Positions 1 through 35,132 of a stretch of DNA of 35,132 bases are shown here, piece after piece; positions within the stretch are counted from its first letter, which is position 1, and each line of letters begins with the position of its first letter. The notes under the pieces are model-generated. The model did no database searches, was not told where the DNA came from, and was given only the letters and a program-made list of their open reading frames with translations. The translations under genes were made by a program, and so were the position numbers. Source of the DNA: Candidatus Zixiibacteriota bacterium (lineage in GTDB: Bacteria > Zixibacteria > MSB-5A5 > GN15 > FEB-12); assembly GCA_029858555.1 (NCBI GenBank), contig JAOUEU010000006.1:1-35132 (forward strand), read 5' to 3'.

Positions 1-2
1 CG

Positions 3-665
3 CTGCTTTTTCTGCATGGTCTCTCGGTTCATTTCGGGATGGTCGTGCCGGCGGCATTCTGCGATGTGATATTGATTGCGCCCCATGCACCCGGCCGGGC
101 TGTTCGCGAGAAGTACCTGACCGACCGGTCGCTGTCGGCCTTCTATGCCGTCGGGCAGGACTTTACCGGCCATGCCCGCCGGACGGCGCTGGAGTTGGCC
201 AGGGCCATAGGGTTCAAACCACAGAGACTGATCGCCACGACCTTCGAGCATGAGGCCGTGGGCGACCTGTTCGGAGAACAGGCGGTCCTCTGCGGGGGGC
301 TGGCGGCTCTTATCAAGAACGGCTTTGAGGTGCTCGTTGAGAAAGGTATCCCGGCCGAGAACGCGTACCTTGAAGTGGCTTACCAGTTGGACCTGATTGT
401 CCAACTCCTCAAAGAGCACGGCATCGAGGGAATGCTGCGAAGAATATCGGTGGCGGCCCGCTACGGCTCGGCGAGGGCCGGGCCGAGGATTATCGACCGG
501 ACAGTCAGGGACCGCATGAAAGAGGTCGCGGATGAAATCATCACCGGGAAGTTTTCCAGGGGGCTGGCCAAGCTAAGCGGGGCGGATATTATCAAACTTA
601 ACCGTTCCCTGAAAAAGCTGACAGATCCACGATTAGAGAAAGCTGCCAGAAAATTCAACCGTTAG
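3..665 (+). CDS. Ketol-acid reductoisomerase-like protein, C-terminal part (gene starts before the window)
   Basis: The open frame runs in from the left edge, so only the C-terminal knotted domain and the end of the Rossmann domain are present (LLFLHGLSVHFG... matches the KARI segment before the DVI..AP strand). The family converts acetolactate to dihydroxyisovalerate in valine, leucine and isoleucine synthesis. The signature GDLFGEQAVLCGG (from about base 261) carries the first-half metal ligands Asp and Glu, and the ISxxAxYG...GPRI segment is present. The second-half motif, usually E-x3-E in ECLHELKLI, reads EVAYQLDLI here: the first Glu is kept (bases 372-374) but the second is Gln (CAG, 384-386). 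That makes either a divergent KARI or a KARI-like paralogue. No other ilv gene is visible. I left the symbol empty because of the substitution and the missing N-terminus. Confidence 0.85.
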   Translation: MLFLHGLSVHFGMVVPAAFCDVILIAPHAPGRAVREKYLTDRSLSAFYAVGQDFTGHARRTALELARAIGFKPQRLIATTFEHEAVGDLFGEQAVLCGGLAALIKNGFEVLVEKGIPAENAYLEVAYQLDLIVQLLKEHGIEGMLRRISVAARYGSARAGPRIIDRTVRDRMKEVADEIITGKFSRGLAKLSGADIIKLNRSLKKLTDPRLEKAARKFNR

Positions 666-679
666 CGTTTCTCCAGGGG

Positions 680-737
680 CATCCGGCGGGGGCGCGCCTG
701 TGGCGAGCGGGCGCTGGTGCAGCGTGTGTGCCGGATG
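680..737 (+). repeat. Long inverted repeat just downstream of the KARI-like gene
   Basis: CATCCGGC (680-687) and GCCGGATG (730-737) are perfect 8-bp arms. An inner GCGCC (694-698)/GGCGC (710-714) could extend the fold. It begins 15 bases after the stop codon and has no T-run, so it looks more like a 3'-UTR stabilising or pausing hairpin than an intrinsic terminator. Confidence 0.4.
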
Positions 738-794
738 ATTACCACTGAAAGTGCAGAATAAGTAACAGACTGTGCCGAGGAGTGAGAAATAAAG

Positions 795-811
795 TGTTCA
801 ATTTTTGAACA
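795..811. promoter_or_regulatory. Perfect 17-bp palindrome, operator-like, with no obvious target gene
   Basis: TGTTCAA-TTT-TTGAACA is a perfect 7-bp dyad in a gene-free stretch. Compact dyads like this often bind dimeric regulators, but no gene starts close by: the nearest minus-strand gene ends at 1072 and the next plus-strand gene starts at 4791. It could precede a small RNA ending at the 972-999 terminator. The rest of 666-1071 holds the 680-737 repeat and that terminator. I see no convincing ORF or known RNA there. Confidence 0.3.
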
Positions 812-971
812 GTTCTGCAAACATTCGACATGACAGGCGCAGGTAACTGCCCAAGCTGCTGCCGGGCACAGGGTATGGTTGGAATATACATCGTTTTTGG
901 GTGAGGCACGGCGTTTGCTTTGAAGCTTAGCGGCTTACTGGAGAAATAGTATGCCAATTTGTTAGACCGGA

Positions 972-999
972 CCCCTGCCTGACCAGCAGGGGTTTTTTT
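972..999 (+). terminator. Rho-independent terminator
   Basis: CCCCTGC (972-978) pairs perfectly with GCAGGGG (986-992) around a 7-base loop and is followed by seven T (993-999). It is plus-strand oriented. It lies 307 bases after the KARI-like stop codon, so it ends either a long 3' UTR or a separate short transcript. Confidence 0.85.
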
Positions 1000-1071
1000 G
1001 TTGGGGGCGTGGCATCAGGACAGTGCAACCCGAAGGCGTCGCCCGCCGCCTCACTATCGAAGGAGCCGCGG

Positions 1072-1716
1072 TCATTGTTTGACGGTCACTGGTGGTCTGC
1101 TTCTGGCGACGCCATAGAGAGACATAGCATCTTCGGCAGACAGGCTAAGGTGCAGAGAATTCCCCCCTGTCAATGCGCACCATACGCGCCCGAAGACATC
1201 CTTTATCCACTGCCAGCGGAATGTTTTCGCAGTGGGACATTCAGTCTCGATATATATGCGCATGCCTTCACTCGTTACCAGAACCATCTTGCCGGGAAGG
1301 AATCGCTGGATGTGGTCCGCGCCGAGACCGGTCTCCTCGGCGATTATCCGTAACTCGGCTTCAGGGATTGTCTCAGCGCCCGAGATCAGGTAAACGCTCT
1401 CTACTATCGGCATCTCCGAGGGCGGAGACGACAGGTTCTCTGTGAACCCCCCGGTCATGCCGCCGTCATCCAGAATCGTGAAGGCATATTCGCGCAGGAC
1501 GATATCGGTCAGCCTGACGTCAATCACCTGTCGTTGCATATCTATGACCAGGCGCGGCGTTGCTTCCGAGACCGGTGCAAGCTTAGCGGCTTTCGGGCCC
1601 GGGCTTGCGGAAGACGGAGCTGCGGGGCCGAAAGCGGCAAGAAGGGTAAAGTGCAGGACAATTGCGGCAAGGGTCGGACCGCACGTGGTCTTGCATTGCA
1701 GAAAGCTAAAAGACAT
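1072..1716 (-). CDS. Exported YkuD-like protein without the catalytic HGC motif
   Basis: 214 aa. An N-terminal hydrophobic stretch (about residues 12-32) followed by a Pro/Ala/Ser-rich linker suggests export or membrane anchoring. The segment RLVIDMQRQVIDVRL resembles the first strands of YkuD domains (lvIDl..q.lyv). The C-terminal tail lines up without gaps with the end of the neighbouring L,D-transpeptidase: AEDAMSLYGVARSRPPVTV against TADLKKLYDHTRIGTSVYV. Where that enzyme has THGCVRL this protein has NSLHLSL, so the catalytic Cys is absent. It overlaps the upstream transpeptidase by 11 bases and is probably translated from the same mRNA. A structural or regulatory partner of the two active enzymes is plausible. 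The YkuD relationship rests on my hand alignment and could be wrong. Confidence 0.6.
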   Translation of the reverse strand: MSFSFLQCKTTCGPTLAAIVLHFTLLAAFGPAAPSSASPGPKAAKLAPVSEATPRLVIDMQRQVIDVRLTDIVLREYAFTILDDGGMTGGFTENLSSPPSEMPIVESVYLISGAETIPEAELRIIAEETGLGADHIQRFLPGKMVLVTSEGMRIYIETECPTAKTFRWQWIKDVFGRVWCALTGGNSLHLSLSAEDAMSLYGVARSRPPVTVKQ

Positions 1717-2344
1717 AAACGGAAGTCCCTATCCGGGTATGGTCATACAGCTTCTTCAGGTCGGCAGTGCCCAGCCGAACGCAGCCATGAGTCACGGCAA
1801 CTCCCAGCAGTCGCTCGTAGATAGTGCCGTGGATGAAGAAGCCGTCGCCGAAACCGATGGCGTATTCCCCCATCATCTGGTCGTCCAGGCGCTCCGCATC
1901 ATTTTTCGGCACCGGGATGCCTTCCTCGATAAAGGCCCAGTCCGGTTTGCGCCACCAGGGGTTTGTCAGTTTAGCGTCGACGGTGAAAACGCCCGGGGGT
2001 GTGTCAAATTGCCATCGCCGACCCGTCGGCGCGTCGACCAGTTCACCGCCGGAGCCGGTCGAGCAGAGAGCTTCGAGTAATATGGAATCTTCGGTCCTCA
2101 GAAACAGCTTGTTGCAGTACCTGTCAATGACGATGTAAGGACCCTTGAGGTGGCGAGCCTGTGACCGCCGCCCCGTGGTGTCGGAGTCACCGTTGGCGCC
2201 ACCAAACGCCGTGATCCGGCCATTGTAGAGAACCTCGGACGGCTGGATAGTGTCAACGGCTGTAGTCATCATCGGTCTCCGGACAATCAGTAAAGTCACG
2301 GCAACCACGGCGACCGAGAACAGCAGGCAGGAAAGCACTCTCAT
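1706..2344 (-). CDS. L,D-transpeptidase (YkuD domain)
   Basis: About 212 aa. An N-terminal membrane segment (MRVLSCLLFSVAVVAVTLLIV) anchors it or sends it to the periplasm. A YkuD domain follows (from about residue 70, YIVIDRYCNKLFLR). The active-site signature is complete: FFIHGT followed by VTHGCVRL, with the catalytic Cys in HGC. Such enzymes form 3-3 crosslinks or attach lipoproteins to peptidoglycan and use a Cys rather than a penicillin-sensitive Ser. I chose the ATG at 2344 because it forms a TAATG junction with the upstream gene's stop. An in-frame start at 2359 would add five residues. It is the middle of three YkuD-type genes in a row. Confidence 0.9.
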   Translation of the reverse strand: MRVLSCLLFSVAVVAVTLLIVRRPMMTTAVDTIQPSEVLYNGRITAFGGANGDSDTTGRRSQARHLKGPYIVIDRYCNKLFLRTEDSILLEALCSTGSGGELVDAPTGRRWQFDTPPGVFTVDAKLTNPWWRKPDWAFIEEGIPVPKNDAERLDDQMMGEYAIGFGDGFFIHGTIYERLLGVAVTHGCVRLGTADLKKLYDHTRIGTSVYVF

Positions 2345-3435
2345 TATCGTTTCTCCCACTGTCGAACGATGGTCACGGGGGTGCCGACGGTGGCAAGGCG
2401 CGCCAACTTATCCATATCCTTATCGGTCACGGCCACGCATCCGTCGGTCCAGTCACGACCGGTGCCGCCGTGACCGTGGATTTCAATCAATCCGCCAATC
2501 TGGGCATCGCGCGGGACAGCCCCGGACGCCAGGTTAGCCTGAAAACGGCGGCGGTCGTCGGCATTCGGGTAGTCCAGGACGAGGGCGAGATAGTACTTGC
2601 TGCCGCGGTTGACTCTTGTTACATGATACGCGCCTTCGGGAGTGGCCCCGTCGCCCTTCAACTTCTTCTGGCAGCCGGAGTTGTAGCCAAGATCGCAGGC
2701 CATGGAGTCGGCCACTCTGCCGGCCGACAGGATGTACAGATAGCGGCTGCTTTTATCGACGATGAGAGTCGTTTTCCCGGAAGTTCTTGATTCGTCCACT
2801 GCCTGCGCCGCCCAGTCTTGCGACCGTCGGACCCACTGGCTTCGGGAAGAATGATGTTCCTGATGGCGTTGTTGAAGAGTCCTGAATATGGCGGCGACGG
2901 TGTCGGCATATTCCCCGGCAGCTTGGAGCTGTCGTTTCTCCAGCATGTTTGCCGACATGTGCAGACTGAAGGCCGCCGAGCGGTACAGCAGTTCCTCGTC
3001 GGTACGAGGCAGGGCTTGATCGAGAAGGTCGCGCCAGACTTTCAGACTGTCATCCAGGCGGGAGATATCCGAGAGCATTTTTTCTTCTCGCCGTGTCTGC
3101 TTGCTTCCCGCCTCCGACACAGCCGCCCTGGACTGATGAATGGATTCCGACAGAAGGGAATCAGCCAGGCGGTATGACCCGAACGGCCACCAGCTGGTGC
3201 TGACTTCCGTCATCACCCGTCGCCCTTCAGTCAGGTTTTTTTGTGCCGAACGGTAGGTGTCGGCGGCCGAGCGGTCGGCCTGAGCCTGGCGAGCCGCCTC
3301 CAACAGATTCATAGCTCGCTGGAGCTTGTCCAGCGGCGGCTGCCGTAGTTCTCTGTGGGCGACGACACCGGCGAACAGTAACAGGACTATCGAGAACAAG
3401 ACCAAAACGGGAGTCGTACGATGGTGAGTCATCAT
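2344..3435 (-). CDS. Membrane-anchored L,D-transpeptidase with N-terminal helical domain
   Basis: About 363 aa. A signal anchor (residues about 8-27, TTPVLVLFSIVLLLFAGVVA) is followed by roughly 190 residues of predicted helix rich in Ala, Gln, Arg and Glu. That part resembles the helical lipoprotein encoded just upstream (DUF4398-like pattern). A C-terminal YkuD domain has IEIHGHGGTG and DWTDGCVAV, which hold the conserved His and catalytic Cys. The reaction is L,D-transpeptidation of peptidoglycan stem peptides or attachment of a protein to them. The open frame extends to a TTG at 3483, but that codon sits beside a strong hairpin arm (3482-3490). The ATG at 3435 gives a classical signal anchor, so I prefer it. 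The stop overlaps the next gene's ATG. Confidence 0.88.
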   Translation of the reverse strand: MMTHHRTTPVLVLFSIVLLLFAGVVAHRELRQPPLDKLQRAMNLLEAARQAQADRSAADTYRSAQKNLTEGRRVMTEVSTSWWPFGSYRLADSLLSESIHQSRAAVSEAGSKQTRREEKMLSDISRLDDSLKVWRDLLDQALPRTDEELLYRSAAFSLHMSANMLEKRQLQAAGEYADTVAAIFRTLQQRHQEHHSSRSQWVRRSQDWAAQAVDESRTSGKTTLIVDKSSRYLYILSAGRVADSMACDLGYNSGCQKKLKGDGATPEGAYHVTRVNRGSKYYLALVLDYPNADDRRRFQANLASGAVPRDAQIGGLIEIHGHGGTGRDWTDGCVAVTDKDMDKLARLATVGTPVTIVRQWEKR

Positions 3436-3481
3436 GGCGGGTCCGGCCCTCAGAAAATTCTTTGTCCGTGTCTTTATCAGC

Positions 3482-3511
3482 AAGGAGGGGAACTAAAGTG
3501 TGCCCCTCCTT
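3482..3511 (-). promoter_or_regulatory. Stable intercistronic hairpin between lipoprotein and transpeptidase genes
   Basis: AAGGAGGGG (3482-3490) and CCCCTCCTT (3503-3511) are perfect 9-bp arms around a 12-base loop. It lies 30 bases after the lipoprotein stop and 46 bases before the preferred transpeptidase start, reading on the minus strand. No T-run follows in either direction, so a partial terminator, an mRNA 3'-end stabiliser or a processing site fits better than a full terminator. The upstream lipoprotein could thereby be made in excess over the enzymes. Confidence 0.6.
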
Positions 3512-3540
3512 AGTCTGACGGGTTTTCAAGTTCGGAAAGA

Positions 3541-4140
3541 TTACTTGTTCGACAGCCGAGAAACCGCGGTCTGGATATCAGTTGTCACCTTCATGACCTG
3601 CTGCCTGACAGCCTGCAGTTGCTCTCTGGCGGTGAGGTAACGTCCCTGGCTGAATTGCCCGGTGGCGGCGGTCAGGGCGGCGGAGGCGGCCGTGATGTCG
3701 GCCTGCATTACTTTCAGGTCAATGCGAGAACCCTTGCCTTTGGGAGCGGCTGCAATACTCTTGTTGGCTTCGGTGATCAGGGAATCAATCTCTGCGATCA
3801 AAGTGCTGTCCTGAAGGCGCACTCTTTCTTTTTCGGCGGCAGCCTCAACGACGGCTTTCTCGGCAAGCCCCTGGGCCACTATGAAGAATTCTTTGGCTTT
3901 ACCATAGCTGCGGAAAGCAGAAAACCTGTCGTCCTGCTTCTGCATCTCAACCACCGCCGCATTCAGAGAGTCGGTGGCTTGGCTGAAAAGAGCAGGAGCA
4001 TACTGCTCTGCCTCGGCCAGGCGCGCTTTTTCGAGAGTCGCCTTGCCGGCGTCATACTGTGCAGTCGGGGATTCGCTGCACCCCGCAACGAATCCGGCGA
4101 GAGCGAGTGCCACCAAAATCGACGACACACGCTTATTCAT
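3541..4140 (-). CDS. Helical lipoprotein ending in lysine (DUF4398-like)
   Basis: 199 aa. The signal peptide ends in a lipobox-like GFVAGC with the lipidated Cys at residue 21. The mature part is almost wholly predicted helix (Ala/Glu/Lys/Gln-rich, two or more long helices) and ends SRLSNK with a C-terminal lysine. The composition and A...A.....Y..A...L spacing match the N-terminal helical domain of the transpeptidase downstream. The start has a good ribosome binding site (GGAAGGA about 7 bases upstream). A C-terminal lysine is the residue through which E. coli Lpp is joined to peptidoglycan by L,D-transpeptidases, and two such enzymes are encoded next door. The tether role is inference. The protein is about three times longer than Lpp. 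Confidence 0.8.
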   Translation of the reverse strand: MNKRVSSILVALALAGFVAGCSESPTAQYDAGKATLEKARLAEAEQYAPALFSQATDSLNAAVVEMQKQDDRFSAFRSYGKAKEFFIVAQGLAEKAVVEAAAEKERVRLQDSTLIAEIDSLITEANKSIAAAPKGKGSRIDLKVMQADITAASAALTAATGQFSQGRYLTAREQLQAVRQQVMKVTTDIQTAVSRLSNK

Positions 4141-4154
4141 ACTTTAATCCTTCC

Positions 4155-4196
4155 GGCCGATCTGAACGGAAAAAAAAGACAAACGCATGATCGGCC
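4155..4196 (-). repeat. Inverted repeat in the lipoprotein 5' leader
   Basis: GGCCGATC (4155-4162) and GATCGGCC (4189-4196) are 8-bp arms with a 26-base spacer that contains a long A run on the plus strand. One arm lies directly beside the ribosome binding site of the lipoprotein gene, so folding could limit access to it. Confidence 0.35.
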
Positions 4197-4225
4197 TCAC
4201 ATACGTCCGCCTTGTTGCTACTTTG

Positions 4226-4245
4226 CCGGAACAGCGATGTTCCGG
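4226..4245. promoter_or_regulatory. Perfect palindrome upstream of the lipoprotein gene
   Basis: CCGGAACA-GCGA-TGTTCCGG has perfect 8-bp arms, 86 bases upstream of the lipoprotein start. It could be an operator or a leader hairpin. The remainder of the 650-base gap 4141-4790 shows no ORF that looks coded, no tRNA and no clear promoter that I can defend. It holds divergent upstream regions for the lipoprotein cluster and the DUF362 gene. Confidence 0.4.
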
Positions 4246-4790
4246 TTACAGAAACACTTTTATATCCTCTTTAGTGCCAGATTTTTTTTACCTCTAAAGC
4301 ACAATGCCGTAAGTTCTTTTTAGAGACCACCCGCGGCAGCCCATCCGGGCGGCAGTGAATATATCGGGCGCCGATTCTTTGTCAAGTGAAAAGCGACCAT
4401 CCGGGTGACCTGGAAGGGATTCGGGCGAACCCGAGGTAAAGGCTGATTTCGGATCTGAGCAGTGGCTAACCCTGCCGGGCAAGTTCTTCGGAGATTGCAG
4501 GATAGCGGTTACAGTCAGCCAACCGGGCGCTGCGTACACATCGAGGCCGGTCCGCTTTGATGATTCCGACCTCCTGAGTCCCCCATCGGTCCGGCGGCGC
4601 CGGTATGTCCATGGGCGTCTTCGATTTTCAGGAGAAAGACCGCAACAAAAGCAGAACGACTCTCGTCATTTAGGGTGATAATTAATAAAGAGGCCGAAAG
4701 CCGGCGGAGTGCGGGCAAACTCTGTTCTGCGCTGATTCTGGCATCCGATGGCTTTCGAGAATCAGGTTAGCAGGAGTATGGAGTTCGATT

Positions 4791-6476
4791 GTGCAGCGTC
4801 CGAGACTATCTCTGGAAATCACTCACACCTGGCACTGGGTTGTCGGGTTTCTGGCGCTCCTCTGGATATTGCTGAGGAGCGGGACTAATCCCAAGAGGTT
4901 GACCTATCCCTGTCAGCGGGCGGCGATGCCGATTGCGACCGGCTGGCTGCTTTCACTTTTCGCCTTCCTTGGGGCAGGCCTGTTTCTAAAGCGCTTTCTC
5001 AAGGCTTCCGGTATTGTTCTGGTGGCGCTGGGACTTATCTGGTTTATCGGCCTGCGCCCGGAACCTTCGAAGTCGGCGATTGACATATCCTTGGCGCTAC
5101 CCATCTGGGAGACGCCCGATCCCATTTCGACGGTCTTCGTGTATGACAACATACCTCCAACCACGGGTTCACTGGCGGCGGGCGACGCCACCGTTCCGGA
5201 TGAGCACCTGTCGGACCCGGCCATGGACACTCTTGTGGCACTGCTGGAAACGGGGGGCGTGTTCCTTCACCGCACAGGTGTCCATCCCGAGGGAGTGGTG
5301 GGAGCGGATGACGTCGTGATAATCAAGGGCAACTACCAGTGGACGGCCCAGAACACGACCAACACCGACCGCGTCAAGGGCTTGATACGGCAAATTCTTC
5401 TCCACCCGGACGGATTTACGGGCGAAATCATTGTCTGCGACAACACCCAGGAAATCGGTACCGGCATACTGGACAACGACAACAACTCGGACGACAGCGA
5501 GCAGAGCATAGAGGATGTGGTGAACACGTTTTACGCCAAGGGGCATCCGGTATACCTGCTGGATTGGAATATTTACTGGAACGTGGTGGTAGATGAGTAT
5601 TCCGCTGGCGACGACGCGAGCGGCTATGTATACGAAGCAGACACGAAAGTGACTTACCCGAAATTCCTCACACCCTCGGGCGAGCATCGCGTTTCGCTGC
5701 GCTATGGTGTGTGGGACCCGGTGAGTGAAACGTATGATGCCTCGCGGCTGTGCATAATAGATTTTCCGGTGCTTAAAGCCCACGTGCTGGCCGGCGCTAC
5801 GATCGCCGTCAAAAATTGGGTGGGTGTTCTCACAACGGCTTACGCCGACGAACGCTATGGGGGCTGGAATCAGATGCATAGCACCTACATCTTCGGCGGT
5901 TATGCTCTGGTGGCGCGGGTCATCGCCGTAACGTATCCCGACCTCACGATCGTCGATGCGACGTGGACATCGGGTTGGGGGCCAAGCAACCTGGCACACC
6001 TGACCAATACCAAAGCCCTGGTAGCCTCGACCGACCCCGTGGCAGCATCATGGTACGCCGCCAAGTTCATCCTGACGCCGGTCGCCGTGGAGCCGGATCA
6101 GACAAATCCCGACCTGCCGAGCAGCACGTACAGTAAGTGCCTGTCGAGATGGACGGGCTTCCTGGTCGATTCGGCAGGTTTTGCCTGTACCATGGATTCC
6201 TCAGCGATGTCGGTCTATGGGCGGGAAGTTTTCGGGTGCTGTGAAGGAGTTCGCGGCAACACGAATGACGACCCGGATGACAAGATAAATGTCTCGGATG
6301 TGACCTACCTCGTGACCTACCTTTTCGGAATTCCGACAGGCCCGGAGCCGGTCTGCTGGGAGGAAGGCAACGCCAACGGCGATCCTGACGAGAAGGTGAA
6401 CGTCTCGGACGTGAGTTACTTGTTGGCCTACCTTTTCGGAATCCCCTCCGGCCCGGCGCCGCCGGCATGCCCTTGA
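4791..6476 (+). CDS. Membrane-anchored DUF362-domain protein with C-terminal dockerin-like repeats
   Basis: 561 aa, GTG start with a GGAG ribosome binding site about 10 bases upstream. Three hydrophobic segments come first (about residues 17-33, 49-67, 71-88), with a conserved-looking NPKRLTYPCQRAA between the first two. Then comes a DUF362 domain (about 150-450): VVIIKGNYQW, EIIVCDNTQ, IIDFPVLKAHVLAGATIAVKNWVG, and ALVASTDPVAASWYAAKFI. Many DUF362 proteins also carry a 4Fe-4S ferredoxin domain. I see no CxxCxxC cluster here. The C-terminus has two Asp/Asn-rich repeats (about 488-518 and 525-555), each ending in VSDVTYLV.YLFGIP, which resemble dockerin calcium-binding units. The molecular function of DUF362 is not established. 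The repeats suggest an extracytoplasmic, calcium-stabilised C-terminus. A terminator follows at 6508. Confidence 0.85.
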   Translation: MQRPRLSLEITHTWHWVVGFLALLWILLRSGTNPKRLTYPCQRAAMPIATGWLLSLFAFLGAGLFLKRFLKASGIVLVALGLIWFIGLRPEPSKSAIDISLALPIWETPDPISTVFVYDNIPPTTGSLAAGDATVPDEHLSDPAMDTLVALLETGGVFLHRTGVHPEGVVGADDVVIIKGNYQWTAQNTTNTDRVKGLIRQILLHPDGFTGEIIVCDNTQEIGTGILDNDNNSDDSEQSIEDVVNTFYAKGHPVYLLDWNIYWNVVVDEYSAGDDASGYVYEADTKVTYPKFLTPSGEHRVSLRYGVWDPVSETYDASRLCIIDFPVLKAHVLAGATIAVKNWVGVLTTAYADERYGGWNQMHSTYIFGGYALVARVIAVTYPDLTIVDATWTSGWGPSNLAHLTNTKALVASTDPVAASWYAAKFILTPVAVEPDQTNPDLPSSTYSKCLSRWTGFLVDSAGFACTMDSSAMSVYGREVFGCCEGVRGNTNDDPDDKINVSDVTYLVTYLFGIPTGPEPVCWEEGNANGDPDEKVNVSDVSYLLAYLFGIPSGPAPPACP

Positions 6477-6507
6477 TGTGGTTTCTGAGACAAAAATCAT
6501 ACTGACG

Positions 6508-6531
6508 CCTGCCCGGCCGGCAGGGGTTTTT
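6508..6531 (+). terminator. Rho-independent terminator after the DUF362 gene
   Basis: CCTGCC (6508-6513) pairs with GGCAGG (6519-6524) around a 5-base loop, followed by GG and five T. The stem sequence resembles that of the 972-999 terminator. Confidence 0.8.
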
Positions 6532-6645
6532 GCCGCATGGCCGGGCGTAACCCGTTCTGCCATAGCAAGAAACGAGTCCCAGTCAATGTGGGGGCGAGCA
6601 ACATATATGTTGACGGCATATTAAGTGGCGGTTAGATTTTCTGCT

Positions 6646-8643
6646 ATGGAGAGATTTCTCAGACGGCTCGCCGCAGCGGTGGTCGTTATCCTCGCAGCGG
6701 CAGTGGCTTACTACGTGTGGGACACCTTCCGCGAGAAGAGCACTGCGGAGAAACTGGCCGAAATAATTCACGATGAAGACCGGCGGGAACTTAGCGGTCG
6801 CCTCGAGACCTACCTGCACTGTACCGATCCGGAAGTGCGCGGGCGGGCGGCCCTGACGGTGGGTCGTATCGGACAAAAAGGCAGCGGCAAGCTGCTCATC
6901 GATATGGTGACCGACAGCAGTCTCGACGTGGCTTCACAAGCGGCCTTTGCGCTGGGGTTGACCAGGGAAAAAGGGTATGCTTCTCAGTTGATGGACATGG
7001 TCCCTGACGTGCCGTCGGCGGTGGCGATGCGGCTGGTGGAAGCGGCGGGCCGGCTGGCCGACAGCACCATGTATGACGTCGCCAACCAGTTGGTGGAGGC
7101 TCTTTCGCATCCGTCACCGGACGTGCGGGAGGCGGCTTGCCTGGCCCTGTTTCGGGCGGGGGCGAAATCGAAAGCAGCGGCTGTGACCGAATTTGTCAAT
7201 GGCGAAGAGGACGCTCTGGTGCAGGCGGCGGCCCTGTACGCCCTGTCTCGCTTCGAGGCGAACCAGGCCATGCCTGTTTTTGTACGGTTTCTGGCCGATG
7301 CCGACCCGTTCGTGCGCGCAACAGCCATCAGCGGCCTGAGTCACATAGCCTCCCCCGATGCCGAACACTACCTGGCCATAGCTTTGAACGACAGCGACCC
7401 GAGCGTGGTCGCCCAGGCCGTGGCAGCGCTTGGCAGGAAAGATAATTCGGAGGCCCGCACCCAACTGGCCCGAAAACTCGAGCAGGTGACCGACGAAAAG
7501 GTCATGGTAGCGCTGATAGAGGCGATGCGGCGGCAGGAAAACCGGGATGGTCTGAGCGCTATTCTGGCCAAACTCGAAGTTTACCCGGTCCCGGCAGTGG
7601 TTGCGGCAGGCATTAAGTACCTGGCCGTGATCCGGAAGGACCGTTCGGTGAACATGATAGATTCCCTGGCGGCGCAGGGCGAGCCGTACATCAGGGCTGC
7701 CTGTGCGGAGGCTTATGGTCTGGTCGGCAAGAGCAATGTTGTCCCCCGGCTGGCGGTGCTCTTCAGTGATGAGGATGGTATGGTGCGGATGGCCGCCTTT
7801 GATGCCCTGGTGCGGCTGGATTCGACCAATGTCGACTTTTACCTGGGCAAAGCCCTAGCCGATGCGGATTACGTTGTGGTCACGGGTACCGTCGAAATGA
7901 TTAAACAGAAGCGGCTGGCCGGTTACCTGCCGGTACTGCGGACCATGATGTCGCGCGGTGAGGCAATCGATGTGGACATCCGGCGTGAACTGGTACAGGC
8001 GGCCGGTGTTTTTCTTGCGGAGAACCCGAACGATACGGCTGCCATGGAAATCCTGCTGGACGGGATTCTTGACCCGGAGTACGTAGTGCGGGTGGAAGCA
8101 GCCGAAATTCACGCAGGGCTCCCGAGCGGGGACAGGCCCGGGCTGGCTTCAGTGGCACAGACTCGCATCAGCGAGGGCAGGATTGAAAGCGCTCTCGACA
8201 AATACGCCACCAATCCATACGCCACTATCCATACCGATAAAGGGGAAATCGAGATGGAGCTCTTCTTCGATGCGGCGCCACTGACGGTTCTGAATTTCAT
8301 TGAGCTTGCCGAGGACGGCTTCTACGAAGGGCTGATTTTTCACCGGGTGGTTCCGGGCTTCGTGATCCAGGGCGGCGACCCGCGGGGCGATGGCTGGGGC
8401 GGCCCACCCTACTACATCCGCTGTGAATATTCCTGGGAGCCGTTCAGACGGGGCACCGTGGGAGTGGCTACATCCGGCAAAGACACCGGCGGCTCGCAGT
8501 TTTTCATCACGCTGGCGCGCCAGCCGCACCTTGAAGGTCGGTACACCGTCTTTGGGCAAGTCGTAGCCGGTATGGATGTTGTCGACAGAATCGCGTATGG
8601 CGATGTGATCCAGAAAGTCGTGATAGAGGAAACATCGAAATGA
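6646..8643 (+). CDS. HEAT-repeat protein fused to a cyclophilin-type peptidyl-prolyl isomerase
   Basis: About 665 aa. An N-terminal anchor ([25 protein letters not shown]) leads into roughly 450 residues of HEAT/PBS-type helical repeats (repeated DPxVRxxAxxALxxL patterns). The last 140 residues are a cyclophilin: [32 protein letters not shown] and GSQFFITL...[12 protein letters not shown]. The Arg, Phe and Gln of the FHRV-x2-GFVIQGG active site are intact. The Trp of the human enzyme is His here, as in many bacterial cyclophilins. It probably works on the outer face of the inner membrane as a chaperone or foldase, with the HEAT solenoid binding partners. The frame stays open to a GTG at 6625. 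I took the ATG because it starts the anchor. The stop overlaps the next gene by 4 bases (ATGA). Confidence 0.9.
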
Positions 8644-9440
8644 CGTCCAGGATGGTAGCTGCCGGTCTGCTGGTGTTGTTCGCTGCAGGCTCGCCGGTGC
8701 CAGCCCAGGAAATGGCCGCTATCGACCCTGAGGCCCTGATTGATCGCATCCTGGCCGTCAGGCAGCAGCAGAGGGATGTACTTGAGGACGTGGTTTTTGA
8801 TGCCGAGCTTGTCGAGAAGGACGACGACGGCAAGGAGAAGAAAAGATTTGTCAAGAAACTCTACTTGAAGTACCTGCCGGACACCACCTGGTTTGCCGAG
8901 GAGTATCTCGAGTACTACAAGGACGGCAAGCTGCAGAGCGAGCAGGATAGAGACAAAGAAGTGTCCGACCGCATCAAGAAGGCCCAAAAGCGGAAGGCCA
9001 GGAACATCTCCTACCCCCTGCTCACCCCCTTTCTTCCCGAGAACCGGGATCAGTACGAGATCCTTTACGAAGGCGTGGCCAAGGAGAAAATCGGGGAGTA
9101 TGTTTGTCACTATTTCAAAGTGCTCTCGAAGGAAAAGGTTGAGGATAATGTGAACGGTGACTTCTATTTTGAAGCGGAGTCATTCCATCTGGTGCGAGCG
9201 GATATATCCCCGGCCAGGCTGGTCAAGAAGGCCATGTTCAAACTCAATGAGTTGACCATATCGACGTTAGTGGGACCGGCCGGCAATGGCGTGTGGCTGC
9301 CGCGCCAGGCCGATGTTCAGGGCAAGGGCAAGGCGGCGCTATTTATGGGCGTGAAATTTTCCAGTACGGAATACTATCGAAATCCGGTCGTCAACAGCGG
9401 CCTGGCGGACAAAATATTCGAGGTGGATAACGATGAGTAA
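8640..9440 (+). CDS. Exported LolA-like (outer-membrane lipoprotein-sorting fold) protein
   Basis: 266 aa with a signal peptide ([23 protein letters not shown]). The body is rich in charged residues and beta-strand patterns, with a charged stretch around residues 60-75 and 100-125. Successive strands such as [31 protein letters not shown], and [35 protein letters not shown] follow the order seen in LolA-type or outer-membrane lipoprotein-sorting proteins. It is translationally coupled to the HEAT-cyclophilin gene (4-base overlap) and overlaps the next gene by 8 bases, so the three form one transcription unit. The specific ligand is unknown. Confidence 0.65.
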
Positions 9441-9930
9441 CGGTGAACACAGGATTAAAGTCGTGAAGGTTGACGTTCCTGCCGACGTCAATGTTATTTT
9501 CGGGCATTCGCATTTTATCAAGACGGTCGAGGACCTTTACGAAACTCTGGTGACCTCGTCTACGAGCCTGAAGTTCGGTATCGCTTTTAGTGAGGCCTCT
9601 CAAAAATGTCTGGTGCGTTCCGACGGCAACGACGCTGAGCTTATCCGGATGGCCGAGAGAGCCGCTTTCGACGTCGGCTGCGGCCACAGTTTTTTCGTGT
9701 ACCTCAAAGACGGTTTTCCCATAAATGTTCTCAATCAGGTCAAGCAGGTCAGCGAAGTCTGTCGGGTTTACTGCGCTACGGCGAACCCGCTGGAAGTGGT
9801 GATTATCCAGACCACCCAGGGGCGCGGCGTGCTGGGCGTGGTCGACGGTGAATCGCCCCGGGGCGTCGAGACGGAAGATGACAAAAAAGAGCGCAAGGAA
9901 TTTCTGGAGAAGATAGGCTATAAGCGGTAA
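9433..9930 (+). CDS. Adenosine-specific kinase family protein (COG1839)
   Basis: 165 aa, the usual length for this family. Conserved stretches recognised throughout: [72 protein letters not shown], and [35 protein letters not shown]. The family was named from structural work on archaeal members, and its physiological substrate is not well settled. It is a cytosolic enzyme with no export signal, in contrast to the two exported or anchored proteins upstream. Its start lies 8 bases inside the preceding gene, which points to coupled translation. Confidence 0.85.
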
Positions 9931-10143
9931 GGCGGCTCCATTCCTGCGGTGGTGCATCGATAGTGAAACGGCGCCGGCCTTCACGACCGGCAGGAAGGCT
10001 CTCAGGCGACATTTTCAAAAGGACCGGGAGCAGCCCGGCTATTACATCGGGGGACTCGACGATTTACTTTTCAGGGGCTAGAGGCGAGCCGTCGCAACGG
10101 CCGGGAAGGCCGGAGCGAACGGCGGTACGGCGACCGCGAGTTT

Positions 10144-10509
10144 TCAGGAGTCGGCCCGGTACTTTTCGACGGCGGCGCGGATAGCGTTGGCGGCCAGTCG
10201 GGAGCAGTGTATTTTCTCCGGCGGCAGGCCGTGCAGGGCATCTACAATATCCTCGGAAGTAATGCTGGCGGCTTCCTCGAGCGTCTTGTTTTTCACCATC
10301 TCAGTCGCGATTGAACTGCTGGCGATAGCCGCCGCGCAGCCGAAAGTCTTGTATCTTATATCGGCTACCTTGCCGTCGACGACTTTCAAGTAGACTTTCG
10401 TCACGTCGCCACAGGTAGGATCGCCGACGGACCCCACGGCATCGGCATCGGCCAGTTCGCCGGCGTTGCGCGGGTTCTGAAAGTGGTCCATTACAGTCTC
10501 ATTAAACAT
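10144..10509 (-). CDS. NifU/IscU-type Fe-S cluster scaffold
   Basis: 121 aa, a lone NifU_N domain. All three cluster-ligand cysteines are present: C33 in PTCGD, C58 in FGCAAA and C102 in KIHCSRLA. The scaffold receives sulfur from a cysteine desulfurase and passes nascent Fe-S clusters to target proteins in the cytosol. No desulfurase gene is in this window. It lies 48 bases downstream of the TIGR00300 gene on the same strand and may be co-transcribed with it. The 213-base gap 9931-10143, between this gene and the convergent adenosine-kinase-like gene, shows short GC-rich inverted repeats but no gene. Confidence 0.92.
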   Translation of the reverse strand: MFNETVMDHFQNPRNAGELADADAVGSVGDPTCGDVTKVYLKVVDGKVADIRYKTFGCAAAIASSSIATEMVKNKTLEEAASITSEDIVDALHGLPPEKIHCSRLAANAIRAAVEKYRADS

Positions 10510-10557
10510 GCTGATAATTTACAACATACTACGGAAAAGGCAATGCAAATCTACGAA

Positions 10558-11796
10558 CTAAATTGGGACGCTGGGGTGATCGAGGAGCTTGCTCGCCAGA
10601 AGCTGTAAGAAGAGACCAACGTCGGTCACGATACCTATCGTCTGAAGAGAGCCGCGGTCCTTGAGCTTGGCGACCGCCGAGGGGTTGATGTCGACACAGA
10701 TGGTCAGGACGTTGGCGGGCAGCATGTTGCCCACGGCGATCGAGTGCAGCATCGAAGAAAGCATGAGCACTATGTCGGCCCCCTCGAGAATTCGAGAGTG
10801 GTCATCCTGGGCCTGGTTCATGTCGGTCACTGTTTCGGGCAGGGGGCCGTCATCCCTGAGAGAGCCGGCCAGGGAAAAAGGAATGCCGGTTCTGATGGCA
10901 GAGAACATAATGCCCGACGTCAGCAGCCCTTCGTCGACGAGTGCGGCGATACTACCGGCGCGGCGGACCTCGTTGATGGCCCGCAAATGGTTGCGGTGGC
11001 CCATCTCCACGGGGCGGCCCGTTTGAAGGTCAAGGCCCAGGGAAGTGCCATAGAGGTCAGCTTCGATATCATGAACAGCCACGGCGTTGCCGGCCAGCAG
11101 GGCCTGGATATAGCCGTTTTCTATCAGGCGGGCCAAATCGGGAGCGCCGCCGGTGTGGACTACCACCGGTCCGGCTACCGTGACGACCTTCTTATTCCTG
11201 TCGTTGATTAGTTCCGCAACGCGGTCGACCGCCAGGCGCACTTTTCGTTCCGTGGACACTTCGGCCGACATGAACCTGAAATCGCTGCGGCTGCGCTCCA
11301 CGTATTCGGGCTTTACTTTGACGCCGGAGAGCCCGACAACGATGCTGTCGCCTTTTCTGACATCGCGCAGTTTCCTGACGGAGGCAGTTACCAGGCCGAC
11401 ATCATCCCGGCCGACCACGATCACCCCGTCCATCCTGAGCTTGTCGACCTTGATGGTGGTGCCGTGCAACTGGATGAAGGTTTCGTGGTTGGTGGTGCTG
11501 TAAAAGTCGGGCGGGACGACACCGTCGGCGGGCGCCGGGACCAGGGTTATTTCTTCTTCCTTGTCAATAACACAGCCCAGCGTGGACAGCTTCAAGAGAA
11601 TCGTGTTCATGTCGACGACATCGTCGGCGTTTATTTTAATGCGGGCGCGGGAGAACTCGTCGTTGTTTCGGCCTATGGTGAAGTCGAGGACCTCAAAACG
11701 TCCGCCGTCACTTATGACGGTGTCGAAAACCCGGCGCAACAGCCCGGAGTCGATAAGATGCCCTTCGGTCCGGATTATTTTTTCGATAAGGGTCAT
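10558..11796 (-). CDS. TIGR00300 / LOR-SDH domain protein, ornithine cyclodeaminase-like (ArgZ/AgrE C-terminal type)
   Basis: 412 aa. It begins with the LOR/SDH bifunctional-enzyme region (TEGHLIDSGLLRRVFDTVISDGGRFEVLDF) and continues into a dinucleotide-binding part (VVTVAGPVVVHTGGAPDLARLIENGYIQALLAGNAVAVHDIEADLYGTSLG). This family includes the archaeal-type ornithine cyclodeaminase and the C-terminal part of cyanobacterial ArgZ/AgrE, which makes proline from ornithine. The N-terminal arginine dihydrolase domain of ArgZ is not present here, so an ornithine cyclodeaminase role is the most reasonable guess. It is divergent from hflX across a 106-base gap. No strong ribosome binding site precedes the ATG. 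Confidence 0.85.
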   Translation of the reverse strand: MTLIEKIIRTEGHLIDSGLLRRVFDTVISDGGRFEVLDFTIGRNNDEFSRARIKINADDVVDMNTILLKLSTLGCVIDKEEEITLVPAPADGVVPPDFYSTTNHETFIQLHGTTIKVDKLRMDGVIVVGRDDVGLVTASVRKLRDVRKGDSIVVGLSGVKVKPEYVERSRSDFRFMSAEVSTERKVRLAVDRVAELINDRNKKVVTVAGPVVVHTGGAPDLARLIENGYIQALLAGNAVAVHDIEADLYGTSLGLDLQTGRPVEMGHRNHLRAINEVRRAGSIAALVDEGLLTSGIMFSAIRTGIPFSLAGSLRDDGPLPETVTDMNQAQDDHSRILEGADIVLMLSSMLHSIAVGNMLPANVLTICVDINPSAVAKLKDRGSLQTIGIVTDVGLFLQLLASKLLDHPSVPI

Positions 11797-11876
11797 GTCA
11801 TGTTTATCGGATGGTCTGCAGATGTCATTTATCGTCTTCAGCCCGACCGCCGGAGCGGCGACTTCCCCGATTGAGA

Positions 11877-11904
11877 TTGAAAAAAGGCGAAACTTGCATA
11901 TATT
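11877..11904 (+). promoter_or_regulatory. Sigma-70-like promoter candidate for hflX
   Basis: TTGAAA (11877-11882), a 16-base spacer, then TATATT (11899-11904). A start of transcription about 7 bases on would fall near 11911, at the GTG codon 11912. The hflX message may then be almost leaderless, or the start may lie slightly downstream of 11903. Confidence 0.45.
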
Positions 11905-13012
11905 GATAGAGGTGGTAATCGAATACGGAAAAGCAGAGACGGAGAAGGCAATTCTGGTTGGCCTGGCCCGAAGTTCGCAGGAGCGTCCGCTGGTCGAGCG
12001 CTCACTGGAGGAGTTGTCGCAGTTGACTTTTTCTGCGGGCGCGGAGGTCCTCGGTCGGAGGATTCAGGTGCGGCCGCGGCCGGATCCGGCTTTTTATATC
12101 GGCCGGGGCCTGGTGGCGGAACTCAAGGAGTGGTTGTCGACTCTGGGCGCGAACTGTGTTATTTTCGATGACGCACTCAGCCCCGCCCAGCAGCGCAATC
12201 TGGAGGAGGCTCTGGAGGCGAAGGTTCTTGACCGGCCTGTTTTGATTCTCGACATCTTTGCCACCCGGGCGCGTACGGCGGCGGCCCGCCTGCAGGTGGA
12301 ACTAGCCCAGCTCGAGTATACCTTGCCTCGTCTGACCGGCGCCTGGCTGCACTTTTCGCGCCAGTACGGCGGCATCGGGGCCAAAGGGCCCGGTGAGACC
12401 CAGCTTGAGATCGACCGCCGCCAGGTCCGGATGAAAATCACACACTTGAAAGAAAAGCTCAACAAGCTCGACATCCAGCGGGCAACCCAGCGCAAGCGAA
12501 GACAGCCCCTGTTCAAGGTGGCCCTGGTCGGTTACACCAACGCCGGTAAGTCTACTCTGTTCAATGTGTTGACGCGATCACAGGTCCGGACGGCGGATAT
12601 GCTTTTTACTACGCTTGATTCCACGACCCGTGTGATGTCCTCGGGTTATCCCTGCCGCGTGGTTTTTTCGGACACCGTAGGTTTCATCAAGAAACTGCCT
12701 CACCAGTTGGTGGAGTCATTCAAGTCGACCCTGGAGGAAGTCTGTCGGGCCGACTTACTTTTGCACATGGTTGACTGTTCGGAACCGGACTATGCTGGCA
12801 GCTTCGAGCAAACTCGCCGTGTACTCACCGAAATCGGTGCTGACGAGATCCCTTACTTTTTGATTTACAACAAGATAGACCTGTTTCCGGATTTCCACGC
12901 ACCGTCCATAAACGGTGTCAAGGCGTTTCTGGTTTCGGCTGCAAGCGGGGCCGGAATAACGGCGCTGCAGGCGGAACTTATTGCCTCGTCTACGCCATTC
13001 GGCCGGCATTAA
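11903..13012 (+). CDS. hflX: GTPase HflX
   Basis: About 369 aa. The N-terminal HflX domain has FYIGRGLVAELKEW, VIFDDALSPAQQRNLEEAL, and VLDRPVLILDIFATRARTAAARLQVELAQLEY. The GTPase signature RQYGGIGAKGPGETQLEIDRR precedes the G domain: G1 GYTNAGKST at about residue 210, G3 SDTVGF at about 255, G4 NKID at about 322. HflX binds and splits 70S ribosomes, notably under stress. The open frame extends back to 11561 through the divergent gene, but homology begins near EYGKAETEKAILVG. TTG 11903 or GTG 11912 is the likely start, and neither has a good ribosome binding site. A receiver-domain gene follows 46 bases later. Confidence 0.93.
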   Translation: MIEVVIEYGKAETEKAILVGLARSSQERPLVERSLEELSQLTFSAGAEVLGRRIQVRPRPDPAFYIGRGLVAELKEWLSTLGANCVIFDDALSPAQQRNLEEALEAKVLDRPVLILDIFATRARTAAARLQVELAQLEYTLPRLTGAWLHFSRQYGGIGAKGPGETQLEIDRRQVRMKITHLKEKLNKLDIQRATQRKRRQPLFKVALVGYTNAGKSTLFNVLTRSQVRTADMLFTTLDSTTRVMSSGYPCRVVFSDTVGFIKKLPHQLVESFKSTLEEVCRADLLLHMVDCSEPDYAGSFEQTRRVLTEIGADEIPYFLIYNKIDLFPDFHAPSINGVKAFLVSAASGAGITALQAELIASSTPFGRH

Positions 13013-13058
13013 ATGAGTTTCCGATAATATTTTCTAAGTATCTGTCGATAAAGAACCT

Positions 13059-13412
13059 ATGGGAAAGTCAATACTCATCGTGGACGACAACCCAAATATG
13101 TCCTCGCTTCTGTCGGAGATGCTTGAGGTATTCGACTATGCCTCGGAGAGGGCTTCGGATGGCGATGAGGCTTTGACGAAGCTGGAGAACGGGGATTACT
13201 CCATGGTAATTTCGGATATGCGCATGCCCAATATGACGGGCCTGGAATTGCTCGACAGAGTGCGCAGCAAATACCCCAGGATGCCGGTGGTAATTATCTC
13301 CGGTTACGCGCTGGAGAATGAAACGTCGCACGGAGGCATCAGACCGGACGGTTTTCTTTCGAAACCTTTTATGATGTCTGACATAGAGAAACTTCTCAAC
13401 TCGCTTCTCTAA
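13059..13412 (+). CDS. Single-domain response regulator (CheY-like receiver)
   Basis: 117 aa, receiver domain only. The acidic pair D9-D10, phosphoacceptor D53 (VISDMRMP), S81 in VIISGYA and K102 in LSKPF are all present, so it should be phosphorylatable. There is no output domain, so it acts by protein contact or as a phosphorelay intermediate. No histidine kinase is encoded nearby. It is probably co-transcribed with hflX and ends at the hairpin that begins at its stop codon. Confidence 0.9.
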   Translation: MGKSILIVDDNPNMSSLLSEMLEVFDYASERASDGDEALTKLENGDYSMVISDMRMPNMTGLELLDRVRSKYPRMPVVIISGYALENETSHGGIRPDGFLSKPFMMSDIEKLLNSLL

Positions 13413-13472
13413 CAGCCTGTCTGCTGCTCGTTCTGTCGGTGTTCGAAGACGAGCCAGCGGCTGTCACTTTTT
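13412..13472 (+). terminator. Probable terminator of the hflX-receiver unit
   Basis: Outer arms ACAGCC (13412-13417) and GGCTGT (13459-13464) enclose GCTGCTCGT (13423-13431) pairing with ACGAGCCAGC (13449-13458, one bulge). TTTTT follows at 13468-13472. The hairpin overlaps the stop codon of the convergent minus-strand gene. Confidence 0.5.
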
Positions 13473-15683
13473 ACTAATCCTGTCAATCGAAAGCACGCTG
13501 AAGAATTCGTTAAAGATGAGTTCCTGCGGTGCCTTGGCATACGGACCCAGATGCAGACTCGTTTGCGCACCCTCGATTTGCTTTCTAAGGAAGGTGGAGT
13601 TGCCATCGCCGCCGGGCACGCGCAACGCCACGGGCAGACTAAACGACGCGTCGACGTTTTTGGCCGCTACCGCGACGTCGATATAATAGCCGTCGTCCCG
13701 GCGGTTGATGGAATACTCGACATCGAACTCAGGAATTTCTCCTCCGTAGAGCCAGTAATCAAAGAAGGCCGTCAGAGGCTGTCCATAGTATTTTTCGGCC
13801 AGCTGTATGAAGTCGTCATTGGTGAATTTTCTGTTATTGTAATACATCATGATCTCCCGGAGGAACTTGAGGAACTGCTGGTCGGATTGTGTTTCGAAAT
13901 CACGCATCATGAAGCGCAGCATATGGAATATCCACAAGCCCTTGTTGGCTCTCATATACCCGGGCGAGCGGCTTCCAGCGGCCAGCGGCATTTTCTTTTC
14001 ATCATTCATCGCCATGTACAGCGAGTCGCGTCGGCTGATCAAGTTAGTAAAGTACGTGCTGCCGAGTTTGCTGTTGAGGTAAACAAGGGAAACGAATTCG
14101 GGCAAAGCATCGACCAGCCAGGTTTCCCGGTCGGTAGCCGGCTGCAATAGGGGGCCGAACCATTGCTTGGCAGCGGCCAGGCCGGCCACGGCATCGAAAC
14201 CACCGTAGGCGGCCATCGGTCCTTCCGTGACGCAGGCGATCTGAGGTGCCTCCATCAGGCCGGGCATACTCAGATACCCAGCCGGGCTGGCAAATACTTC
14301 AAACGTCCCCGGAGGCGGGCCGAAGCGTCCGCACATGAAGTTGAAGGCCTCCGCCATGGTCGACTCGTACAAATTGTCAGGAATAAAACAATTGGAGTAC
14401 TTCTTGGTCATAAGTTTCCATTTGAGGAAGTTCAGCGAGATGCCGATCTCGGTGGTCACCGGCAGAGTATCCAGGCCGGCGGCGAAAGGACGGAAATAAA
14501 ACGACCGGAGCTTGTTGGGTGCCGCTGCATTAAACTGTTCTCGTCGCCCGTCCAGTTTCTCCGGAAGGCTCATCCCGGGCATGAAGTAATTATATCCTTT
14601 GGGAATTATGAAGGTGAAGGACTGGCGGCTCACCTGGGGATTGTCGATGTACGGAAAAGCCTCGGTGTATTCTCGGCCGTGGTAGAAGCTGGTGATCGAC
14701 AGAGTATCGCCTTTGTATCGATACTCGGGCAGGATGACTCCGAAAAAAGTGAAGTCACCCCGGCGATGGAAGTCCACAGGCCGACCGTCATAAGAGACGG
14801 AATCCAGGTTAAGCCGCTTATCGAGAAACATCGACAAAAAGCGCAGGCTGTCGACATTGACCTCCAGCAGGACCGTTATGCCGGCCTGCTTGACACTGCC
14901 GCCGTCAAGGCCTTCCATCTCGATGGTCCCGGACTTCTCTAGGATAGTCGTCTGGTAGGTGATATCGGACAGGCGGCGGTCGTCATAGCAGCCGGTCTCT
15001 TTTTTCTGGAATACGGCCCCGTCACTGGCGACCTGATCGCCGCCTTCGTGTTCGTAGGAGACGATTACCTGTTCGTGTCGGTTGGGGTCGTAGGTAAAGA
15101 TAAAGCGATTGAAATCGATCCAGAAATAGCCGTCGCCGGACCGCTCGTAGTGCGATCGCAGCAGTTGGAAGCAGTTGTCGTATTTATGCAGAATCAGCGG
15201 TTTAAAGAAGAACTCACCCTGCTCCTGCTTGACAGCATTGTACGGTTTCCAACTCAGTGATTCCTTATTGAAAGTGAACTTCTCTCTCAGCTTGAGGTCG
15301 AAATCATCGGCCATGTGGATGAAGCAGAATTGAAAGTCGTCGTTGATAGCGGTGTCGGAGACAATTGCCGCCAGGGCCCGCTTTTCGACACGGGGCGGAA
15401 CCTGTATGCTGGCATTACCCTCGCCGATGAAAAAGGCGGTGGTGGGTCGATCATCGAGGTAACGCATCAGATACATGGTGCCATCCTTAAAGGTGAATGT
15501 CGCCACATCCTTCTGGTAGACAAAATCCTTGACCCGGGCCACCTCGGCCTCGTTATTGAGCAGGTCCTGGTCGATAAGACCGTACGCTTTCTTGAATTCC
15601 TTGAAGAATTCCGATTCGACGGAAGCTTCGACGGTGCCGAAAAGTAACAGCGCGAAAACGAGCACATTCCGAAATGATTGCAT
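13464..15683 (-). CDS. Exported M1-aminopeptidase-like protein lacking the zinc site
   Basis: About 739 aa from the ATG at 15683, which has AGGAAAGAGG upstream and a signal peptide (MQSFRNVLVFALLLFGTVEA). Upstream in-frame codons to 15743 lack such support. The overall plan is M1 gluzincin-like: a beta-rich N-terminal half, then GLMEA (about residues 475-479) at the place of the M1 GxMEN motif. Then comes LAAAKQWFG (about 500-508), where active enzymes have HExxHQWFG. Exactly 18 residues after LAAAK lies Asp, where M1 enzymes have the third zinc ligand Glu. Thus H, E, H and E of HExxH-x18-E read L, A, K and D. The C-terminal part includes YYGQPLTAFFDYWLYGG, as in M1 proteins. It is probably a catalytically dead, periplasmic or surface protein with a scaffold or binding role. 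The gene upstream on the same strand is the AAA_28 ATPase, 66 bases away. Confidence 0.8.
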   Translation of the reverse strand: MQSFRNVLVFALLLFGTVEASVESEFFKEFKKAYGLIDQDLLNNEAEVARVKDFVYQKDVATFTFKDGTMYLMRYLDDRPTTAFFIGEGNASIQVPPRVEKRALAAIVSDTAINDDFQFCFIHMADDFDLKLREKFTFNKESLSWKPYNAVKQEQGEFFFKPLILHKYDNCFQLLRSHYERSGDGYFWIDFNRFIFTYDPNRHEQVIVSYEHEGGDQVASDGAVFQKKETGCYDDRRLSDITYQTTILEKSGTIEMEGLDGGSVKQAGITVLLEVNVDSLRFLSMFLDKRLNLDSVSYDGRPVDFHRRGDFTFFGVILPEYRYKGDTLSITSFYHGREYTEAFPYIDNPQVSRQSFTFIIPKGYNYFMPGMSLPEKLDGRREQFNAAAPNKLRSFYFRPFAAGLDTLPVTTEIGISLNFLKWKLMTKKYSNCFIPDNLYESTMAEAFNFMCGRFGPPPGTFEVFASPAGYLSMPGLMEAPQIACVTEGPMAAYGGFDAVAGLAAAKQWFGPLLQPATDRETWLVDALPEFVSLVYLNSKLGSTYFTNLISRRDSLYMAMNDEKKMPLAAGSRSPGYMRANKGLWIFHMLRFMMRDFETQSDQQFLKFLREIMMYYNNRKFTNDDFIQLAEKYYGQPLTAFFDYWLYGGEIPEFDVEYSINRRDDGYYIDVAVAAKNVDASFSLPVALRVPGGDGNSTFLRKQIEGAQTSLHLGPYAKAPQELIFNEFFSVLSIDRISKK

Positions 15684-15749
15684 ATTTACCTCTTTCCTGA
15701 TTTGACACACACATAAAGACGAAAACGTGCACTTTTTGTCCACTTCCCG

Positions 15750-16295
15750 TCAGGGGGTAGTGACAAGCGCCGTCATCGTCTTTAGGAAATCCTGGTATTT
15801 ATCTTCAAAATCCTCTTTGGCTGTGATAAAGCGATACCCGGGATGGTCTTTCCATACGTTCGTTATGGCCGTTTCAATGGCCAGCGCCTGCTCAACGGAC
15901 TCGTCACGAACATCATCGAGAAAGTAATAGCTCTCGCCCAGCGCGGCCGACGTGCCCAGGTGAACGATCGCCGTGTACCGCGCGTATTCCCCGGCGATGG
16001 TAGTGCCGACATCCTCGGCGCTTTCCGGGTGGAAGGCGAAAGCATCGGCGGAGCCCCGATCGCTTATAAAGGGTTTATTGCCTATCGCCTGTTCGCGCAC
16101 GACGTGACGGCGGTAAATTTCGCGGTGGAATTCACCCTTGTCATGGCGGTAGCCGGGGTTTTCTATAAGCAGTTCGCGAGCCAGTTCCTCAAAAAAGACA
16201 AACCCGGAGAAGGCCGGCAGAGTCTTCAATCTTTCGAAGCAGGTTGTTTTCCCGGAGCCGGGAGCGCCGGTTATGACTATGCGCAATGGAGACAC
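15750..16295 (-). CDS. AAA_28 (NadR/Ttd14-like) P-loop ATPase or kinase
   Basis: 181 aa, GTG start. Walker A GAPGSGKT lies at residues 10-17, followed by FVFFEELARELL and an Arg-rich helix (HREIYRRHVVREQ), then FISDRGSADAFAF (Walker-B-like Asp-Arg) and a C-terminal YRFITAKEDFEDKYQDFLK. The arrangement matches the AAA_28 family related to the kinase domain of NadR. The substrate is unknown, and a small-molecule kinase is possible. A good promoter lies at 16325-16353. It is divergent from the M24 peptidase gene. Confidence 0.75.
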   Translation of the reverse strand: MSPLRIVITGAPGSGKTTCFERLKTLPAFSGFVFFEELARELLIENPGYRHDKGEFHREIYRRHVVREQAIGNKPFISDRGSADAFAFHPESAEDVGTTIAGEYARYTAIVHLGTSAALGESYYFLDDVRDESVEQALAIETAITNVWKDHPGYRFITAKEDFEDKYQDFLKTMTALVTTP

Positions 16296-16324
16296 CCTTA
16301 ATCCTGACTTCTTCTGTAGCTGCC

Positions 16325-16353
16325 AATTTATTTCGGTTTTTACTCCAAGTCAA
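16325..16353 (-). promoter_or_regulatory. Sigma-70-like promoter for the AAA_28 gene
   Basis: Read on the minus strand: TTGACT (16353-16348), 17-base spacer, TAAATT (16330-16325). Expected transcription start is about 16318, some 20 bases before the GTG at 16295. Confidence 0.6.
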
Positions 16354-16396
16354 GAAGCGGCTCAGACCGCCGGTACCGACCGTCGCAAATTAAAGT

Positions 16397-16425
16397 GTGA
16401 CAAGGCTGCCCGCATATGTTATCAT
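16397..16425 (+). promoter_or_regulatory. Sigma-70-like promoter for the M24 peptidase-Nudix unit
   Basis: GTGACA (16397-16402), 17-base spacer, TATCAT (16420-16425). Each hexamer is one base off consensus. The expected start near 16432 leaves a leader of about 24 bases before ATG 16456. This supports that ATG over the longer open frame, which begins at 16273. Confidence 0.6.
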
Positions 16426-16455
16426 GGCCAAAAAGTCCAAGCCCGGGACACCCTC

Positions 16456-17628
16456 ATGGATATACCCGAAATTCAACAATTCCTTGCCCAACATGAACTC
16501 GACGGCTGGCTTATGGCCGATTTCCACGGCCGCAACGAGATTGCGATGAAGATGCTGAAGCTGAAAGGTATCATCACCCGTCGCTCGTTCTATTATATAC
16601 CCGCCCTGGGAACGCCTGTGGCCCTGGTCCACAACATTGAAAAGGACAAATTCGAGAACGTTCCCGGCGAATTTATTACTTATTCTAGTTACGCTGTTCT
16701 CGAGGATAAGTTGTCCCGGCTGTTGTCGGACAGCCGCAAGGTAGCCATGGAGTACTCGGCCCGGGGGCGTTTGCCGTATATCGGCCTGGTTGACGCCGGG
16801 ACGGTAGAGTTCATCCGCGGTCTCGGCGTGGACGTAGTATCCTCGGCCGACCTGGTGGCGTATTTCCAGGCTCGCCTTTCGGCCGAGCAAGTTGCCCGGC
16901 ACCGCCAGGCCGCCGCCAACGCGATGAGCATCAAAGACAAGGTTTTCGCTTTCGTCGCGGACCGGCTAAAAAAGGATAAAACCATCACGGAGTATGATAT
17001 CTGCCGGTTTATTCTCAGAAAATTCGACGAACTTAATATGGAAACGCATGATTCGCCGATTTGCGGCGTTGACGCCAACGCCGGCAACCCGCACTATGAG
17101 CCCACGGCGGAGCGCTCGGCGACGGTCAGAAAGGGGCAGTTGCTGCTGGTTGACCTGTGGGGCAAGATGAAGCATCCGGACGGGGTTTTTGCGGATATTA
17201 CATGGATGGCTTACACCGGTCGCAAAAACGAGATCCCCGACAAGTATCGCACGCTTTTCGACACGGTCATGCGGGCGCGTGATGCCGCTGTGACTTTTCT
17301 TGAAGAAAACGCCGGGAAAGGCCCTGTGTACGGCTGTGACGTGGACGATGTCTGCCGGAAGGTGATTGCCGAGGCGGGTTACGGCGAGAATTTCACGCAC
17401 CGCACGGGACATTCCATAACCAGCGCCGCTCACGGCACGGGCCCCAATATCGACAACCTGGAAACTGAGGATAAACGCCAGCTTCAAAGTGGCCATCTCT
17501 TTTCGATCGAACCCGGGATTTACCTGCCCGATTGCGGTTTCCGCAGTGAAATCAACGTTTTGTTCGGCAGCGACGGCTGCGAAATCACCACTCTTCCGTT
17601 ACAGACGGAAATCATCGCGCTGTTCTGA
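16456..17628 (+). CDS. M24 family metallopeptidase (Xaa-Pro aminopeptidase/prolidase type)
   Basis: 390 aa. An N-terminal creatinase-like domain (MDIPEIQQFLAQHELDGWLMADFHGRNEIA) precedes the pita-bread catalytic domain. All five metal ligands can be placed: D233 (LLVDLWG), D247 (ADITWMA), H319 (HRTGHSI), E352 (SIEPGIY) and E365 (RSEINVLF). The spacing between the two Asp is slightly longer than the usual 11 residues. It is expected to cleave the bond before proline in short peptides, in the cytosol (no signal peptide). The Nudix gene starts one base after its stop, so the two are co-translated. Confidence 0.9.
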   Translation: MDIPEIQQFLAQHELDGWLMADFHGRNEIAMKMLKLKGIITRRSFYYIPALGTPVALVHNIEKDKFENVPGEFITYSSYAVLEDKLSRLLSDSRKVAMEYSARGRLPYIGLVDAGTVEFIRGLGVDVVSSADLVAYFQARLSAEQVARHRQAAANAMSIKDKVFAFVADRLKKDKTITEYDICRFILRKFDELNMETHDSPICGVDANAGNPHYEPTAERSATVRKGQLLLVDLWGKMKHPDGVFADITWMAYTGRKNEIPDKYRTLFDTVMRARDAAVTFLEENAGKGPVYGCDVDDVCRKVIAEAGYGENFTHRTGHSITSAAHGTGPNIDNLETEDKRQLQSGHLFSIEPGIYLPDCGFRSEINVLFGSDGCEITTLPLQTEIIALF

Positions 17629-17629
17629 C

Positions 17630-18199
17630 ATGTACGTAACCCGGTCGGTGATTGAGCAGGCTATCGAGCAGTACGGGCAGCCGCGGACAGCGGAGTTTGT
17701 CATTGTCGTGGATAAGCGGGAGTTCAATTTCATCAGAGCCTCTCAGAAGGATGGCCGCCGGCACGACACGACCTTTTACATTGTCAAGGACGGCAGGATC
17801 GTCGTCAACGCCAAGCACAACTATCGGCCCGGGATGTACCGGGCGCCCTCGGGCGGGCTGGCTCCCGGCGAGACCATTGAGGAGGGATTGAAACGCGAGG
17901 CGATGGAGGAAACCGGGTGCGAAGTGACCATTGAGCGCTTTCTCCTGAAGACGGACGTGAAGTTTGTTTGTAAAAGCGATGATGCCGAGAAAGAGATTGA
18001 GTGGCACTCTTATGTGTTTCAAGCCGCTTACACCGCCGGAGATTTTGATTTCACCGACAAGCGCGAGATTCGCGAGGTGCGGCTGGCGACGCTTGAGGAA
18101 TTCGAGGACTTCTCGAAGATCATGAGGAAGTCGAATATCGGCGGGCTGCACTACCGGGCGGCCCTGCATGACGCGGTGAAAGGACTGCTGCAGCTTTAA
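17630..18199 (+). CDS. Nudix hydrolase
   Basis: 189 aa from the ATG one base after the M24 stop. The open frame extends further back only inside that gene. The Nudix box is complete (G-x5-E-x7-REAMEETGC, about residues 76-98). The Glu pair binds the metal for hydrolysis of a nucleoside diphosphate-linked substrate. About 75 residues precede the box, including VDKREFNFIRASQKDGRRHDTTFYIV. The substrate cannot be read from sequence. Coupling to a proline peptidase gives no clear hint. Confidence 0.9.
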   Translation: MYVTRSVIEQAIEQYGQPRTAEFVIVVDKREFNFIRASQKDGRRHDTTFYIVKDGRIVVNAKHNYRPGMYRAPSGGLAPGETIEEGLKREAMEETGCEVTIERFLLKTDVKFVCKSDDAEKEIEWHSYVFQAAYTAGDFDFTDKREIREVRLATLEEFEDFSKIMRKSNIGGLHYRAALHDAVKGLLQL

Positions 18200-18236
18200 G
18201 GAGAGTATCCGGCCGCTTGCGGCGCGGTGTTTTTGG

Positions 18237-19781
18237 ATGGCTACAGTCTTTTTAAAACAGACCATCAAGCAGGCCTCGATAATCATCGGGGTATTTACCA
18301 TCTGCTCGCAGTTGTTCGGTCTTGTGCGTGAGGCCATCATCGCCAACTATTTCGGCACCAGCGCCGAGTATGATATTCTCCTGGTGGCGCTGGCCATTCC
18401 GTTGATGGTGGCCAGTATTCTTTTCGCGGCTATCCCCTCGGCGGGCATCCCGCACCTTCAGGGCAGCCGCGTGACGCCCGCCGGAAGCGGCAATATTTTC
18501 CGGTCCGCCTTTTTCAACATCAATACCATCTTGATAATCGGGGTGGCGGTGGTGGTTTTTCTGGTGCTGCCGCTGTTTCGCGGACTTCTGACTCATGGTA
18601 TGGATGAGCAGTCGGCCGAGGCGGTGGTCACTTTCGGCCGTTTCTTCTGCCTGCTGATTCCCCTGCGCTCGTACGAAGCGGTCTTCCGCAGTCTGCTGCA
18701 CCTGAAACACCATTTTCTGGTGCCGAGCGCGACGGCGGTCATATTCAACGTCACGATCATTATTATCCTGCTGACCCTTTTTCACTCGCTGCAGTCGCAT
18801 GCCTTCGTGCTGGCCTGGGTGGCCGGGATGTTTGTGCAAACGCTGATAGTGGCGGTCCCGGCATATTTGATTTACCGGCGCAACCAGGAGTCCGGCGGGG
18901 CGAGCGCGTTTCGGCCGAGCGCCTACATGCGTTATCTCGGAGTAATTATCCTGATCGAGAGCATCGGCCTGACTATCGACCCGTTCGACCGTTACCTGGG
19001 CGGTATCTTCCTCGATCCCGGTTACGTTTCGGCGACGGCCTACGCCAATATCATTTATTTCATTCCCCTGCGGATTTTTGTCTATTCGCTGGCGACGGCC
19101 ATCTTTCCCTCGCTTTCCGAGCGGGCCGAAGAAAAGGACACTGCCGGAATCGCCGGTCTCTATCACCGGGCTCTGGCCCTGTGCGTAATGCTGGTGGTGC
19201 CGACGGTCGTTTTCTTTTTCCTTTTCAAAAACGAGATTATCTGGCTGCTGTTCGAGCGGGGACGGTTCGTGATCCAGTCGCGACTCATCACCGAGCAGAT
19301 TCTGTCATGGTTGCTGGTCGGTTTGTTTTTTAACTCCGCCTTTTTGATCCAGGTGAAGGTTATCTATGCCCTCAAGTCGTGGCGATATTTCACGGTCGTC
19401 CGCATTCTGACGATGGCGCTTAAAGTAGCGGTCGGCTTTTACTTCATTAAATCCAACTGGGCGCTGGCGCTTGGCGGCGGCACGGCGGCGCTGTTTGTCG
19501 TCTCGTTTGTCCTGATGGAGGTGTACCTGGTGTTCGGCAAGAAGCTGTCGTATTCGGCCGAAGACCGCAAGCTGGTGGGGAAAGGCGTACTGGCGGCTCT
19601 TGGCGCGGTTGTTGTTTTCCTGCTGGCTTACTATGCGACGACCCAACTGGCCGGGCTACACCCCCTGGCGCCGGCGGTTATTGTCGGGGTCGTCGGTTTT
19701 GGCGCACTGATTCTGCTGGATCAAACGTTGACTGTTTCAGGTATCAATTTGCGCAGGTACCTGCCCGGGAAGCGCGGCTGA
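18237..19781 (+). CDS. murJ: MurJ/MviN-family lipid flippase
   Basis: 514 aa with about 14 hydrophobic helices. The N-terminal stretch IIIGVFTICSQLFGLVREAIIANYFGTSAEYDILLVALAIP matches the MurJ family (SRxxGxxRxxxxAxxFGxxxxxDAxxxAFxxP pattern). MurJ flips lipid II across the inner membrane for peptidoglycan synthesis. Some relatives in the same superfamily move other polyprenyl-linked sugars, and the convergent neighbour is a glucuronyl C5-epimerase-type protein. A second MurJ elsewhere in the genome would therefore weaken the lipid II assignment. It starts 37 bases after the Nudix gene and ends 6 bases from that neighbour. Confidence 0.85.
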   Translation: MATVFLKQTIKQASIIIGVFTICSQLFGLVREAIIANYFGTSAEYDILLVALAIPLMVASILFAAIPSAGIPHLQGSRVTPAGSGNIFRSAFFNINTILIIGVAVVVFLVLPLFRGLLTHGMDEQSAEAVVTFGRFFCLLIPLRSYEAVFRSLLHLKHHFLVPSATAVIFNVTIIIILLTLFHSLQSHAFVLAWVAGMFVQTLIVAVPAYLIYRRNQESGGASAFRPSAYMRYLGVIILIESIGLTIDPFDRYLGGIFLDPGYVSATAYANIIYFIPLRIFVYSLATAIFPSLSERAEEKDTAGIAGLYHRALALCVMLVVPTVVFFFLFKNEIIWLLFERGRFVIQSRLITEQILSWLLVGLFFNSAFLIQVKVIYALKSWRYFTVVRILTMALKVAVGFYFIKSNWALALGGGTAALFVVSFVLMEVYLVFGKKLSYSAEDRKLVGKGVLAALGAVVVFLLAYYATTQLAGLHPLAPAVIVGVVGFGALILLDQTLTVSGINLRRYLPGKRG

Positions 19782-19787
19782 CAGCGC

Positions 19788-20723
19788 TTAAAATCCCCTC
19801 GTCAGGTTCCACCAAATCTTCTTTGGTAGTGTCTGAAGGGCATTGAAGCGCCCGTTTAAATATTCGGTCCAGCGAGTGTGATATTTTTCGAAGATATCCA
19901 TGCCGGTGATGGCGTGCATCACTCTCAACTGCTCGATATGCAGGCGATGGTAGTGAATCGATGCCGGGTTTTGCCGGCCCTGCCCGATGTGATAAAGCGA
20001 CCAGTAGCCGGTGTCGTATTTCGGCAGCCACTCGGCGATTGTTTCCAGGCCGTCGTCGAAAAGCCGGGCGGCCTCGTCGTCGTTGATCAGGCGCACCATA
20101 TCATGAAGCCCCCACATGGCGAAGATGAACCCGTTGAGCACGTGATGGGTCGGCACCGAGGGATATTCCTCGTAGAATACGCGCCCGTCGGTGACACTTG
20201 CCACTCCCCCTTTTTCGAGCCTGGCGCGGTATGGTTTGAGAGCCATGCGGGCGCGATCTACGAATTCGAGACTGCCGGTCAACCGATGAGCGCGGGTCAG
20301 GCAGGAAATGCCCAGGCCCTGCATAAGCGCCGACGGCCAGGCGTCGGGCAGACCGAATTTGGGCGTCGGCGGCAGGTTCATCCAGAGGCCGTTGTCCTGC
20401 TGGTTGGCCACCAGCCAGTGGGCTATTTTGAGGAAAAATTCGCGGTCGGCATCGTCCTCTCCCCTGCGATACATCTCCAGGTGGGCCAGCGCGCAAAGAC
20501 AGATTAAAATCGGGAAGTGCCAGGCCTTGCCCTTGTGGACATACATCGGGATACCCTCCGCATCGTGCGGTCCGGCATAGTCGGCGCGGCCGGATTCATC
20601 GATGTAGTAGGCCATGAAATCAGCCGGGTCGTAGTTGGCCGGCGTTTGCGCGTGGTAATAGCTGGGCGAACGCACCCCGAAGTATTGTACCAGGTTAAAG
20701 AATTTCTCTTTCAGTGCGGCCAT
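19788..20723 (-). CDS. D-glucuronyl C5-epimerase C-terminal domain protein
   Basis: About 311 aa from the ATG at 20723 (AGGAGA upstream). A GTG at 20762 would add 13 residues. The protein is rich in alpha-helical Trp/Tyr/His segments of the (alpha/alpha)-barrel kind. The stretch FYEEYPSVPTHHVLNGFIFAMWGLHDM is the family hallmark, and YDTGYWSLYHI and LHIEQLRVMHAITG are also typical. Animal members epimerise glucuronate to iduronate in heparan sulfate. Bacterial members are thought to act on uronic-acid polysaccharides. I see no signal peptide, so either it is cytosolic or its substrate is a lipid-linked precursor. It is convergent with murJ with no terminator between. Confidence 0.8.
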   Translation of the reverse strand: MAALKEKFFNLVQYFGVRSPSYYHAQTPANYDPADFMAYYIDESGRADYAGPHDAEGIPMYVHKGKAWHFPILICLCALAHLEMYRRGEDDADREFFLKIAHWLVANQQDNGLWMNLPPTPKFGLPDAWPSALMQGLGISCLTRAHRLTGSLEFVDRARMALKPYRARLEKGGVASVTDGRVFYEEYPSVPTHHVLNGFIFAMWGLHDMVRLINDDEAARLFDDGLETIAEWLPKYDTGYWSLYHIGQGRQNPASIHYHRLHIEQLRVMHAITGMDIFEKYHTRWTEYLNGRFNALQTLPKKIWWNLTRGF

Positions 20724-20984
20724 ACCCTTGCCATCTCCTGCTTCCAAACCTGAAGGATACACCGTAAGGAGAGGTTAGACAAGCAAATAGGTTGGGGCTG
20801 TTCCGGCCGCGAGGCGTAGATGCTTACCCCGGGCTTGACAAAGGGTGCTTGAACCGGTTTTGTTGGGTTAGTGGGAATCCCGGGTTTTTGACAATCGCGG
20901 CTGCGGCCTCGTCTGTTTATATAGAGGGATCATAGCGCCGGGGGATCGAATCGACTCGAGCACACGGCGGGAGGATGTGATAAC

Positions 20985-22550
20985 ATGACCGGAAATCGGA
21001 TTCTATATTTGTTCGCCGGACGCGTAGTGGCGCTCGCGCTGTTGTCGGCACTGTGTCTTGTGGCCGCCGCCGAGGGGGCCGCCATCACGTCGAAGGCCGC
21101 AGCCGTAGAGATAGCCTCGCAATACACCGGCTTTGCGGAAGCTATGCCGGAGAGTCACTTTTCGCTTGAAGACAGAGTACACCTTGTATCGCTGCGGGAT
21201 AGCACTACCCCGTTTACGACTCTGTTCACAGACGGCAGGGCCGTCTGGAGGGTCGATTTCAAGAGTGTCCAGCTCGTAAGAAATGGTAGCTCCGAAAAGA
21301 ACACGCAGCTACTGCGGGACTTCGAGGTTTACATAGACTCAGCTACCGGCAACTTCGTGAAGGCCATCTGCCGACACCGCGAGCTAGACTCTTACGCAGA
21401 CACAATACTGCCGGCACACGAGGTTGAGGTGCAACTAGAACAGGGACGCGAGTTCTTTCAGGTGCCAGAGGCCATTCCAGTTGCCCCTCTTGCAATGTCA
21501 CTTCTGGGCAGCCCTCACAGCCCTTTCTCGGCTAAGGAAATCATGGCCCAGTACGTTCTCCTAAGCTATCTTGGTCATTCTGCGCGACCGGTCTGGATGA
21601 TATGGCTACGAGGAATCCCGCCTGTGGATTTCAATCCTCCGCCCGGCGCTTCGGCGGACTGGATACCGATCTATCAGCGCAACCGCCTGCGACAGGTTGT
21701 ATGTGCTGTAACTGGAAGAGTTCTTTATACAGACACGGGACCCGTCGTGCGCACGACACCTGAGGACAAGAAACGGATTTTCGGCATTGACGAGGACCCG
21801 CCCAAGTCCCCTGACAGCACAAGGGATTCCGGTGTGGAAGGACAGAAAGCTATTGCTACTCCGGCAGAGGCGCTGGCGGCGGCGGTGGCGTATACGGGAT
21901 TCAGTAGCGAATTTCCATCAAACCTGCTCTCAGACGACGACGTCAAACTCGTATCACTGATTGACAGCACGACTCCTTTCCTGTCGAAGTTCCGGGGTGG
22001 AGAAAAAGCCTGGTGTATTACATTTCGTGATGTTCGACTGGCGGAACCAAAGAAGGGGCAATCAGACTCGAGTCTGCTGCGGACGTTTCAGGTTTATATC
22101 GACTCCACGACCGGGCGTTTCCTGAAAGCCGTCTGCGACTACAAAGCTTTGAACCCGGAGAAAGACCTGACAATCACGGCAGCCGAGGCCGAGCAGCAGA
22201 TTGCAGCCGGCGGCGAAACATATCTCGAACCCCCAGCATTTCCCCCGGTTAGCATGGGAAGAGCACTTTTGGGCTGTCCCAGGGACCCATTCTCGGCCAA
22301 GCAGATCACCATTCAGTATATCCTGATGGGCAAATTCTGGGAGTCACCGCGTTTGGTTTGGGTAATAACATTACGTGGCATTCCCCCAGTCACTCCAAAA
22401 GGGCCCGGTGATTCTGTCCCGGTCTACATGCGAAACCAGGTAAGGCAGGTAGTGAATGCTAAGACTGGTCATGTTATTTTCATAAGCAATGCACCGGGGA
22501 TGGGGCACGCTGTTAAGAGACTGCGAGGTATTGGACCAGGTCCGGACTGA
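20985..22550 (+). CDS. Secreted protein with two tandem PepSY-like repeats, unknown function
   Basis: 521 aa, ATG with GGGAGGATG upstream. A signal peptide (about residues 5-30, ending near AAAEGA) precedes two homologous halves, about 33-255 and 286-505. Each has the series A..IASQYTGF or A..AVAYTGF, VKLVSLIDSTTPF, AW.I.F..V.L, FQVYIDSTTGRFLKAVC, PFSAK.I..QY.L, P.W.I.LRGIPPV, and MRNQVRQVVNAKTGHVI. The W.V.F...VYIDS.TG pattern recalls PepSY/YpeB domains, but I do not recognise the family. A one-repeat paralogue lies immediately downstream. Expression may start from -35-like TTGACA motifs at 20835 or 20888, though neither has a convincing -10 at normal spacing. Confidence 0.8.
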   Translation: MTGNRILYLFAGRVVALALLSALCLVAAAEGAAITSKAAAVEIASQYTGFAEAMPESHFSLEDRVHLVSLRDSTTPFTTLFTDGRAVWRVDFKSVQLVRNGSSEKNTQLLRDFEVYIDSATGNFVKAICRHRELDSYADTILPAHEVEVQLEQGREFFQVPEAIPVAPLAMSLLGSPHSPFSAKEIMAQYVLLSYLGHSARPVWMIWLRGIPPVDFNPPPGASADWIPIYQRNRLRQVVCAVTGRVLYTDTGPVVRTTPEDKKRIFGIDEDPPKSPDSTRDSGVEGQKAIATPAEALAAAVAYTGFSSEFPSNLLSDDDVKLVSLIDSTTPFLSKFRGGEKAWCITFRDVRLAEPKKGQSDSSLLRTFQVYIDSTTGRFLKAVCDYKALNPEKDLTITAAEAEQQIAAGGETYLEPPAFPPVSMGRALLGCPRDPFSAKQITIQYILMGKFWESPRLVWVITLRGIPPVTPKGPGDSVPVYMRNQVRQVVNAKTGHVIFISNAPGMGHAVKRLRGIGPGPD

Positions 22551-22570
22551 GAACGGCTGAGGGCAAGACC

Positions 22571-23306
22571 ATGACATACTTGACTCCATTTGTTCTACTG
22601 GCCTTCTGCTGTACGTCAAGCGCTGCTGCCGCCGAGCGCGGGGCAATTACGTCGAAGGCCGAAGCATTGGAGATAGCATCGCAGTATACCGGCCTGGAAA
22701 GGGATCTCGCGATCTCGGATTCTCTGGCAGATGCCATGACTCGGATCACGGTTATGCACGATGACAATATTCCGTTTCTGAGTGATTCAATAGAGGGTAA
22801 AAGTGCCTGGGTGGTCACGTTCAGAAATGTCATCGTCCAGCAAGAGGCACATAAGGGGCTTGAGAACCAGCCGCAGGCTGTAATGGATTTCGAAGTCTAC
22901 TTAGACAAGGAGACGGGCAAACTATTTAAGGTCGTATCACCCATATGTGGGGCGTGATTCGCTCTGGGAGCCCCTTCCATCCGGCAAGGTACTGACAAGC
23001 TGGATATGGGGCAATGAGACATATCACGGTTTTCCAGATACGCCTCCCAAGGTCCCGTTTATGGATGCCTACCTGTCTGCCGCCGGCTGCTCTCCCTTTG
23101 CGGCAGAGGAAGTAATAGCTCACTACGTTCTACATTCTCAGAAGACCGACAGTGCGCCGCGGCCGGTCTGGTGTATAACTACGCGCGGGGTGCCGTACCC
23201 AATCTTACTGGGCGGTTCGCGCAACAGAGAGGATGAGAGAGTCTCTCTGAGGTGTGTCGTTGATGCGACAAGCGGCCAGTGGCTTTTCATGGAGAACATC
23301 CCTTAG
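22571..23306 (+). pseudogene. One-repeat paralogue of the preceding secreted protein, split by a frameshift
   Basis: The first frame encodes a signal peptide and the first half of the repeat (AAAERGAITSKAEALEIASQYTG) up to FEVYLDKETGKLFKVVSP, then stops at TGA 22955-22957. The second half continues in the +1 frame from about 22944 (YVGRDSLWEPLPSGK) through CSPFAAEEVIAHYVLHSQ, PRPVWCITTRGVPY, and LRCVVDATSGQWLF, and ends at 23306. One extra base near CCC (22940-22942) or GGGG (22949-22952) explains the break. It is either a recent pseudogene, a sequencing or assembly error at a short homopolymer, or (less likely) a programmed frameshift. Protein and DNA similarity to the upstream gene is high around the signal-peptide junction, so the duplication looks fairly recent. 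Confidence 0.8.
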
Positions 23307-23479
23307 ATAGCATCCGCGTGGCAGCAGACGGCGGATGGAGATCACGGCCAAACGAGTTGGAGCACGCCACCCGTCGCCCCTGACAATCTTCGCTCAGGGC
23401 TGAACAAACCGGCACGTGGGCTTGTTAATCCAGATATCTATCATAGCCAAAAGGCCGCGTCGGCGGGTGATTTATTCCC

Positions 23480-23507
23480 TTGACGATTGGTCGAAAAAGG
23501 TTATATT
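23480..23507 (+). promoter_or_regulatory. Sigma-70-like promoter for the rpmH block
   Basis: TTGACG (23480-23485), 16-base spacer, TATATT (23502-23507). Expected start is about 23514, giving a leader of about 25 bases before rpmH. The rest of the 232-base gap 23307-23538 has no recognisable DnaA-box cluster or gene. Confidence 0.7.
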
Positions 23508-23538
23508 TTCGGGCTGTAGTAAATGAAATGAGAAGACA

Positions 23539-23691
23539 ATGAAAAGAACGTATCAACCATCGAATCGTAAGATGCTCAACGACCACGGGTTTCGCAAGCG
23601 GCTGAGCACCAAGGGCGGCCGCAAAGTCCTGGCCCGTCGGAGAGCCAAAGGCAGAAAAAGATTAGCGCCTAGAGTTGGTCGTAAAAAATAA
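23539..23691 (+). CDS. rpmH: 50S ribosomal protein L34
   Basis: 50 aa. [11 protein letters not shown] at the start, then [25 protein letters not shown], the standard L34 sequence. It is a component of the large ribosomal subunit. It is first in the classical rpmH-rnpA-yidD-yidC order and has its own promoter at 23480. Its last 17 bases overlap the TTG start of rnpA. Confidence 0.97.
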
Positions 23692-24025
23692 ACTTCCCAG
23701 AAGCTTGAGCCTGAAAAGCCGGCTGGAGATCGACCGTCTTTTCAAAAGCGGGCGACGGTTATCTGGGGATTATTTTACCCTGGTGTGGGAGAAAAACGAG
23801 AAGTTCTCTTACGGCGTTTTCGTTCCCAAGAATTATGGCCCGGCCGTCAAACGTAACCGGGCCAAACGACTTTTCCGAGAAGCCATTCGAGTTAACCGGC
23901 ACATTCTTGGGGATAACGTCAGGATGGCGGTTCTCTTAAAAGTATCAACGCAGGATTTGGATCTTAATTCCTTAAATGGCGAAATTGAGCAGTTATTCAG
24001 AGTCATTGAGTCCCGGGCAAAGTAG
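23675..24025 (+). CDS. rnpA: Ribonuclease P protein component
   Basis: 116 aa, TTG start inside the end of rpmH. The family core is present: [35 protein letters not shown] with the RNR motif that contacts RNase P RNA, and a C-terminal helix. It assists the catalytic RNA in maturing tRNA 5' ends. A later start is unlikely because the conserved [17 protein letters not shown] begins within six residues. Confidence 0.95.
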
Positions 24026-24245
24026 GACGAGTTTACTGGCTTACCCCTTCATATTTGCTATCTATTTGTATCGCTTTGCCTTATCCCCTATGTTCGGGAC
24101 TTCCTGCCGATACTGGCCCAGTTGCTCGCACTATGCCGAAGACGCTCTGAGAAAATACGGTCTTTTCAAAGGCAGCCTTATGGCCGCCCGGCGGCTCCTG
24201 CGCTGCCACCCGTGGCATGAAGGTGGCTATGACCCTGTGAAGTGA
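23976..24245 (+). CDS. yidD: Membrane protein insertion efficiency factor YidD
   Basis: Up to 89 aa. The core is unmistakable: YPFIFAIYLYRFALSPMFGTSCRYWPSCSHYAEDALRKYGLFKGSLMAARRLLRCHPWHEGGYDPV, including the conserved Cys residues. It is a small membrane-associated protein that helps YidC-dependent insertion. The start is uncertain: ATG 23976 overlaps rnpA by 50 bases, while TTG 24006, or a CTG at 24036 preceded by GGACGAG, would give the usual shorter N-terminus. Confidence 0.93.
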   Translation: MAKLSSYSESLSPGQSRTSLLAYPFIFAIYLYRFALSPMFGTSCRYWPSCSHYAEDALRKYGLFKGSLMAARRLLRCHPWHEGGYDPVK

Positions 24246-24288
24246 ATATTATGTTGTTGGATTATAATAGGATAACAAGGAAGTCAAG

Positions 24289-26013
24289 TTGGATAAGAAA
24301 ACGATAGCATTGGTTGTCATCCTGGCACTCATCGTAATATTCTATTTCCCGATCATGCAGCGGCTGGGGTTCATGAAGCCTCCGGCCGAACAGCCGCCGG
24401 CGGAGGTGCCGACTGATACCGTTGCGCTATCTCAGCAGCCACCGCCGACATCACCTGCTGTCGAAGACACTTCTCAGATTATTGCGCCACAAAGGCTTGA
24501 AGAGGCCGCCATTTTGGCAGAGCCGATGCTTGATACTAATTATGTTGTTGATACAATTATAGTTAACACAAACAAATATTCGGTAATTCTGACGAGCTAT
24601 GGCGGTGGGCCGGTCTCGATGCTTCTGAATGACTATACCTACCGCAAGGACGGCCCCATCCAGATGCTTCCGGAAGCCGTTTCGGCAACCCCTGAGGCGA
24701 CATTCGCTGGCGGGACCTTCTCAACTTCGTCAATCCACTACGGCGCCAGCATACTGCCGGGCAGCTATGACGCGACCCGCGAGCCGCTGGATGTCATTTA
24801 TACATACCGGCGTCCGGAAGGTGGCGAAGTAATCAAATCTTACCGGTTCTACCCCGATCGGTACGCCTTCGACCTGGTGTTCGAAGTACGCGAGACGGTG
24901 GCGTTTGGTTTTGAGCGCAAGTACAACATGATGTGGAATACGCCGCTGGGGGTGACGGAACCTGATTTGCAGACGGATTACCAGGCGATGGAAGCGGTGG
25001 CGATGATGGCCGGTTCGCGGGAGAAGCTGGACGATTTCGAAGACGGCGTGCTCAAGCAGGATTTGACGGGAGCGACCACCTGGGCGGGGGTGCGCGCGAA
25101 ATATTTCGCGGCGGTGATAATCCCGAAAAACCGGGATGGTGATGCGGCTGTCGCCCGGGGTACGAAAAACAATGTGATGACCGCTGACGGCAAGGTGGAA
25201 CAAAGGAAAATCACGGCCGGCCTGGAGATGCAGTTCGCCAACGCCCCGGCTATTGCCGACAGCTTTACCGTATTCGTGGGGCCGTTGGATTACACGCTGA
25301 TGTCGAAATACGATGTGGGCCTGGAGGACATGCTCGATATCGGCACGACACCGTTCGTCGGCTGGATAATCAAGCCGTTCGCCATTGCCATCATCTGGCT
25401 TCTGCCCCGCCTTTACAGCGTGGTTCCCAATTACGGTCTGGTCATAATCCTGTTCGCATTGCTGGTGAAGATCGTGACGCTGCCGCTGTCGATGAAATCA
25501 TTCAAGTCGATGCAGGCGATGAAAACGCTTCAGCCGAAAATAGAGGCGCTCAAGGAGAAACACAAAAAGAACCCGCAGGCGCTCAACCAGGAAATGATGA
25601 AGCTGTACAAGGCGCACGGTGTGAACCCGATCTCGGGCTGTCTGCCGATTTTGCCGCAGATGCCGCTCTTTTTTGCGTTGTTCTCCGTTTTCCGCTCGAC
25701 CATCCTGCTTCGCGACGCACCTTTTGTGTGGTTCATATCCGACCTGTCACGCGGGGCGAGCGGTTTCGCCGACCCGTATATCGTTCTGGTGATAATTATG
25801 ATCGTGGCGCAGTTTGTCTCGCAGAAGTTCACGATGGCCTCCACGCAGCAGAACAAGGCCTTCATGTATATCATGCCGCTGTTCATGGGGTTCATCTTCT
25901 ACAAATTCGCCGCCGGCCTGGTGCTGTACTGGACGTGCTTCTCGGTGTTCTCGCTGCTGGACTATCTTGTTTTCCGTCGGGATAAAAACCCGCAGATCCA
26001 AACCGCCAAGTAG
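24289..26013 (+). CDS. yidC: Membrane protein insertase YidC
   Basis: 574 aa, TTG start with AAGGAAG upstream. Plan: first membrane helix (about residues 6-24), a Pro/Ala-rich linker, a large periplasmic beta domain (about 75-340), then the five-helix insertase core (NYGLVIILFALLVKIVTLPLS... to LYWTCFSVFSLLDYLVF). The long periplasmic domain is typical of diderm bacteria and absent from Gram-positive homologues. It inserts proteins with or without SecYEG. It ends two bases before mnmE, without the jag/khpB gene that often sits here. Confidence 0.96.
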   Translation: MDKKTIALVVILALIVIFYFPIMQRLGFMKPPAEQPPAEVPTDTVALSQQPPPTSPAVEDTSQIIAPQRLEEAAILAEPMLDTNYVVDTIIVNTNKYSVILTSYGGGPVSMLLNDYTYRKDGPIQMLPEAVSATPEATFAGGTFSTSSIHYGASILPGSYDATREPLDVIYTYRRPEGGEVIKSYRFYPDRYAFDLVFEVRETVAFGFERKYNMMWNTPLGVTEPDLQTDYQAMEAVAMMAGSREKLDDFEDGVLKQDLTGATTWAGVRAKYFAAVIIPKNRDGDAAVARGTKNNVMTADGKVEQRKITAGLEMQFANAPAIADSFTVFVGPLDYTLMSKYDVGLEDMLDIGTTPFVGWIIKPFAIAIIWLLPRLYSVVPNYGLVIILFALLVKIVTLPLSMKSFKSMQAMKTLQPKIEALKEKHKKNPQALNQEMMKLYKAHGVNPISGCLPILPQMPLFFALFSVFRSTILLRDAPFVWFISDLSRGASGFADPYIVLVIIMIVAQFVSQKFTMASTQQNKAFMYIMPLFMGFIFYKFAAGLVLYWTCFSVFSLLDYLVFRRDKNPQIQTAK

Positions 26014-26015
26014 CC

Positions 26016-27434
26016 ATGTGTCCGCAGAACAAAGGGCGCATCCGTCTCGCATTTGACGAGACTATTGCCGCCATCATCACCCCTCCGGGGGAAGGCGGCA
26101 TTGCGGCTGTCCGCATCGCCGGGCGGCGCAGCCGCGCTCTGCTGGAGAAACACTTCCGGGCAGCATCCCGGGCGACGGAGGCATCTGCCGCCGTACCCTT
26201 CCTCATGCGATACGGACAGTTTCTCAATCCGCAGGGGTGTGCGGTCGATGAGGTGATGGCGGTTTTTATGCCGGAAGGCAGGTCGTACACGGGTCTGGAA
26301 CAGGTGGAGCTGTATTGTCACGGGGGTCGGGAAGTAGTCAGGGAGATACTCGACAACCTGCTGGCCTCAGGCGCACGGGCCGCCGAGCCGGGTGAGTTCA
26401 CCAGGCTGGCCTTTCTCTCCGGTCGCATCGACCTGGTGCACGCCGAGGCCGTCGCGGAGATCATTGCCGCCAACACATCAGCATCGTTCGAAACCGCCCG
26501 GGAGCATCTCATCGGTGCTTACAGCGAACGCATCGAAAAATTGCGTGACGAGCTGGTGGAGATCATGGCCCAGGTGGAAGCCTCCATTGATTTTCCCGAG
26601 GAGGAGATCGATCCGGCCGAAGGCGTCAAGCTGGTTCCGTCACTGGACAGCATAATCGTCGATATCAGGGAGCTGGTCGACAGCTACCGGGGCGGAAGAA
26701 TTATAAGAGAAGGCTATAAGATCGCCATCGCCGGCCGGCCGAACTCCGGGAAATCCTCGTTATTCAATCTCATGCTCCGACAGGAGCGAGCCCTGGTCAC
26801 AGAGACGGCCGGCACTACCCGCGACTACCTGTCCGAATGGGTGGAACTTGACGGTTTTGCTGTCAACCTGGTTGACACCGCCGGCCTTCGCGCCAGGGGA
26901 GGCGTCATTGAGAAAGCCGGGCAGAAATCGGCCATGAAAATAATCGATGAGGCTGACCTGATACTGTGGATGTTTGACATTTGTGAGAAATCCTGGCAAA
27001 AAAACCTCGAGGCGGACTTAAAGTCTCTAAAACACAATCTTAATTTGTTGCTCGCCAACAAGATAGATCTGCTGAAAAATTATTCGTCGCATTTGACTCG
27101 GCTCACGGAGAAATCAAATTTGGTCTTCCCCATATCCTGTCTTACAGGTCGGGGAATCAAACGTTTGAAGAAGGCGATCGTTTCACATATTAATAGGAGT
27201 ATGCCTGACCTCACCTCGGGGGTGGTGGTGACTTCAGCCAGGCACCGCCAGAAGCTGGTCTCGGCTATCGCGAATCTCAGGAAAGCTCGGTCAAAACTCA
27301 AGGCTGCCGAGAGTCCGGAGTTAACTGCCTTTGACTTGCGGCAGGCGGTTAGTGATATTGACGAGATTACCGGACGGATATATACCGAGGAGATACTGGC
27401 TCGGATCTTTTCAAAATTCTGTGTTGGAAAGTGA
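26016..27434 (+). CDS. mnmE: tRNA modification GTPase MnmE
   Basis: 472 aa. The N-terminal tetrahydrofolate-binding domain (ETIAAIITPPGEGGIAAVRIAG, GEFTRLAFLSGRIDLVHAEAVAEII) is followed by a G domain with G1 GRPNSGKSS, G3 DTAGLR and G4 NKID, and by the C-terminal FCVGK (usual FCIGK) with the catalytic Cys. With MnmG it installs the (carboxymethyl)aminomethyl group on wobble uridine 34 of certain tRNAs. Start ATG is two bases after the yidC stop. A parS site lies in the 78-base gap that follows. Confidence 0.97.
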   Translation: MCPQNKGRIRLAFDETIAAIITPPGEGGIAAVRIAGRRSRALLEKHFRAASRATEASAAVPFLMRYGQFLNPQGCAVDEVMAVFMPEGRSYTGLEQVELYCHGGREVVREILDNLLASGARAAEPGEFTRLAFLSGRIDLVHAEAVAEIIAANTSASFETAREHLIGAYSERIEKLRDELVEIMAQVEASIDFPEEEIDPAEGVKLVPSLDSIIVDIRELVDSYRGGRIIREGYKIAIAGRPNSGKSSLFNLMLRQERALVTETAGTTRDYLSEWVELDGFAVNLVDTAGLRARGGVIEKAGQKSAMKIIDEADLILWMFDICEKSWQKNLEADLKSLKHNLNLLLANKIDLLKNYSSHLTRLTEKSNLVFPISCLTGRGIKRLKKAIVSHINRSMPDLTSGVVVTSARHRQKLVSAIANLRKARSKLKAAESPELTAFDLRQAVSDIDEITGRIYTEEILARIFSKFCVGK

Positions 27435-27454
27435 GAGCCTGAAAACATTGTACC

Positions 27455-27470
27455 GGTTTCACGTGAAACT
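27455..27470. promoter_or_regulatory. parS: parS centromere site 1 (ParB-binding)
   Basis: GGTTTCACGTGAAACT contains the 14-bp palindrome GTTTCACGTGAAAC, which is the core of the canonical parS (TGTTTCACGTGAAACA). Only the outermost base at each end differs. It lies between mnmE and mnmG, about 2.6 kb from parA. Confidence 0.92.
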
Positions 27471-27512
27471 GGTGGCGTCTGACTCATCTGACAACGGAAC
27501 AGGCATCAATAC

Positions 27513-29390
27513 ATGAACAAGAGCCTAGAAAACATTTACGATGTAGCCGTGATTGGCGGTGGCCATGCCGGTGTTGAAGCGGCCCTGGCCGTGGCCCGCA
27601 TGGGCAAGACGGCGGCGTTGATCACTATGGATGCGAATAGACTGGCCCTGATGTCCTGCAATCCGGCCATCGGCGGTATTGCCAAGTCCCACGTTGTCAA
27701 GGAGGTCGATGCCCTCGGCGGGTTGATGGGACGGGCTATCGACGCTACTGGTATACAGTTTCGGCGTCTGAACTTGTCGCGTGGTCCGGCGGTCTGGTCT
27801 ACTCGGGTACAGGCTGACCGTATTGCTTACACCAAATACGTCTCTGATCTTGTCGGCGCTCACAAAAACGTGACCATGGTGGAAGATGTGGCCGGGGAGC
27901 TGCTCGCCGACGGTACAGCCGTTTGCGGAGTCAGAACCGAGCAGGGGGAAATCATTCGTTCAAGGGCGGTTATCGTAACCACCGGGACATTCCTCGCGGG
28001 ACTGATCCATATCGGCGAGAAGAAAATAAAGGCCGGTCGAATGGATGAACAGGCCGCTTACGAATTGAGCAAGTCCCTGCTGTCTTTGGGATTTGAGCTG
28101 GGAAGACTGAAAACCGGCACTCCCCCCCGCCTTGACGGGGACACTGTAAATTGGGAGAAATGCGAAAAGCAACAAGGCCATGAACCTATACCGTTCTTTT
28201 CTTATAGCAACGGGCGACGAAAGGTCGATCAGGTTGCCTGTTATCTGACCAAAACAACTGCTGAGACCAAAAGAATCATATCCGCCAATTTTGGCCGCTC
28301 GCCGATATTCTCAGGCCAGATCACGTCAACCGGCCCAAGGTATTGTCCTTCAATCGAGGCCAAGTTTCATCGTTTCGCCGACAAGGAAAGTCATCAGATC
28401 TTTCTGGAGCCGGAAGGCAACGGAACTAACGAGATATATCCCAACGGCTTTTCAACCGCTCTGCCTGAAGAAGTGCAAAATTCAGCGATCAGAACCGTGG
28501 TGGGATTGGAACATGCAAAAATAACGAGGCCGGGGTATGCTATTGAATATGATTACAGTCCGGCCTATCAAATAAAACCTTCGCTGGAAACGAGGCGAGT
28601 CCGCGGTTTGTTTTTCGCCGGACAAATAAACGGGACTTCGGGATACGAAGAGGCGGCCGGCCAGGGGTTGATGGCCGGAATTAATGCGGTTCTTTATATA
28701 GAGCATGAGCCGCCGTTTGTTCTCGATCGCTCCGAGGCCTATATCGGTGTTATGATCGATGACCTGACAACGCGCTCGACCACAGAACCTTACCGTCTTT
28801 TCACTTCAAGGGCCGAGTACCGTCTGGCCCTGCGCGAGGACAATGCGCGAGACCGGCTTTTTGGCTACGCTAAGAAATACGGCTTGATCCCGGAGGGTGA
28901 CTTCGCAGAGTTCGAAAAGCTGAAAAAAGAAACAGAAGGTGTAATCAACAGGCTCCGGAGGACCCGCATCAAGGTGGCCGATTTGGGGGACCTGGGTATT
29001 AGGTTCAAAAAGACCGAAAGGATCAGCCTCGAAAATCTATTGAAGCAACCTAACATAACTATCAATGAGGCCCTGCCCTTTCTCAAACAGGCAGACCCGG
29101 CCTTGCCCGACAGGCACGAGGTTCTCGAACGGGCGGCTATTTTCATCAGGTACAGCGGCTATATTGGCAAACAGAAGCGGGAAATTGAAAAGTTCAGACG
29201 CATGGAAGAGGAGAGAATCCCCTTCGATTTCGATTATGAGACAGTGAGCGGCTTGAAAGTGGAAGCGCGGGAGAAGTTCCTTCACTTCCGTCCGGCCTCA
29301 CTGGGTCAAGCCGGCCGGATAGAGGGTGTCAGTCCGGGTGATATTGCTGTTCTTTCAGTTTACCTGATGAGACATAAAGGTGCCGACTGA
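27513..29390 (+). CDS. mnmG: tRNA uridine-5-carboxymethylaminomethyl modification enzyme MnmG (GidA)
   Basis: 625 aa. N-terminal FAD-binding VIGGGHAGVEAALAVARMGKTAALIT, then CNPAIGGIAKSHVVKEVDALGG, RRLNLSRGPAVWSTRVQADR, and GLFFAGQINGTSGYEEAAGQGL, all family signatures, and a C-terminal helical domain. It is the partner of MnmE in modification of tRNA wobble uridine. Length is normal. Its stop overlaps the rsmG start (TGATG). Confidence 0.97.
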   Translation: MNKSLENIYDVAVIGGGHAGVEAALAVARMGKTAALITMDANRLALMSCNPAIGGIAKSHVVKEVDALGGLMGRAIDATGIQFRRLNLSRGPAVWSTRVQADRIAYTKYVSDLVGAHKNVTMVEDVAGELLADGTAVCGVRTEQGEIIRSRAVIVTTGTFLAGLIHIGEKKIKAGRMDEQAAYELSKSLLSLGFELGRLKTGTPPRLDGDTVNWEKCEKQQGHEPIPFFSYSNGRRKVDQVACYLTKTTAETKRIISANFGRSPIFSGQITSTGPRYCPSIEAKFHRFADKESHQIFLEPEGNGTNEIYPNGFSTALPEEVQNSAIRTVVGLEHAKITRPGYAIEYDYSPAYQIKPSLETRRVRGLFFAGQINGTSGYEEAAGQGLMAGINAVLYIEHEPPFVLDRSEAYIGVMIDDLTTRSTTEPYRLFTSRAEYRLALREDNARDRLFGYAKKYGLIPEGDFAEFEKLKKETEGVINRLRRTRIKVADLGDLGIRFKKTERISLENLLKQPNITINEALPFLKQADPALPDRHEVLERAAIFIRYSGYIGKQKREIEKFRRMEEERIPFDFDYETVSGLKVEAREKFLHFRPASLGQAGRIEGVSPGDIAVLSVYLMRHKGAD

Positions 29391-30004
29391 TGAATTCATC
29401 TGATAGTGCGCTTATCTATAACGCAAAAGATCTGCTGGATAAGTACGATCCCACAAAAAGCTTAGATCGATTTTTCAGCCACCTGGCCCGTGAAAATAAG
29501 CGGGTCAACCTGGTTTCACGTGAAACCATCAGCGGCGATCGCCTTACCCAATTAGCGGCCGAATCACTGGCTGTTTTTGAGACTATCCCGTCGGCCAGCG
29601 TCGAGTCGTACCTTGACATCGGCTCCGGCGGCGGCTTTCCAGCGGTACCCATTCTTCTCACGCACTCGGTCGCACGGGCGGTGCTTGTCGAACGAACACA
29701 GAAGAAAGCGTCAGCTCTCAGGCGTATTCTCCTTGCCCTGGGCGTCAAGGCCACGATCCTGGCTACTACATTCGAGACGACGTCATTCCACGAAGATTTT
29801 GACCTGGTGACGCTCCGCCTGGTGCGGCTGACTCAGCCCCTGTTTACGGCCATAATGGCGGCGGTCAAACCGGGGGGAAGATTTTTGTACTACGCAGCTT
29901 CAGACTTTCCGACCGGTTCCGACCGGTGGAACTGTTCGTCCGGCAGCTATCGTGTTGGCCGCGAATCTCATCCGATATCTTACACGCTTTTTGTAAAAAC
30001 GTAG
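29390..30004 (+). CDS. rsmG: 16S rRNA (guanine-N7)-methyltransferase RsmG (GidB)
   Basis: 204 aa. SAM-binding LDIGSGGGFPAVPI and KKASALRRILLALGV fit RsmG, which methylates G527 of 16S rRNA in E. coli numbering. The N-terminal NLVSRETISG segment is encoded by bases that also form the second parS site. It is translationally coupled to mnmG by a one-base overlap. An 88-base gap separates it from parA. Confidence 0.95.
   Translation: MNSSDSALIYNAKDLLDKYDPTKSLDRFFSHLARENKRVNLVSRETISGDRLTQLAAESLAVFETIPSASVESYLDIGSGGGFPAVPILLTHSVARAVLVERTQKKASALRRILLALGVKATILATTFETTSFHEDFDLVTLRLVRLTQPLFTAIMAAVKPGGRFLYYAASDFPTGSDRWNCSSGSYRVGRESHPISYTLFVKT
29512..29527. promoter_or_regulatory. parS: parS centromere site 2, inside rsmG
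   Basis: GGTTTCACGTGAAACC is a perfect 16-bp palindrome with the parS core GTTTCACGTGAAAC. It lies within coding sequence (codons for LVSRET), 581 bases upstream of parA. Confidence 0.92.
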
Positions 30005-30092
30005 TCCACACCTGGTTTTTTGTTGATTTTTAGAGACCTTACCATAAACTACCCAAAACCTTATAACAGTACTGAAAATGACGGGATGAGTT

Positions 30093-30851
30093 TTGGGTAA
30101 GATTATAGCAATCGCCAATCAGAAGGGCGGTGTCGGCAAGACGACCACGGCCGTGAATCTGAGTTCGTGCCTGGCCGCCGCCGAGCAGAAGACACTGCTG
30201 ATAGACATGGATCCGCAGGCCAATTCCACCAGCGGGGTCGGTTTTGACAAGACGGCAGTGGAATCATCGGTCTATGATGTGCTTATTGACGCCAGGCCCA
30301 TTCGCGAAGTTATCAAACCGACCGACCTGCAATATCTCCACCTGGTGCCGTCGTCGATATCGCTGGTGGGTGCGGAGGTGGAGCTGGTCAGTATGCTCTC
30401 GCGGGAGACGCGTCTCCGGTCGGTGCTGACGGAGGTGGTTGACGAGTATCAGTACATCGTCATAGACTGTCCGCCCTCGCTGGGTCTATTGACCATCAAC
30501 ACCCTCACGGCGGCCGATTCCGTGATTATCCCGATCCAGTGCGAGTACTATGCGCTCGAGGGGCTGGGCCAGCTTTTGAACACGATCAAGCTGATCCAGG
30601 AGCATCTCAATCCGTCTTTGACAATTGAGGGAGTATTGCTAACGATGTACGACAGCCGCCTGAACCTTTCGCGGCAGGTTTCGGATGAGGTGCGCAAGTA
30701 TTTCGACGATAAAGTCTACGATACCGTCATCTCCCGCAACGTCCGTCTTTCCGAAGCGCCGTCGTTTGGCAAACCGATCATCCTTTACGATATTCTGTCT
30801 ACTGGCGCCGAAAACTACATGGCTCTGACAAAAGAGGTTATGGCACAATGA
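30093..30851 (+). CDS. parA: Chromosome-partitioning ATPase ParA/Soj
   Basis: 252 aa, TTG start. The ATG seven bases earlier runs straight into a stop. Deviant Walker A KGGVGKTT at residues 11-18 sits in IIAIANQKGGVGKTTTAVNLSSCLA. The DMDPQAN and VIDCPPSLGLLTINTL motifs are present. The protein is short and lacks the N-terminal HTH of plasmid type Ia ParA, as expected of a chromosomal Soj-type protein. With ParB-parS it moves the origin region and often regulates DnaA. It overlaps parB by 4 bases (ATGA). Confidence 0.97.
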   Translation: MGKIIAIANQKGGVGKTTTAVNLSSCLAAAEQKTLLIDMDPQANSTSGVGFDKTAVESSVYDVLIDARPIREVIKPTDLQYLHLVPSSISLVGAEVELVSMLSRETRLRSVLTEVVDEYQYIVIDCPPSLGLLTINTLTAADSVIIPIQCEYYALEGLGQLLNTIKLIQEHLNPSLTIEGVLLTMYDSRLNLSRQVSDEVRKYFDDKVYDTVISRNVRLSEAPSFGKPIILYDILSTGAENYMALTKEVMAQ

Positions 30852-31696
30852 GCAAAGTTGTTCTGGGTAAAGGCCTGGGTGCTTTGATTCCGAGCGAGGC
30901 CGGCAAAGCGGCGGGTGAAAAGAGACTACGGATGGTATCGCTGGACGGCATCGCGCCCAACCCGATGCAGCCGCGCCGCGACTTCGATGAGGCTTCGCTT
31001 ATCGAACTGGCCGAATCTTTCAAGATGAACGGTATCATACAACCTATCGTTGTCAGGCAGGACGGCGCCGTTTACACGATCATAGTCGGCGAGCGGCGCT
31101 TCCGGGCGGCCCGGCTGGCCGGCCTGGAAGAGATTCCCGTGATGGTCATGGAGGACGTTGATGATGCGGGTATGCTGGAACTGGCCCTGGTCGAAAACCT
31201 GCAGAGGGAAAACCTCAATCCGCTCGAGGTGGCCGAGGCCTACCGGATGCTCATTGAGAAGTGCGGTTTGACTCAGCGGGAGGTGGCCGAGAAAGTCGGA
31301 CGCAGCCGCACGGCCGTGACCAACCTGTTGCGGCTGCTCATGCTTCCGGATTCGGTCAAGAGCTACATCCGCGAAGGCAAACTGAGCGAGGGCCATGCCC
31401 GGGCGGTGCTGGCGGTAAATGACGAGGCCGAGATGCTTCGCCTGAGTGAGCGAATAGTCAACGAGTCGCTCTCGGTGCGGCAGACAGAGGAAGTTACCCG
31501 CCGGAGCACTCGCCGGCGACTGGTGCCGAAGAAAAAACTGCCGGCGATCGCGGAGATGGAATCGTACCTCAAGCGCCTGCTGGCAACATCGGTGAAAATC
31601 AGCCATGGTTTGAAACGCGGCCGGATAAAGATCGAATATTACGGGGATGACGATCTCAATCGTCTGCTGGAACTGTTCCGCCGCATCGAGCAATAG
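30848..31696 (+). CDS. parB: Chromosome-partitioning protein ParB/Spo0J (CTPase)
   Basis: 282 aa. N-terminal ParA-contact region (LGKGLGALIPS), ParB/Srx fold with NPMQPRRDFDEASLIELAESFKMNGIIQPIVVR and the CTP-binding GERRFRAARLAG, central HTH (LTQREVAEKVGRSRTAVTNLLRLL) for parS, and C-terminal dimerisation domain. Two parS sites are present upstream, and the HTH and CTP motifs look intact. The M23 peptidase gene starts 3 bases after its stop, so segregation and envelope genes are likely in one transcript. Confidence 0.97.
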   Translation: MSKVVLGKGLGALIPSEAGKAAGEKRLRMVSLDGIAPNPMQPRRDFDEASLIELAESFKMNGIIQPIVVRQDGAVYTIIVGERRFRAARLAGLEEIPVMVMEDVDDAGMLELALVENLQRENLNPLEVAEAYRMLIEKCGLTQREVAEKVGRSRTAVTNLLRLLMLPDSVKSYIREGKLSEGHARAVLAVNDEAEMLRLSERIVNESLSVRQTEEVTRRSTRRRLVPKKKLPAIAEMESYLKRLLATSVKISHGLKRGRIKIEYYGDDDLNRLLELFRRIEQ

Positions 31697-31699
31697 CCC

Positions 31700-32488
31700 A
31701 TGGGAAAGGCAAAGTACGTAACGGTCATGATTGTGCCGGAGGGCACGGAATCACGCAGGGGGTTCCGTATCCGGCAATGGCTGCTCCAGTTCATAATCAT
31801 ATTCATCGCGTGTGTTCTGGTTGGCATCGTCTTGTTCTTCGCCTTTTACGGAAAAGTTCTGACGCGAGCGGCAATGACCGACAGGCTGGAAGCGGAGAAT
31901 GAACGACTTTTGCGATACCAGTACAAGGTCAAGATGCTCGAAGACAACCTGAAGCAGACGCGCGATATTGTGGGCCGGCTGGTGAAACTGGCCGGTATCG
32001 ATTACGAATTCCCGGAGATTCCCGATGATTCCACGATGTTCGCGTCACTGGACAGGGCGGCGATCGCACTGGCCGACCGCGCCGGCACACAGGACTGGAG
32101 TTTTCCCGCCGGTCTGCCGATTCAAGGATTTATAAGCCAGGGTTTTGAGACTGCCGATGAGGAACGGTATCATCCGGGTATTGACATCGCCTGTGCCGAG
32201 GGCACGCCGGTCCTGGCGACGGCGGCGGGGATGGTCATGTATGCCGATTACGATTCGGTGTATGGATACATGGTGGTTTTGAGACACAACGACAGCGTGG
32301 CGACGATATACGGCCACAACAGCGAATTACTGGTCGAGCTGGGGCAGAAGGTTCCGGCCGGCGGTCGGGTAGCGCTCTCGGGCAATACCGGCATATCCAC
32401 CGCCCCGCACCTTCATTACGAGATGAGAATTCACGATGAACCCATAAATCCTTTGGAAAATCCGTATGATAAAAAAGTCAACCAATAA
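31700..32488 (+). CDS. Membrane-anchored M23 (LytM) peptidase with coiled coil
   Basis: 262 aa. One membrane helix (about residues 29-50) and a coiled coil (about 60-95, DRLEAENERLLRYQYKVKMLEDNLKQTRD) precede a C-terminal LytM domain. Zinc ligands can be placed in YHPGIDIA (His, Asp) and HLHYE (second His of the HxH), so it should be an active peptidoglycan endopeptidase. The start is 3 bases after parB and the 3' end overlaps the bactofilin gene by 23 bases. M23-bactofilin pairs occur in many bacteria and shape the cell wall locally. Confidence 0.93.
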   Translation: MGKAKYVTVMIVPEGTESRRGFRIRQWLLQFIIIFIACVLVGIVLFFAFYGKVLTRAAMTDRLEAENERLLRYQYKVKMLEDNLKQTRDIVGRLVKLAGIDYEFPEIPDDSTMFASLDRAAIALADRAGTQDWSFPAGLPIQGFISQGFETADEERYHPGIDIACAEGTPVLATAAGMVMYADYDSVYGYMVVLRHNDSVATIYGHNSELLVELGQKVPAGGRVALSGNTGISTAPHLHYEMRIHDEPINPLENPYDKKVNQ

Positions 32489-32888
32489 CGAAGTGGATGG
32501 TTTGATGAACACCATAATTGGCAAGGACACCATTATAACGGGCACCCTGGACGTTAAAGGGGCGCTTCGAGTCGACGGTACCGTTAAGGGTAAGGTCATT
32601 TGTTCGGATTGTGTGACGATCGGGGCTACTGGTCTGGTGGAGGCTGAAATAGAAGCCGACACCGCCATCGTGGCCGGGCGCATGGTCGGCAATATCAACG
32701 CCGTCGAGAAGATTGAACTGCAGGCTAAGTGCGAGATGGAAGGGGACTTGAAGACCAAATCCCTGGTGATTGAGCAGGGGGCCGTCTTCTGCGGAGCCTG
32801 TAATATGAAAGATAGGGGTCCCGATCTGGGATTTTTGCCGGCTGAGAAACAGAAGGCAGAAATTCTTGTTAACAGAGACGACGACTAA
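32466..32888 (+). CDS. Bactofilin (polymer-forming cytoskeletal protein)
   Basis: 140 aa. A right-handed beta-helix domain with hydrophobic and Gly repeats (TIITGTLDVKGALRVDGTVKGKVICSDCVTIGATGLVEAEIEADTAIVAGRMVGNI) and the C-terminal FCGACNM typical of the family. It polymerises without nucleotides and positions cell-wall enzymes, here most simply the M23 peptidase it overlaps. ATG 32466 lies inside the preceding gene. ATG 32505 (MNTIIGKDT) would start right at the domain and is equally possible. Confidence 0.93.
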   Translation: MIKKSTNNEVDGLMNTIIGKDTIITGTLDVKGALRVDGTVKGKVICSDCVTIGATGLVEAEIEADTAIVAGRMVGNINAVEKIELQAKCEMEGDLKTKSLVIEQGAVFCGACNMKDRGPDLGFLPAEKQKAEILVNRDDD

Positions 32889-33060
32889 TTGCTGTGGACA
32901 AATCCACATTCGTTGATGTTTGTGGAAAAGGTCCGAATATTGTGGACAACCCCTTATCTTGTTGGTGTAAAACAAAATAATATCATTTAGGCCGGCCTAC
33001 AATCCGCCTTTTATCCACAAAAATCCGTACTTTAAGCCAAAGTTTGAATTGTAGTTAGCC
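32889..33060. other. oriC: Candidate replication origin: DnaA-box cluster with AT-rich segment
   Basis: Within about 130 bases there are DnaA-box-like 9-mers. A perfect TTATCCACA lies at 33011-33019. One-mismatch boxes on the other strand are TTGTCCACA at 32893-32901 and 32941-32949, and TTTTCCACA at 32921-32929. A partial box AAATCCACA lies at 32900-32908. An AT-rich stretch, about 32963-32990 (TAAAACAAAATAATATCATTTA), lies between the box groups and could unwind. It is gene-free and sits next to parAB. Against it, the rpmH-parB genes run toward this site rather than away, so a DnaA-titration locus is an alternative. Confidence 0.65.
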
Positions 33061-33302
33061 TGTTTTTGTCATGTAACGGATTATCCCGGAGGGGCAATCT
33101 CTCACATTCAGAATGCCGTCAGGCTCTCTCAGATGTGACTCTTCACGGCTCGATATCAAGCCCATGCCGCCGCGGCAAGGCATCGGTGACTTTTTCAGGC
33201 TCTCTCTATTGATTTTCAACGAGATAAGTAGTAACTTTTCGCCGTTTAACCAGTATAAACGGAACAATTCAGAAAGAAACTGCGAAACACCCGGAGGAAT
33301 AG
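33061..33302. other. Non-coding remainder of the origin-moxR gap
   Basis: No ORF with credible protein character was found. A 70-codon minus-strand frame and a 67-codon plus-strand frame lack family signatures and good start signals. A GC-rich CCGCCGCGGC element lies near 33168. The moxR ribosome binding site CCGGAGGAA ends the gap. Confidence 0.4.
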
Positions 33303-34310
<1,008 letters not shown>

Positions 34311-34362
34311 GCCGGTCGGTGGCGATGCGTTTATTAATCAATTTATAGTGTGACGGGAAACC

Positions 34363-35132
34363 ATGTCTGATTTTGGTCTGGTGATACACGGGGGGGCGGG
34401 GGCTATTGCCAAGCGCAATATGCCGCCGGAGTTGGAGAAAGAATACCGCGCGATACTGCCGGTAGTTCTACTGACCGGGTACGAGGTACTGAAAAGCGGC
34501 GGCAGCAGTCTTGACGCCGTGCAGAAAGCGATCAACGTGATGGAAGACTCGCCGCTGTTCAATGCCGGCAAGGGGGCGGTGTTCACATACGAGGGCGGCC
34601 ATCGACAGGATGCGGCCATCATGGACGGCAGCAACCTCAAGGTGGGTGCAGTGGCAGGCATACAGCATATCAAGAACCCTATCGACCTGGCGCGACTGGT
34701 GATGGAGAAATCGCCGCACATACTTATGGCGCAGGAGGGCGCGGAAGAGTTCGCTCGCGCGCACGGGATGGCACTTGTCGATGATGATTATTTCTTTACC
34801 GAACGGCGCTGGAAGCAGCTCGAGGAGTTGAAAGAGCGAGAAGCCCGACGCGCGGACATGACGGAGCTTTCCGAGGGGAGCGCCGAGGACGACAATAAAC
34901 ACGGCACGGTGGGTGCGGTGGCGCTCGACCGGGCGGGCAACCTGGCAGCGGGAACGTCCACCGGCGGCATGACGGGTTGCCGGTTCGGGCGCATCGGCGA
35001 TACGCCCATAATCGGTGCGGGCACGTATGCCGACAACGATACGTGCGCGGTGTCGGCCACGGGACACGGCGAGTATATCATTCGGGTGATGGCGGCCTAT
35101 GATATCGCCACGCTGATGAAGTACAGAGGGAT
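34363..35132 (+). CDS. Isoaspartyl peptidase / plant-type L-asparaginase (3' end beyond the window)
   Basis: 256 complete codons, open to the window edge. FGLVIHGGAGAI at the N-terminus, SSLDAVQKAINVMEDSPLFNAGKGAVFTYEG, MDGSNLKVGAVAGI, and DNKHGTVGAVALDRAGNLAAGTSTGG are Ntn-hydrolase asparaginase-2 motifs. The N-terminal nucleophile Thr (T182 in HGTVGA) is where the precursor self-cleaves into alpha and beta chains. GRIGDTPIIGAGTYAD is also conserved. It hydrolyses isoaspartyl dipeptides and asparagine. No signal peptide is visible. Confidence 0.95.
   Translation, partial: MSDFGLVIHGGAGAIAKRNMPPELEKEYRAILPVVLLTGYEVLKSGGSSLDAVQKAINVMEDSPLFNAGKGAVFTYEGGHRQDAAIMDGSNLKVGAVAGIQHIKNPIDLARLVMEKSPHILMAQEGAEEFARAHGMALVDDDYFFTERRWKQLEELKEREARRADMTELSEGSAEDDNKHGTVGAVALDRAGNLAAGTSTGGMTGCRFGRIGDTPIIGAGTYADNDTCAVSATGHGEYIIRVMAAYDIATLMKYRG

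Follow-up and report, generated by a model that had tools for sequence, protein, structure and literature searches.

A conserved lipoprotein–YkuD operon in Zixibacteria is a candidate module for tethering the outer membrane to peptidoglycan

Can a diderm bacterium without Lpp tether its outer membrane to peptidoglycan through an unrelated lipoprotein? The question is raised by a four-gene locus within the 35,132-nucleotide stretch of Candidatus Zixiibacteriota DNA analyzed here (the window). In Escherichia coli, LdtA–C attach Lpp and DpaA cuts it off. The Lpp profile PF04728 matches neither the lipoprotein encoded at this locus (LP) nor any protein in 133 genomes of the phylum, with E. coli as a positive control. 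Lpp is limited to a subset of Gammaproteobacteria, and DpaA-like enzymes occur in phyla without Lpp, including Acidobacteria and Bacteroidetes, where their purpose was left open (PMC8263019). The initial annotation suggested an unrelated tether in a diderm phylum where Lpp is not described, with the C-terminal lysine of the lipoprotein as its defining feature; the gene pairing and the lack of PF04728 matches favor the tether, and the terminal lysine does not hold up as its hallmark. From the sequence evidence we consider it reasonably likely that the four genes make up a module tethering the outer membrane to peptidoglycan, one that resembles Lpp/LdtA–C/DpaA but is built around an unrelated anchor.

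All four genes lie on the minus strand in the order LP, LDT1, LDT2 and G4 and form one operon (Table 1), with the reading frames of LDT1 and LDT2 overlapping by 16 nt. As first annotated, LP has a lipobox cysteine and ends in lysine (last residues SRLSNK), and its sequence makes it plausible that it is almost all helix. The VAGC lipobox belongs to a signal peptide. The two YkuD genes on its strand are likewise intact, with motifs TDGC and THGC and scores far over the PF03734 cut-off of 23.4 bits, and a search with that profile finds no other YkuD domain in the 3.4-Mb genome. LDT1 carries the motif HG..DWTDGCVAV and would comprise 379 residues if read from the TTG at 3483 to its end at 2344; an ATG at 3435 or 3432 is the more likely start. 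The initial annotation covered 2344–4140, with LDT2 almost entirely beyond that span and G4 also outside it. That reading included neither G4 nor the stem-loop separating LP from LDT1, and it did not mention the internal lysine that is invariant.

Table 1. Coordinates of the operon and its features in the window
Feature	Coordinates	Strand	Details
LP, helical lipoprotein, proposed anchor	3541..4140	-	199 aa, mature 179, DUF4398-like
LDT1, N-terminal membrane anchor + LP-like helical domain + YkuD domain	2344..3435	-	
YkuD catalytic domain of LDT1, TDGCVA	2368..2772	-	PF03734, 67.3 bits
LDT2, YkuD transpeptidase, THGCVR; proposed attaching enzyme	1706..2359	-	PF03734, 71.4 bits
G4, without Pfam match, probable degenerate YkuD without catalytic Cys	1072..1716	-	
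Cys21 codon, lipidated residue, VAGC lipobox	4078..4080	-	79/79 orthologues with a letter there
Lys136 codon, inter-helix loop A-P-x-G-K; candidate attachment lysine	3733..3735	-	82/82
Lys199 codon, C-terminal	3544..3546	-	K last in 45/82, R in 19/82
9-bp GC-rich stem-loop AAGGAGGGG...CCCCTCCTT, just 3' of LP stop	3482..3511	-	z = -3.4

The arrangement is seen at ~90 loci in several phyla, which is more than chance. LP lies directly upstream of LDT1 at all 41 Zixibacteria loci; LDT2 follows at 39 of these, the remaining two being at contig ends, and G4 is detected at 35. A public scan covering Calditrichota, Bacteroidota, Acidobacteriota, Rhodothermota and Nitrospirota places LP upstream of LDT1 at 56 of 57 full-length loci, and the gene order is kept across phyla although protein identity is low. 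Short LDT1-like proteins without an LP neighbor (L128, L129, L132–L152) were kept apart from these and treated as a distinct group. The expectation that the lipoprotein–YkuD pairing would be conserved is thus borne out, and LP orthologues keep their YkuD neighbors. Across 133 genomes, 42 carry both LP and YkuD, 11 YkuD only, 79 neither and a single one LP only, the gene there sitting at a contig end (Fisher p = 4e-23, uncorrected for phylogeny); most carriers have no YkuD genes beyond the two enzymes of the operon. In genome G125, LP is kept with LDT2 alone, fused to G4, in the absence of LDT1, which points to the transpeptidase LDT2 as the core partner. Evidence drawn purely from sequence would also fit a loose collection of envelope genes retained by descent without a shared function, but the order maintained over several phyla at low protein identity, the joint presence and absence, the gene fusion and the overlapping reading frames make this highly improbable.

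Enzyme classes were assigned by published criteria (PMC8263019, PMC10653827). An arginine two positions after the catalytic cysteine (Cys+2) denotes LD-transpeptidases, and a Lys83 equivalent in the mDAP pocket together with Ala or Asn in place of that arginine denotes the DpaA/LD-carboxypeptidase class (PMC8263019). By its sequence LDT2 is of the transpeptidase class, like LdtA–C: Cys193 and Arg195 (Cys+2) of its THGCVRL motif are invariant in 36 sequences, and all 36 homologues match the L,D-transpeptidase models PRK10260, PRK10190 and LdtE. Judged in the same way, LDT1 falls into the DpaA/carboxypeptidase (hydrolase) class, so that of the "two L,D-transpeptidases" first described LDT2 stands and LDT1, the one adjoining the lipoprotein, is reassigned. 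Equivalents of DpaA Lys83, Cys143 and Ala145 are present in all LDT1 compared (n = 19), and a tree groups LDT1 with E. coli DpaA (99/97 support), apart from LDT2. The DpaA model NF040599 is matched by 36 of 37 LDT1 homologues, far below its equivalog cut-off of 365 bits (19.5 for the window LDT1; best member E = 8e-11). In the window LDT1, Lys130, Tyr131 and Met133 of the DpaA cleft are replaced by Gly, Leu and Glu, and every LDT1 compared shares the Glu at the Met133 position; the substrate of LDT1 may therefore differ from that of DpaA.

Csd6, Bd1075 and Pgp2 are further matches of the LDT1 profile, the 3-3 cross-linker LdtE is among those of LDT2, and some DpaA homologues may be carboxypeptidases (PMC8263019). 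These matches would suit an LDT1 that acts, like Csd6 and Pgp2, as an LD-carboxypeptidase shortening tetra- to tripeptides for cell shape, next to an LDT2 that makes 3-3 cross-links and an LP that does no more than anchor the machinery. The D-Ala pocket of Csd6 argues otherwise: the Tyr133 position keeps Tyr or Phe in LDT1, but every LDT1 examined has Glu at that of Trp158, which corresponds to Met133 in DpaA. Nor would such a role account for the strict pairing of LDT1 with a lipoprotein. We regard a carboxypeptidase role as unlikely, and the sequence of LDT1 makes it a probable detaching amidase. G4, the conserved fourth position of the operon, is probably a degenerate, catalytically dead YkuD. 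It aligns with LDT2 by hhalign (E = 4.7e-7, prob 92.5) and is fused to it in L170 (one genome), and its top 50 Foldseek matches are nearly all L,D-transpeptidases, if weak ones (best E 3e-3, TM about 0.3). The alignment-based model of G4 is good enough to use, with a pLDDT of 77; the single-sequence model, at pLDDT 33, was useless.

Mature LP is mostly 176–183 aa long across orthologues, and in an alignment across phyla Lys136 is lysine in every one of the 82 operon lipoproteins. The A-P-x-G-K loop motif is missing in LP paralogues without a YkuD neighbor. Lys136 could also have a structural role. The terminal lysine, whose invariance the initial annotation proposed as a check, is shared by 45 of 82 orthologues, with arginine in 19; the last residue thus varies, an outcome that the initial annotation had counted against its own proposal. 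The tail is basic, with lysine among the last 10 residues in 78 of 81 orthologues and none in the other three. A Lys-ended tail specific to YkuD partners is ruled out by Lys-ended LP paralogues in genomes without any YkuD. That the last residue varies is no refutation of tethering, since internal and near-terminal lysine attachments have been published (PMC12729407). LP matches DUF4398 (PF14346) over 75–80 residues at 19.8 bits, under the cut-off of 27.9, and 30 of 35 family members match at E <= 0.01; literature searches on DUF4398 and on Zixibacteria found no functional account. A long LP paralogue in L159, considered as an OmpA-domain protein, has a cyclophilin domain instead according to Pfam. 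The genome also encodes OmpA-domain proteins, which are non-covalent anchors and form a counterpoint to a tether.

The stem-loop after LP reaches z < -2 in 66 of 83 loci, against 8 of 83 after LDT1 and 6 of 83 inside LP, and stems of at least 7 bp follow LP in 73 of 87 loci versus 8 of 87 inside it. It is a candidate attenuator or mRNA stabilizer. In 5 of 10 genomes the codon adaptation of LP is as high as the ribosomal median or higher, with lower values for the enzymes (LP versus LDT1, p = 0.02); the genome from which the window comes shows no such rise (0.60 versus 0.69 ribosomal), and neither do two further Zixibacteria. The stem-loop, together with codon usage at the level of ribosomal proteins in several genomes, suggests that LP is an abundant structural protein.

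The resemblance between LP and the helical domain of LDT1, remarked on at the outset, is confirmed by their family profiles, which align across 169 columns (E = 1.7e-20). Both proteins match DUF4398 slightly under its cut-off; pairwise BLASTP of LP against LDT1 gives no signal, the kinship appearing by profiles only. A related domain does fit substrate recognition, as was suggested, but formation of a hetero-oligomer fits equally well. LP could then be a non-covalent outer-membrane adaptor or activator, in the style of LpoA/LpoB for PBPs, with its helical domain pairing with that of LDT1 in an LP–LDT1–LDT2–G4 remodeling complex for 3-3 cross-linking or trimming. Homology of this kind is expected of hetero-oligomer partners, the gene pairing is strict, the G4–LDT2 fusion in one genome suggests a complex, and the terminal lysine of LP is not conserved. 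However, G125 has LP without LDT1, so LP does not need the paralogous domain; the stem-loop and codon bias suggest an excess of LP over the enzymes, which is atypical for a one-to-one activator; and the invariant Lys136 and the basic tail are left unexplained. A purely non-covalent role is in our estimation rather unlikely, if worth serious consideration.

In the tether module that we favor, LP would be produced in excess and, after export and lipidation at Cys21, would be retained in the outer membrane. From a tetrapeptide stem, LDT2 would take the mDAP L-centre and join it to the side-chain amine of an LP lysine; the invariant loop Lys136 is the most likely acceptor, failing which one in the basic C-terminal tail would serve. 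LDT1, anchored in the membrane, may dock on LP via its LP-like domain and hydrolyze the LP–mDAP link, which would make anchoring reversible, and G4 may assist or regulate LDT2.

The operon offers candidates for a substrate of DpaA-like enzymes, for the enzyme that attaches it and for the lysine involved. More tentatively, and with somewhat less than even confidence, we propose that it is a Braun-type operon of Zixibacteria, Calditrichota, Bacteroidota, Acidobacteriota and other phyla, combining an abundant non-Lpp helical lipoprotein, one YkuD enzyme for attachment and one for release, a pseudo-YkuD partner and linkage through an invariant internal loop lysine in place of the C-terminus; LP would then be the substrate so far missing for the DpaA-like enzymes of Lpp-less phyla. 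Neither "Bacteroid-" nor "Acidobacter-" appears in a 2025 review of LDTs. If true, reversible covalent lipoprotein anchoring of the outer membrane would be far wider than Lpp and would have been reached with a different protein. Carriers include the named, probably cultured genera Labilibaculum, Roseivirga, Maribellus and Mangrovibacterium, which makes the question directly testable.

The operon has in common with E. coli Lpp, LdtA, LdtB, LdtC and DpaA a helical lipoprotein, a transpeptidase-class and a DpaA-class YkuD, a lysine as the likely acceptor, and signs of abundance in the stem-loop and codon use. LP is nonetheless unrelated to Lpp, about three times longer and multi-helical, and it conserves the internal Lys136 in lieu of the terminal lysine. 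Here a single operon holds all the genes, including a fourth that is YkuD-like, and the detaching-type enzyme bears an LP-like domain. LDT1 resembles DpaA/YafK (LdtF) in its Lys83 equivalent, catalytic cysteine and Ala for Arg at Cys+2, and differs in its N-terminal LP-like helical domain, the Glu at the Met133 position and the lack of Lys130/Tyr131. Dickeya OutB and Legionella Lpg1810 are attached at or near a C-terminal lysine in a tolerant sequence (PMC12274547, PMC11841132), for Lpg1810 at Lys-Thr (PMC12729407); OutB is an inner-membrane protein and Lpg1810 an outer-membrane fatty acid transporter, with no dedicated adjacent enzymes described. Coxiella burnetii LimB is an outer-membrane lipoprotein joined to mDAP via an internal lysine, Lys21 (PMC12729407). 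The descriptions of LimB confine it to Coxiella and give its LDT as unknown, whereas here the enzymes adjoin the lipoprotein gene and the set is found in several phyla.

Four genes on the minus strand make up the locus, in the order LP (the helical lipoprotein), LDT1, LDT2 and G4. LDT1 and LDT2 overlap by 16 nt and LDT2 and G4 by 11 nt, and the two enzymes are the only YkuD proteins encoded in the whole assembly. The initial annotation, which had proposed an Lpp-like tether at 2344-4140, correctly recognized a lipoprotein with Cys21 and two YkuD enzymes, but that span takes in only a small part of LDT2 and none of G4. Elsewhere in the window, inspection by eye suggests a set of genes of the kind usually grouped near the chromosome origin.

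Operon genes and other features of the window
Feature	Coordinates	Strand	Remarks
LP, lipoprotein	4140-3541	minus	lipobox VAGC, Cys21; 179 mature residues; C-terminus SRLSNK
LDT1, YkuD enzyme with helical N-terminal domain	ends at 2344	minus	clear PF03734 match
LDT2, second YkuD enzyme	2359-1706	minus	clear PF03734 match
G4, fourth gene	1716-1072	minus	no Pfam match
DUF362 protein	4791-6476	plus	PF04015; apparent dockerin-type repeats at C-terminus
HEAT-like repeats, then cyclophilin-type isomerase domain	6625-8643	plus	read by eye
yidC-mnmE-mnmG-rsmG-parA-parB cluster	24289-31696	plus	identified by eye

The LDT1 query matched 48 of 133 Zixibacteria genomes, and about 41 matches are full-length or nearly so; these 41 loci underlie the phylum locus counts. 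All 41 have an LP orthologue directly upstream of LDT1, 39 have LDT2 downstream (the remaining two run off their contigs), and G4 could be recognized in 35. By profile searches, LP and YkuD co-occur in 42 of the 133 genomes; 11 have only YkuD, one has only LP, which sits at the end of its contig, and 79 have neither (Fisher p = 4e-23, kinship not taken into account; six genomes with only weak DUF4398-type matches were scored LP-negative). For most carriers in the phylum, the operon pair constitutes the sole YkuD proteins, and Lpp is absent from every one of the 133 genomes searched. A scan of public genomes returned 80 loci, under record titles that include Calditrichota, Bacteroidota (Roseivirga, Maribellus, Mangrovibacterium and Labilibaculum among them), Acidobacteriota, Rhodothermota and Nitrospirota, although some MAG titles may be unreliable. 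LP precedes full-length LDT1 in 56 of 57 of these loci, the exception (L098) having LDT1 near the contig start, and LDT2 follows in nearly all; the proposed lipoprotein–YkuD pairing is thus conserved within and beyond the phylum. LP is absent at all 23 scanned loci that match solely the LDT1-type YkuD domain. In the carriers from outside the phylum that were checked, the total number of YkuD genes is two or three.

The two enzymes fall into different classes. A maximum-likelihood tree has two sides, split with support of 99/97: LDT1, the short LDT1-like proteins and Escherichia coli DpaA on one, LDT2 and E. coli LdtA-E on the other, although EcDpaA and EcLdtD sit on long branches; LDT1 forms one group (99/97) and LDT2 another (95/89). 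The NCBIfam models for L,D-transpeptidases LdtE, PRK10260 and PRK10190, the latter two of which we take to be LdtA/LdtC-type, are matched by all 36 LDT2 homologues, and LDT2 carries an Arg two residues after the catalytic Cys. The NCBIfam DpaA model is matched by 36 of 37 LDT1 homologues, far below its equivalog cut-off. The solved structures nearest LDT1 are Csd6, Bd1075, Pgp2 and 8ikr, which fits DpaA in sequence and residue numbering, the gene name being absent from the structure table. Comparison of 19 LDT1 proteins with the residues named in PMC10653827 revealed equivalents of DpaA Lys83 and Ala145 in all 19 and a Glu at the Csd6 Trp158/DpaA Met133 position, likewise in all; DpaA Lys130 and Tyr131 are not retained.

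No Pfam family matches G4 consistently, and it is missing the catalytic Cys motif. Its profile aligns with that of LDT2 (E = 4.7e-7), and its model (pLDDT 77) returned almost exclusively L,D-transpeptidases among the top 50 Foldseek matches, every one weak. Genome G125 lacks LDT1; downstream of its LP, a single 352-aa frame encodes an intact LDT2 joined at its C-terminal side to G4. G4 is most likely a non-catalytic partner of LDT2.

The LP and LDT1 family profiles align with E = 1.7e-20 over 169 columns, lipobox region included, and both match DUF4398 below threshold, as does the LP family. On this profile evidence, the two helical domains are related. They may bind each other or, alternatively, LDT1 may recognize its substrate via the LP-like domain. 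In the chief rival to covalent attachment, an LDT complex uses LP as its non-covalent adaptor. Genome G113 encodes a fusion of an LP-like lipoprotein domain with a peptidyl-prolyl isomerase domain of the cyclophilin family (L159:2318-3376, minus strand; PF00160, E = 5.7e-39), another case in which a domain of the LP type serves to anchor a protein in the membrane. At L164-L169 (G100, G101, G102, G107, G108 and G109), DUF4398-type lipoproteins stand alone, most of them with tails rich in Lys, in genomes with no YkuD except for one of another type in G109.

The initial annotation took the C-terminal Lys of LP as the attachment residue, which proves neither invariant nor specific: of 82 operon LPs, 45 finish with K, 19 with R and 18 with some other residue, and paralogues with no YkuD neighbor, some from YkuD-less genomes, are Lys-ended too. 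According to PMC12274547, Lys is the final residue of more than 20% of the periplasmic proteins and lipoproteins of E. coli, so its presence at the C-terminus says little by itself. A K does occur among the last 10 residues in 78 of 81 LPs; L061, L125 and L115 have none there, yet retain Lys136. Where the residue is present, only Cys21, Pro25 and Lys136 are invariant among the 82 proteins. Lys136 lies within an A-P-x-G-K loop, missing from those paralogues, and the region is identified as a loop by insertions of a few residues that fall exactly there in some Acidobacteriota LPs; seven Acidobacteria-type LPs have several lysines in this loop, which renders their alignment less certain. Lys136 is therefore the better single attachment candidate, although it may instead be structural. 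LimB is a known case of attachment through an internal lysine, as proposed here, while Lpg1810 and OutB are attached through lysines near the terminus (PMC12729407, PMC12274547, PMC11841132). In L094, L095, L099, L103, L107, L121 and L123 (mostly Acidobacteriota), LP ends in Cys or Cys-Lys (KFKCK, KLGC, RIRC, IGCK), and most of these proteins have a second Cys in the Lys136 loop, with which the tail Cys could possibly form a disulfide.

The 70 nt 3' of the LP stop fold with z < -2 relative to shuffles in 66 of 83 loci, compared with 8 of 83 after LDT1 and 6 of 83 inside LP, and a stem of at least 7 bp follows LP in 73 of 87 loci versus 8 of 87 inside LP. A T-run follows 27 of 39 stems outside the phylum and 8 of 34 within it. 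For 5 genomes out of 10, the codon adaptation of LP equals or exceeds the ribosomal median (for example, 0.78 versus 0.71 in Labilibaculum, 0.82 versus 0.74 in Maribellus and 0.76 versus 0.70 in Roseivirga), with the enzymes at or near background; it is not elevated in the window's genome, and codon bias in Zixibacteria is weak overall. The stem-loop and codon adaptation indirectly favor LP being, like Lpp, a protein required in greater quantity than the enzymes that act on it.

In the mechanism we favor, LDT2 would join LP to peptidoglycan via a lysine, LDT1 would release it, and G4 would assist. Our literature search, in which coverage of subscription journals was sparse, found no paper describing the operon. 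DpaA-like proteins of unknown purpose have been reported in Lpp-less Acidobacteria and Bacteroidetes (PMC8263019). LP does not belong to the Lpp family, but the proposed LP/LDT2/LDT1 system would share the working principle of Lpp, its attaching enzymes LdtA-C and the detaching enzyme DpaA.
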